DNA of 64,000 nt from Deuterostichococcus epilithicus (lineage: Eukaryota > Chlorophyta > Trebouxiophyceae > Prasiolales > Stichococcaceae). The translations under genes and the position numbers were made by a program. The stretch spans positions 620,001 to 684,000 of the forward strand of contig JAVTLE010000008.1 of the NCBI GenBank assembly GCA_033439295.1, read 5' to 3'. Under the pieces are notes generated by a model. That model was not told the DNA's origin. It searched no databases and was given only the letters and a program-made list of their open reading frames with translations. Below, piece after piece: positions 1-64,000 of this stretch; position 1 is the stretch's first letter; every line of letters begins with the position of its first letter.

Positions 1-68
1 TCTCGCGACCTCGTGCATTGACGGCATACATGTGCAATTGGTGAGGCATGTTCGTTGGTGGGTCGCAG

Positions 69-1536
69 GGCTGTGGGACTGCCTGTCGAAGACATTCAAC
101 CGCGGCGGCGTGTCGGCGCTGTACCAGGGCTTTGGCGTCAGCGTGCAGGCGAGCAGATGCTACACGGCTGTTCTGCGTGACTGCTCCAGTCCGGAAACCT
201 GGGTCCAGGGGTCAGGCTGGAGCCGCTCTGCCCGTCTGCCCGGGCATCTGCCGGTGCATTGGGCAACGTCAGGACAGCTGAAGGACTGAAAGGCAACGCT
301 GGTGAAACGGAGCGCTCAGCAGGCGGGCTGGCGCCGGTCATAGACTAAGCCACAGTCTGACGTTATCTTTTGTGTGGCAAACGAAGTGATGCACACAAGC
401 CCTCTGCTTGAAGCGTCCACACATGTGCTCGCCGCAGGGCATCATTGTGTATCGGGGTGCCTACTTCGGCTTCTACGACACGGGCAAGGGCGTCATCTTC
501 GAGGACGAGAAGAACGCCAACTTCGTCGCCAAGTGGGGCGTCGCGCAGGCCGCCACCGCCGCCGCCAACATGATCGCGTACCCCTTTGACACCGTTCGCA
601 GGCGCCTCATGATGCAGGCGCGAGCTCGAACGCAGGTTTTCGGGCAGAAAGCACGCTGGTTTAGCATGACGTGTGCCGAGTCACGAGCCTTCTTGGGTCA
701 TGCGCAGCAGTGCCGCAGCACCTGCGCGGCGCTCGTTGCAGCCTGGGCCTGGGTGTGTCGCCAGGCTTTTGGCAGCTGGCCAGCACTGCTGCCCTTACGG
801 CTACTCCATGCCATTGCATGTCTGCCAGGACCAGCACACCGTCTGCGCAGCATGCCATGTGCAGAACAGCTATCACTCAGATAGAACAGCTATCACTCAG
901 AAAGCACTCGGAAAGCAAAGAGCTGGGTGGTATTGTTCACCCTAGGAGTTGATTTCATGTACGCACGAATCGCAGGCGGGCGGCAAGGAGAAGTACTACA
1001 AGAACACGCTTGACGCGTGGCAGAAAATCATTCGTGACGAGGGCCGCAAGGTGAACCGTTTGCAGCGCCTTTTGCAGCTTGCCTGGCCTTTTCTTATGAC
1101 CGTGCACACTGTGTCTACAGCAACAAACTGATTCCTTTCAGTACTGAGGCACGAGGCACTGGCTGGCAATTCTCCTCGTGGGAAGACGGGTGTAATTGGC
1201 GCATTGACACAGTCCGTATTTGGCATGCAGGCATTCTTCAAGGGTGGCTGGTCAAACATCCTGCGGTCTACCGGTGGCGCCCTCGTCCTCGTCATGTGTA
1301 AGTCACCCTGCTTCGCTGCGTAGAACCTACTTGATCTGTGCCTTGCATTGCATTGGCCTGCCATCGTAAGCCTGCAGCCAGTGCGGCCACCTTGACTGTC
1401 TCAGTGAGTGTGAGTCCCCAAGCTGCTCCCTTGCGCACAGTCGTTGCTGCTTGCACTTGCTGCAGACGACGAGATCAAGAAGTACTCTGCGGTGGTGGCG
1501 GAGAAGGTGCCGGACGTGGTCCCGGGCTCCAAGTAA
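69..1536 (+). CDS. AAC: Mitochondrial ADP/ATP carrier (adenine nucleotide translocase), 5' end outside window
   Basis: This inner-membrane carrier exchanges cytosolic ADP for matrix ATP. Five exons are visible: 69-148, 438-617, 976-1050, 1231-1297 and 1466-1536 (TAA stop). Joined in frame they give the second and third carrier repeats: a [17 protein letters not shown] segment, then [15 protein letters not shown], then [13 protein letters not shown], then [15 protein letters not shown], then [16 protein letters not shown] and the C-terminal YDEIKKY segment. The carrier signature is normally RRRMMM; here it reads RRRLMM. Introns 1 and 2 appear to begin with GC (CAG|GCGAGC and CAG|GCGCGA), while introns 3 and 4 are GT-AG. 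The start codon and the first carrier repeat lie left of the window. Family assignment is firm; the transport role is inferred from the family. Confidence 0.93.
865..904. repeat. Short tandem duplication in carrier intron 2
   Basis: The motif AGAACAGCTATCACTCAG occurs twice in direct succession, about 20 bases apart, inside the second intron of the ADP/ATP carrier gene. It does not touch a splice site. No function is evident. Confidence 0.7.
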
Positions 1537-2409
1537 GTGCTCCAGACGGATATGATCCGTGCTGGACGCCAAGGGGGACAGGAATTGGGCTTCTTGCATG
1601 TGAGCGGCGATGTGGGGAGGGAAACACACAGCATGATTGTGCTGCGCCCGCGCCATGTTTCCGCCACAGTGTTTAGTAGGGTCTAGCTGGGCAGTCGATT
1701 TCGTATTACATTCTTTGCTCTCTAGAGCTAGTCCACATGCTTGCAGAGAGATGATTGACATGGCTCTGAACGTCTCGTTGCAAGCATGTGGCCGTTGCAC
1801 ACGCTCATGCGCTCACACTAGAACGAACAGGATCTATAGGTACACGCAGATGATACAAGAAATGATATTGTACAAAAATCTACCCAAATGCAAGAGGAAG
1901 ATCAAGCCCAACCGAGGTCTTCTTCCCCATTTCTTGCGTGGGCATTGCTGTTCCCCGCCATTTGTTCAAAAGATCAGTCAGCCCCTGCCGCCTGCATCCA
2001 CGCTGTGCTGTGCGTCTGCCTCGTGAAAGCTACGCCCTCATTTCATGGCAGACGCATTAACGCACCCATCCCAAGTTAGATAAGGGGGCCGGGTGTCGCG
2101 GGTTGCCGGTCCATCGGCTCGTACACCTGCCACGTCACGAAATGACTGAGCTCAAAAACAGCGACTGACGACTCTGCCTGTGCATCCAGATGGCCAGAAC
2201 CCAGTGCAGGGCAGCTGCTGTGTTCTGCAGCAGTTGCTAGGGCAAGGGCAAGTCAGCCACGCCCCCGCGCTGCAACCACAGTGCAAAGGATACATGGCGC
2301 CCCGGTGCCAGGGCGCCATGGCGCAGCCTGGGTGCCTGATGCTGGCGCAGCCTGCCCGCACGCCCGCCCCTCTCCTGACAGCATTTACAACACCCTGTTA
2401 ATGCGAATG
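1537..2409. other. Intergenic region between convergent genes
   Basis: This interval separates the stop of the ADP/ATP carrier (+) from the probable stop of the WBP2-like gene (-). It is less GC-rich than the coding sequence around 1800-1950. No open frame here resembles a known protein. It contains a perfect inverted repeat at 2293-2320. A TGTAA hexamer-like signal, the usual poly(A) signal of green algae, can be read on the minus strand near 2394, just past the stop of the WBP2-like gene. Confidence 0.5.
2293..2320. repeat. 10-bp inverted repeat, hairpin-capable
   Basis: CATGGCGCCC at 2293-2302 and its exact reverse complement at 2311-2320 flank an 8-base loop. It lies in the 3' flank shared by two convergent genes, so an RNA hairpin near the transcript ends is possible. 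That role is only an inference. Confidence 0.6.
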
Positions 2410-4026
2410 TCATCCATACATAACAAACCTCACCTCGTCCTGGCCATAGTTGGAGGCATACACCGGCGCCTCCGGCAGTCGGTCCGCCTCGCCCACCGGC
2501 ATTGTTAGGAAGATCTTGGACGGATCGCTCGGGTCCATCAGCCTGCAGCAAGGTCGATCATACTGGTCTCCCTTGAGTCCTTTATATGCACAGGCAGCAG
2601 CGTGTGGGTGCGATTCGCGCGAGGCACAAAAGGCATCCTGGGCTCCGCAGGGCCGAAACTCCCATTGATTGTACTCCCGCATGTGTTGTCCGCCCTGCAT
2701 GGCGCACACTCTGTGCAGGCTGCTTCCTGCAGACCGAAGCAGTTGCAAGTGCGTGTCAGAGGTTGCTACGGAGACGCACGCCGTGGCGACCAGCCGCTGC
2801 AGCGTCTGGGGGGGCGCCTGGGGCGCGGACGGTGTTGGCGCGTGTCGCGGCGAAGACGCGCTCAGCCGCAGCGCCGCCACACGCGCATCTCCCACGAAGC
2901 GGTAGTACTGCAGCATGCACAGGTGGAACATTCTGTTGCAGAGCGCCTGGCGGAACGCAAGCGACTGTACCTGGTACCATGATTGCTGGGCTGACTCGGG
3001 TGCCAGATCAAAGGCCATAGCTAGGGACGGGGTCCACAGATGCAAGGTGTCAGATGCAATTGCAGGTCGAGCTGGCAGCGCACCAGGGGAAGCAGAGTGC
3101 CGACGCCACCCTCCTGCGTGACATGATGATGAAGAAGGCATGTCATAATGCGAGAGACATTCCAGGTGACGCTGACATGGGTAAGCACATCACCATGGGC
3201 CAGTCCCGCTCTGATAAAAATAGGCCATTCGATGATTGCTGGCTCGGATTCGACCTTCAAGGGCTATCATGTACCTACCTTGAAGTACAGCTTGTACTGA
3301 TGCGGCGGCAGAGTTCCAGCTGGGCCCCCGCCCTCTGTCGCCGGCCACACACGTCCTGCGGTCGCATAGTGCTCTATGACTCAACCTGCTTCTGGCTCGC
3401 AGCGAGGTTTCTCTTGGCCAAGACCATGCCGCAAAAATGATCTGGACACTTGCAGACACACCGGTTTCGAGGCTGCAACAATGCAACGAGAACAGCCAGT
3501 CAGCTGTGGGCAGGCTACCTTGGGCGACACTGCACACTCACCTGCCAGGTGGTTGCAACCGAAGATGGGCTGGTTGAACTTATCGTGTGTGATGTAAGCC
3601 AGAGGCAAGTCGAATGCTTGCAAGCCGTCCGCATTTGCTGATGGCGCAATGAACACCAGGCGCACATCGGTCAGCCACAGCGTGCCCGTCGCCGACCACC
3701 TGCAGCGGTATGTTCATTCCAGAAACTTCAGCATCCACACAAACACAATCATGTTGCGGCGCTACTTGGGTCGGCCTCATCCTTGGTCCACAGAGTGCGT
3801 TGCTGGTAGCAGCCTGTGTTGCAAGCAGTGTGTAAAGTGCCAACCACTGTGAACATGTGCTGGGCGAGAGTTATTAGGCGATTAGCAACACCCACTTTCC
3901 AGTGGCGGTGCGCAGACCATCCAGGGCGATCTCGACGCCGTGACGCACGAGCGCCAGCGTCTCGCCCGGAAAGGGCGCCGGTGCTATTCCGTCTGGCGAA
4001 GTCACGAGCGCCGGGTTAGCAGCCAT
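2410..4026 (-). CDS. WBP2-like GRAM-domain protein
   Basis: This resembles the eukaryotic WW-domain-binding protein 2 / UPF0664 family, small cytosolic or nuclear proteins built on a GRAM fold. Exons read on the minus strand: 4026-3896 (start MAANPALVTSPDGIAPAPF, then LVRHGVEIALDGL), 3699-3542 (GTLWLTDVRLVFIAPS, AFDLPLAYITHDKFNQPIFG, CNHLAGE), 3355-3279 (LPPHQYKLYFK) and 3113-3084 (EGGVGTLLPL). These keep frame across all four junctions and follow the family order exactly. A C-terminal exon near 2410-2540 encodes DPSDPSKIFLTMPVGE, matching the family's DPxDPxxI/LYL tail. The exon or exons between 3084 and 2540 were not resolved. If the GTGAGG after YGQDE is used as a donor, the true end lies further left. 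The exact molecular role is not known. Confidence 0.82.
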
Positions 4027-4756
4027 CTCCGCCCTGCATCACATGCTCTGTCTGACTAACGCTGGTGCATTCGGCATGCTGCCGCAGACACGTGCTCAAA
4101 ACAAGATTGTGCGACTGTGCAGCGCCGCACAACGAATCCTGATGCTTTGAGTGCGTGCTAGCTACATCACCAAGTAGTCGGATGCTTTTGCACCTACCGA
4201 GCTTTCGCAACTGTCGACTTGTCTCCCGGAAGAATGTCAGTGGGTGCAGAAGGCTTCCCCACCTGCTCTACAGTTCCAATGAGGCTGGCATCAGTTTCAG
4301 GTGTCCCTTCAAAACAAGTGCCGACTGCCACGAGCTATCGCGGTTTCGGTCTGTGGAAAGTGCACTCCTGCTCCTTCTGAACTGGTTTCGGAGAAACAAG
4401 ATGTGGGCGGAAGGGCGCTGTGCTACATAAGCTTAGAAACTCCCTGACACGTACAGGCCTTCTGCAACGACAAACTGATGGATGAAAGCACTTCCGCTCT
4501 GCATGCTCTCCGCCCGGGCAAGCCACTTGTCATTGCGTAACAAACGGCACAGGATGACGAATGAGGCTGCCCCTCGCGAATTTGCCACGACGACCTCACG
4601 ATCGTCCCCGATGCAATCCCGGTTTGCAGCGCATCAGACATCTTTGTCTTGTGCGCTCTGCGACACCTGTGACCGTTTGGCGACGAGACACCTGTGCCAC
4701 TCCTTTGCGTCTTCCACGTGACTAAGGCAGCCTCGAGCGCCGCTACCTCCTGAGCC
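4027..4756. promoter_or_regulatory. Divergent upstream region of WBP2-like gene and LIP1
   Basis: These 730 bases separate two start codons that point away from each other (4026 minus, 4757 plus), so the promoters and 5' UTRs of both genes must lie here unless 5' introns exist. I see no recognisable element or coding exon in it. Confidence 0.45.
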
Positions 4757-7427
4757 ATGGCCATGCTTGGGCGTGGCTCCCAGATCAGCCGTCTGCTGCT
4801 GGGCCGCAGCGGCTGCCAGCCAGCGGTGCTCGCATCCGCATATGCAACCTCGGCCGCGGCAGCGCTCCAGCAGGCCGGCGAAGTCAGCAGCGGCGGCGCT
4901 CAGGCCTCAGCGGCCGCTGGGCTGGACCGCCTGAAGGAGCGGCTAGCGGCTGGCCCGGACCTGGGTGACTTTGTGTCCGGCAATGCAGCTGACGAGCGGC
5001 CAGCGACGCCATACTCAGTCTACGCTCCCAATTTCAAAGTCCGCGTTCTTGAAGCTCGAGGACACGATGATTCCGATACCTGATGTTTTTGCACGCTCTG
5101 CAGCAGCTTCTGTGCTGCGTGGCAGGAACAGTGCTGCACAGCCGACATTCACTGCCTGCGCGTGCGGCTGCTGACATATGCAGTCAAATCCTATTGCTGC
5201 CAGAGCAGTATACAAACGGAGGTGTTCCTCACGTTTTGGAAAAGCACTTCCGAAGTTGATGCGCCATGTGCTCGCATGCATTGCCCGCGATTTCACGGGC
5301 GTCCGCAGCGCGGGGCATCAACTTGAACTCTCCACCTGCGATGGCCGACAACAGGAGGAGTCGCACAAGCCGGCTGGCAGAAGCGGGAGCTGCCGGGCGG
5401 AGATGGCTGCCGCCCTGAACCGACCACGCACGTGCTGGCACTGCTGCCAGGGCGCCTTTCAGACCCGCGTCCCTGCTGGCCACCCCGCAGGAGAAGGCGC
5501 GCAAGCCCGACTGGCTGAAGCGGGAGCTCCCTGGTGGCGACAACTACACGCGCATCAAGGGCAAGCTGCGGGAGCTGAAGCTGGCCACTGTGTGCGAGGA
5601 GGCGCGCTGCCCCAACATCGGCGAGTGCTGGGGCGGCGGCGAGGACGCCACCGCGACCGCCACCATCATGCTCATGGGCGACACCTGCACCCGGTGGGTC
5701 CGCGTGGGGGGCCTACGTGCACGTCGTGCACGGCACTGGAAGTGGGCGCTGCACGGGGACAGCCAGTCTGCCATGACATGCAAAGGCTGCGCCAAGGGCG
5801 CCGACCCTTCTGCCCTGTGTTGGCATGCAGCACCTGTGCTGTGCAGTCGGTGTCAGCAAATGCCGGCTGAAGAGACTTGGACTCGCTGCCATGGCAGAGG
5901 CTGCCGGTTCTGCGCGGTGAAGACCTCGCGAGCTCCGCCGCCACTGGACCCGGACGAGCCGGCAAACACCGCAAAGGCGGTCGCCGCCTGGGTGTGTGCC
6001 TATCTTTCAAAGTCTTTCTCCCCTCCAAACTCTTCTCTGGTCTGTGAACACTGCTTCGGCGTGCCCGGGCGGCGACACACTGCTGCCAGACCTGCTCATT
6101 CCCCTCACGTCGCCTGCCCGAGCCACCTTGTGCCCCAGCTGGAGCCCCGCCGACAGTTGCGCGCCTGCTGCTCCACCGCAGGGCATCGATTACGTGGTGC
6201 TCACGTCTGTGGACCGGGACGACCTGCCTGACGGCGGCGCTGCGCACATTGCTGCCACCATCGCGGGCCTCAAGGAGCACACAGGCGGCCGGCTGCTGGT
6301 GGAGGCGCTGGTGCCGGATTTCGGTGGCGACCTGGACTGCGTCCGCCTCGTGGCCCGATCCGGCCTAGATGTCTACGCCCACAACGTGGAGACGGTGAGC
6401 GGTTGCCTGCTGCCAGGCCTCCCTCGCGCCCACACACACAACCAGAGGCCAGGCCGGAACGGGGCCGCGTTGCAGGGGTGCCTTCTGCCCAGGCTTGTCG
6501 GGGGACCTGAGATGCCTCATGGACATGCGGCGGGCTGTGCCACACTGGCATGGCCTCGTCCATTGTGCACCCCTGGGTCGTCGTAGGAAAGGCCGCTATT
6601 CGAGGTGCTCGCGCCTGAGTTGCTGCGGGCCGCCTCGCACGCCGCAGGTGCCGAGGTTGCAGGGCGTGGTGCGGGACAGGCGCGCCAACTGGCCGCAGTC
6701 CATCGCGGCGCTGCGGGCGGCCAAGGCGGCGGGCGCGCGCGTGACCAAGACCTCCATCATGCTCGGCTGCGGCGAGGCGCCGACAGAGGTGCTGGAGGCC
6801 ATGCGCCTGCTGCGGGAGGCCGGTGCGCAAATCACCCGTTCTTTTCCTCCCCCAACCGATGCTGTTTCAGCTCTGGCATTCGGTTCTGTAGTCTGTGAGG
6901 CACACCCGGCAGGGGGGCCTGACAGGGGCTCCGCCTGTCTCCCGGCTGCTGAAACGCCGAGTGCATGGTGCCGGCGCACCGGACCCCTGCTGAAAGAGCC
7001 GCGTCCCCTCGCTGCAGACGTGGATGTGCTGACGCTGGGGCAGTACATGCGGCCGACCAAGCGGCACATGGCGGTTGCCGAATATGTCACCCCCGAGGCC
7101 TTTTCGGACTTCCAGAAGGTGCGGCTGGCTGTCTGAGCTTCTCAACTGCATGGCACTGCAAGCGGGTTGAGTAGGTTTCCTGTCGCACCCGTCCTACAGA
7201 TTGTAGTCGCAGCTGGCGCCATGGCCTTCACTTCAGGTCGAAGACCTGACGGACTGGTCTGCTCAGAAAGAGGATTTTTTTTGTCGTGTCCACAGGCAGG
7301 AGAGGAGATGGGCTTTGCATACGTGGCGGCGGGGCCGCTGGTGCGGTCCTCGTACAAGGCGGGGGAGTTTTTCCTTAAGAACATGATCCGGGGACGATCG
7401 GAGGAGCTGGCCGCGGCCGAGGCCTGA
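4757..7427 (+). CDS. LIP1: Lipoyl synthase, mitochondrial
   Basis: This radical-SAM enzyme inserts two sulfurs into protein-bound octanoyl groups to make lipoyl cofactors of mitochondrial dehydrogenases. Seven exons: 4757-5038, 5491-5693, 5898-5991, 6182-6394, 6648-6822, 7018-7118 and 7296-7427. They sum to 1200 nt (399 residues plus stop) and every junction keeps frame. The N-terminal ~70 residues are Ala/Arg/Ser-rich and lack homology, as expected for a mitochondrial transit peptide. The auxiliary cluster motif [12 protein letters not shown] gives Cys129, 134 and 140; the radical-SAM motif CTRGCRFC gives Cys160, 164 and 167 and is split by intron 2. [36 protein letters not shown] and the C-terminal RSSYKAGEF follow in the normal order. 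A plastid paralogue LIP1p exists in plants; the start of this protein favours the mitochondrial type, but targeting is an inference. Confidence 0.95.
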
Positions 7428-7733
7428 CGGTTTCTCAGCGAATTTTGTGGACTTGGGGAGAGTGTACATTGCGTCAATTGCATCGCTTGTCTCTTCATGT
7501 GTGCCAAGCAGCACAACAGTGCGCTGACCGTGGTGAAGGTTCCAGCCGTTGCACCATGCAGCAGGGAATTTAACGTGGAGCCGCCGACTAGGTGCCTATG
7601 TGAAGGGACCTCCTGGCGATACTCCTATCTTTAACGGTACTTCACAGAGACTTCACGTTCGACTCATCAACTGCTGCACGTTTGCTGTGGACTGAATCGT
7701 CACACCACAGCACTGAGCATCTCACGTGCAAGG
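7428..7733. other. Intergenic, convergent LIP1/PIGO 3' flanks
   Basis: About 300 bases between the LIP1 stop (+) and the PIG-O stop (-). Nothing beyond presumed 3' UTR sequence was recognised. Confidence 0.5.
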
Positions 7734-10700
7734 TTATGAGGTCCCAAGTGTGCCAAGAGCTACGGAGACGCCAAGCAAGACGGCCACATCGCAAACCAGC
7801 AAGATGCAGGCGTCAAACAGAAACTTGGGCGCAAACAGCGCCCACACCATCAGGTGGCGCCGCTGGATGGCCGCACTGGCCGTCGCCACAGCGGCGTTGA
7901 GCGTCCTGGCCGTCAGGAATGCCACAGCGGCGACCCGCAGGTTCCATTTGAAAGCTTCTGCACGCCGCTGCCGCTGCTGCTGCCGCCGCCGCATATCGTT
8001 GCCCAGCTCGCCTTCGCCTGGCGCCTTCTGCTCAGGCTGCGGCTCGCAGGTGTCCGCTCCTGGTAGCAGGGCCACCAGCGGCAGCGTCAAGCCAAGAGCG
8101 AGGAAGCCGCCAAAGGTGTTGAGCGCCAGCAGGGCGCCCGACTGCCAGAAGTTGAAGTCCTCCACGCCCGCGAAGCCTGCAGCCAGGCCGCAGCCGATAC
8201 TTGAATACAGGACCTCGCCCTGTGTCATGCACACTGCTGCAACGGCAGGCCAAAACCGTTCAGAGGCGTTCGCCAGCTGCAGAACCACCGATCGTCATGG
8301 TCGCACGACACACCCCATGCTTCAGAGTCGGATGGCACTCAGCGCAGCAAGCCGCCAGGCAACGTCCATGCAGGAAGGCGGTGACGATGCATGACATGAT
8401 GGAGCACTGCTGGATGCACACCTGCAGTGTACTGCAGGCCGGCAAACTCGCAGAAGTGGCCGGTGCAGAAGAACAGCTGGAGGCTGTGCAGCGACCAGAG
8501 GATGCCGCCCAGCGGTGCGGCGCTGCCGGCTCGTCCCCACAGCTCCGCCTGGGCCTGCTGCCTGCACGAATCGTGGCGAAGCGCCGTCGGTCCATGCTCA
8601 GAAGCGCACAGATGTGTCAAATTGCAGTCCGCTGCCTGGTGCCCAGTAGCTGCACCCGAATGGCGCATCGCCTTCGAGGCTGCAAGTGGTTCGAAAGAAC
8701 TGCGGATGCAGGGCAGAGGGATGCGCCACCTGAGCCACAGCAGCCGCAGCAGCGCCGCCGCCTGCACCGCCGCCAGCAGCAGCGGCGCCGGCCCGCGTCG
8801 GCCCAGCACCAGCGCCAAAGGTGCGCCAGTGGCCGCCGCCAGCTCGACCGCACACCCCTGTGCCGCTGCAACCGCCCCTCGCTGACGACGCCCTGCCTGC
8901 CCATGGACCGCCTGCTGGTCGGGGACCTGGTCGCTGTTGCCGCTGCCGGTGCAGCTGATGCTCCTGCCACCGCCGCCGCCGCAGACCGCCCGCAGCACGG
9001 CGAGCGCCGCGGCCGCGGCCGCGCAGCCGTACGCCATGCGAGGCAGTGCCAGGTGCAGGCGCGCCGTGCCGGGGCCAGCGGCGGAGGCCGCCAGCATCAC
9101 CTGCAAGGCGCGCCTGCCGCGGGCAGCGCCCCGCAGGCAGCGCTTCAGCAGCGAACCCACGGCACGCAGCGGCGCCACAGCCGGCACCAGCACTGCGAGC
9201 CAGGTCAGGCCCAGCCGCGCTGCGCCGGCAAGCGTGGGCGCCTCTGCAGACACGCCGGCTGCCGAGCCAGAAGCCGCGTGGCCGGCCCACTTCGCCGCCA
9301 GCCCCCAGACGTCGGCAACTGTGGCCGTTCTGCTGGGACTGCTGCCGCCGCCATCGCCTGCCGGCAGCGCAGCCTGAGCGTCCTCCCACACCCAGTGCAG
9401 CGCCACGAGGGCGTAGGCAGCCCACAGCAGACTCGACTGCATGCGACTGAGCAGCCTGCTGCTGAGTCGTGCCTGCGGGCGTGGTGCACTGGTGCCCGGC
9501 GCCTCTAGGGGCCACCGCGCCCGTGCGGCGGCGCCGCCGCCTGCTGCGCCGCCGGACAGCGTGTACGCCTGCAGCCGCCTGCCCAGCGGCAGCAGCAGCG
9601 CCGGCAGCAGCAGCAGCGGGCCGAACGCGATGGCCTGCCGCCACGCCACCGCCCAGGCGGCCGCCGCAGACGCCGAAGCTGCCGCCAGTGAATCGAGATC
9701 GACCGGCAGGAGCCGCCGCAGATGCGCTGTGGCGTCGCGCATGCCGGCGGCCCAGTCTGTGTCCGACAGAGCGAGGCGCCTCAGAAACACTGCCGCGCGC
9801 CACACGCCGGCCTCCCACTGCCCCGCCTGCAGCGGCGGCGCCGTCACTGGCTGGCGTGTGGCTGCGGCGGCGGCCGGCGCGGCGGCGGCGTNNGCCANNA
9901 GCAGCGTGTGGTGNTCCGCGGCANTGCGCCACATGGCGTCGTGCCNCGAGCGCCGCACGAGGCCCCGCGCCGCCAGGCCCCAGTTGCACGCCAGCAGCAG
10001 CACCGTGACCAGCGCCGCCTCGCTCGCCCGGCCGCCGCCGCGGCCTCGGCTGCTGGACAGCTGCCGCGACTGTCCGTCAGCTGCTTCGCCCGCGTGCTGG
10101 GCCTCAGTCTGGCCGTCCGTCGGCGCCGACAGCTCGCCGCCGTCCGCATCAGGTGCCTTGGTGGCGGGGCCCGTCGGCTCCGGCGCCCCAGCGGCGGCGG
10201 CGGCGGCAGCGGCACGAGCGTCTTTGCACCGCAGGTGCAGCGCAGTAGCAGAGCGGCCCAGCAGAGCGGTCAGCGCCGCCAGCAGGAAGGCCAGCATGCG
10301 GCCCTCGGCCAGGACGAAGCTGTTTGAGAACAGCGCCACCGCGTGCACGACGGCCGCCGCCGCAGCCGCGCCCTCCACGCTCAGCTCCCACAGCCGCACG
10401 TGTGCGCGGCTGGCCGCCTTGAGGACGGCGCCAGCGCCGCCGTTGNCGCCTGATGCGCCGGCGCGTGCGGTGCCCCAGCCGCCNGGGGTTTCCAGGGCTG
10501 CGGCGCTGCCAGGGCCAGCCTGAGCACGCTCCTGTCGAAGCTGGCCGTCTGCTGCACCAATGGGCTGCTGCTGCAAGGTGGAGCGAAACAGCGTCCAGCA
10601 CGCCGCCAGCTGTAGCGCGATGGCCGCAGCAAAGACCGCCAGGCCAGCCGCCATGGGCGCCGCTCCAAACTGCGTCCACTGGCGCCGCGCCAAGCCTGCT

Positions 10701-13632
10701 GCATCTGCCAGGTACTCGTCTAGTCTGTGGCAGCAGAGAGGCTCTCAGAACAGGCTTGTATCTGACGACACAGCCCAGGCCTTGCTGTCGAGGGATTTGT
10801 GGTCTGGTGGTGACACGTCACAACAAATCATGGCAATGGTGAGTGCTTCGGCTCCAACTGCGCATGCCCCGCATCCCATGACTGGATGCCTGTGGCAGCG
10901 GTACACGTCGAAGTTGCTGCCCGGACCTGGCGAGTTGCTCATCAGGTGTGGCGCTGGCGTTGCCCGGCACAGCAGCTTCGTACAGTGCCTGGCTGCGGCG
11001 CAGGTCCTCTGCCGGCAGGTGGCCACCGTCAGCAGCGGCATATGCACGCAAGTATCGTTGCACCTGCAGCGACGAGATGCCTGTCTGGAGCACTTTGCTG
11101 CTGCGAACAGGTCTCCACGCAGTACCCATGTACGACGAATGCTACCAGCCACTGGACAACTGACACAGCTGCTTCATGGCCCGCCGGTGGGAATGACCCG
11201 AGAAGCGTGCCAATACCGGCAAGCTGGCTGGCAAGCCACAAGATGCCCAATTCAGGAGGCGCACAGACAAGGCAGCCAGGAGCCTGCAGCTAGTATGGGC
11301 ATGGCACTGCACGGCAGTCACCTGCCATGCGTTCGCCTGGACCGCGGCCGCGTAGATGCCGGCGCACGCCGCCGCGCTGCTTGCACCGGCGCAGCCGCGG
11401 AGGTGCCACAGATCTCGCGAGATGCGGCCGATGCTGGCATAGGGTATGGGTACCCCAAGCAGCGCCGCCAGCGTCGGCGCAAAGTCGACCTGCGGCAGAA
11501 GCGGCCACGCTCCCGGCTGCAATGCCTGCGAGTGGTCCCTTGCTCGCGGCTGACCCCGCCTCCGCTGCTGCTGCTGCTGCTGCATCCGGGCAGCTGCCTC
11601 GGTTTCCGGGCCCCTGCCATGCTGTGCGGCTGGCTCACGCGCGCCATTGCTGCCTTCGCCGCCATCCCTGCCACCGCCGTCGCCGTCATTGCTGCCGTAA
11701 CGCCAGGCATGCAGCGCTGCGAGGTCGATGGCAACCAGGACAGAGTCCACCTGGATTACAGACATGCTTGCATGTGAGGCGCATCACCTAATGCCGTGCT
11801 GTAGTCCATGCACCAGGGGCACCCCACGAATTCGACAAGTCCGACACAGCAGAGTCAGCAGTGCAGCCGCCTCTGTCCACAAGATGTTGGTCAGTGTCCT
11901 CTCCTGTCTCACGGCTGTCGAATTCTCACTGCACGCTCCCGGAGGTGGCCCCACCTCGGGCGGGCTGCCGCCTCCGTGGTCCCCGGCATCCGTCTGGCCA
12001 TGGTCGCCCCACACCAGCAGCAGCGTGTCGGCGTGCACCCCGCCCGGGCCCGCCCCCGCCACCATCTCCTCCACCACCTGCGGGTACCAACATTGACTGG
12101 GACCGACATGCAATCTCAATATTGGCGCACACGTAGCCTCTGGTGCCGCGCCCCCACATCCGCACCTTCGTGGGAGTCCCGCAATGCCCATGCACAAGGC
12201 GAAGCGTCGCTGCGGCACCAGGAGGATGGGCAACAGCCTGCAAAGCCGCACCTGGTGCACTTGGGCGTCCATCTGCGCCAGCTTGGCGGCCGTGGCCGGC
12301 GAGTGGACATCATGGGTGTGCCCCGCATGGTCCAGCCCCAGGTAGTGACCCACCAGCAGGTCCCAGGCGGAGGCGTTGGCTGGGTGCACCGCAGGCAGCA
12401 GAAACTGCGCAGCGCACGCAAAGTTGCTCAAGTCGAAAAGCGGCTGGAGGCATCGTGACCGTCCAGCGCGGTGCATGCATCACGGATGTCGGATTCCCGG
12501 ATGGTGCATGCCAGGGCGGGCAGAAGTTTGCGCTGTAGGGCGCGCGTGCGCCTGCTGCTGACCTTGTAAACATTTGGCCGCACCCACGACAGAATCGCTG
12601 ACCTGCCACACGCCATCGTCCACAGTGTGCAGGTCCTGCACGTTGAAGGATGGGTACGGCGCCGCGTCGTGGAACTGGCGCGGGAAAAGCTGCATCCAGG
12701 TGTCGTCACCGGCGAAGGCCAGGCGGCGGCCGGCCGCCGCCAGCTGGTCTACCAGGTTGTCCTCTGCCACAGCGGCGGCTGAGAAGCTGCTGCCGATGTC
12801 CACGAACGTGGGCAGGCCGCCCTGCGGACTTGAGCTCACAGCTGCTTCACATGAGGCTGGCATAATGGGACCTGGCCTGAAGCTGCTGAAGTCGGAGACT
12901 TGCAGGATCGCAAGGACATGGCAATTGGCGCAGCAAAGCAGCAGCGGCTGCGCAGGCCTCACCGTCAGGATGCCCCTCAGTCGCTGCATGGTCGTTGTCG
13001 GAGGGTCGGCAACAAATTTGAAGAGCTGCGCCGCCGGCCCCTGTGCAATCGAGGGCACCACAGAGTTACAGCTGTCCCTAGCTGTCATGGCATCGGCTTG
13101 AGCTGTGCACGGCAATGGCCAGCAAGCGGATGGCCTTAAACCAGGACTCAATGTACTGCAGCTCATGGACACCACGCACCGACGACGAAGCCAGCTGCAG
13201 CAGCTGCGGCATGCGGGACTGGCAGGCAGCTGGTGGCGCACGCGGCTCATCACAGGCCACAAAGTCGAATCGCAGCGCGTCTATGATGATCCAGGCGCTC
13301 TTGCTGAAGTGACGTGGTGCCCAGCACGCCTCTCTGTCGCCGTTACATGTCTGGTCTATCAGCTCGTGCCGTGCTGGAGAAGCACCGGACGGTGCGCCAT
13401 TTGACGCTGCAGACACGCTGTCGTTGCTGCGGCGGCCAGCCGCCGGGGACTGACAGAGGCACCCCTCAAAGTTCTCCGGAGCATCGCTGCACGAGCTACG
13501 GGTCGTCAGCTCGATGCGTGTTAGGAGAAATCCCCGGGCGAAAAGGCCTAGTGCCAAGACATGAAGCACCCCGAAACCGGCCAGTAAAGCAAGTAACGGT
13601 GTACATCTTATCGCATCCGGTACACTTCTCAT
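7734..13632 (-). CDS. PIGO: GPI ethanolamine phosphate transferase 3 (PIG-O/GPI13 family)
   Basis: This ER membrane enzyme adds phosphoethanolamine to the third mannose of GPI-anchor precursors, the group that is later joined to proteins. The start at 13632 gives an N-terminal membrane segment LLALLAGFGVLHVLALGLF followed by GFLLTRIEL, the family's opening. Then come SAWIIIDALRFDFV (catalytic Asp region), DPPTTTMQRLRGI near 12970-13040, LPTFVDIGSSF with FAGDDTWMQLFP at 12600-12822, LLVGHYLGLDHAGHTH near 12300-12400, LLLVWGDHGQTDAGDHGGG near 11960-12060 and DFAPTLAALLGVPIPY near 11430-11500. The alkaline-phosphatase-like metal sites are thus present. A long Leu/Ala-rich multi-pass membrane region follows (about 8340-10725, mostly one exon), and the final exon ends at 7734 with RRHLMVWALFAPKFLFDA, the family's C-terminal motif. 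A Gln-rich insertion (six Gln near 11570) precedes the DFAPTL segment. Several exon edges in the membrane part are approximate; N bases occur at 9892-10484. Confidence 0.9.
9892..10484. other. Scattered ambiguous bases (N) in PIG-O membrane exon
   Basis: About ten isolated N characters fall in an extremely GC-rich Ala/Arg-coding stretch. Similar isolated Ns occur at 15646-15660, 31045-31440, 32444, 33344, 34240, 35922-35930 and 52561. All are in GC-rich coding runs, which points to unresolved base calls rather than assembly gaps. Residues there are unknown. Confidence 0.8.
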
Positions 13633-13928
13633 TTCCTATAGTCTGACCATGCACGTTGAGGCAGCTCGACCCGATCTGAACATAGGTGCCAACGGTACAG
13701 AAGGACTGGCCTAGAAGCAATCGCTGCTCGCGCGCAAAGCCCAGGCAATTCACGGTGTTCCGGCGGACTCCGAGACTGGATCGTCAGCTGGCGATCGACT
13801 CTGGCCCTGCTACTTCATATTAAATCGTGGCTGCAGGAAGCACCGGCAACAGGTGCGCACAGCGGCGCAGTCCGACAACACAGTCCACACCGACGAACAT
13901 CCCGTGTGCAGACGGCACTCGATACCTG

Positions 13929-16900
13929 TTAAAACAGGCTGGAAAAGGGGTCGGTCTTGGCCTGGCCAGGCGGCAGCCCGCGTGGGTGTGGCCGCATGCC
14001 GCTTGGCGCCCCTGCCGGCTGACCCTGCAATGACGGCGCAGCAGCCGCGCCGCTAGATGGCGCGCCGCCCGCTAGATAACGCTGGCCCGCTGCTGCGTGC
14101 TGCTGCTGCCCCATTTGCGTGACTGGTGGCTGCTGCTGGTGCAGCGGGGCGGCATCGGCCGCGAGTCCGCCCAGCAGGTCGTCCGCATGCGGGTCGACTC
14201 CAAAGCTGTTGCCCAGTAGATCTGCCGCGCCAGTCTGCGTGCAGCAGACAAACATACTTGGTGCTACGGCTGGAGCGAGCGACACAGGAGCGAAAAGCGA
14301 CACAGCATCGACGTACTGCCAGGCGCCAGGACCGGAAGCAGCTCTGCCAACCAGCTCGTTCAGAGAGCAAGGCGCAGTCGGAGCTTCAGTAGATGGGCAG
14401 CAGTGTCCACCAGCAGGGAAGATATGGGGCTACATCTAGCGTCCAGTGGCAGAGAGCCGAGTGCGGACCATCAAGCAGCTGGATGGAACGGTTGGCACGG
14501 TGCTGCACCAACCTGCTGCGGCGTTGCCGCGGCGTTCGGCTCGGCGCCGCCCATGAGGTCATCCAGGTCGATGGCCGACCGGCCCGGCTGCTGCTGCGGC
14601 GCCGCCTGATGTGCTGCCTCGCCCACTGATAGGCCCTCCAGCTCTGCCAGCAGGTCGCCTGCATGGCAGCAACCCCCTTGTCATCTCGCCATGCTTTGCG
14701 GTACATCTGTAAACCACCACCCTGTACTTCATTGACAAGATGCCCCGTCCATAGCTGTACTGGTGGCATATTCCGCATGTTTGCAGACGTTGCACATACA
14801 GAGAGACAGTCTGTCGCTGGCATGCCAGTCTGGCTCCGAGTACTGCAACGACTCACACCAGTGTACTGCAAGTGACAGCCTGTCATTGCCCTGCAACTGT
14901 TCTCGTTAGGGGCCCAAAAGGCCAGGCTGGAATCCAGCGATGTTGGGCAGGGTGATGCTTCAGCCATAGGGCGAACCATGTGCGCAGACCGACGAGCACA
15001 CACGAGGTACTGTGAGCATGAAGACGTGAATGATAGGACTTTTTCGCATGATACTGCACTGTCTCCCATGCCTCTGCTGTTGTGAACGGACGGGCATGCA
15101 GCGTGCACATTCGGAGGCTCAGGCGTCTGCAGACGACGTTGCACCTGCAGCTTGCGAGGCAGCGTGGCGGATGGAATCGAAGGAGGTCAGTGGGTTGAGA
15201 CCAACGATGACGGTGGCGGCACCTGTCGCCTGCGGCAGCACTGCCGGCTGCGGCGCGGTGGCGGCCGGCTGCTGCGCATCATCACCCCCAAGGTCCAGCA
15301 GCATCGTGTCAGGCTCCTGATGCGGCGGCGGGCGCGGCCGCACCACCGGGGAGCCGGCCCTGGTTGACAAAATTGAGATAAAACCCTTCTTCAGCGCCAT
15401 CAGCCGCGGCCGCCCTACCGACTGGCAGCCGGTCCGGCGGCGCACATCCGCCTGGCAGGCTGGCTGAGTGCCAGGTCCAGGACAGCTGCAATGCACGTGC
15501 CGATCAGTGCGGGTGCTGCGAGCCAGCTGCAGACAAGGTGGCAGTGCCATCGGCTTCTTGGCGGGCGACGCACCCCGAGCCCTTTGTGGGCGAGACGCGG
15601 TGCAGCGCCCGGCGCGGCGGCGCGGGCGAGTGCTGCGGGCCGCCGNCGAACAGCNNTGCNGCACGCCGCTCCTTCTCGGCGCGCTGTGCCGCTTCCTCCT
15701 CCGACTCCTGCTGCCGCCGCCGCGGCGGCGGCGGTGGCGGGGCCGCCGCCTGGCTGCCCGTGCTGTCGGTGCGGGCTGCGCCGCAAATGGGGAGAAATTA
15801 TGGGGTCAGTGCTCATGCACACGAGCCCCGGCTCTGGGCCATGGCTCAAAGGCAGGCCTGAGCAAGTTCAATTGCCTGTATGTCGCTGCGAACACGAGCG
15901 CATCCTGGGTGCGCCAGGTCAACTGTTGAGAGACCTTTCAAATGGGCTGTGCCGCATGTCGCACTGGGAAGGGCGGGAACGCGCATGCAACCTCCAGCTT
16001 CGTTGATCGCCAGACACCGAAGCCGGATCACTGCAGGGCCGGAAGACGCACAGTGGGTCGGCTGCGCAGGCACGCCTGAAGGCGGGGGCGGCGCCTGCGG
16101 CGGCGCGGCGCTGGGCGCGGGTCCCCACCGCCCGCCGCCCGCCTTGCGCAGCAGCACCGGCTCCGATGCCGCCGCAGCTGCCACCGCACCGGCTGCCGCG
16201 CCGGCCGCTCCTGCGGCAAACGCCACCAACACGGAATCGCGTCGGCTTTCAGGTCGGGGGTTGCAGAACGCGCAGTCGGCATCAGTGGGTTGTTGTGTGA
16301 TTGCAGTCTCAGATAGCTGAGGCACCATGGCGGGGCTCGAAGTCGGACTGTGCAAATAGTTGGACTGGCTGTTGGCGCTGACGGGCAGAAAGCTGTGCCT
16401 TCCATGGAACAGGGAAACGAAGCTTGCCCGAGGCCAGCAGCTGGCCGCTCCCGTGCGGGCGCCCACCTGGTGCCGGGCCGGCGGCGGGTGCAGCCATCGG
16501 CGGCGCGGGCGCACGACCTGCCGGCAGCTGCGGCCGCTCGTAGGCCTTGAAGTTGATGGGCTTGGCGGCGACCGCCTCGTCGTGCGCCGACGCGCGCACC
16601 ACGCCCAGACTGCGCCGCTCCTCCGCTGTGCGTCATGAATGCGCAAAGCCATCGACGTGGAGAGTATGCGACCTGGACTTGCACTGCAGGACATCGCGTA
16701 ACCCCCCTTTCCCTCCCCTGGGCCCCTGGACGAGTCGCTTCCAGGCAGCAGTGCGCATGCTCCATGCACAGAGCACCAAAACCGAACAGTGGCGTTGTGA
16801 AGACGCAAGCCTTCCGCAGCTCCACCTCTCTGCCTCTGCCGCTGGCATGCGGCACGGCAGGCGCCTCGTGCATCCTGGATGGGAGAACACACGGTACCTA

Positions 16901-19900
16901 TCTGCCTCCAGTGCAGTTTCAAGTTGCAGCGTGACACACCTAGTATGTAGGGTGCCGCGCCGCTCTGCAGCGCCGCCTGCACAAAGGCGTTCAGGAAGGG
17001 CAGGTGCGGGTCGATCTCGATGTCCTCGCACGAGGCGTCCGGCGGCAGCGCCGCCTGCCGCGCCACCGGCTGCGCCCTGCGCCATGACAGCACGCGCTCC
17101 CGTCAAGGCAGGCAGGCGTCCTGTCGGGGATGGCTCGAGGATGGCTCGCGGCTTCGAGCGTCTTGCGCTGGCGCCCCACTGCCGCCGAGTGACCAGGGCT
17201 GCAGCGCACTCCTGCTGCAGCCTCGACCCTGACCGCTTCCCCGGGCTCCCAGGGCCCACTCTGCCCGCCGGTGAAGCAGGCAACAGCGCAACAGCCGCAG
17301 CAGACACGCATCCCCCGGCGAGATCCTGGAATTTCGGCTCGACCCGCACCTGAGCAGGGCGTGCAGCTCCAGGGCGCGCTGCTGCAGGTCGGTGTTGCGG
17401 CTCGCAGCTGCGTCCTCCACAGCCTGCTCCGCCGCCGGCGGCAGCGCCACGCTGCCCTGCAGCCGCAGATCCAAGCTGCGTCTTGATGCAGGCTGCAGAC
17501 CGTCCGACAGTCCAAGCTCCACACGGCGCTGCCGATGGCGCCACCATGCCAGACTGGTCACTTGGTGCCTCGCCTCCAAATCGGAGATGCCGTCCTGCGT
17601 AAGATGTTGTATTGGAGGTGGTTGTGTCGGGAGCAGCACGTTGGTGACAGGCCGGCGCGCGCCTGCGTGGCCAGCTTGGCCATGGCGGTGAGCAGGTAGC
17701 CGCGCACGGGGTCGCTGAGGGTGTGCTCCTCTGCCAGGGCGCCCAGCGCGCGCAGCACGCCCCCGGCACCCACATCCGCCAGCGTGCCGTACTCGCCCAG
17801 CACCCACAAGATGACCTGTGTACAGAGATGTAGGAGAGTTGTTTCGCCACCCCTCCCGAAATCATCCATCCGTCACAGAGAAGCCACATGGCCCCCAATC
17901 CCAAGCGGCACATGGGGCCCTTGCCTTCCGCGACTCAGTCGCTGCCCCAGGCAGAGAGGCTCCAGAACCTTGGATGACCTGGAGCCAGACCGTGGCGGCT
18001 GATGGAGGTTCGCCAAGTCGGGGGAGGTGTTCGAAACAGGCAGGCGACATGCCGGACGCGCACTGTGAGAAGCGCGTCAGACAGCTCGGGCCTGCGCAGC
18101 AGGTGCAAGTCGGAAGCAACCCAAACGCACGCTCACAAGATGGGCGAGACGTCACAGAGCGCACCGTGAGCAGCGCATCGGACAGCTTGGGCTTGCGCAG
18201 CAGGTCCAGGTAGGAGGCGACGACCTCGGAGCGCAGCCCAGCGTCGGCGTCGGCGTCACCCTGGCCGCTGCCCTCCGCTATGAGCCGCGTCAGGTTGGCC
18301 GCCATGCCCGGGGGGACCACATCGCCGCCCAGCTCGAACACCTGCAGCAGGAAGGCGATGATGCCCTCTCCGAATTCACGCGCAGCAGACGTCTGGTCGG
18401 GGAGTGTCGATCGGGCCTCTTGGCAGCAGGACACCGTGCTGGATTGGGCTGCGTCTGTGATGTCCATGCCGCCGCCGGCTGGAGCGCTGCGAACGGTCAG
18501 TCGTGTACTGACGCAGGCCGAGCGCTCCCGTCTGCCGAGATGCACCGCGCCGCAGGCGGCCCATGCAAGCGCCGCTCCGGCCGCTGCGGCGCCCAGCAGC
18601 CGCCCGCCCGCGGGCCCCACGGGCAGCCCGCCCACCTGGTTCATCGTGTCGATGAACCACTGGGTGTCGGGCGCGTATCGCTCGGCGAGGTCGCCGATGC
18701 GCTGCACCACGTCTGCCTTGGCCACATCGTCCGTGACGCCCCGCAGGTACTCCACCATTTTCTCCACTATCACCTGCAGATGGTTGTTTGTAACTTTCAT
18801 CCTCATAGAAAACCATCATCTCCACTTTCACCTGCAGCCGGCACCGTTGCTGAGGTTTGTTGTCCAGGTCAGCAGCCAGCGCTGTGTGTGTTGCTGGGCT
18901 GCACAAGGCTGCCGCCGATGCTTGGACCGGCAGGGGTGGAGGGTGAGCAAGCATCCGCATCCTGGGGCTGCGTGCATGCCCCTGCAGCCGGCGTGGGGCG
19001 AGGCTTGGTGCGCATCCGCGTCCACAGCTAGTGCGACTTCCCTACTGCCATCAGGGCGCCACAGCAGCCCGGGAACCCCCCCTCCCCCAGGCGCCCCGTG
19101 GGGCCGCCGCACCTCTACGTTGTTGGGCTTCGCCATCTTGAAGAGCAGCTCCAGGGTCTTCTTCTTCAGCGTCGCGTCTGGGTCCTCCAGGCAGTCGATG
19201 ACCGCCAGCTGGTGCTCCGCCGCGTACTTGGGGCTCAGGCGCACCATGCGCGCCAGCACGTCGATGCCCGTGTACCGCAGGTTGTGGCTCGCCGCGCGCA
19301 GGAAGGTGGCGATGATCTCCGCAGCTGCGTGCAAGCTCACGATTCTAGTGGCCGGTTCTATGCCGCAGAGTGCAGATGCGTCAGATTTGAGCGGCGGAGT
19401 GCAGGCGCCCTCAGTCATCGCCCATCATGGGATTTTCCTCAATGCCTCGCGTTGTGCGCTGATGCCGTTGCGCCTGGAAACACATCGCGAATGTGCCGGA
19501 GCGCTTGCTTCAGGTCCGCCGCAGCAGGACTGCGTCACCTTTGACGCCGCCGTCATCCAGATGGGATGGACTGAAAAGCTTGCGGTGAGGGCGGCAGGCG
19601 CACCCGACTGCAGCAGGTTGGCGTTGGGGTAGAGGGTGGTGATTGCGCGCGCGGCCTCGTACACAATGGCGTTGCCGATGGTGTTGCCATGCAGCGCGGC
19701 CTTCTGCATCGCGGCGCCCACCACGCCGTAGATGTTCTCGCTGGCCGCCTGGTCCCCCGCACCCAGCAGCCCCAGCAGCTTCAGCAGCTTGATCTGCAGC
19801 AGCCGGGCGGCACGAGCATGTTTCGGCACGATGGGCAGCCTGCGGCGCTCTGGGTGCTGTGGGCACATGGTGCGGCATCTGCACCATGTTGGAGGACAAC

Positions 19901-22096
19901 CGAGTGGCAGTCCTCTGTGTGCAGCTCGCCTATAGCACGGAGGATTTCTTTCCAAGTGGTGGCACCATAGCGTTTCAGAATCTCAAACGTGCAGTGTGAT
20001 CGTGCGTGACAAGAGCCACATGAGAGCGGAAAGGCTGAAGCTCTCCGCCTCTGATGCATAACTGTCAGTTGTTTTCGAGTTGCATATTTGGAATGTTATG
20101 GTGAAATATCAAGCCGGGTGCGGCATTACCTAGACGAAGGCCGCCGGGACCCTGTGGTGGTCGAACGCCTTGGGCTACTTGAGATGAGCACCAGCAGCAA
20201 CTCCGAGCAGCAGTTTCATTCCGGTGCACCGTCCCACCTGGATGAAGGGCGCCGGGACCTTGTGGTAGTCGAACGCCTTGGGCAGCTTGCCGTCGGTAAT
20301 CTGCTTGAGGATGGAGACGAAGGAGGGGATGAGGTTCTTGTACGGCCGCGCGTCGCGGGCCACCAGCTCCCCCAGCGCACACAGCGACGCGCACATCACC
20401 GACGGGTCCTGCGCAGGATGAGCAGGGTTCACACAAAAACCTGCGAGATCTGATGTCGTTTTCCGTACAACCGTTGCATCGTCGTGCATCGCATGCAACC
20501 GGCTCCCCCAGAGTGCGGCGCACACCGCTGGCGAACCCTGCACAGCCAGGGGCCAGGGTCGTTGGGGGCTGTCTCGCCGATGTGCCGATGCTGCTTCACT
20601 GGAAAGCCGCCCGTCGCGTGCGACCAGGCCCCAAAGCACGCAAAGCGAAGAGCGCATCAATGGCGGATGCTGCGTGGCAGATCTCCAGCAATCGAGTTTG
20701 GCACTGCATGGGTCCACTTGAGCATCTAAGCTCAAGCTTGGTGGCACGTCTTGAGACAGGTTGCAGTTGAGAACATTTGCGAGAGCTGGCGGTGGCGACA
20801 TGGGCACAGACAGCGATGCCCAGTGGCGACCTCTGCGACAATCATCGATCCTAGGCCATCGATCCTTTGCACTGATGTGGCGCAGGCCGCACCACGGCAG
20901 AGCAGCACCATCGCCAGTAGGAGTTCTTTCGCGTCTCGGTTCTTTCACGTCTGCGTTTGGCGGACCCACCTCGCCGCACGGCATGCGGCGCAGGCGGCGC
21001 AACCGGGAACAGCAAAACCTCCCTCGCCCCGGAGTCTCCCACCTTGTCGCACAGCATGCGCCGCAGGCGGCGCAACCGGGAACAGCAAAACCTCCCTCGC
21101 CCCGGAGTCTCCCACCTTGTCGCACAGCATGCGCCGCAGGTGGCCGTTGACGTCCGCGCCCGACAGCGGACCATCGTGGCGCGGGTCCAGCTGCTCGAAG
21201 CGGTGCAGCGCCATGACCGCCTTTTTGCGCACCAGCTCCCGGGGGTGGTCCAGCAGCTTGACCACCGGGCCCAGCACCGCCGTCACCAGGTCCGCGTTGA
21301 TGAGTTTGCACACCGCTGTCAACGCCGTGCACACTGCGGCAAGGGAGTGGGGAAGTACAGTGATTGACATCACGGCATCCTACAGAGTGGGTGTTTGATT
21401 GCTGTTGTGCAAGTCCTGCATGCAGACCTGGCTGATGCTGACCGAGCCGTCACGCAGCCCCTGAGAGCTTGCCACCTGACGCTGACAGCATGTGAAGTCG
21501 CGCACCAATGAGCATGTTGTCGTCGGCCAGGTCGCGCGTGATGGTGTTGACGATCAGCACGATCAGGTCGCTGTTGCTGTCCAGGAACAGCGTCGACGCC
21601 AGGTATGCCACCTGCAGCGCATGCATCATTCACGCGTCGCTATGCCTGGTAATGGACGGGCTCTGGCGCAGCTGCCAGGACCTCGAACGCAAAGCGCAGC
21701 CAGTACTGATTCAATCCAATAGGCCAGCAAGCTGTGTGCCGCAACCCAGATGGCGCGCCCTTGTTTCCGTTGAGGATCCCATTCTCTGCGGCTGACGTAC
21801 AGCAGCAACGTGCAGCCCGCGCGGAACCTCGCCTTCTTGGTGAGCATGGCCTTGTCGGAGCAGGCGCGTAGCGCGTTGACGTGGCCCCAGCTGGCGTCGT
21901 GGCCCAGCATCTCCACGTAGATGAGGCGGACCATGAGCTCCTTCATCTGGCGGGCATCGACGCGCGGGTCCTTGAGCCGCGGCTTCAGCACCTCCACCTC
22001 CCGCCCTATGATGGCGTCCTCCTCCGCCTTGCTCTTGCACTCGCCTATGGCGCGTATGAGCGCGTCGAACTCGCGGGACCAGGCCTGCGCCTTCAT
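13929..22096 (-). CDS. AP4E1: AP-4 adaptor complex subunit epsilon
   Basis: This is the large subunit of the AP-4 coat, which sorts cargo at the trans-Golgi network. Exons read leftward: 22096-21833 (REFDALIRAIGECKSKAEED, MVRLIYVEMLGHDASWGHV), 21611-21506 (YLASTLFLDSNSDLIVLIVN), ~21334-21116 (KLINADLVTAVLGPVVKLL, ALHRFEQLDP), 20408-20238 (SFVSILKQITDGKLPKAFDY), ~19799-19602, ~19325-19112 (YTGIDVLARMV, HQLAVIDCLEDPDATLKKK), 18773-~18632, ~18345-18165, ~17817-17650 (WVLGEYG), ~17440-17345 (DLQQRALELHALL), ~17060-16935 (PPDASCEDIEIDPHLPFLN). A Pro/Ala/Glu-rich tail follows, with LLDLGGD near 15310, DLDDLMGG near 14560 and TDPFSSLF at the stop. The trunk follows the plant AP-4 epsilon order closely. 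Intron 1 appears to be GC-AG (AAG|GCGAGG). Several introns hold decayed copies of exon edges, listed separately. An earlier in-frame Met near 22174 is possible. Confidence 0.93.
18064..18111 (-). repeat. Decayed copy of an AP4E exon 3' end with its splice donor
   Basis: Read on the minus strand, these 48 bases copy the end of the AP4E exon that finishes at 18165, shifted by 101 bases into the next intron. The genuine exon encodes LDLLRKPKLSDALLT and is followed by GTGCGC; the copy encodes LHLLRRPELSDALLT and is also followed by GTGCGC. I count 9 mismatches in 48 aligned bases. The copy is not needed for the reading frame of the gene. Confidence 0.85.
18811..18836 (-). repeat. Partial copy of an AP4E exon 5' edge with its acceptor
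   Basis: On the minus strand CTGCAG|GTGAAAGTGGAGATG at 18831 and below mirrors the true acceptor CTGCAG|GTGATAGTGGAGAAA at 18773, 58 bases upstream in the transcript. Similarity fades after about 20 bases into the exon side. Confidence 0.7.
20130..20176 (-). repeat. Decayed copy of AP4E exon 4 3' end with a splice donor
   Basis: On the minus strand this 47-base stretch reads PKAFDHHRVPAAFV then TAG and GTAATG. The genuine exon end 108 bases away reads PKAFDYHKVPAPFIQ then GTGGGA. I count 6 mismatches in 47 bases. The last codon has changed from CAG to TAG, so splicing at this copy would end the frame. The shift of 108 is a multiple of three. Confidence 0.88.
20604..20669 (-). repeat. Decayed copy of AP4E exon 4 5' half with its acceptor
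   Basis: About 261 bases before the real exon 4 start (20408), the intron contains GCAG| followed by 66 bases that align codon for codon with the exon start: HPPLMRSSLCVLWGLVARDG against DPSVMCASLCALGELVARDA. I count 46 of 66 identical bases and 12 of 22 identical residues. The frame stays open over the aligned part. Confidence 0.82.
20971..21141. repeat. 73-bp tandem repeat spanning the donor of AP4E exon 3
   Basis: A 73-base unit is present twice in full and partly a third time, with GCATGCGCCGCAGG at about 20981, 21054 and 21127. On the minus strand each unit contains the exon end LRRMLCDK (or a variant) followed by a GTGGGA/GTGGGT donor. The donor at 21116 joins in frame to exon 4 (DPSVMCASL); the downstream copies near 21043 and 20971 would shift the frame because 73 is not a multiple of three. 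The two complete copies are almost identical, so the duplication looks recent. Confidence 0.9.
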
Positions 22097-22859
22097 CTTG
22101 GTCCCTGAAAAAGCAATGGCTGCGCCCTGAAAAGCTCGCACAGCAACAGAGGCACCCTGCTGAACTGGTATCACTCAAGACGGAGGCTGGCTAACGAACG
22201 TGACACACTTGAAGCATGGCTGATTGGCTCTGGGAATGCGAAGAAGGTACAAATCGGATTACGCTGGCCGAGGGTGCTCTGTTCCACTGACGCTTGTACA
22301 AATGCTGCAAGATTGCAGGAGGAGCGATGCTCACAAACGCCACGGGGATTTGGCCTCGAGGCTGCTGTGCGCACTGCGTATGGATAATCTAGGTCCCAGA
22401 CTGCTCAGTGGCAAGTGTTGTGTTGTGGCCACTTGACAAGAAACTGGAAGCCAGCTGCTGGGTGTTCCTGTGTTCACGTAACCTCACATCGACTGCAATG
22501 TGCGCGTCCATTTCTTGGTGCATGGCATTTACATATTCAGCTGCTTTCGAACGTCCAACAAAGTTCCTCCAATCCCGCAGCACGGCCGAAACCTGCTGCA
22601 GCCTTGCAACACCAGCACCGCCGCAGCGTCGCAGCACTCTGTGCGCAATTATGCAAAGCACGGGCAGACCGTCGCATCAGGCGTCAGCGTGTGATGTCCA
22701 CAGGTGCAGCTGCACGGAGCAGCCCACTCTCAGGCCAGCATTCAGCACGCCACGGCATCGACCGTGCCGTAGCTCACCTGCCGGTATGGCATCTTCGCGA
22801 AACGCAACATGTGACGGATTGCAGATAGGACGCTGAAATCATGCGATCTCTCCTGATGG
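22097..22859. promoter_or_regulatory. Divergent upstream region of AP4E and MENG
   Basis: The two genes point away from each other. The 5' exon of MENG, including its start codon, must lie in or near this interval because the first recognised MENG exon has an in-frame stop just upstream. I could not identify that exon or any regulatory motif. Confidence 0.45.
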
Positions 22860-24614
22860 TTGCGTCTTTCGACAGGCTGCGGCAGGACAGCCCGGCACAT
22901 CTGCACAGCCGCAGCGCCACCCCCTGGCGCCTTTGAACAGGGCCGGGAGTCTGCCACGCGGCAGCAGCTCTTCAACCGCATCGCGCCGGCATATGACCAG
23001 GTCAGTACATACCAGTACCGAGCTATGTATGGCACGGCATGGCTTGGAGGTTGTACCCATGCATGCTCCTCCTGGATGAGCACCTCAGTGTACGCTCCCA
23101 AACCCTGAAGCGACTAGCCGAGCTCTGCGGCTGCCATCGCAGCTGAATGACGTGCTCAGCCTGGGGCTGCACCGGGTGTGGAAGCGCACGGCGGTCAAGT
23201 GGAGCGGCGCCGCGCGGGGTCACACAGCGCTGGACGTCTGCTGCGGCAGCGGGGACCTGGCGCTGCGTCTTGCCCAGGCCGTCGGCATCGATGGCAAGGT
23301 GCGGAGATAGCAGAACACATGTAGCACGACTGCTGGTCATGCAGCAGCTCTGAGCTGACATTGCAAAGACGCTACATCACAGCACTGGGATTCGCAGGCT
23401 GCATCAGATCAATGCCCGGACGGTGCGGCAGTTTGAGCACGGTGGTCATCTTCGCAGGTGGTGGGCCTGGACTTTGCACAGGAGATGCTGGACGACGCCG
23501 AGGGGCGAGACGCGCTGCTGCCGGCCTACTGGGAGCGGGCGCCCATCGACTGGGTGCGCGGCGACGCGCTGGAGTTGCCCTTTGACGACAGTAGCTTCGA
23601 CGCCGCCACCATGGGCTACGGCCTCAGGTGCGTGTACAGATCGAGGGTTCTGAGTCCCCATTGTGCCTGTTGCATGGCATTGGAAAGTGGGATACCGCTA
23701 TCACGCTGACAGCCGATCATGGCCGCTGGATGTACTTGCCGCCGCCGCTGAAAGATTGCGCCAGAGCTGGGCGCCTGGCTCCTCCATTTGCATTGCAGCC
23801 GACGCCGCCAGCACAGTCTCCGTCAGCGGCGCATCTAAATCAATGAAACTGTTCGGTGGACAGCGACAGCCTGTATGTTATTTTCTCGCCCGAGGCGGCT
23901 GCACCGCACCGCACAGGAACGTGGCAGACATCCCGAAGGCCCTCGCGGAGCTGCAGCGGGTGCTGCGGCCAGGCGCTGCCGTTGCGGTGCTGGACTTCAA
24001 CAACAGCCCGGCGCCCGGGACGGACGCGGTGCAGGCGTGGGCGCTGGGCAACGTGGTGGTGCCGGCCGCGCGGCTGTACGGCATGGAGGAGGAGTATGCC
24101 TACCTGCGGCCCTCCATCCAGCGCTTCCCCACAGGTGCCGCTTCCCCACAGGAGCTACCTTCCAAGTGCTCCAGATAGTCGGGTTGTCCCGTGATGCGGT
24201 CACAACTGTGGGCGTCCACACGACGCTTCCCCGCAGGTGCTGCCAACCAAGCGCTGCTGTTCAATTCCGCTTCGACCACAGGTGCTGCCCTGTTAAAGTG
24301 CCTCCGTTGCCGGGCGTCGCTTCATGGGTGTCGCTTCTATTTTCAAGCACTGGCACCTGGCCAACCACAGTTTTGCTGCTGCCCGCTGCTGTTGCAAAGC
24401 GGCTGATGCATAAGGTGCGACATGTAGATTGGTGGTGGGCTTATGGCCTAACATCGTGCTTTTTGAAATCATCATGTTGAGCCTCCCTTCTGCCAATCAC
24501 TGCGCAGGCCATGAACAAGAGGAGCTGGCGCTTGCAGCCGGCTTCGAGCATGCGGTGCACTACGAGCTGGCCTTCGGCCTGATGGGCTGCCTTGTGGCAA
24601 CCAGGCGGAGATGA
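22860..24614 (+). CDS. MENG: 2-phytyl-1,4-naphthoquinone methyltransferase, chloroplastic (MenG/UbiE family)
   Basis: This SAM-dependent enzyme performs the last methylation in phylloquinone (vitamin K1) synthesis, the quinone of photosystem I. Exons: ~22860-23000, 23143-23298, 23458-23627, 23917-24134 and 24508-24614; the junctions keep frame. Recognisable segments are RQQLFNRIAPAYDQLNDVLS, LDVCCGSGDLALRLA (SAM-binding glycine loop), KVVGLDFAQEMLD, WVRGDALELPF, FDAATMGYGLRNV, AVLDFNNS, EEEYAYLRPSI and the C-terminal AFGLMGCLVATRR. The gene is closer to cyanobacterial/plant MenG (WKRTAVKW, GMEEEYAYL) than to mitochondrial COQ5. The transit peptide and start codon were not resolved and may be on an upstream exon. 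A TGTAA poly(A)-type signal lies 30 bases past the stop. Confidence 0.93.
24139..24281 (+). repeat. Repeated copies of the MENG exon 4 end in the following intron
   Basis: The true exon end is CGCTTCCCCACAG|GTGCCG at 24134. The intron that follows contains CCGCTTCCCCACAG|GAGC (ending 24151), GACGCTTCCCCGCAG|GTGCTG (ending 24236) and CCGCTTCGACCACAG|GTGCTG (ending 24281). Each is a potential donor and, because it ends in pyrimidines plus CAG, also a potential acceptor. Confidence 0.75.
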
Positions 24615-24643
24615 CATCCACCTTGCCGCCAGTTGCCATGAGC

Positions 24644-24648
24644 TGTAA
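24644..24648 (+). terminator. TGTAA poly(A) signal of MENG
   Basis: TGTAA, the common green-algal polyadenylation signal, occurs 30 bases after the MENG stop codon. Spacing fits a functional signal; transcript ends were not seen. Confidence 0.5.
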
Positions 24649-24748
24649 CTCAGAGCCGAGAGAATGTGTTTGAGCGATCCTTGAACAGCCAAGCAACGCC
24701 ATACTATACATATGCGACCGGCACACCCACATGCCAGACTCACAGGGG

Positions 24749-26164
24749 CTACTTCAGCGTCTGCTGCCATTCCGTGTAGGACGATGTGAGGTCGTGCTCA
24801 AGCTGCCGTGCCTCCCCCGCATCCAGCTCATACGCTGCCGACTGCTTGTTGAGCTTGCTGATCCAGTCCATCACCCGCCGCTTGGCCGAGAAGTCTGGGG
24901 GCAGCTCCGCCATCTGTTCCAGGCGGGACATGCATCACGGCTCAGTGGCCCTGGCGGACACCCAGTGTGGCACAATTTGGCTGCATCATCGTTGGTTCGC
25001 TGCACACATTATCAGCATCAGCCGCGGATTGAATCACTTCGAAGGTCTTGCAAAAAGGCTCTTGCAGATTCCGCACCTTGTTCATGGCAGACATGCAGTC
25101 GCTGAGGCTGGGCAGGACCTGCAACAGACACAGCAGGCGTCAGCACAGGGTACCACAATCGTAGCCAGTGCAGCCTGTGGCGGGAGGTGGGAATCTGTAG
25201 CGCGCTGCATGCCGCATCGGACATCAACATCTCGAGCGAGGCTGCCAATGAATGGCAGACCTGGTCGACCGCCAGCATGTTGAGGCGGACGCTGTCGAGG
25301 CAGGTGATGAAGGCAGCGGTGATTTCCGCCACCACAGCGGCGCTGTTGGTTGCGGCGCCGCGCCCGCCGTGCTCCACCGTCGCGGGCAGGCCCACCACCA
25401 CCAGCCGCTGCAGCGCCATGGGGCACTGCATGCTGTGCTGCCGCATGAACTCGCCCACGTCCGGCACCTGGACGCGATGCGAATTGGCGGTGAGGGCCGG
25501 TAAGAGCCATGCGCCGCGCACAAGCTCATTAAGCTCTGTGCAAACAGAGGCGCTGTCGCGCCGCTGCACCTGCTGCCTCGCAGCCAGACATGGATGTGGC
25601 CAGCGCAATCCTGCGCCTGCGAGCGCGGGATGCAGCAGCATGCGAGCGCGGGATGCAGCAGCATGCAAGCTGCACTAATTGGTGTGTCAACACAAAGCTC
25701 ACCGAATCGCGCAGCGTGCCCCACAACGTCTTAAACTGCGCGATGAGCTTTGCGCACAGCGGCTCGTACTCCTTCGCGCTGATGAGGTCCCGCGTCCAGG
25801 CGCGCTCAAGCTTCTCTGTGGTCTTCAGGATGGCAAACAGGTCTGCACGCAGGACAGGCAGCGGTGTCCAGGTTGGCGAACGGATCTGCAGCCAGCAGTT
25901 CGACGCCGTCGTTGGGGGGCGTTGCAGGCACCTGAGAGTGATCTTGCGCGCAGGATCTTGCTCGCAGTTGACGGGGCCGTTTTGAACTCTGGCGGCACCG
26001 TTCACGGTCATGCTGCGCTGCCGCTGACGTGTGACCGGCCCTTGCTCCTCACAGATGAGCAAAAGAGATTCTTGCGAATCGACAGCCAGACCTGCATACT
26101 GTTCGACGACCTCCCGCTCCTGCTTGCTGTTGTACAGCTTGACCCGCCCGGTGCGCTCATCCAT
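24749..26164 (-). CDS. VPS28: ESCRT-I subunit VPS28
   Basis: VPS28 is a core subunit of ESCRT-I, which sorts ubiquitinated membrane proteins into multivesicular bodies; its C-terminal helical bundle contacts ESCRT-II/III. Five exons on the minus strand: 26164-26092, 25842-25703, 25467-25261, 25118-25077 and 24913-24749. They sum to 627 nt (208 residues), close to the family's ~210-220, and all junctions keep frame. Segments seen: KLYNSKQEREVVEQYADLFA, LERAWTRDLISAKEYEPLC, AQFKTLWGTLRDS, FMRQHSMQCPMALQRLV, GLPATVEHG, VLPSLSDCMSAMN and ELPPDFSAKRRVMDWISKLN. The start Met lies directly before the conserved KLYN segment, as usual. A Gly/Ala-rich stretch follows GLPATVEHG. The intron near 25610-25670 holds a short tandem repeat (GCGAGCGCGGGATGCAGCA). 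Confidence 0.95.
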
Positions 26165-27029
26165 CGTGCTCACACGGCCGCTGCAGACCGTGTTGCCTGA
26201 CGAGCGCCGGGTACAGGATCTGACAGATGTATCACAAAGCTTCAAACGCAGTGCTGCAAACTGTCGCGTTCTTAGCCTGCAGAGGGCCTATTGCTGCGTG
26301 CGCCGGGGCTGCAGTCATGTCCTGCAGCTCATGCCCGGGAAGGGGTCTCGTGCTGCGACCTACCAAAGGTTGCACTGAGAATGCCCACCAATGCGTAGCC
26401 AGGAGCTCGACAGTGACAGCAGGAAAGATGCAGGGCCTCTGTCAATCGACCGAGGGGGATGCCCATAAACGGTGCTGTCTGAACACAGACCGCGATGACC
26501 GCAAGAAGTAGTCGAAGAAGAAGCTTATTGTGGCAAAGCTTGCGTTCGAGACGGAAGCGGAAGTGTGTGATTTGTCCTCGTGACTTTGCTCGAAAGGGAG
26601 CATTGAATATAGCCCATTTGGCTAGCTTCCCCCAATCGACTGGTCCTCTTGTCTCCGTTCGAAGTCAAGCTGCAGCGGCGTTCAGGCGTCCCCAGTCCTG
26701 CGAGGTCGGCGAACGTTGAACGATGGCGAGTTGAGACAGAATCATGCAGAGGACTTCTGGATGTCTTGCTTTCACGTCGGGCACTCTTGACGATTACAGC
26801 AAGATGACGGGCAGCGTCCAGCCGGCAGTCAGCCCCAATTTCAAACCAGACTGTAGTCATGCTAATAGTATCTCCATCAAAGCAGTCACGCCGGCACTCA
26901 TGCCGACGCTGCTCGACAGGCCTCGTCTGCAAACCTTGACGCCCAACACCGACAGGTCGACCTGCTGCTGCTGGTGCTGCTGCCGCTGCTGCCACCGCCG
27001 CCGATGCCGCCGTCGCTGCAGCCCGCACA
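26165..27029. other. Intergenic between VPS28 and RPN11
   Basis: This stretch separates the start of VPS28 from the stop of RPN11, both on the minus strand. It should hold the VPS28 promoter and the RPN11 3' UTR. Frames here are random-looking and no exon was recognised. Confidence 0.5.
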
Positions 27030-29276
<2,247 letters not shown>

Positions 29277-30242
29277 CGCTGCAAAGTCTGGACACCGCTC
29301 GCGTTTCCAGGCGCTAGAGGATCCTTCGACACCTGAAGACTCTCAACTTTCGGCGAATCAGCGCACGCTGCCAGACATTGCCTACACCTTCGTTTGGAGA
29401 GTGCAAGAGATTATTTATTTGAATCGTTCACTTATGGAGTTGAGAAGAAAGAACGAGCTTGGTGTTGGGAGGAAGTGGGAGAAGGACTTCTGTCGCACCC
29501 TTTCATCCCTGGAAGCACTTGTGATGTAACGCAAAGTACGAGTGCCCACCGTTGGGGAGCTACTTGTATGCGTTGCACAGCTTTCAGGCTTCCTTGCTGC
29601 TAGTAGACTTCAAAACGGAGAGTCGGCAGTAATTGGTCATTAGAACTGGCAGACATTACAGCTCTCTCCACAGCAAGGCCCGGCTGGCCGCTGTGGCAAC
29701 AGCGCCATACCTAGGTACAAAAGCTTTTCAAAGCAGCACCCATCGTCGGGCACTTTCGGGATAGCATCTACCAGCAGAACACGAATTGAAAAGCGATTTG
29801 CTCGGTGGGATCCAAGCGGGCTTAAATTGTGACAGATCATCATGTCCGTGCACTGGCTTCCGCAGAGGAGTCGCAACTACCACAAGCGAATCGAACATGG
29901 CATCAAACAGGGAGGAATCGTAAAATTGACGGTGGAGGATCCAGGCAGCAGACCATGCCAGCGACATGACAGAGGCATCATGACCGCCGCCCCCCTCTGC
30001 ATGCAGCGGACTTCACAAGGGGAAGAAACATACAAGGCAACATTGCCAGCTGAAAGCGTTCGACATGCAGCAGCGGAACATAGTTATGTCACGCCATCAG
30101 GAGACGCCAACTTCGAAAGCCCTGATGTCGGCTCCACTCTGAGGTCCTAGGATTGGGCTTGCGGACAACCTCGCAAGCCCGACTCAATGCCCAAATGGCA
30201 TCGCCTTCCCTGCCGCACAGCCGGGGCACAATCGCCGTTGCA
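29277..30242. other. Upstream region of RPN11; no gene recognised
   Basis: About 960 bases between the RPN11 start and the end of the GATA-type gene. It is noticeably less GC-rich than neighbouring coding DNA. Short frames exist (for example minus-strand 78-79 codon frames near 29640-29970), but none resembles a known protein. Confidence 0.5.
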
Positions 30243-33200
30243 TCATTCAAATGTGGTCACTGGCGCCGCGGCTGCGACCGTCGGCAGCCGCTTGTACAGC
30301 ATGCTGACCGAGCTGTACTTCGTCTCGCCCTTCATTCCCCTGCAGTCAAGAGGGATCATCACCCACATGCCGCAGTCTGAAAGCCCAGTGTGTCTGGGAG
30401 CCTCCAGTGAGTGCATCCACAGTCGCCGGCTCGTGAAGTTTGTGAGGCAGGATCAGGCCGGCTTGTCACTGACGTCTGCAAGGATTTTTCCCTACACAGC
30501 AGACTGCAGGTACGCACCGTTTGAGGGGCAGATATTCCTCGTCGTCGGACAGCTGCACGGCGGCGCCGGCGCCCGCCCGCGCTGCGGGGGGGTGCCGCCT
30601 GCCGCCGGTAAACAGCCGCTTGCGCTTGCGGCGCCAGCGGGCCGCGAGCGCCGACTGCGCCAGGCCTGCCTCGCCATCGTCGGTGTCAAAGGCGCCAGCG
30701 TCACCACTCACATACCCGTCGTCCGTCAGCGTGGCGGCGCTGGAGGCGGGCGAGGTGTGCTGCCGCTGCTGCTTGCCGCCCGGCGGCGGCAACGCCGGTG
30801 TCCGCTGCTGCCTCGCGGCCGGCGCCCTGGCGGCGGCTGCCCGCGCTGCGAGCAGGTCGGCCGGCCACCTGCCGGCCGCCGCCGGCGGCGGGTCTGCCGG
30901 CGGCCCCGCCAGCGGCGGGCGCCACCGCTGCAGCGGCGGCGCGGCGTCCAGCGGCGGCAGGCCGAACAGCAGCGGCGAGGACGGCGGCGTCGGCGGCGCC
31001 GGCGGCAGCTGGCCGTCGGCACGCGCCTCGGCCACCAGCTGCGCNGCGGCGGCCCACAGCGCCTCAGGGTCCTCGGGCTCGGTGGAGCTGGGCAGCCCCG
31101 GGCTGTCGCCCCGGCCCAGCAGCTCCGCCAGCTCGGCGACGGCGGCCGCCGAGCCGACGCGCGGCACGGNCNACAGCTCCACGGCGGCNTCGGCGTCGGC
31201 GGAGGCGGAGTCCGGGGCGGCTGCNGCGGCAGNAGCCCGTCCGGCGTCGCGCTGCGGCGCGCCGAGCAGCGCGGGCGTGACCGGGCGGGACACGTCGGCC
31301 TCCGGCGCGACCTCGTCCTTGCCGCTCATGGGACGGCGGTGCCGGGGCGGCGGGCTGGGCGCCGCAGCCGGCAGCGCCGAGGCCGGCGCCAGCAGCGGGC
31401 TGACCGGCGCCGGCAGCGCGGCGGCGCCGACCNCGGTTNGCGGCGCGGGCGCGGTGCTGGCGGCGGGCGGTGCAGAAAGGTGGCGGGACAGCTCTGGCGA
31501 CTGCATACGCATTAGCTCCTGCACAGCAAGGAGACGACGCCCGGGCTTGAGCAAGCATCAAATGCTGGACACGTATGACAGCAGGCTTGGGGCATGTGGT
31601 GACGAGCTGTTGCACACACCGTGCAGGGTTTTGGTGCTCAGGGGTGCAGTGCTGAAATCGGGTCCCAGTGCAGGTCTCACAGGACGACAGCAGCTGAACC
31701 GTCTCAGTTCTGTTTGAGGTTCGCCACCTCTTTGGCCTTCCGCTGGGAGGAGGAGTCCAGGAAGGAGGCTGACAGCGTGCGGCCATCCACCGTCGGCCAG
31801 CCGTTTGCAAACTGGTGCGGCACGGGCGCGCCGCTGCGCAGCGGGAAGGGTGTCGCGCGCTGCGTGAACGCCGCCGCAAAGCTGGATGGCATGACGGGCG
31901 GCGCCGTGTGCGAAGCCTGCAAGCAGTGTTGAAGGAAGTTTCAAGCCGATGATTTTGCAGGTTTATGATGGCACATGCGGCTTTGGGAGCACCAACGTCT
32001 TAGGGAGCACCAACGACAACTGAGAGCACGAGGATCCAACCCACCAGGCGGTGTGTGCATCAGTGCCCAACGCCAGACGGACCACAGGAGACTGCGGGGG
32101 AGCAGACTGCGGCCCAGAGCTCGTCCCGCATCCAAAGGGTCTGAGGGGTGCTCACCGGGACGGCGGCGCGCACGCCGGCGGCGATGACGCGGGAGCGCGC
32201 CTGCGGCTCAAGGCCCGCCATGCGCTCCGCCACGGTGTTCTGCACAGCCGCTGCAGCAGGTGACTGTCTGGAGCCGCGGGCCGGGGAGGCGGTGCCGTCC
32301 AGCGGCTGGGCAGCTGCGGCGTCAGAGCCTGCAGGGCCCTGCCTGCCCTGGCTGGACTCCCGCAGCATGGCCGCCGCCGCCGAGAACATTGCCTCAGCCG
32401 CGTTTGCGCTCGGGCCGGGCGCGGCAGCGGGCGCCTCGCAGGCNGGGGCTGCCTCTGCTTCGGGCTGCCGTTGCTCAGCAGCGGGCGCCGGCTGGCGCAG
32501 CGGCTTGCGCGGCGTGTGCAGGGGCAGGCGCCCGGTCGAGGCCGGCTGCTTTGGGGCGGCTGCCTCCGCGGCGACGGCGGCGTGGCCGTCCCGCTCGGCT
32601 GCGGCTGCAGCGGCGGCGGCCGCCGCAAGGGTCGCCGGCCGCGGCTGCCCAGGGATGAAGTGCACAACGCCGCGCGTCTCCTCGGCAGGCGCCGGGCCGT
32701 GCGAGTTGCTGGGCACCCGTTCGCTGCTGCAGGCAAGGGAGTCTGCGCTTCGGCTGTGAGGCGCAGTAATCGGGCCTGGCCTACTGTTTGGTCCCCCCAC
32801 GGCGAGATGGGACCAGGCGGATCCGAGGGAATCAGCAAATCTCGAGACATCCCTACTACATACGTGCTGTAATCCCATAGCACATAGTAATCCCCCTGTA
32901 CGTGCAACTAGCTGAGGTAGCGACCTCGCCTGGCCTGACACCCTGGACAGGCAACTACAGGGAGTAAGAACTGGTTCATTGCTTCGGCCTGGCAGGCCAC
33001 ACTGAGTCATGCCCGAAAGCAACCGGCAGTACACTGCCTGCTGGCGCAGCCACGTGCTGCCAGCCTTGCAAGGCCGCCGTGTGTGGCGGCGCGGCAGCGG
33101 AGCAGCTCGCTCTGCACATGCGAGCAGCTGAGAGCAGCGATGTGGCCTCAGAGGGGGGAGGACAGCGGTGTGACGACGGGGGAAGCACTGCAGGGGCAGC

Positions 33201-33420
33201 ACACCTGTGGGAGCGGGCCCAGCGGGTGCCGCACGCGTTGCACAGCACCGGCATCGACGGCGGGCCCTTGCGCCAGCAGGGGGAGGCGGAAATGCGGCAC
33301 TCGGGGTTGGTGCACGGCCCCTCCACGCGGGCGCGGGGGCCGCNGCGGGCGCCCGTGGGGCGGCCGCCCGGGCGCCGCCGGCGCCGGGCTGCTGCGTGCG
33401 GGCGATGCGCCAGCGGCTCG
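30243..33420 (-). CDS. Large GATA-type zinc-finger protein
   Basis: The zinc finger lies near 33195-33330: [20 protein letters not shown] then [10 protein letters not shown]. This matches the GATA finger (tryptophan, KGPP, LCNACG), but the first Cys pair is spaced C-x4-C instead of C-x2-C. Upstream residues are Arg/Gly/Pro-rich (GGRPTGAR), AT-hook-like. Later exons on the minus strand: ~32731-32153 ([11 protein letters not shown], a long Ala run, [13 protein letters not shown]), ~31919-31735 ([26 protein letters not shown]) and ~31518-30515 ([74 protein letters not shown]). The last exon ends at 30243 with [16 protein letters not shown]. Most of the protein is low-complexity Ala/Pro with acidic and basic patches, so a nuclear DNA- or chromatin-binding role is inferred. 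It could be related to the plant GATA26/27 type; I am not sure. The 5' limit is unresolved. Confidence 0.62.
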
Positions 33421-33659
33421 CCGGCCGCGCCGGCCGCGCCGCGTCCATGCCCATGCCCTCTGCATGGAAAGTGCAGGCAGCGCCATCAGGCCACGGGGGG
33501 GGGACACTGGGGAGTCCGGGGTGTCATGAGGCGACACCGTGCATGGGACACACTCTGTCTGCAGGAACCGGAACCCGAGCACACACTGCTGGTGCCTGAA
33601 CACAGTCTCGGCACGGGGACACAGGGCTCGGCACGAGGATGCAGAGCTCGGGGAAACGG

Positions 33660-35612
33660 GTTTGAGTGGTGTCAGGCGGCGCACCGAGCGCGAGGGCGGC
33701 CTCTTCGTCCTCTATCGACAAATCGGCGAGCGGCGGCGAGGCCTGCGCCGGCCGCAGCTGCGGCGCCGCTGAGCGGCGAGCGCGGCAGTGCTCCGGCCAC
33801 GCCAGCAGAGGCTCGGGCGTCGCGGCGGCCGGCTCCGGCGCGGCAGCGTGTACTGGAATGGAAGCGGAACATGCAGTCAAATTTCAGTTTGCACCGCCAG
33901 CTGGGTGTGTCGCCCCATTGCGGAGGCCTGCAGAGGCCCAGAGATCGAACCCCCCTGCCTCGTTTGTCGCAGGCACACCGCTGCTGGTATGTGACAGTTG
34001 CAGAGGGTGACCTGGCTGATGGCTGAGCGAGCTTGCTGTGACGGCATGCCCACCTGTGGTGGCGGCTGCTGGCTCCCGCTGCCGCTTCTTGGGTGGGCTG
34101 TCTTCAGCGGCCGCCGGCGGCGGTGGCGCCGCCGCCGGCACCAGCTCCGCCAAATTCAGCAGCTGCAGCGCCGCCTCCTGCTGCGCCTCGATCGAGGCAG
34201 AGCGCTCGATTAGGGCCGTTGGCCGCGGCCCCGTCCGCGNGCTCGGAAGAGCGTCGTGTAGGGAATGCTGCGGCGGCGTGGCGCGACCCTGCTGTGGTGC
34301 AGCAGGCGACGCCATGGCGCCCGGCCGTGCCATGACCCCCGGCGGCAGCAGGCGCAGCAGCAGCTCGAGCGGCGGCAGGCCGCCGCCCACGGCGGGGTTC
34401 GCTGCCGCGGCTGCTGCTATGGCGGCAATCGCTGACAGCTGCTGCTGGCTGGCCGCACCATGACGGCCCGTCAAATGCAACAGGCCCGGCAGGCCGGCCA
34501 GCCCTGGCAGCCGCGACCCTGGCAGCGTGGCGGTGGCAGCGCCGCCTGCGCCATGCAGCCCCCTGGCAGCCGCTACTTGCAGCGCTGCCTGCGCGTGCTC
34601 CCACGCCGCAGCCTGCCACACGGGCCAGGAGGACCGGTTCAGACATGCAATTGTTCAAGATGTACACCTGCAATGCTGCCGGATGGCCTGCACGATGGCG
34701 CTGTCGCACGACAGGTGTAGTTGGTCATGGGTGAAATTCTCTCAATGCAGCATTCATTACAAGTTGCTCCATTTCGTTGTTGCCCGCTGGGTGCGCTCTT
34801 GCATTGGAGGGGCACACATCGCTCACCAGGCTCGGTGGTTCGCCCAACAGAGGAGCCTCTGAGCCAGGCCACAGTGGCGGCGTTTGGCCCGGCTGGAGCG
34901 GCGAGTGTTGCTGCCGCTGCCGAGTGTGGCTGGTGGCGGCGGCAGCCGCCTCTGCTGCCCTGAGCTGCTGCTGCTGCTGCTGCTGCCGTTGCTGCTGCTG
35001 CTGCGGCGGCTGCTGCTGTTGTGGCTGCTGCTTTGCAGGGAGGTCCACGCCAAACAAGCGCACTGCGCCTCTCTGCTGCGACACCGGCTGTGCTTGTGCT
35101 GGTGCGTGACCCGCCGGGAGAGCCCGTCGCAGCGGCAAAGGCGGCCCCATGGCCAGCCCTGCCAGGCAAGTAGCAGTTGTCAGCGCCTGAGGTGCAATGT
35201 GTAATCTGAGGTGCAAAGTGTAATCTGGTACACGCCATCCGCACCTGGCCAGTGCAGGGTGCCACTCAGGACCCGCCCAGCATGTTTTCTACCAGCACAC
35301 GTGCAACCCTGCAGACACCAGACAGGTGGGCCGGCTTGCGACTCTTAACACACCTGTGAGGCTGCGCGGCAGCGAGGTGGCGCTCGCGGCGCAGGATGCC
35401 AGCAGCACGTCCGCCGACGTCCGCACCGGCAGCGGCGCCCCGTCGAGCCAAGCAGCGAAGGGCGCCGCCGGGTCTGCCGGCAGCTGCAGCAGCAGCACGT
35501 GCAGGCGGAAGCGCGGCGCCGCCTTGGCGACGCGCTTGCGCACTGAGCCCACCAGGCGAGCCGTCCACGCGCCGGGCGGCGTCGCCAGCTGCCGCCTGCG
35601 GGTGTGCAGCAT
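33660..35612 (-). CDS. Gln/Ala-rich exons, probably upstream part of the GATA-type gene
   Basis: Minus-strand open frames with coding character continue above the zinc finger: ~35612-35350 (LVGSVRKRVAKAAPRFRLHV, LPADPAAPFAAWLDGAPLPV), ~35150-34850 (AVRLFGVDLPA followed by a Gln tract broken by Pro), ~34620-34060 (LPPLELLLRLLPPGVMARPG, EAALQLLNLAELVPA, DSPPKKRQRE, a basic nuclear-signal-like patch) and ~33870-33665 (PPLADLSIEDEEAALALGAP). RLFGV resembles the R/KLFGV repression motif of plant B3 and heat-shock factors, which is suggestive only. They may be the N-terminal part of the zinc-finger protein or a separate gene. Exon borders are approximate and no domain was recognised in the first exon. 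Confidence 0.4.
35175..35228. repeat. Short tandem repeat between exons
   Basis: CTGAGGTGCAATGTGTAAT is followed directly by CTGAGGTGCAAAGTGTAAT (near 35187-35224), an almost exact 19-base tandem copy in a presumed intron. Confidence 0.6.
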
Positions 35613-35745
35613 GAAGCGGGCTTCAGGCGCGAGCTCCAGCAGATGCTGTGCGTCACCAACCAGTCACATGATGGCAGCAGCTCGCAGTCGAGGCGGCCCT
35701 GGCTGCGGCGGGCAGCAGCGGGGAAAGTGGGGCAGGGGCAGGGGC

Positions 35746-37243
35746 TCACAGCTTGGGGTCGAGCTCGTCGGGCGGCGTCGAGGCGAGCAGCGCCAGCCAT
35801 TCGGCGTGCCACCCCTTCTCAAAGGCCGCCCAGGTGGCGACCAGCGCATCCACGCCGGCAGTGACCAGTCCCAGCAGCTCGCGGCGGGCGCCGCCGCCGG
35901 GGGGCGCGCCGCACAGGCGGCNCAGCGGGNCGGCGGCGTTGCGCAGCGCCCCCTGCGCTGCGCCCAGATCCGCGTCCCGTCCCGGGCCCATGCCCAGCAT
36001 CGCCCGCCGCACCACTGCGCAGGTCGCAGGCGCATCAGTGCAGGCGCACGTGGATCGACATGCATGCCAGGTGAGCTGCGGCAGCGGCCTCGCCCGGCAG
36101 GCCCGCACCCACCGCAGGCGCCCCTCATGCGGCAGCGCCATCAGGGGACGGCACAGCGGCAGCTGCGGCAGCAGCCTGGTGCGTGCACGGCTGCTTGATG
36201 CGCCGCCGGCAAGTCAGGCGGCGCACCCTGGTCGATGGAGGAGCGGTGCGCCTCAAGGTACTGCAGCGCCTGCGCTGGGGGGAGCTGCGTCTGGTACAGC
36301 GCCTGCACGTCGCCGTGCGACAGCCAGTCCCGCCGCCCCGTCTCTGCGGGTGCACCAGGCGAAGCATGTGAGGGGCTGCTGGCGCGGGGCGCGGTTTGGC
36401 AGGCGGCAAGCGGTGGCGGGGCACGCCGGGCGAGGGAGGACAGCGCGCATGCCGGCAGCCGAGGCGGGCCTGTACTGCCGGCAGCCGAGGCGGGCCTGCA
36501 GGCGACCAGTTTCCAGCTCAAGCACGGCCAGGCTCCGGCGGCTCAAACACGGCCACGCTCTGGTGCTGTGGCAGGCGGAGGCCCGTGCCCATGAGGAGGC
36601 GCACCTGGGGCGGCGCATCGCCAGCAGGTGGTGAGCCTCATGCCCGCTGCCTGCGGCTGGCCGCACGCCTCTACGCGCAGCGCATGGCAGCCATTGCAGG
36701 CCACCACCCGGCTGCCCGGCTGTGGCGCGGGCTCGAGCTGCGCGGAGCACACCGCGCCCGTGACGACCTGCTCCCAGCTGAGCCGCCCGGACGCCGCCGC
36801 GAGCAGCAGCTCCGTAGCGCGCCGGCCGCCGGTGCGGCACGGGCGCTCCAGTGCCAGCAGCTGCGCGGCGTTGACAGAAACTCCATTCGCATGGGTGGCG
36901 CATGAAACCGACGACTCATCGGAGTGGACAGCAGACTTGGGTTTGTCAAAAGATTGATTGCTCCCTCCGCATGCATGCAGGTCAGCCATGACGACTTGCT
37001 CCACTTTTGCGCACGCAGAGCCGCGGCAGACTGCAGAGCAGACGCTGTCGAGCTGCCACGCGCTCCGCAGCCAGCCTCCAAGCAGCTCACCAGTCGGTGC
37101 TGCGCCAGGCGAGCGAGGACGGCGCGGGGGACCTGCGCATCCGCCCACAGCACCAGCGTGTTTCCCGGGTGCAGCACCGGCGCCGGGGCGGGCGCTGCGC
37201 CGGACACGTCCGCGAGCAGAGCCTGCAGCACGGCCTTCTCCAT
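35746..37243 (-). CDS. Unrecognised protein, hypothetical
   Basis: A chain of minus-strand frames has coding character. The start at 37243 gives MEKAVLQALLADVSGAAPAP then TLVLWADAQVPRAVLARLAQ, followed by a good donor (GTGAGC). A second exon near 36870-36630 encodes LLALERPCRTGGRRATELLL, RLSWEQVVTGAVCSAQL, then VVACNGCHALRVEACGQ and LTTCWRCAAPG. The four Cys in two CxxC pairs (ACNGC and CWRC) resemble a zinc-ribbon. Later frames encode DWLSHGDVQALYQTQLPPAQ (near 36290-36340) and, in the last exon, LLGLVTAGVDALVATWAAFE with a stop at 35746. The final AAGCTGTGAGCC could also be a donor (GTGAGC), in which case the gene would run on into the frames to the left. I do not recognise the family. Confidence 0.4.
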
Positions 37244-37249
37244 GTCTCC

Positions 37250-39975
37250 TGCTGACGCCGCAGGGCAGCCGGGCTGTCAGCCGTCACGCCTGCGGCACAG
37301 CACACATGCGGCAATGGTGAGCGCACGGGCCAGACTGATTGCGGGTCGGGTCTTTCAAGATCTCCAGCAGCTCTGACAGCTCTAGCTGTGGCTAAATTTG
37401 AACTTATACAGGTCGCTGTCCATAAAACTTGCCAAACTCCTGCACGAGACTCCCGCTCCACCACTGCCCGGACAGGCTGGCCCTGCAGTGGTGAGCAGCT
37501 GCGCACCAGCGGTGCTATTGGTAATGAAAAGACTGCCTCCGAACTGCGCATGGCCTGCCGCTGCCGCTGGCGCCCGACAGCCGCTGGCTGACACCCTGCC
37601 AGCTGGGATCAAACATCTCTGACGCCCGGGGCCGTGCCGGCTGCCGTCCCGTCGCGCCCAGAGCTTTCAGAAGTGCGCTCTTACATACAAACACTCGGGG
37701 AGCCAGCCTGACTGAGCCGCGCTGCCACCAATTTGCGGAGGATATGAGTGAGGCCAGGTGTAGCGTAAGCCGTCGACACCCGCCCATGCGACCAGTAGCT
37801 GTGGGCCAGCGGCTGCCTGGTATCTAAGCCGGCACCACGCAGCGGCGGCTGTGGATCCTCGAGGCCAGATTGGGGGGCGCCCGGATGAGCAGCTGTCTCA
37901 GGTGCAGGACGGCCAAATAGGCGTGCCTCGTCAGTGCCGGCAGGCCAGCGACGAGCGGCTGGCGGAGGTGCTTGAGCAGCGAGCCGCTGCCGGCCCGATC
38001 GCTGCTGACCCGAACTTTTGCACCGTTGAAGGTCGCCGCTTGTGCTGTGCCGGCGGAGTAGCGCATTCGGTTTGCGGCCCGTAATTTGACAGACCACCCG
38101 TGCCGTGGCTGAGGCCGCGCACGACACCCCGTAGTCTGGTTGTCGTGCTGCTGAACGATCAGCTGGGTTCGTAAGAAGTCCAAGCAGCGGCGCCGCTTTG
38201 GCCAAGCACGCCACAAGCTGCTGAGAGGTCACCCCAGTCACTCCCCCGCGCATTTCCTCCCCTAGCTGGCTCTTGAGATGATTTGTCATGCTGCAACGTG
38301 GAACTGGCGGCACCTTTTTTGTCCCGCGGAGGACCTCGGCTTATGCCGGCTCTGCAATGCTCGGCCTGGTGCTGCTGCCCGTCGTCGGCCTAGAGCAGTC
38401 GCGGTGTACGAGCCCCGATCCTTCCCGGCCATGAACACACCCACCGGGACAACCGTGACAATACCCCCACGCTGTTGAGTCACAGGTCCCAGGGTGGCGC
38501 ATGCATCACGCATTGACTGAGGCTGCGCCCTTCCGTTGCCGTCATGCCCTGACACCAAACCCCAAAGGCTTTTTCTCTTGCCGACTGTGACATGAGATCA
38601 CCGCGATTTGGGCGTCATCGCAGTGAGGTTGCCGTCAACCCCTGACGAGAAATAAGCTGATGACAGCCATGTGTTCGGGCAACGCGCTGCGGGCGAAACT
38701 CGGGCAGCGCATTGCGGATATCGTGTACCCGAGACGGATTCCTGAGCTTGCGGCCGAGGTTATGGACTTGGGAGATGAGGGCATCAGCACGTGTCCTTTG
38801 AAACTCGCAGACAGGTCAGAAAGATGCGGGCCGTCAAAAGAGCTGGGGCGCCGGAATGGCGCCCGTCAAGCAGAAGCATTCCGGCTTTTGTCATCGAGGG
38901 CACATCGCGCGGTGCGCACGCTGCGTGCATTATGCACTACGAGGATTTGCACCCGCAGGATTTGCACCCGCACACGTACCGGGTCATATGCCGCACTGCA
39001 TGACCCTCGGGTCTCAAGCTGCAGAACCTCAGTAGCACTAACGCTGTCTGTCGCGATCTCTTGCACGGACGAGATAGGCGAGTGAGGAATTGCATGTCGC
39101 TGTGCCGGTACACCAACAGTACAATGAATGAAACTTGACAGGAATGGCCGGCCGCGAGGCCGAACCGCTTACCCTCGGCTGGGAATCGTGCCCACCTGGA
39201 TAACTGCCTGGCGAAGTCCAGGGAAATTGCTGTGGCGCAGTATCTTGTGGCTCTGGTGAGTGCCCCGAGCTGATTTGAAGAGTGCCTGGCCGATTCGACG
39301 CGCAAGAGCCCGCAGGCCGCCACGCCCGCGCCGGCCAAGCTCCTGGTGTCTGCCGCCGGCTTTGGCCTCTTGCGAACAAGCCAACAGGTGATGATGTGCC
39401 ACGTCCCACGTGTACGAATGCCGTTCAAGAGGAATGGGAGGAGCTTTAATCGCCGCTCACCCTCGTATGTCTCCTTCCCTTGAGGGCAGTACAGCTTCGA
39501 ACCAGGGGGGAAACCACCCCTTATTTAGCGCGTGTCCCTTACAAACCACCGCTGTGCCTACTGCATAGGTCATACTAGGAGTCTGGACATTTCCAATGCC
39601 ATGCAGCTGCTTCCACAGCTTCGTGTCATCGACTGCGCATGCTGATCAGGGACTGCAGCACACGTGCCAGCAACCCGCGGCCTCATTGTCGTCCCCTCCG
39701 CATCAGGCCCTGCGGCAAAAGAAGGGAAGCCACCTTACTTGCAGCGCTGCACGACAACTAAGCACAGAAACATCGATTACTGAGCGGACAACCTTGTGGA
39801 TGCGATTGTTGCACAGAAGCTGCGCGACCACATGCACTGATGCCTGCAATAACTCGGCTGCTCTGTGAAGCATACCAGAGAGGGGCAAAAGCCCAGGTCA
39901 CGGCCGTCGCTTGCCCAGCCTCAGGGCTGGCCCACGTCCCCAGGGACCGCGAAGACATGAACGACACACTGTGAC
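37250..39975. other. 2.7-kb region with no recognised gene
   Basis: Composition falls to mixed GC. The longest frames are a minus-strand 210-codon frame (37681-38313, starting MTNHLKSQLGEEMRGG) and a plus-strand 141-codon frame (38660-39085, starting MTAMCSGNALRAKLGQRIAD). Neither resembles a known family. A short tandem repeat (AGGATTTGCACCCGC twice) lies near 38940-38972. A tRNA-like GGTTCGAA near 39493 (minus) has no fitting T-stem or acceptor stem. Confidence 0.5.
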
Positions 39976-42900
39976 TCACTCGGCAATGATCATATGGACG
40001 GCCTCGGAGACTTCGGGCGAGGTGGCGCGTGCGACCAGGTTCATGGCGACGCTCCGCTGGGCGTCGATGCCAAAGCGCAGACGCACCAGCGCTTGCTCCC
40101 CGCCCACGATCGTGCCCGCCAGCAGCACCATGTGCGACCTGCGTCGGCAACGGCGCATGCGGGATGAACTCGTCGTCATCGGGGTGACAGTCCCCCACGA
40201 TTGTCTGCTGCGCTGCCACAGCTCGTGCGCTAAGGGGGGTGCAGAGGTGCGGGCCAGCTGGCGCCCCCTGACCAGCTGGCGCCGGGGCTGGTCTCCTGCC
40301 ACCGCACTGCAGCTGGAGGCAAGATAAGGAGCGCACGATTGGATCTCGCCAACATGAGTTATCCAACTGCAGGCAGAAAGACAGACAAAAGACGAGCCTG
40401 GCATTGGGCGGCACGGCGTCGGTGCCCTCACAGGGCGCCATGCCCAGCGTGGCCAGCACCGCCTCGACGGCGTCCTCCAGCCCCGGCCGCGTGCCGAGGC
40501 CGTAGTCGTCCGCCATCTCCGCTTCCTCGGGTAAAGCCTCCCAGGCAGCGCGGAAATTAGGCACAGGCGTCGCGGCGATGTAGTCGGCGGCGCCCACATC
40601 CAGGTCTTCCAGCTGGTACTCGTCCTCGTAGCCCTGCTCCTCCGCCTCGCCTGCGGGAAGTGGGTGTCAAGAGTAATTTCCGGTTGGACACGTGTTCTGC
40701 AGGGCGTCGAGCCCGCCGCAATGAGCCGCATCCAGGTTATACTCGCCCTCGTAGCTCTGCTCGCCCGCCTCGCCTGCTGCAGTGCATGTATCGCATCTGG
40801 ATGTCGCCTCTGCGGCGTTCGCCTCGCTCTGCCCATCTGCCGCTGCTCATCTGATAATGCAAAAAGGGCCAGATGCAACGGCACAATACACAGCTCGGAA
40901 ACGTGGCCTTCCGCTAGCATGCTGCAGCACTCAAAGATGCACGAAGCGCTGCTGCAAAAGACTTGCTGCTCAGGTCACAGGCTGCGCCACGAGCGCTGCA
41001 CTCCCTTGCTACGTCACCCATCCTTAGTACCCATCCTCAGGGCAGAATGCCTCTCACCCGTGGACGGGTCGATTTCCTTGACGGTGAAGCGCAGAGTGCA
41101 TGCGAATTTGCCGAATGCGAGGGAGCCCTCCGGCCGCGCCAGCACCACATAGGTGCTACCCGCCTGGCCATACGGCATCACCTCCAGCGGCACCGACGCC
41201 ACCTCCGAAAAGTCAGGCTGCAGAGTGGGAAGCCACAAGGAAACGTTATACACAACATTCGGGCGAACACATGACGCATTGCAAAAGATGGCCAGTGCGG
41301 CGCACTTGAAAAGCTTGCGCATTGTGCACTGCGTCAGTGTCAGCCGCTCAAGCCAAGGCAGCAATGCTGCGACAGCAGTCAGCTACAGATGTTGATGGGA
41401 GGTGTGCCTGCTCACCGCCTCGGAAAGGTCCATGGCGACGGACACCTGCTCCAGTATCTGCAGCCAGACAATGCACACAAGCGGATCGGTGTGCAGCCGC
41501 GAGGACCACCTGTGCGTCGTCCACGTTCATGCAGTGACTGCGGAACACCTTTCCCGGGAGCCCACGCCAGCGCTCTCGAGTGGCAGCAGGTTGCAGGAAG
41601 CTGCCGGCAGGGGCGTGCCTGCTCCTCCACCGTGTTGCTGCAGTCGAACTGGAAGACGATGGCGGCGTCGGTGATGTGCTTGGTGGCGGACACACTGTAC
41701 TCGGTGCCTTCCTCCGTCAGCAGCGCCGGCGTGCTGCTCTTGAACACCGAACCCAGCGCCGCCAGCTCCGGCACCGCCTGCGCGCATGGTTGTTGACATG
41801 GGTGAATGATGATGCGATCAGCGCTCAGGTTTGTACTGTTTCCCCCAGTGGATGACCATCAGCTCCAACTCCGCCTGCAGGTACGATGACCTAATTGATT
41901 GACGGTTATGGTTGAAATTCAAGGGCTGTACCGCTTGCAGCCTTGCACGTGCAGCATGCTTTGTTTGTTGCACCACTTGCAGTGCGACCTGGTTGAATTG
42001 GGCGCAGTGCCGCCAGGCCTGGCTCTGAGTGCACTCGGGAGAGCCCTGAATCGCAGACGATCTGCAGGCCCAGGCTGCTGTGCCAGGATGATGGGTTGGC
42101 GCGTGGCGGAAAGCTGCGAGCCCGCCGCGCCAGCCATGCAGGCAGGCCCAATCAGCGCACGCAGCGGCCTGTGGTTGAATCTGCACCGCGTCTGCGGCAC
42201 ACCTGCAGGGTTGCCGTTGCCTCGGCCGCTGTGGCTGCGTGGGTGGAGGCCGCCGGCGCGGCCGATACCGCGTGCAACCCCGTGCGGCGGTCCTTGGAGG
42301 ACGGCTTGTGCGCCTCGGGCGCCGCCTTCGGCACCGAGTCCTGCGAGCCATGCAGCCAGAGATTGGGCACCGATTCTTGCAGACGCTGCGCCATGCGGTC
42401 AGGCAGCGCCCAGCAGGTGTGCGGGCAGGCCAGGAGGGCGATACGCAGAAGTGCACATCTCTGTGGGAGCTGCTCGGAGGAGGCTGCGACTGGCATGCCA
42501 GCTCCTGTGGTGAGGCCCCACACCACTGTACGGCGGAGCAGACACTGTGACAGGTGAGCACAGAGCAGCGCACAGCGGCCAGCCTGGCTGGTCAGCTAGG
42601 CGCCAGCCTGGCTGACAGACGGCCAGAAATGCAGCAGCGCATTGTGCAAACGGCTGGGAGCCAGGTGCCAGGCTGGCAGCCGAGCAGCAATCCAGCTGTG
42701 CAGTATGCAGCTGGCTCGGAGCCAAGCACCAGGCCGGTTGGCAACCTTCATGGCTAAGAAATTTCAAGGAAGTACCGATAATGCTCATTTCACACCCACT
42801 CAGGTTTTGTTCGCACCAGGTCGAAGGGCGCATCGGTGGGCCCGTCCAGGTAGGCCTGCAGTGCCGACTCCAGGTTGGCTCCAGGGACCGGCCACGGCGA

Positions 42901-45900
42901 CGTGATCGCTGCCGCGCCGCCAGCGCTGCCGCCCAGCTGCTCCAGGTACAGCGTCGCCCGGTCCCGCACCTGGCGGCACACAGACATGCAACGTGTCTTG
43001 TTGGCTTCACTTCTCGGGACAGTGGGTCTGGTTCTGGGAGGCAGTGGGGTGACGGGAAGGCCGCAGGCATGCAAAAGGTCGTCGACCCCAGGGTAGCACC
43101 GCCAGCAGTTTGCCGGCTGCATGGGCAGCAGAAGACGCAGTGCAGTCGATGAACTGCACCTACATAGTCCTGCCGCATTACACTGCGCTATTTCGAGCGA
43201 TGCGGCACAGGGGTCTGCTTGACAACACTTGCTGCCGGTGCTGCCTGCGCACAGCAGGCGCCGCTGCAGCGGAATGCTGCACATCGCCACAATGATTCCG
43301 TGTGGCTCCGGGCAAGCTGCGTCGCTCTCTTATCCCCCAAGCATAACGCTATGGCGGCGCCGCCGCGTGCTGACGTATGGCGACCAAGACGTCAGCTGCC
43401 GGCCGCGGCGTGATGACTACTATACGGTGGCCCTAGTTGGTGCCAGCTGGTGACTGATCTATCCGCAGCTGGCAGCTGGCCACGAAGGTAGCTGCAGTGA
43501 GTCACCACAGGCTGTCAGACATGACTTGCTCGTCAGACGCCGCCGCCGCCGCCACTGGAGCACTTGCACCCTCTAGCCTCATGCACACTGCCACTAGACA
43601 AAGACATGCGATATCAATTACAATGCCTCGCACTGCGAATGCGGTTCCGAGCACAAAGTCGTACAAGCGCAGCGCCTCGCGAATTCATACCGCAACCTAC
43701 TATTGCGGCCATCTGCCCAACCGATCTGGATTGTACCCCCAGCTCTCACGGGAATTTCATGTTGCGACACCGGCCAGCGCATCGGTGACTCGAGGGCGAA
43801 GGTACGATTGGCCAAACAGAATGCCAGGGACGTCCACGACACAGGTTACGACCCGGCTGTCGCTGTGTGCTCGTCTCTCGATCGACGCGGTGATCTGACA
43901 GTCAATTGGATTGCTTATATCGCTTGGCTCGACATCCCATGAGCAAGGGGTGGCGTGGCTACCCCTGCGCCTCCATCTTGTCGGCACTACAGAGTACGGA
44001 GTGCCCCACAGCGCCTCTCAGGGTCAACCAGCAACACTGTGGCACGAGCCACGATCAAGGGATGAATCCTGTGTGGCCAAGACCAAAGCAGTTCCAAAAC
44101 AACGGTTTGACCCGTTGACACGTTGACACGTTGCCTCAGCCAGTGCCAGGCCAGAGAGCAAGTTGGAGCGCCTCCCACCCCAAGCGGAAGGCTGACTTGG
44201 CCAAGGCGCCGCGAGCTGTGGGTCGCTCTGATTTCAGACGTGCATAAGCAGAGCGTCCACGCTCTGGCCGAAAATAACCTCCGTTCTGAAAGGCGACGGA
44301 GCCCAGCGTTCCAAGTTGTCGGGAAAGCACGGGACCGTGCGGTGACCCACCTCGTCATCGTTGTCGAACAGCGCGCGCTTGAGCAGGATCACGATGCGGG
44401 GCGCCAGCTCCTCTGCGAGCGCGCCGAAGCGTGCCAGGCTGGACACCGCGGCGGCGCGCACGGTCGCGTTCTCCAGGATGATGCGGTTGTAGATGTAGCG
44501 GATGTAGCGCGCCGGCTCCTTGGTGCGGGGCCCCTCCACGCCCAGCAGGTGCAGGATCTGGACGCTCAGGTACGTAAACTCGCAGTCCTGCACGGGGAGC
44601 CTTGACTTATCTCTGTCCATTGGTATGCTTCGAACATTCGACCGCGCCAGTGGCGGGTTTACAGGGAGCGCTGCAGGACATACACTTGCAAGGCGCCTCT
44701 GCCCTTGCCGGCAGCCTGTGATTCCAGCCGCAGCGGCCAGCAGGCCCCGAGGCACGACCAAAACGCCGTGTGAAGCCCGGCGCGACTCGGCGCCGCATAC
44801 AAGGGCTCAGCAGGGGTACGTGCACGCGGACGCCGAGCGCCAGCACATGTTCTCATGTGTTCTCAAGGGTTTCTTGGGGAGTAAGCCCCTTCTCGGCGGC
44901 GCACCTCGATGAACTCACACAGGTGCGCGAGGCCGGCCTCCTTGGCGGCAGGAATCTCCCGGATGAGGATCAGGATGGAGTCCACGATGGCCTTTTTGTA
45001 CTCGAAGCCGCCGTCCTGTGTGCGCACGGCGCAGGAGGCTTTGAGGCTGTGCATGAGCAGGGCGCACGAGGGGCAAAAAAAAGTCCGATTCCGCCTTGCC
45101 GTGCCCAGGACAGCCGTCCCATTTGGGCACAGGAGACAGGGCACCATCAGAACATGCAGAGCAGCGCGACCGCTTGGTGGTGCCCTGGCTGTCGGAGCAC
45201 TTCGGCGCGGGTGGTGTGGTCCTGGTCCTAAGCACTCCAGCCCGCACCAGCGGCGCCGGGCGGTTCCCGCGGCTGTGTCAGACCTTGCTGCCGTTGCAAG
45301 CACCGAGCGCACTGCGCGATTTGGCGTGTGGGTTGCGCGGCGCCTTGCACTAGCTTCAACCGCACCTCGCGCAGCACGTTGGACAGGAAATTCATGAGGG
45401 CACGGTGCTTGGCAGGGAACTTGAGGCACAGCGACCGGATCGCCTCCACCACCACGATCTTGAATTCGTCAGCGATGTCCGACATGAAGGTGCCGATCTG
45501 CTTCAGCAGCCGCTCCACGCTGCTCTCGTTGCCTGCGCTCAAGGGCAGCAACAGAGCGGACGTCAAGAGCGCTGACCCTGGATATCGCAGGTTGGAGTGG
45601 CAGCATCGGCGCGAAGGAGAACGCTTCAGCGCAGACACACGGGCAGTTAGGGTGCCATCCATGGGCAGCCAGCCTGGAAGGCGGTCAAGCATGACAGGGA
45701 GAGGTTTAAACACCGACAGGGTGTGCAGCTGCACCTGTCTTGAGCAGGGTGGTGATGGCGAGCGTCGCAATGCTGCGATTCTGGTCCGAGATGAGCGACT
45801 CCATGTCGATGTTGCAATTGGTAACAGACATAGGGTGCGACTGCGCCACTCGGTTCAGCGTGCGCACCGCCGCAAACCGCAGCACCGGCTTGCTGCTGCT

Positions 45901-48549
45901 GAGGAACAGCTGCAGCACCGTAACCGCCGGCATCAGCTCCCTGCACCGCATCGCACCATGCCCAAGTTCAAGCCACGTAACAGGCTAGTCGTGGTCGCAG
46001 AGCCGTTCCAAGACGAGACACACCTGCAACGAGACAGCACAAAAGAAGCAAGCCCAGCAGGAGGCAGGCTGTGGGATGCTGTTCAGTGGCAGTTGTTTCT
46101 GTTTACCCTGTGGCATCGTCAGCATAAACCATTGAGGCGTCCACTGAATTGACAATGCAATTTTCACATGCGTTAAAACCTTCTGAGGCACACACACACA
46201 CACCTGGAGGAGACGTCCTTCATGTCGCAGATGGCGCGCGCGGCCTCAAAGATTACCATCTCCGACTTGTGGCGCAGGCAGCCCTCCAGGAAGTCGTAGA
46301 ATGGCCGCTGCTCAGTGCCGCTGGGCGATCCCGACTCCGAAATCACCTGGCAAAGCATTGATGCGCCACCTCGGTCGATGTCCAGTCAACGCGGTGATGA
46401 CTTTGACTGCACAGCACATCCAGAATATCGTACAACTGCCAGGCAGGAGACAGACCGGCACAGGCTGACAGCGTGCAGTGGACACGAGGCTGGAACTGAG
46501 AGCCTGCAGATGCGCTTGAGCGCAGCACTGCCTGGGCGAGACATGACTCGGCATCCCCACCCCGCAGAGACTGCACCACCTGTGCAGAAGGGAAAATGCA
46601 ACGCACCTGGGCGACATAGCGGACGAGCAGGCACTGCGCCAGGGGCAGGCGCACGGAGCCGCGCACGAGGCTGGTCACCAGCTTGCTGACCGCCAGCCGG
46701 TCCTGGCTGCGCAGCCCGTGCAGCAGCGCCACCGCGTGGAACTGCGCGCGGCGGTTCATTTCACAAGTTGGCACGCCCGGCGGCGAGAGCGGCAAGCTGT
46801 CTTACTGCACGTGCTGGCACGCCGGCGGCGAGTGCGGCAAACGCGCCTGTTGGCTGTCTGACACACATGGCGGGGGTGTTCTGGATCGCACCACATCTTG
46901 TGCGCTGCTGCCGGGTGCCGGGCAGAGAGACCGATTGGCAGGCCGGGTCTGCAGTGACCTGCCGGCAAGCGCTTCTGAAGTGTGCATGTGCAGGCAAACG
47001 GTGATAGACCAGCCCACCTGCACCATGCCGGACTTCGACTGCACGGCCTCCTGGATCTCGTTGCTCCACCGCTTGACGATCTCCACGTTCCACTGCAGCA
47101 GGTGGAACGCCGACACCAGCACCGCAGACGCCACCACCACGCTCTACATGCACGGCAATTCACGCTCGAAACCAAAGGGCTGGACGGGCCAAGCGACGCG
47201 CCGCACCAGTTGTGGTTGTGGGGACGCCCACCAGACTGTGAGACTTGAAGAAGAGTACACCGGAAGCTGTAGCACTCTCTGGAGTCTGCCCTCGAAGCAC
47301 ATGTAGCCTCCGGACCAGGTCTGCCGCACGCATCACACGTTCTGCCCATGCGCACCTTGTCCACGATGGCCTGCTTCAGGTAGCGCTCGATCTGGACCAG
47401 CAGCTGCGTGTCCTGGCCGCAGATGGAACACAGCACGCGGATGGCGTTGGAGCGGTACAGGTCCGTCTTGCTGTTCATGTCCTTCATCAGGCTGGACGTG
47501 ATGATGATGACCTCGTCCTCCCCAGGGCACACGTCCTTGATGATCAGGTACACCTGCTCGGGGGTTGTCGCAGGGAGTGACCAGCTGCACTTGGCAAAAC
47601 CTCTCGAAAGCGGAAGCAAGTTGCTGCCCAAGACGGAGTTACGGTCTCAGGCGCTGCTCGTTGCAGGCGTCAGGGAATGGCGTGTCTGTGTGCCAGGGCA
47701 GTCAGTGGGCTTGAATCAAGAGCACACAACAGCGCCGAGCGGCGGGCTTGAATCAGGAGCAACACGCACCATGCGCCGCAGGTTCACGTCCTTGTTCTGG
47801 AAAAGCTTGGTGACGCTGAAGAACACCTCCGACTGCTCCTTCTGTGCTCGTCCACAACAGCGGACGTGAGCGCACTCGTGCTCTCTTGACTGCTGATTGC
47901 TCGAAGACCATAGCAGCGGTGTACCAGCAGATACAAGCAGATGACAGGCAGTCAATTGGTACCTTACTGAACGTCTCGCCCTGGCTCAGAAGGTACAGCA
48001 GTTTCGTGATGACCTGCGAGGCAAGTACCGGCCGCTGTCACGCCTGTGGGCTTCCAGTTGCATCACCCATTCGCAGCCCGTCTTTGTACTGGCTGAATCG
48101 AACTTGCACAGCCCCACCTGCTGGCATCTCCTGGGATCCACCGTCCTGTCGTTGAACATCCGTGCCTCTTGCAGCACGGCCCCCTTCTCGATGCCGTAGA
48201 ATGGCGAGTACTCCACTGCGGGAGCGCAACCGCACGTCATGTTTTGCAAGAGAGCGGCACGAGCTTGTGACAGCAAGCCACAGCCGTTTGCGTGCGTCTG
48301 CATTCCAGATGCAGATGATTTCGCAGCATAGTGTGCTCCAGAGCTGGCCTTGTATGAAGCCTTGGCTGAGAGATCTCTCGACATCACAGTGCTGCTATCC
48401 CAAGGACGTATTGGCCCGCAGGCCGCACTCTGATAGTCACAGGATTAAGTAAGGGCTGGAAACGGCAGTTCACCGTCTTCGTCCCGATCCTCATCCTTCT
48501 TCTCCGGGCCCCGCAGAGGGGCCGATGCGTCTTGGGCAGTCGAGGCCAT
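39976..48549 (-). CDS. COPG: Coatomer subunit gamma (COPI coat)
   Basis: Gamma-COP is the large adaptor-like subunit of the COPI coat for retrograde Golgi-to-ER transport. About 19 exons on the minus strand follow the family order. 48549-48474 start [12 protein letters not shown]; 48215-48118 [19 protein letters not shown]; 48013-47963 [17 protein letters not shown]; 47841-47770 [15 protein letters not shown]; ~47553-47345 [20 protein letters not shown]; ~47147-47020; ~46758-46608; ~46350-46204 [19 protein letters not shown]; ~45945-45737 [16 protein letters not shown]; ~45530-45367; ~45017-44907; ~44595-44352 [19 protein letters not shown]; ~42973-42800 [12 protein letters not shown]. Then ~42400-42206, ~41785-41640 and ~41465-41418; the C-terminal appendage runs from ~41230 ([22 protein letters not shown]) through 40650-40405 to 40140-39976 ([20 protein letters not shown]). 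The intron between 44352 and 42973 is about 1.4 kb, much the longest in the gene. Confidence 0.94.
40727..40773 (-). repeat. Decayed copy of a COPG exon 5' edge with its acceptor
   Basis: On the minus strand CAG|GCGAGGCGGGCGAGCAG at 40773 mirrors the real acceptor CAG|GCGAGGCGGAGGAGCAG at 40650, exactly 123 bases away (a multiple of three). The copy encodes [14 protein letters not shown] where the real exon encodes [15 protein letters not shown] count 8 differences in the first 44 bases, after which similarity stops. Downstream the copy runs into a stop in this frame near 40670. Confidence 0.87.
42555..42750. repeat. Imperfect repeats in a COPG intron
   Basis: Variants of GCCAGCCTGGCTG / GCCAGGCTGGCAG recur about five times within 200 bases of the COPG intron upstream (in the transcript, downstream) of the DRATLYLEQ exon. 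They look like a small degenerate minisatellite. Confidence 0.55.
42974..44351. other. Unusually long COPG intron
   Basis: This intron is several times longer than others in the window. Its middle (about 43450-44120) is less GC-rich than the flanks and contains frames of 133 and 123 codons without recognised similarity. GTTGACAC occurs twice at 44112-44130. An insertion is possible, but I see no clear terminal repeats or target-site duplication. Confidence 0.45.
46755..46860. repeat. Imperfect tandem repeat beside a COPG exon
   Basis: TTGGCACGCCCGGCGGCGAG followed by AGCGGCAAGC, and CTGGCACGCCGGCGGCGAGT followed by GCGGCAAACG, lie about 50 bases apart next to the acceptor of the exon beginning [10 protein letters not shown]. 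Confidence 0.55.
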
Positions 48550-49174
48550 CTCACCCGGATCGGCTGCCACGCAGCAGTGCTGCGCAGCCGGCGTTACCTA
48601 GGCGCCTCCAGACTGTCAGAGAACTCTGAGAGAGCAAGTCTGAGAAGCTGAACACCAGGCCGGGGGACCTGTCACAGGATTGATCTGCGTCCGCCGGGGT
48701 GCTGCAGCCTGAAATGCGAGATAGCGAACGAAGCCTGCGGGTACTGAGGTAGGCCGTGGCAATCGAGCAGGCTGCAATGCTTTGAATGGGCCTCGCTCGC
48801 ACCAGCAAAAGTTTTGGAGAAGGGGAGTGCAAAAAGGCAGCAGGCGAGGCCGCCGTTTTCGACAATTCGAGCCTCTGCGCAATGCTGCAGTGCACCGACT
48901 GCGCAGCTCCTTGACGGTGAAGAATCTGCACTTGACCACCGTCTGAGCGCGCAACTCCGGCATCGCACTGCAAAGGCCATTCCGACACCTGCCGTCGCGC
49001 AACAGTGAGCGCAGCACGCAGTCGCAATACAGCTCTCATCGTCTTCGTTATCTCAGCAGAACGAAGAACACCAAGGCTTTGCTGACGGACAAGCGTGCCG
49101 CGCCAGTTGCATAGCAAAGGGCACCTCGAACCCAAACCGGGCGCTGACGGCGGCGGCAGTGCAGCAGCGCCACC
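48550..49174. promoter_or_regulatory. Divergent upstream region of COPG and UTP6
   Basis: These 625 bases lie between two start codons facing away from each other (48549 minus, 49175 plus), so both promoters must be here. No motif was recognised. UTP6 begins in an optimal initiation context, GCCACCATGGCG. Confidence 0.5.
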
Positions 49175-52100
49175 ATGGCGGACACAGTCAGATACCACAT
49201 GGAGGAGATGGTGCCGGAGCTGGAGGACCTAGAGCGGCGCGGCTTCTTCAGCGCGGCGGAGCTCAAGCAGATCGCCGCCAAGCGCACCGACTTTGAGTAT
49301 CTCCTCAAGCGGCGCGCCCCGCTCAAGGCCGACTTCCTGCGGTGGGTTCCCTGCTGGGGTTTGGTGGATGAGGAGACAAGTGTTGGGAAACAAACGCGAC
49401 GCTCAAGCTGCGAGGATCATCTCAGGGACTGCAAGAACCTTCCTGCAAGGTTGAACCATCCTGCACATTGCCGCATGGTCGACGCCTGACTGTCAGGCTG
49501 ATCTGCTGCGAGGAAGCCAGGCTCGCTCGTCAGCATAACGACTCACGCCGCTGGCCTCCTGTGATGCGATTGCAGGTACGTGGACTACGAGAAGCAGGTG
49601 GAGGCGCTTCGGCTTATGCGCAAGAAGTCGCGGCGGCTGCACGGCAAGGCCAGCCTAGCGGACTATGCGGGCGTGCGCCGCGTGCACTTCATCTTCGAGC
49701 GTGCCACCCGCAAGTTCGCCGGCGACCTGCGCATGTGGACCCGGTGGCTGGCCTACTGCCACGAAAGCGGCAGCACCCGCCGCATCTCCCGGGTGCGCCG
49801 CTCGAGTCGTCCCCCTGGCACTTGTCTCCCTGGCTGCTTTGGTCGTTGCGGTCTCGTCAACGATGTCAAGCAGGTCAAGGTCTTGCACTTCGACGAGCGA
49901 GGTGGCAAGGGGAAACTCACATGAGTGGGTCGTCTCCTTGCAAAGGTGCTGACGAAGGCGCTGCAGCTGCATCCGACGGCAGCGGGGCTGTGGAGCCACG
50001 CGGCCGCGTGGGAGCTGCAGCACAATGGCAACGCCGGCGCAGCCCGCACCCTCATGCAGCGGGGGCTGCGCATGGCGCGCCGCAGCGACCACCTATGGGT
50101 CGAGTACTTTCGCCTGGAGCTCACCTACGCGCACCGCCTCGCCACCCGCCGCCGCGTGCTGGGCATCGATGGCGCCACCGGCAAGTCATTCGTTCGGCTT
50201 TCTTTTGGTTCGCCGCAATGGGACATCGTTTCGGCTGTTTGTGTCTTGATTCAATATGCACGATATATCCGCACCCCGGCTTCCATGCGTACGCCAGCTG
50301 GCACCGGTTGCTGGGTGTAGAGCATGTCTGGCATGGCCTTCGAGATGGCGGCGGGCATGTCGGCTGTCCCGCCACTGGGTGCCAGCTGTGGTGCACGCTG
50401 ACATCCGCTTCCATGCACGGACACTGGGCAAGCACCCTGCGACCATGTCATAATCCAAGCACCCGACACATTGCCTGAACAGCCCGACGCTGCTGCAGGC
50501 GCGGAGCGGCCAGCAGACGGCGCGCAGGGCGAGTCAGCCGAGGAGGCGGTGGAGGGGGCGCAGTCAGAGGCGGCGCTGCAGGCGGTGCTGGGCGGCGCCA
50601 TCGCCCGTGTCGTCTTCCGCAGCGCGGCAGCCGCCGTGCCGGGCGACGTCGGCTTCCGACGCAAGTTCCTGGACGCACTCGCGCCCTTCAGCCTGCCCGG
50701 TGAGAAGGCTCGGAGAGCTTCATGCGGCTGTTTGTTCTGATGGGCAGCTGTTTGATGGGCAGCTGCTCTGGAGGTGGCTATGAACAAGCAGGGTGGAGCA
50801 CTAGGTCGCATGCAAGATGCATTCCTTGCACTTTGTTCGTTCCGGTTGTTGAAATGCATTCTGCCTAAATGCCTACTTGTGGCGCAGAGATGTGTACTCG
50901 CTGGACCGATTGGCCTGTTGAAGCCCGGTCTACAGGGACTGAGGTGTCACCGTTTGCATGCGCAGGGGTGGCGGAACTCGAGGCGGAGATCTACGCCAGC
51001 ATCGCCGCAGACTTTGGCGGCTCCCCAGAAGCAGTGGACATTGCAGCCAGGCGGCACATGACGGCTGGTGCTGGACCGGTGCAGCTGCAGGTGCGAAACG
51101 TTCACATGATCAGGAATCCCGTGCATTTCTACATGTTTCTCGGGCACAGCTAGTCTGTCATCCTGTTGCTGCCGACTCGGCCTCGTCTTGCAACCTTACG
51201 CCAACAGCTCCAGCATTGCTTCACAGCAGGACCCACCCACTATCCACCCGCCGTCCTGCCCACCCACCGTTTGCTGTTCGCCTGTGGTACCTCTCGAATG
51301 CCGTTTTTTCCGAGCTTGCGGTCTTGGGTCGCAGGAGGCAGTAGATGTCTACCAACAGGCGCTGCAGGAGGCACCCAGCACGGCGCTGTTCGACATGTAC
51401 ATCGGGTTCCTGACGGAGCAGCTGCACCAGCAGCTGGACATCGCTCCAGAGGAGGACGGGGCTGAGGCGGCAGCTGGGGCCGCTGCCGCCGCCGCTGGCC
51501 GGCTGCTGGCAGCCTACGTGCAGGCAGCCTCTGCAGGTAGGATAGACAACTTGATGTCCGCTGCTGACACAATGGCATTGTCAATGACGGCAGACTGGGT
51601 CTCTGCGTTTGCCGTGATGAGGTGCAGACGCGCCGTTATGATCCTGGATTCAAGATCTGTGCGGGAGGCACTTGCCTGCTGGTACAGTTGCAGGGTAACC
51701 TCACTCAAGCAGACATTCCACCCTTGAAAACCTGCAATGCACAGACTCTGCGGAGTGACAACCCCAGTCGGAACAATCTGCAGAGTGTGCGTCTGAGGAG
51801 GCGCTGCTGGCGTGGCCGGTGCTGGCGCTGCGCTGCGGTCGGCCCGAGGCGGCGATGGCGGCGGCAAAGCAGGCGACCACGTCGGCCCCTGCCTCTCCCG
51901 CAGTCCAGCGCCAAGTGCTCGTCCTGCAAGCACAGCAGCTGACGCTGCAGGTGTGCACATGCACTTTTGCAGACTGACGATGTGCTGCGGCTGTCGCCTC
52001 TGGAGTGCCGACCCGTTGTTAAAGCAGGATCGAACTGCAGCATGATGCTGCGCAGTCGGAAAACTTGGTGTTGCCAAGCCGAGCATGCTTTATTCTCATC

Positions 52101-52848
52101 CAGACGTATTCCTTTTGCAGCTTGCAACGGCAGCGTCAGCCGGCGACAAGCGGGCGCTGCTGCGGCAATTGGAGGCTGCGGCGCTGGCGGCGGCGGCAGG
52201 CGTCGGCGAGAAGCAGGAAGCGATGCCGGTGTGGCTGGCGGCGCTGGAGGCACTGGCTGCGGCGGGCGCGCCGCTCGAGCAGCTGCTGGACCGGCTGGCA
52301 ATCGCGTGCCTTGGGCAGGCCAAAGGCCCAGTGCGGGTGAGAATTCCATGAGTCCATCGACATTGCCTGGGCCTGGATGTGTGCTGTCGAACCCTGATGT
52401 CAGAGGCTCCAGAAACCTCGAGTCTCAGGTGTCACTGCATGATGCACAGGGCGGCATGGGCGAGGCGGCCGCCGCGGCCGTGGAGGCGCAGCACGCGCTG
52501 CGCGGCATCGTCGCGGCGCGTGCCCTGTGGCGGCGCCTGGCCGCCGGGCCGCCGCGCGGGNGGGACCTGTTTCTGGCGGCGGCGCGCGCCGAGGTGGCGG
52601 CGCTTGCTGCGGCCGAGCCGGGCGCCGACGCCCGCGCAGCGCGGTCGGCCTTCGAGGCCGGTGCCGCAGCGTACGGCGCGGACGACTGGGAGCTGTGGGC
52701 GGCGTATGTGCAGTTTGCGCAGACGGCGCCGGGGGTGGCGGCGGGTGGCGTGCCGAGCAGCGGGGACGTCGTGCGGCGCGCCCGCAAGGCGCTGCACGAC
52801 CCGGCGGCGCTCTCTGCAGCGCTGAAGGAGCTTGCAGCCCGAGAGTAA
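49175..52848 (+). CDS. UTP6: U3 small nucleolar RNA-associated protein 6 (UTP6)
   Basis: UTP6 is a HAT-repeat subunit of the UTP-B module of the small-subunit processome, needed for 18S rRNA maturation in the nucleolus. Nine exons: 49175-49341, 49576-49792, 49946-50180, 50460-50699, 50966-51090, 51335-51536, 51784-51950, 52121-52336 and 52429-52848. They total 1989 nt (662 residues) and all phases agree. The start gives ADTVRYHMEEMVPELEDLER and GFFSAAELKQIAAKRTDFEY, the conserved N-terminal UTP6 domain. HAT-type repeats follow: YVDYEKQVEALRLMRKKS, VHFIFERATRKFAGDLRMW, LTKALQLHPTAAGLWSHAA, DHLWVEYFRLELTYAHRL. The C-terminal half is Ala-rich (AVDVYQQALQEAPSTALFDM, WELWAAYVQFAQTAPG). Intron 3 appears to be GC-AG (ACCG|GCAAGT). 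Confidence 0.92.
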
Positions 52849-53742
52849 TATGTGAAGGAGCGCCGCACGGCAGTCGCACAGTCGTTGAGCGTATTGTTCG
52901 CCGGTGTGTGGCATTATCTGCGCACCTTGGCAGCCTTCATTCAAGGACCCCATTGTCCGCCTTCAGCTATTCAGACGCAGCAAATGCGAGTTTGCCGTAG
53001 GTCAGGGAGTTCGGGCCCCTCTGTCTCATGATGATTTGAGAACTACTCGGCCAGTCTGGCAGCTCTTCCTGTCGGTCCCTCAGCTACGTGCCATCATGAG
53101 GTTCAGGCTCGGATCGCACATGCTGCTGGTGGAGACCGGCAGGTTTGACAACATGCCTAGGCTAGAGCGCACCTGCACGTTTGTGGAACCCGGCTTTTGC
53201 CGGCTGAGCGACATCTGTTGATGGAGTGCGCTGCTAACGGCTGATGTGCAGCAGTGCTAAAGAGAGTTCCCTCTATTGGACACTGCGCCGCCGCCATGCA
53301 TACAGCAGTTGATTTGGTGTGGAGATAGAGTGTACGTAGCGCTGTTCATTCTCGCATGCTTGCGGGAGGTGGGCCTTGTTGGTGCATTTGGCTAGGGGCA
53401 TGTGGAATGATCGGTCATTCCACATGACCGATTGGCGATCAGCATACATCTGACGGCCTATCTGGTGCATTGATGCATAAGTGAGGCTGGCGTCAGTCGT
53501 TGTCACCATTCAGACGACTGGCGAGGGCAATCTAACGGCAAAGCTCAGAGCAAGCAGCATGCCACAAGTGAAGACAACCTGCATTACCATAAACGCGTTG
53601 CAAGAGGACGCATAAGTCCTCTCACTCCTGTGGTACATAAGCAGACTAGACGCCTCCACCTGTTAAGCCGCAGCTCGCTCGTCACTTCAGTTTGTCAGCA
53701 GCTGCTGCATCTTTTTGGGCGGGGTCTACTTTCCTGCCAGGG
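52849..53742. other. Intergenic between UTP6 and the next gene
   Basis: About 890 bases between two plus-strand genes. It holds the UTP6 3' flank and the presumed promoter of the following gene. A short plus-strand frame of 105 codons (52904-53221) has no recognised similarity. The notable element is the overlapping inverted repeat at 53399-53432. Confidence 0.5.
53399..53432. repeat. Two overlapping, mutually exclusive hairpins
   Basis: CATGTGGAATGA (53399-53410) pairs perfectly with TCATTCCACATG (53415-53426) across a 4-base loop. ATCGGTCA (53410-53417) pairs perfectly with TGACCGAT (53425-53432). The arms overlap, so only one hairpin can form at a time. Its position between UTP6 and the next gene would suit a transcript end or a protein-binding palindrome. 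Function unknown. Confidence 0.75.
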
Positions 53743-55155
53743 ATGGCTGGCTACGAGGTCTGCTCTCGGATGCTGCAGACTCCGGTGGTGAATGCTACGG
53801 ACCAGAAGCTGGGCAGAGTCGCCATGGAACATACCCTGCAGCACATCGAAAATCAGCCCTGCCCGGTGCATGTTGCACTGCTAGCCTGCCTGCTTGCGCA
53901 CCCATGGGCGCCAGCATCGGCAGGTGATGCCGATGGCGATGGCATCATCGACGGCATGCACCGCATCCACAACGAAGATAACGACACCCACCAGCACGCT
54001 TTGAGGAGGCGCTGCGACTTGATGCCGCCACGAATGTCCTCAGACAACGTTATATCCGTAAGTAGCGGTACTGCTGCCTGCCGCCGCAGGGAGGTTCTCA
54101 CTACGCCTCAGGCTGTCGGAGCGGCATTCGCTGACAAGGACCCCGTGCTGCAGCTAGGCATCGTTCGTGTCTTGACAGCTCAGCTGCGTGGCTCGCGACT
54201 GCCTCCGCTTTATTTGCCGCCACCTGCGCATTGGCGCTGACAAGTGTGGTGGGGATGCGGGAGGTGAGGGCAAGCGTCATGGTGATATTGAGCGTTGCGC
54301 CAGCTGCTGCTCATTACGAACAGCTCCCACACCTTATCGGCTGCAAAATTGCAGTTGCATGCATCTGCAAGTCATCGGCTGCAGCATGTGTTTCAAATCA
54401 ATTACATATGCTTGCGCGAGGTTTGCAGGGCTATGACCGTGTCGTGACAATGTACGAGGCACAAAAGCTGTCTGTGTTCACTGATACCATGCTGGCAGCA
54501 GCCTCAGCCATTGCCAGGCGCCCCGGGCTTGCTGCGGCAATTGACGCTGAGTCAGAAGGTGGGTGCAGTTTAAAAATGTGTTGGGTGTTGAGGATGAGGT
54601 TTCAGACGTCTCACTGCTGCGGGCGATGATCTCTATATGTTACGCTAGATAGTTGACCTGCACAACATGTCATGCAAGGCTGCCGCCACAGCCACAGACG
54701 CACTCGCTTGCAATCGATCACCAACTGACAAACACTGCAGTCATTTCCCCTGGTCCATCAGCGTCTTCCTGACACGACAAGTTCTGCGCATGTATTTGCA
54801 GGCGTGGCCGGTGGGCTGGTGTACATGATGGCCCTTAAATCCTGCGTCAGCAGCCCAGACGCGAGCTTCGGTCGTCTGGCAGCGCAGCTTGCACCCGCGA
54901 TGGGCTTGAGTGACGCTGCAAGTCTCAGCTTTTTCGAGCTGATTGTCTCTGCTGTACCTGCAGGAGACTCTGCGCTGAGCTTGGAGATTCTGATGCATTT
55001 AGGCTGTGAGTGCCTCTGTGTAGAGATGGGGGCCGATCGAGGTTGTGCGTGGCTTCCTGTCGATGCTGCCAGGGGATGCCGCCGTCGTCTGCAAATCATG
55101 CTTGGCGATCGTCGGCCACATGCCAAGCGCAAGGTGCTACACGTCGGATTCTTAG
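53743..55155 (+). CDS. Unrecognised, probably alpha-helical protein
   Basis: Several plus-strand exons look coding: ~53743-53930 (MAGYEVCSRMLQTPVV, LGRVAMEHTLQHIENQPCPV, ALLACLLAHPWAP), ~54090-54200 (AVGAAFADKDPVLQLGIVRV, LTAQLRGS), 54430-54560 (GYDRVVTMYEAQKLSVFTD, MLAAASAIARRPGLAAAID, ending at GTGGGT) and 54805-55010 (GVAGGLVYMMALKSCVSSPD, LSDAASLSFFELIVSAVPAG, LSLEILMHLG). A last exon near 55030-55155 encodes VVRGFLSMLPGDAAVVCKSC with a stop at 55153. The short amphipathic helices suggest an ARM/HEAT-type fold. A proteasome-chaperone of the PSMD5 kind is one thought, but I have no motif that shows it. Exon borders are approximate. Confidence 0.5.
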
Positions 55156-55618
55156 AGGACGTCTTCAGGTCATTCCTGGGAACCCACCACTGTGGCGGGT
55201 CGCTACTACGAAATGAGCATATGATGACCCACTGTACACCTAGATGAGGAGAGTTTTCTTGTGCTTGCCTGAGCAGATGGTATCTGCAGCGATATGTTGG
55301 TGGTGATCCGGCCGTGGGTGGGTTCTCTTCCTCGCCCATGGCAGTTTCGAATGATAGTTCATGTAGCGTTGTTGTTGGTGATTGGTTTGTGGCGGCGCCC
55401 GGCGGCGGCAGCGGCGCGCCATTTGAACTCAAGGCACAGAACATGGTGAATTTGTACCGGTACTCGTTTCGTTGATGAACATTTGGTCATGTGCACACAT
55501 GCGCATGCACCTATTCCATCTGGAAGGCGTGCACAAGCACGACACCTGCAGAGGGCAGTTCATTCTTGGTGCACAACGATGGCAGCCTGGGTACCCGGAA
55601 AAAGGACTGCTTTCACAT

Positions 55619-58600
55619 TTAAAGCGCCTGCTCTTGCAGCTTTTCAATGATGCTTCGCAATGTGAAGTTCGGGACCAGGTCTTTGCCGGTCACTGGCGCC
55701 CCCGTCAATGGCGAGGTGCCATGTGCCGCCAGCCAAGCCGCAATGGTGGCGTGCTCATAGGTGTGTCCGTCGGCGCACAGCACAGGGTCCCTCATCACCG
55801 CCTGCACAGTCAGCGAGAGGAAGTTCGAGTGTGATTCAAAGATCAACAAAGGGCAGAGTCGTTGATCGTTGCGATCCGCCAGCTCAATGTCTGTAGGCGC
55901 ACCTTTGTCAGGGGACACCTCTGCCAGCTGTTGGATGGGTCGCCCCTGTCGGCTGTAATACCGCTGCCATCTGCTGCCCCCGAAGGGTCTGGCCCAGTGC
56001 TGCAGTCAGCATCGCGCGCCGCCTGCGACGGCAATGCTGCCTCTGGCACCGTCGGGCTGCCATCGCCGGCGTCGTCGTTGGTTGCTGCCACCGCCGCCGC
56101 CTTGCGAGCCGCTCGCTGCCGTGCCTTCTTGGCCGCCTTGGCCCTCTGTCGCATCTCTGCTTCCGCCGTCCCGTCCTCCTCCTGTAAACGGAGAGACTTC
56201 ATCACCTTCTACCTCTACCGCCAGTTGTATCCAGTCGTGACACCTGCTGAACTGCAGTGCTCGCAAGCGAAAGGGGCCTTTGACAACCAGCAGCAAGGCG
56301 ACAGCCTCAGGCGGCGTTGTGCTGTGCTCAGCAGCAGCCAGTTGCATCGCAGACAAGGGTGCGCCTCGCCTGAGTGCGTTTTTAACTTGAGCAGGTCGTC
56401 TCTTTGGCTTTGCTCAGGCACTTGACCCAGACGACGAGCGGAAATGAAGCCAGCAAGCAGGGCAACAGGTGAGGCAGGCCAGCCCTACCAACAGCAGCTG
56501 CGACATGGCGGCATCCGCCGCGGCCACTGCATCCGGCGTTGGCGCCGCAGAGGACGCAGCCGCGGCGCTGGCGGCGCGCTGCCCCGGCCCAGCGCCTCGA
56601 CCCGGCGCCCGTCGCGAAGCTTCCAGTGCCAGCGTCACCTTTTGCAGCAGCAGCACAATGGATTGATAGTGATACTGTATCGGCATCCAGAAAGGCATTG
56701 CGAACTTTTAGGTCACACACTGCGAACTGGACTGCAAACCGTGCAAGCGACTTCAAGCGCTCATGACACGAGGCTGACTGGAAAGCCGAACCGCACTCAA
56801 GTTGTGTAACTGCACACACACTGCTGGCGTCAGCCCTGAGGACAGAGCCAGAGCACACAGCTCCCACCTTCTGCAGCGACTTGGCTATCACAACCGCCAG
56901 GCGAGGCGCAAAAGCCGCCCTGAGCGCCGGAGGGTCGAAGCCCGCGCAGCCGCCCTTTGACAGCGCAGCGCGGCACTCCGCGCAGGCCGTTATCGCCGCC
57001 AGGGCGCCGCACACCGCCTCGAATTCATCCGCCAGCCCCGGACCCGAGCGGCACCTACCAAGCAGCTGCAGCGCCACCACCAGCAGCTCTGGCAGCTGCT
57101 GCGCAGCCATGCCGCCCAGCGCCAGACAAAATGCCTTGTTGCCGGCCAGTCGCTCCAGAAGTGAGCACGCCTGCAGCAGCTGGCCACGCGCCGGGCTGCT
57201 TGCGGCCTTACCGCCATTTGTCCACCGCTCAGTGCATGCAAATGCCACGACGTCTGCGGCGGCGCCGGCGGCCGTGAGGGCCTGATGCGGCGTCGATGCA
57301 GGCACCGCGGTCAGGGCACGCGCGGCCTGCAAGAGTGCATGGGCTGCGCCGTAGAACTCGTTTAGGCTCATCTGCGCGGCAAGGAAGACGAACTTACCCG
57401 CCCGGGTCAGCAAGCTTGGGTTTGACAGGCAGCTCAGGGGAGCACACAGGGCACCACGAGCGGCCTTCTCGATCAGCTTCAAGCACGCTCACGCAGGCTG
57501 CAGGCTGCAGACCAAGCACAAACTCTTAGCATCAATGCCAATGCGGCATGTATCTCGACATATTAGCCGCGACAACCATGCGTGCAACGGGTCAGCGTCC
57601 TCAACCACATCGCACGTGAGTTCGAGGCCATGGCAGCTATTGTGTGTGGGCAAGCAGGTGAGCAATTTGCGCAGCACGCCCCAGCCGCCAGTGTTCCAGT
57701 AGGGTGATTGTATGTGTTGTACACGTCAAAACCCAAGTCCCCGGCTGCCAGCGCGCCTGTGAGCCCTCAGCGCTCGTCCGCAGACTGGGAGAGGCCAGCT
57801 TCGGAGGCAAGCAGGGGCTCCAATCGAGCGGCGCATCACAAGGGGCCCGCACCAGGCCGGCGGGCGCACAAAGCATGCTGACGGCCTGCTGGCCGCAGCT
57901 CTCGCTGCGGGGTCCGATGCTCAGGAAGCGGCCCAGCGCCGCCAGTGTGCCAGCGGCAGCCAGTCTGCCTGCCGCCTGTGCCGCCTGTGCCGCGCTGCCG
58001 CGCCCGAGCACAGACGTCAGCAGCCGCTGCAGGAACCCGCCGGCCAGGCGCGCCATGCAGGCCACCTGCATCAAATCGACAATGGGCCTGAGCATGCGAA
58101 GACTGGGGGCAGCAGGGCCGACAGTCGCAGCCGTGGGCTGGCGAACGTTGCCGCACACGCTGGCAAGCGCAGGCGGCGATGCAGCAGCAGGCAGGGGCCG
58201 GCCAGTCCCTTGGCACGGCCGCCGCGCTGCTGAGCTTTCCCGCAAGCCAAGGGCGGGTAAGGGCCTGGCAGCGGCTCAACAAGGGGTGCGCACAGCGGCT
58301 GCAAGTGCTGTGCCAGCTTGACGATGCCCAACCCACACACGGGAGACACAGGGAGAGAGCGAAGGACGCGGCCAAACGCGCCTGGTCTGCGACCATCTCC
58401 GTTCGCGTGCCCTCTGGCACAATGCCCAGGTGCACTGCCGCAGCCGCCTGCAGCGCCGCCTGATTGACGCTGTTCACCCAGACCGCCAGCCGCTTCAGCA
58501 GCGGCGCCAGGAAGCCCGCCAGCGCGAGCGCATGATCCAGTGGCGGCGGCAGCGGCTGAGTTGGGTATTCTTTGGCGCTGTAGATTGCCAGCGCCCTCAC

Positions 58601-60660
58601 GATACCTGTGCTGCGGCGCGGACAGCCATTTGGTGCCGTCATGTGCTGTGAGAATCCGCTGCAGCCCTGGCTGGTCTGATAAACGCCGCAAGAGCTGAGC
58701 GTCTCCTGAGAGCACGTGGTCGGACACAGGCGCGGCAGCGGCTGCTCGTTCGGAGGGGGGGCATACATTGTGCTCTGACTGGCTGCGCAGGGGGCACAGG
58801 CGTAGCTGGTACTGTAGACCCTGAAGTTGGGGAGGTTCAACACAAAACAACACAGAACAGCTGGCGTTTTCTGGCACCGTCGGGGTGGAGGAGGCCACCT
58901 GTCAGTGCGGTGATGCACTCCTGGGCATCGGGTGTGCCCAGCTCTGCCGGGGCTGCTTTTAGCACCTTGCGACCCGTGGACGCGACAAACTCCAGCTGCG
59001 TTCGCTGCTCCTCATGCGGCAGGCTGTAGCACGCGATGGCCTGCAGCGCAGGCCATAGAGCCAGTGAGACTGAGCAAAGACCTCCACTAACGTACTTTTG
59101 ATTAACGCTTTGTGACAGGTTCACTACTGCTGTGCGGCATTTGCAGGAGCGTCAACGTCAGTGAACGCCGAGTCTGCATCATGAGCACAAGCAAGGAACA
59201 GGTTTCCGTGCATGGCAGGCCTCTTCTGTGACGAGTTCCGACCATAGCAGGGGCCTCACAGCAGCTGCACCAATTATGTCTGTCTGTGTATCCTGGACCG
59301 ACAACAGCGTGCTTGCTGGAGGCGGTAGCCTTTCCATAGAGATGTGCCGGCTGCTGACCGTGGTAGCGCAGTGGCAGCGGTCCGCTGCACGATGCTGCGG
59401 AATACGCCGAGCACTGTCCGCGCCACGTCTTCCAGCATGGTTGGCGAGGCTGCCGCCAGGTCGTGCATGGCTGCCAAGGCAGACAAGAGTATTGATGGGG
59501 TGATGCACATAGGCAGGCCGACGCCCCTTTGTGTGCCGGCTTTGACGCATCCTCAACCACATTGTGGGACAGGGTGTCGAGTGCACATTGAAGCGTGCGG
59601 GTGCTGTGTGCAAGGCTAAGCCGGCGCAGTGTGCCTGCAAGGTCTGTAGAGCAGGAAAGGAGGGCACTCACCGTAAAGCATCTGGTCCAGGTACCGACAG
59701 ATGTCCATACACCCGAGGCGGTGGAAGTTGACGCGGCTGCTGTCTGCTCCGTCGCGGGCCGCCTGCGCCGCGTCGACTGAGGCGCTTGCGACACCCTCAA
59801 GCCAGGCCAGCATCCGCGCCTGAGCCTCGAAAGGCACCGGGCACACTGGTGGGCGGCCGGCAGCCTCGGCCACCACGGCTGCGGCCAAGAGCACATTTCC
59901 CACAAGCGAGCCCATGCTGCCGGCGAGGTGGTATGCTGCCGGCAGCTCCCCCGGGCTTTGCTGCAGGTTGTAGCCTATGGCAGCGTCCACAGCCGGCGCC
60001 AGCAGCGCGACCGTTGTGGCATTGAGCGGCCGCCCCGCCATCACGGCCGGCACCGTGGCCATGAGATGGATGGCCAGGGCGGCAGTCGTTGCAGCGTCAT
60101 CGCGACCCGCCGCCGCGGCGACCTTGGGGCGCGCCAGCGCAGCACCGACGCAGGCGGCCATGTCCAGGCCGTCAGGGAGACGTATGTCCGCCAGGGACGG
60201 GGTGTTGTTTTGTTCAGGGATGTAGAGCGCCGCTAGCCCTCTGACCGCTGCCGCCGCTAGCTGCACGTAGCGCACTTCCAGCAGCAGCGCCAGGGCAAGC
60301 AGCGTCAGCTGCTTAACATGCGCTGTCTCGCCGTTCCTGTGCAGAAAGGCATCCTTCCCGTTGAGAGACCCAGACTCGAAATGAGCGCACTCCGCTGCAT
60401 TGCAACCATGTGGCGAGTGGCGGGCTGTAATGAACCAGGCCAAAACCGTTCACGCAAGGAGTCAAACGCAATGCAAACATCTGCTACGCACCGCACGAAT
60501 GTCTGCTGCAGGAGAAACAACAGCGGCTGCCACATGTCCCGGGCCGTGGCACACTCGCCGCACTGCTCACGCAGCATGCTGATCAGCGCCTGCGCCGTCT
60601 CGTTACTGATTGGCCGCAACGCCTGAAGGCTGGGTGCCGCAAACGTCCTGCAGCCATGAA
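55619..60660 (-). CDS. Helical-repeat protein with C-terminal U-box (putative E3 ubiquitin ligase)
   Basis: The last two exons form a U-box: ~56178-55914 ends SWQRCPLTK, and 55801-55619 continues AVMRDPVLCADGHTYEHATI, AAWLAAHGTSPLTGAPV, LVPNFTLRSIIEKLQ and stops. The U-box is an E2-binding fold of E3 ligases. Before it is a charged coiled-coil-like stretch (GTAEAEMRQRAKAAKKARQR, AARKAAAVAA). Further exons on the minus strand carry Ala/Leu-rich helices typical of ARM/HEAT arrays: ~56650-56475, ~57480-56872 (SLLTRAGKFVFLAAQMSLNE, LLQACSLLERLAGNKAFCLA), ~58060-57700, ~58610-58390 (FLAPLLKRLAVWVNSVNQAA), ~59050-58880, ~59500-59370, ~60320-59670 (VQLAAAAVRGLAALYIPEQN, YHLAGSMGSLVGNVLLAAAV) and ~60652-60540. 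The start codon was not fixed. Substrate and pathway are unknown. A paralogue lies at the right end of the window. Confidence 0.75.
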
Positions 60661-61209
60661 GCGAGACGGTTCAGGCACCCCAGGGAAAAAATTCGAGTTG
60701 GCAGACATGACAAGAGGTTGTGTCCACCTGGCGTGTTCGCCCTCCATCTCGGCTTCTACTAGGGTATAATATGTGCAAACTGGATCTGAAGCCAGCGCGT
60801 TCTTATTCAAAAATCGATTCCAGTTGCGTTCAATCCCTATGCAATATTGTTCCAGTCTGATTCCGGGACGGCGGTTCGGCCAGGATCAACCTTTTCAAAA
60901 CCTGCACAAACCTTGCAACCTGGAAACAAGGGCAAGTGACAGGCGCGCCTGCAGTTGCACTTCTTGATTCCAGCTGAGATCACTCCAGGGTGGGCCTGAT
61001 GAACAATTCGAAGCAGCGCTCTGGAGGCCCCCATGGAGCCAAAGGCACGGTACACCGTCCTCACTTGCACACTTGCCCTGTCGAAGTACGCGAACTCACA
61101 AGACGAGCTCAGAGCCAGTTCGGATTGTATTGGGCTACAGAATTCACACCCAAAACCTCTTGCACCTCTCTGTGCAGCAAGCGTTGATTCGCTCCTCTAA
61201 GAGTCAACC
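60661..61209. promoter_or_regulatory. Divergent upstream region of U-box gene and ribokinase
   Basis: This interval must contain the first exon or promoter of the U-box gene (minus) and the ribokinase promoter (plus). A minus-strand Met at 60708 (MSANSNFFPGVPEPS) could be the start of the U-box protein if it is spliced near 60665. No regulatory motif was recognised. Confidence 0.4.
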
Positions 61210-63458
61210 ATGAATGCGCTCAAGAACCCCTGTCTGGATTGCAAGGCATGGGTGGTGCACAGCTCCAGAGCCAGAATGAACCGCAGCCGTTGTCGTGGCA
61301 CAGTCGCGGCCGTGAGGTGCAGCAAGTCGAGCGGCGCTCAGCGGCCGCTGGTGGTCGTGGGGTCCGTCAATGCGGACCTTGTGCTCCAAGTGAGCCGCCT
61401 GCCGGATGCAGGAGAGACGATGGAGGCTAGTAGCCTGGACTTCTACCCTGGCGGCAAGGTGCAACTGCAACACTGGCGGCATTCGCATTGGTGTAGCTGG
61501 GCTTGCTTTTTTATATGTAAGCTTCTGATGCTTTGCTGGGGGCATGCTGGACCACATCACCTTGTCAACGCAGGGGGCTAATCAGGCCGCTGCGGCAGCC
61601 AGGCTGGGGTGGCCGACCCAGTTTGTGGGGCAGGTGCGGCATTGCGCTTTCGTGGCGCAAGCCCACATCTGCAGGTGCATCTGAGGCTGTAGGTGAAACA
61701 CACGCGCACTGTGAAATCTGGGTCCGCAGCACACCCCCCCGCGGCTGACCGCCTGCGGCATGCGCGCCAGTGCTTGTCCAACCTGATGCCCACCTGTTGT
61801 TGACATGCTTGTAGGTGGGCCAGGACGCCAACCGCAGCATGCTGCGGCAGGCGCTGCAGGACAGCAACGTCGCAATCGATCACCTGCGGGAGGTCGATGG
61901 CCCCAGCGGCACGGCCGTCATCCTAGTGCAGCCCTCGGGTGAGCACCCACACTTTGGACTGGCATGCGCTATGTGCCTGGCCCAGCCGTTCGGCAAACCC
62001 TGTGCTCGACGCTGCAGAGGCTTTGCTGCAACTGGGGCGCGCTACTGATGCAGGGTGTGCGACCTCGCAGGAGAGAACAGCATCCTGATCGTTGGTGAGC
62101 TTGGCTGCACGTTGTCGTCTGCTGACAATGAGTCATTCGCGCTCTCTACTCTGAGGCGTGATACTTGGCTCTCCATCCCAGGTGGCGCAAATACAGCTGA
62201 TTGGGATTTCCGGGACGACACGCAGCAGGTGCCTGATGCCTTCCCCCGCCGTGGACAGTGGCTGACACTAGGCCCGACAGTGTGTCTGCCCAACCCCGTC
62301 TGCCTTGCAGATGCTGGCGGGTGGCATACCCTGTGCATGTAGACCCTGTGCTGCAGTCTTGCCAAACCGTGGGCTGACGTCCGCCATGCTTCTGAATGCA
62401 GCTGCTGCGACAGGCCGGCACGCTGCTCATGCAGCGGGAGGTTCCGGAGTCCGTCAATCTGCACGCTGCCCAGGCGGGAGTTGCATCATAAACTGTTGAC
62501 GACGAGCGCTGCTGTTTCGGGGGCAGTCTACTGTGTGTGTTTCAGTGCCCAAGTTGTTCAACTGCATGTCCGACTGCTTTGAAAACTGCGCATTTAATTG
62601 AACAGCTTGATTGCGCAGCTGGCGTGTGAGGGCGGCGCCACGGTGGTGCTGGACTGCGGCGGCGCGGAGGGCGACATTTCGGGGGACCTGCTGGCACTGC
62701 TTTCCGTGCTGTCGCCCAACGAGACGGAGCTGGCCCGCCTCACGGGTGCGCCTCAGCGGCCTCGGGGATACGCATCTGAATGCTGATGGGCAAAGCATCC
62801 ACCAGCTTCTGAGTGCCTGCTAGCTCCACAGTGTGCCGTCCTCGAAGAGGCACAGCATGGGAGCTTTTCATAGCATGCATGCCTGGCGCTCCAGGGCAGC
62901 CTTTGAAAGCCTGGTCCGCTGCCCGCTGGCAGGCATGCCCACGGGGAGCCGGGAGGAGGTGGAGGCTGCGGCGCGGTCGCTGCTGGGCCGCGGCGTGGCG
63001 CAGGTCCTCGTCAAGCTCGGCTCCAAGGGCGCCCTGCTTGTGCGGGGTGAGGCCCAATAAGGAGCTACTGAGGCCACCTGGTCTGGCTGGCGGCAGTGCG
63101 TGAACAACTGGCATATCCCCAGGCTGTCGCCGAGCCTGCTGGCATTGCACACACAGCCGGGTGTCTGCGATCGATCTGACATATCAGCGACGAAGACACT
63201 GCCTCCAAAACGGCCTGCTCTGGTGCGTGTGCAGAGGATGACTGCGTTGAGCAAGCCGCCACCACCGCTGGCAAGGTCGTGGACACGACTGGCGCCGGCG
63301 ACTGCTTCACGGCGGCCTTTGCGACCGCGGTGCAGGAGGGGCAGGACGCCCAGGCGGCGCTGCGGTTTGCAGCTGCCGCCGCTGGCATCTGCATCACAAT
63401 TCCCGGCGCCCTGCCCAGCCTGCCATGGCGCGCTGACGTTGACAAGCTGCTGGGTTGA
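61210..63458 (+). CDS. RBSK: Ribokinase (PfkB family)
   Basis: Ribokinase phosphorylates ribose to ribose 5-phosphate, feeding the pentose phosphate pathway. Nine exons: 61210-61458, 61574-61633, 61815-61938, 62054-62092, 62182-62228, 62402-62473, 62619-62745, 62933-63046 and 63235-63458. They sum to 1056 nt (351 residues) and all junctions keep frame. Motifs: VVVGSVNADLVLQVSRLPDA near the start, FYPGGKGANQAAAAARLG (substrate-binding Gly-Gly), FVGQVGQDANRSML, TAVILVQPSG, ENSILIVGGANTADWD, LSPNETELARLTG (NxxE) and VVDTTGAGDCFTAAFATAV with catalytic Asp300. An N-terminal extension of about 40 residues rich in Arg/Ser/Cys may be a plastid transit peptide, as in plant RBSK; that is an inference. 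Intron 6 appears to be GC-AG (CCCAG|GCGGGA). Confidence 0.94.
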
Positions 63459-63764
63459 AGAAGTACTGTGAACCATCAATTTGCAATGTGCATATGGTTC
63501 CGCAAAACTGTGCGATGCCTGCTTTGCGGTGTGCCAGAGGATACCTATATGTACCCCAGAGAACAAGTACAAGCACACGACATCGCAAACCAGAGCCTGT
63601 TGAGGCTTCCGTAGCAGGCATCCAGGGCCCACCACCACACTCGATCTCTCCTTGCCGCCCTTCCCGTGCGCAATACATGATGTACTGATCCTCCAACAGG
63701 AGAGTTTGTTCAATTTCTCTGCCTGCGGCAGCATGAATTTGCAACAGCAGTCTTCAACCCTCCC
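63459..63764. other. Intergenic, convergent ribokinase/U-box 3' flanks
   Basis: About 300 bases between the ribokinase stop (+) and the stop of the second U-box gene (-). Nothing recognised. Confidence 0.5.
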
Positions 63765-63935
63765 CTACTGCGCATTAATCAAGCCCCTGAGCATGTAGTT
63801 CGGAGTCAGATTTCGTGAGCCCATCGGCTCGCTCGTGACGGACGATATGCTGTGCCCCGCTGCCAGCCACGCCACAATTGCTGCATGCTCATAGGTGTGC
63901 CCATCAGCGCACAGCACCGGGTCCCGCAGCACCTC
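63765..63935 (-). CDS. Last exon of a second U-box protein gene (cut by window end)
   Basis: After a CAG acceptor at 63936-63938 the minus strand encodes EVLRDPVLCADGHTYEHAAI, VAWLAAG, then NLTPNYMLRGLINAQ and TAG. This is the U-box second half, beginning at exactly the same intron position as in the gene at 55619-60660 (TK|AVMRDPV there, |EVLRDPV here). The two exons share RDPVLCADGHTYEHA exactly, so the genes are paralogues, in the same orientation with ribokinase between them. The rest of this gene lies beyond position 64000. Confidence 0.85.
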   Translation of the reverse strand, partial: EVLRDPVLCADGHTYEHAAIVAWLAAGHSISSVTSEPMGSRNLTPNYMLRGLINAQ

Positions 63936-64000
63936 CTGCACACATGTACATCAACATCAGCACGTGTATCATCCGGCAGACACAGGATCAGTGAGACACG

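Follow-up and report, generated by a model that had tools for sequence, protein, structure and literature searches.

Copies of exon edges in the adjoining introns of AP4E and other genes of Deuterostichococcus epilithicus

Results

AP4E and the copies of the edges of exon 4

We analyzed a 64,000-nucleotide stretch of the Deuterostichococcus epilithicus genome (the window; contig 7, positions 620001–684000). The genome comprises 46.8 Mb in 21 contigs; the GC content is 63%. Genes were predicted using our own self-training ab initio gene finder, which was run on 324 kb of this one genome (264 kb of contig 7 and 60 kb of contig 1). On the minus strand of the window, AP4E was predicted with 18 exons, and a predicted AP4E exon contains undetermined bases (X in the translation) at approximately 15574–15775. 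A 434-residue stretch of the predicted protein matched the solved AP-4 complex subunit epsilon-1 chain (E = 1e-106), and Adaptin_N was recognized in the AP4E peptide (7.7e-73). The alignment to AP-4 epsilon-1 was ungapped across the exon 3/4 and exon 4/5 junctions, with no insertion where exons 3, 4, and 5 join. These results indicate that exon 4 occupies positions 20238–20408 (minus strand), as also predicted by the gene finder, and that the adjoining splice sites give an ordinary AP4E protein.

The initial annotation had described a copy of the last 47 bases of exon 4, with its donor, in intron 4 and a copy of the first 66 bases, with the acceptor, in intron 3. Alignment confirmed the positions, lengths, and counts given for both. 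The donor-side copy (20128–20181, minus strand) comprises the 3′-terminal 52 nt of exon 4 and the GT that follows, at an offset of 108 nt, and is identical to 20236–20289 at 47 of 54 positions without gaps. It contains two in-frame TAG codons; within the 47 bases, 6 mismatches were counted, and the last codon had become TAG, as described. The outer start copy (20604–20669, minus strand) corresponds to the first 66 nt of exon 4 with the acceptor AG, lies at an offset of 261 nt, and is in frame and stop-free up to exon 4; 12 of its 22 residues equal those of exon 4, and its best local stretch is identical at 41 of 54 positions. In 1000 dinucleotide shuffles, under each of two scoring schemes, no score matched that of the local alignment of exon 4 to intron 3 or to intron 4, and the earlier view that the copies exceed chance and represent duplication was upheld. 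The copies are 13–25% diverged from the exon. The similarity stops 52 and 64 nt into exon 4, the middle of which has no copy.

Exon 4 is separated from the donor-side copy by the first 56 nt of intron 4 (20182–20237, minus strand), a spacer that has no similarity to the sequence after that copy (flank p = 0.90) and whose sole match in the 324 kb is itself. Between exon 4 and the outer start copy lies a weaker middle copy of the exon 4 start with an acceptor-like CTGTGCAG (20474–20545, minus strand), the offset of which (about 129–136 nt) is half of 261. Its score of 21 was reached by 0 of 2000 shuffles, and comparison with foreign introns gave p = 0.013. Both the outer and the middle copy are similar to exon 4 but not to one another (514 of 2000 shuffles reached the outer–middle score); the outer copy is closer to exon 4 than the nearer middle copy (scores of 29 vs 21).

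Use of the donor at 20129 would add 108 nt with in-frame TAG codons, whereas use of the acceptor at 20670 would add 87 codons without a stop; 40 of the 193 introns of at least 261 nt are equally open. The middle acceptor, or the donors of the exon 3 array described below (+73 and +146), would cause a frameshift. The splice sites in the exon 4 copies score lower than the true ones (donor, 1.5 vs 6.4; acceptor, 4.4 vs 6.7). As a separate observation, the whole of AP4E intron 3 (20409–21115, minus strand; 707 nt) is stop-free in the frame of exon 4, which was equaled by 5 of 1000 shuffles.

Further edge copies were found in AP4E. Exon 3 (21116–21333, minus strand; placed by the gene finder and the AP-4 epsilon-1 alignment) overlaps a tandem array of 2.5 units of 73 bp (20965–21144, minus strand), in which its last nucleotides, the donor, and the start of intron 3 are repeated, the intron part included; the units are 95% identical. 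The end of exon 8 (18165–18341, minus strand; gene finder) is copied with its donor in intron 8 (18058–18120, minus strand) at an offset of 101 nt, with a score of 62 and 83% identity over 63 nt ungapped. A possible and weak short copy of the exon 7 start lies at 18812–18837 (minus strand; offset, 58 nt; 88% over 26 nt) and scored only 25 in the edge survey.

Survey of exon edges

The gene finder gave 54 genes with at least 450 coding bases and 635 introns in the 324 kb, and the exon boundaries outside AP4E are ab initio predictions only. Approximately 13% of the predicted donors are GC, not GT; the donor consensus is CAG|GTGCGC, and the acceptor consensus is (T/C)GCAG|G. Genes rich in introns and in GC are in keeping with a green alga. 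A Pfam scan of the peptides around copied edges recognized a family in 9 of 10 cases, AP4E among them, and gave nothing in one; the families were Ribosomal_S19e, Adaptin_N, Glyco_transf_92, AAA_2/ClpB_D2-small, PP2C, IF3_N, LIAS_N, tRNA_Me_trans, and DNA_pol_B. These recognitions support the predicted genes, not every exon boundary. Scans of single exons, the sequences of which are too short, gave a match in one of three, beneath its cut-off.

For 613 exons (at least 40 nt), the 80 nt at either end were aligned to each neighboring intron (at least 45 nt), and a score of at least 34 was taken as a clear copy. The introns of other genes (foreign introns) served as the null. An edge had a clear copy in its facing intron in 23 of 1144 comparisons, and in the opposite intron (the wrong side) in 2 of 1144. 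On the right side, starts were copied in the upstream intron (12/577) as often as ends in the downstream intron (11/567). Both wrong-side cases (start in the downstream intron, 1/567; end in the upstream intron, 1/577), the pattern expected of whole-exon copies, came from one 55-nt exon, which has copies of almost its full length on either side. The foreign-intron null gave an expectation of 0–0.2 per class. Edge copies occur on two contigs and in 13 of the 54 genes, with four copies in AP4E; exon 4, presented in the initial annotation as exceptional, has comparable counterparts in other sampled genes. A weaker tail was also present: 92 of 960 right-side edges, against 44 expected, scored above the 95th percentile of foreign scores, compared with 52 on the wrong side.

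No inverted edge copy was found at a score of at least 30 in 2288 comparisons. The interiors of exons of at least 200 nt gave no match to adjacent introns at a score of at least 34 in 246 comparisons, and one at 30. Edges compared with non-adjacent introns reached 34 in 7 of 18,934 cases, and one start edge scored 48 in a nearby non-adjacent intron. An annotation-blind repeat scan gave 37 pairs (17 exon–intron, 9 intron–intron, 7 exon–exon, and 4 intergenic); shuffling the 264-kb block five times gave 0–1 matches per shuffle. The exon member contained at most 8 intron bases in 16 of the 17 exon–intron pairs, a class that is exon-rich by definition. One pair, at window −56708 (near 563.3 kb on contig 7 and thus 56.7 kb before the window begins; L008), lies within a GCC-rich predicted gene whose peptide resembles, by eye, a Ty3-type integrase; the pair is doubtful and was retained in every count.

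Shape of the copies

The shape of the copies was analyzed at 25 right-side loci with a score of at least 32. All copies are direct, with end-copies downstream and start-copies upstream of the exon; the offsets are 67–151 nt at 22 loci and 168, 202, and 261 nt at the rest, and the host introns are 1.7–9.7 times as long as the offset. A second copy was detected at p ≤ 0.03 at six loci, where under one was expected. The ratio of the second to the first offset was about two or one half at five of these (2.00, 2.00, 1.83, 0.52, and 0.48) and 2.60 at the sixth. An exon of the IF-3 gene (L023, about 9393–9991; contig 1, about 519.4–520.0 kb) has start copies at 126 and 255 nt and end copies at 104 and 208 nt, the same architecture as AP4E exon 4.

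Similarity between the intron flanks was significant (p < 0.05) at 5 of the 25 loci. AP4E exon 3 and a ClpB-like exon are near-identical over both halves, the IF-3 exon end is 83% identical, and the others are the 55-nt exon (start side) and one 19-nt match. Three extra loci, at which the copies had been mispredicted as mini-exons, share no flank (p = 0.47, 0.47, and 0.89), and intron-side similarity is thus retained at 5 of 28 loci, the exon–exon pair at 134081 being left out. Sorted by exon identity, the intron side is shared at 0 of 3 loci at 0.90–0.95, 2 of 11 at 0.82–0.90, and 0 of 11 at 0.70–0.82. Among copies of at least 26 nt without intron-side similarity, none is above 93% identity.

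We calculated an identity profile for 20 loci, i.e., the 25 minus five young or whole-exon ones. The exon-side identity was 0.78–0.83 at −6 to −20, 0.60 in the last five bases, and at background beyond −70, whereas the intron side was at background from 6 nt in, past the splice consensus. The inner ends of the copies fell between −21 and +20 of the splice site (median, +1.5), and 17 of 20 were within 10 nt. GT follows 9 of the 12 end-copies, and GC follows one more; AG is lost in 7 of the 13 start-copies.

Differences between copy and exon at the 25 loci were distributed over the codon positions as 64/48/71; 12 gaps shift the frame, and 3 of 354 codons are stops. The position counts and the gaps indicate that the copies are not coding. 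Exchange between diverged alleles was rejected, as it predicts mainly third-position differences. A hand tally of the 20 loci gave 21/19/15 for the ten with an identity of at least 0.82 and 36/20/50 for the ten more diverged. Splice sites of the opposite kind at the outer ends of the copies were no more common than at random intron sites (mean p = 0.42, 25 loci), and the proposal of a pseudo-exon with a paired acceptor and donor was not supported. Some copies outside AP4E (−85814, 33370, and 23228) contain a splice site equal in strength to the true one.

Insertion of cDNA, in which a copy would run on into the next exon, was also rejected; the sequence following the copies scored at most 25 against the neighboring exon, and the 99% point of the flank null was 26. 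Of the spacers, 21 of 25 matched themselves alone within the 324 kb. An introner (a mobile intron-making element) was rejected for AP4E on the basis of these spacers and of the 801-bp region, which, among the best candidates scored, had one match genome-wide, namely itself.

Discussion

Short stretches at exon ends have been duplicated into the adjoining introns, and the extra copies are probably hidden by splicing. AP4E is one of several affected genes, so the pattern concerns how introns grow, not AP4E alone. Our preferred reading, to which we assign a probability of roughly one half, is that tandem duplications spanning exon–intron boundaries are hidden by splicing and that a further process, perhaps re-copying, keeps the exon half recognizable. 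Short tandem duplications with a unit of roughly 70–150 bp would arise recurrently across these boundaries. If a donor or acceptor lies within the unit, the spliceosome may keep using the copy attached to the remaining exon; the mRNA would then stay the same and the extra copy would be buried in the intron, downstream of the exon for end-copies and upstream for start-copies. Splicing at the copied edges would be unchanged. The intron halves of the unit would diverge by drift, and the exon half of the buried copy would most likely be re-copied now and then, with the constrained exon some 100 bp distant as the source, by conversion or slippage between direct repeats.

The young loci, the regular arrays, and the side asymmetry support the tandem duplication part of this reading. 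We infer the re-copying step because the similarity stops sharply at the splice site. No identical tract was seen among the loci as a trace of re-copying, and re-copying driven by proximity would not predict the order in AP4E, where the outer start copy is nearer in sequence to exon 4 than the inner one. Splice-junction-anchored copying or an unexpectedly fast intron turnover could take the place of re-copying.

Plain neutral decay of boundary-spanning tandem duplications, in which nothing is re-copied and the exon half seems conserved as one of its two copies is constrained, is a possible but less favored alternative. It is the simplest account and covers the side, the orientation, the arrays, and the young loci, and the more diverged loci could in part have lost their intron similarity in this manner. 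However, a neutral-decay simulation in the same pipeline, built for donor sides and applied to both sides, predicted that 19–22 of the 28 loci would keep the intron side (p < 0.05) at indel/substitution ratios of 0.1–2, and none of 200,000 draws was as low as the five observed. The intron side is missing even among the least diverged copies (0 of 3 at an identity of 0.90–0.95). Selection on the copies offers no ready way out of this discrepancy because of the spread of differences over the codon positions, the frameshifting gaps, and the stops, and neither does exon-only insertion because several loci are regularly spaced arrays.

A tentative further proposal is that edge copies in the neighboring intron are repeatedly rewritten or newly deposited by a process that recognizes where exons end, for example repair that uses spliced transcripts or the exon itself as template; similarity would then end at the splice site, and both intron flanks would be unrelated. 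Splice-junction-anchored copying of the exon edge alone, in which a boundary-aware process inserts an edge copy or filler some tens of nucleotides away, appears rather unlikely. Possible routes include breakage where spliced-mRNA:DNA hybrids end and repair templated by the exon. The position of the inner ends at the splice site with background similarity beyond, the self-matching spacers, and the equal involvement of exon starts and ends are consistent with such anchored copying. Duplication of whole units better suits the regular array spacing and those young loci that include intron sequence, and the GT or GC after most end-copies indicates that a few intron bases were copied too. Copying from a plain cDNA is contradicted by the low scores of the post-copy sequence against the neighboring exon; the AP4E exon 4 spacer scored 27 against exon 5, about the 99% point of the flank null, and both are CTG-rich.

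Selection might instead keep the copies as decoy splice sites or regulatory pseudo-exons, which we regard as improbable. Several copies hold a good splice site, mainly donors, and the initial suggestion of a poison exon could hold at most for the distal AP4E donor, the use of which would bring an early stop. It does not fit the distal acceptor, where the added codons are open, and the outer ends of the copies have no matching site of the opposite kind. AG is lost from about half of the start-copies, and the distribution of differences and the frameshifting gaps appear unconstrained.

Remnants of whole-exon tandem duplications, as also proposed in the initial annotation, are highly improbable. 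The 55-nt exon copied nearly in full on both sides fits this proposal, but the similarity to exon 4 ends well inside the exon, its middle is uncopied, the offsets of 108 and about 130 nt are smaller than its length of 171 nt, and the interiors of long exons lack clear copies. Chance or an assembly artefact has a negligible probability, since the shuffles, the divergence of the exon 4 copies, which is not a product of misassembly, and the recurrence on two contigs all stand against it; the 95%-identical 73-bp array alone could be questioned.

The process would provide a cheap route for introns to grow and to gain spare splice sites, and a duplication that would destroy an exon may be tolerated where it lies across the exon's edge. 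Given copies at this frequency among the edges and in roughly a quarter of the genes, the genome would be suited to following the process in copies of every age. Simple duplication and decay do not predict so abrupt an end of similarity at the splice site; this feature provides a testable lead to rewriting of DNA from an exon template.

Comparison with known systems

In tandem exon duplication and in mutually exclusive exons, a copy of coding sequence lies in the next intron. Here, copying is confined to the edge, the reading frame is often disrupted, and no complete pair of splice sites was found, the 55-nt exon being the exception with regard to whole-exon copying. Decoy and poison exons rely on a cryptic intron splice site resembling a real one. 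The AP4E copies share with them the cryptic site and the early stop if the distal donor is used, but differ in having no site pair and no sign of constraint.

No report of exon-edge copies bounded by splice sites was found among the matches listed for open-licence PMC text, which does not prove their absence from the literature. Neither burial of copies in existing introns across many genes nor a limit of similarity at the splice site is described in the relevant passages of PMC4974935 and PMC2891723. The closest case among these matches is the potato RdRp gene, in which a tandem duplication across an intron–exon boundary made a new intron and altered the gene structure, most splice signals being derived from the parental boundary; this single case has ten differences between the copies, and another tandem duplication of 83 bp lies in the first intron (Ma et al. 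2016, PMC4974935). A duplication across an exon–intron boundary is common to both systems. In contrast to the potato gene as described there, the present copies lie inside existing introns of several genes, splicing is apparently unchanged, and the intron half is mostly lost.

In the Rogers/Hellsten model (as cited in PMC4974935), tandem duplication of exon sequence containing a proto-splice site yields a new intron equal in length to the duplicated segment, and coding duplications with a proto-splice site are known from Drosophila (PMC2891723). The present copies resemble these cases, as far as the cited passages describe them, in that a local tandem duplication of coding sequence is absorbed by splicing. 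Unlike in the model, the host introns here are longer than the offset at every locus, and the exon junctions of AP4E are unchanged.
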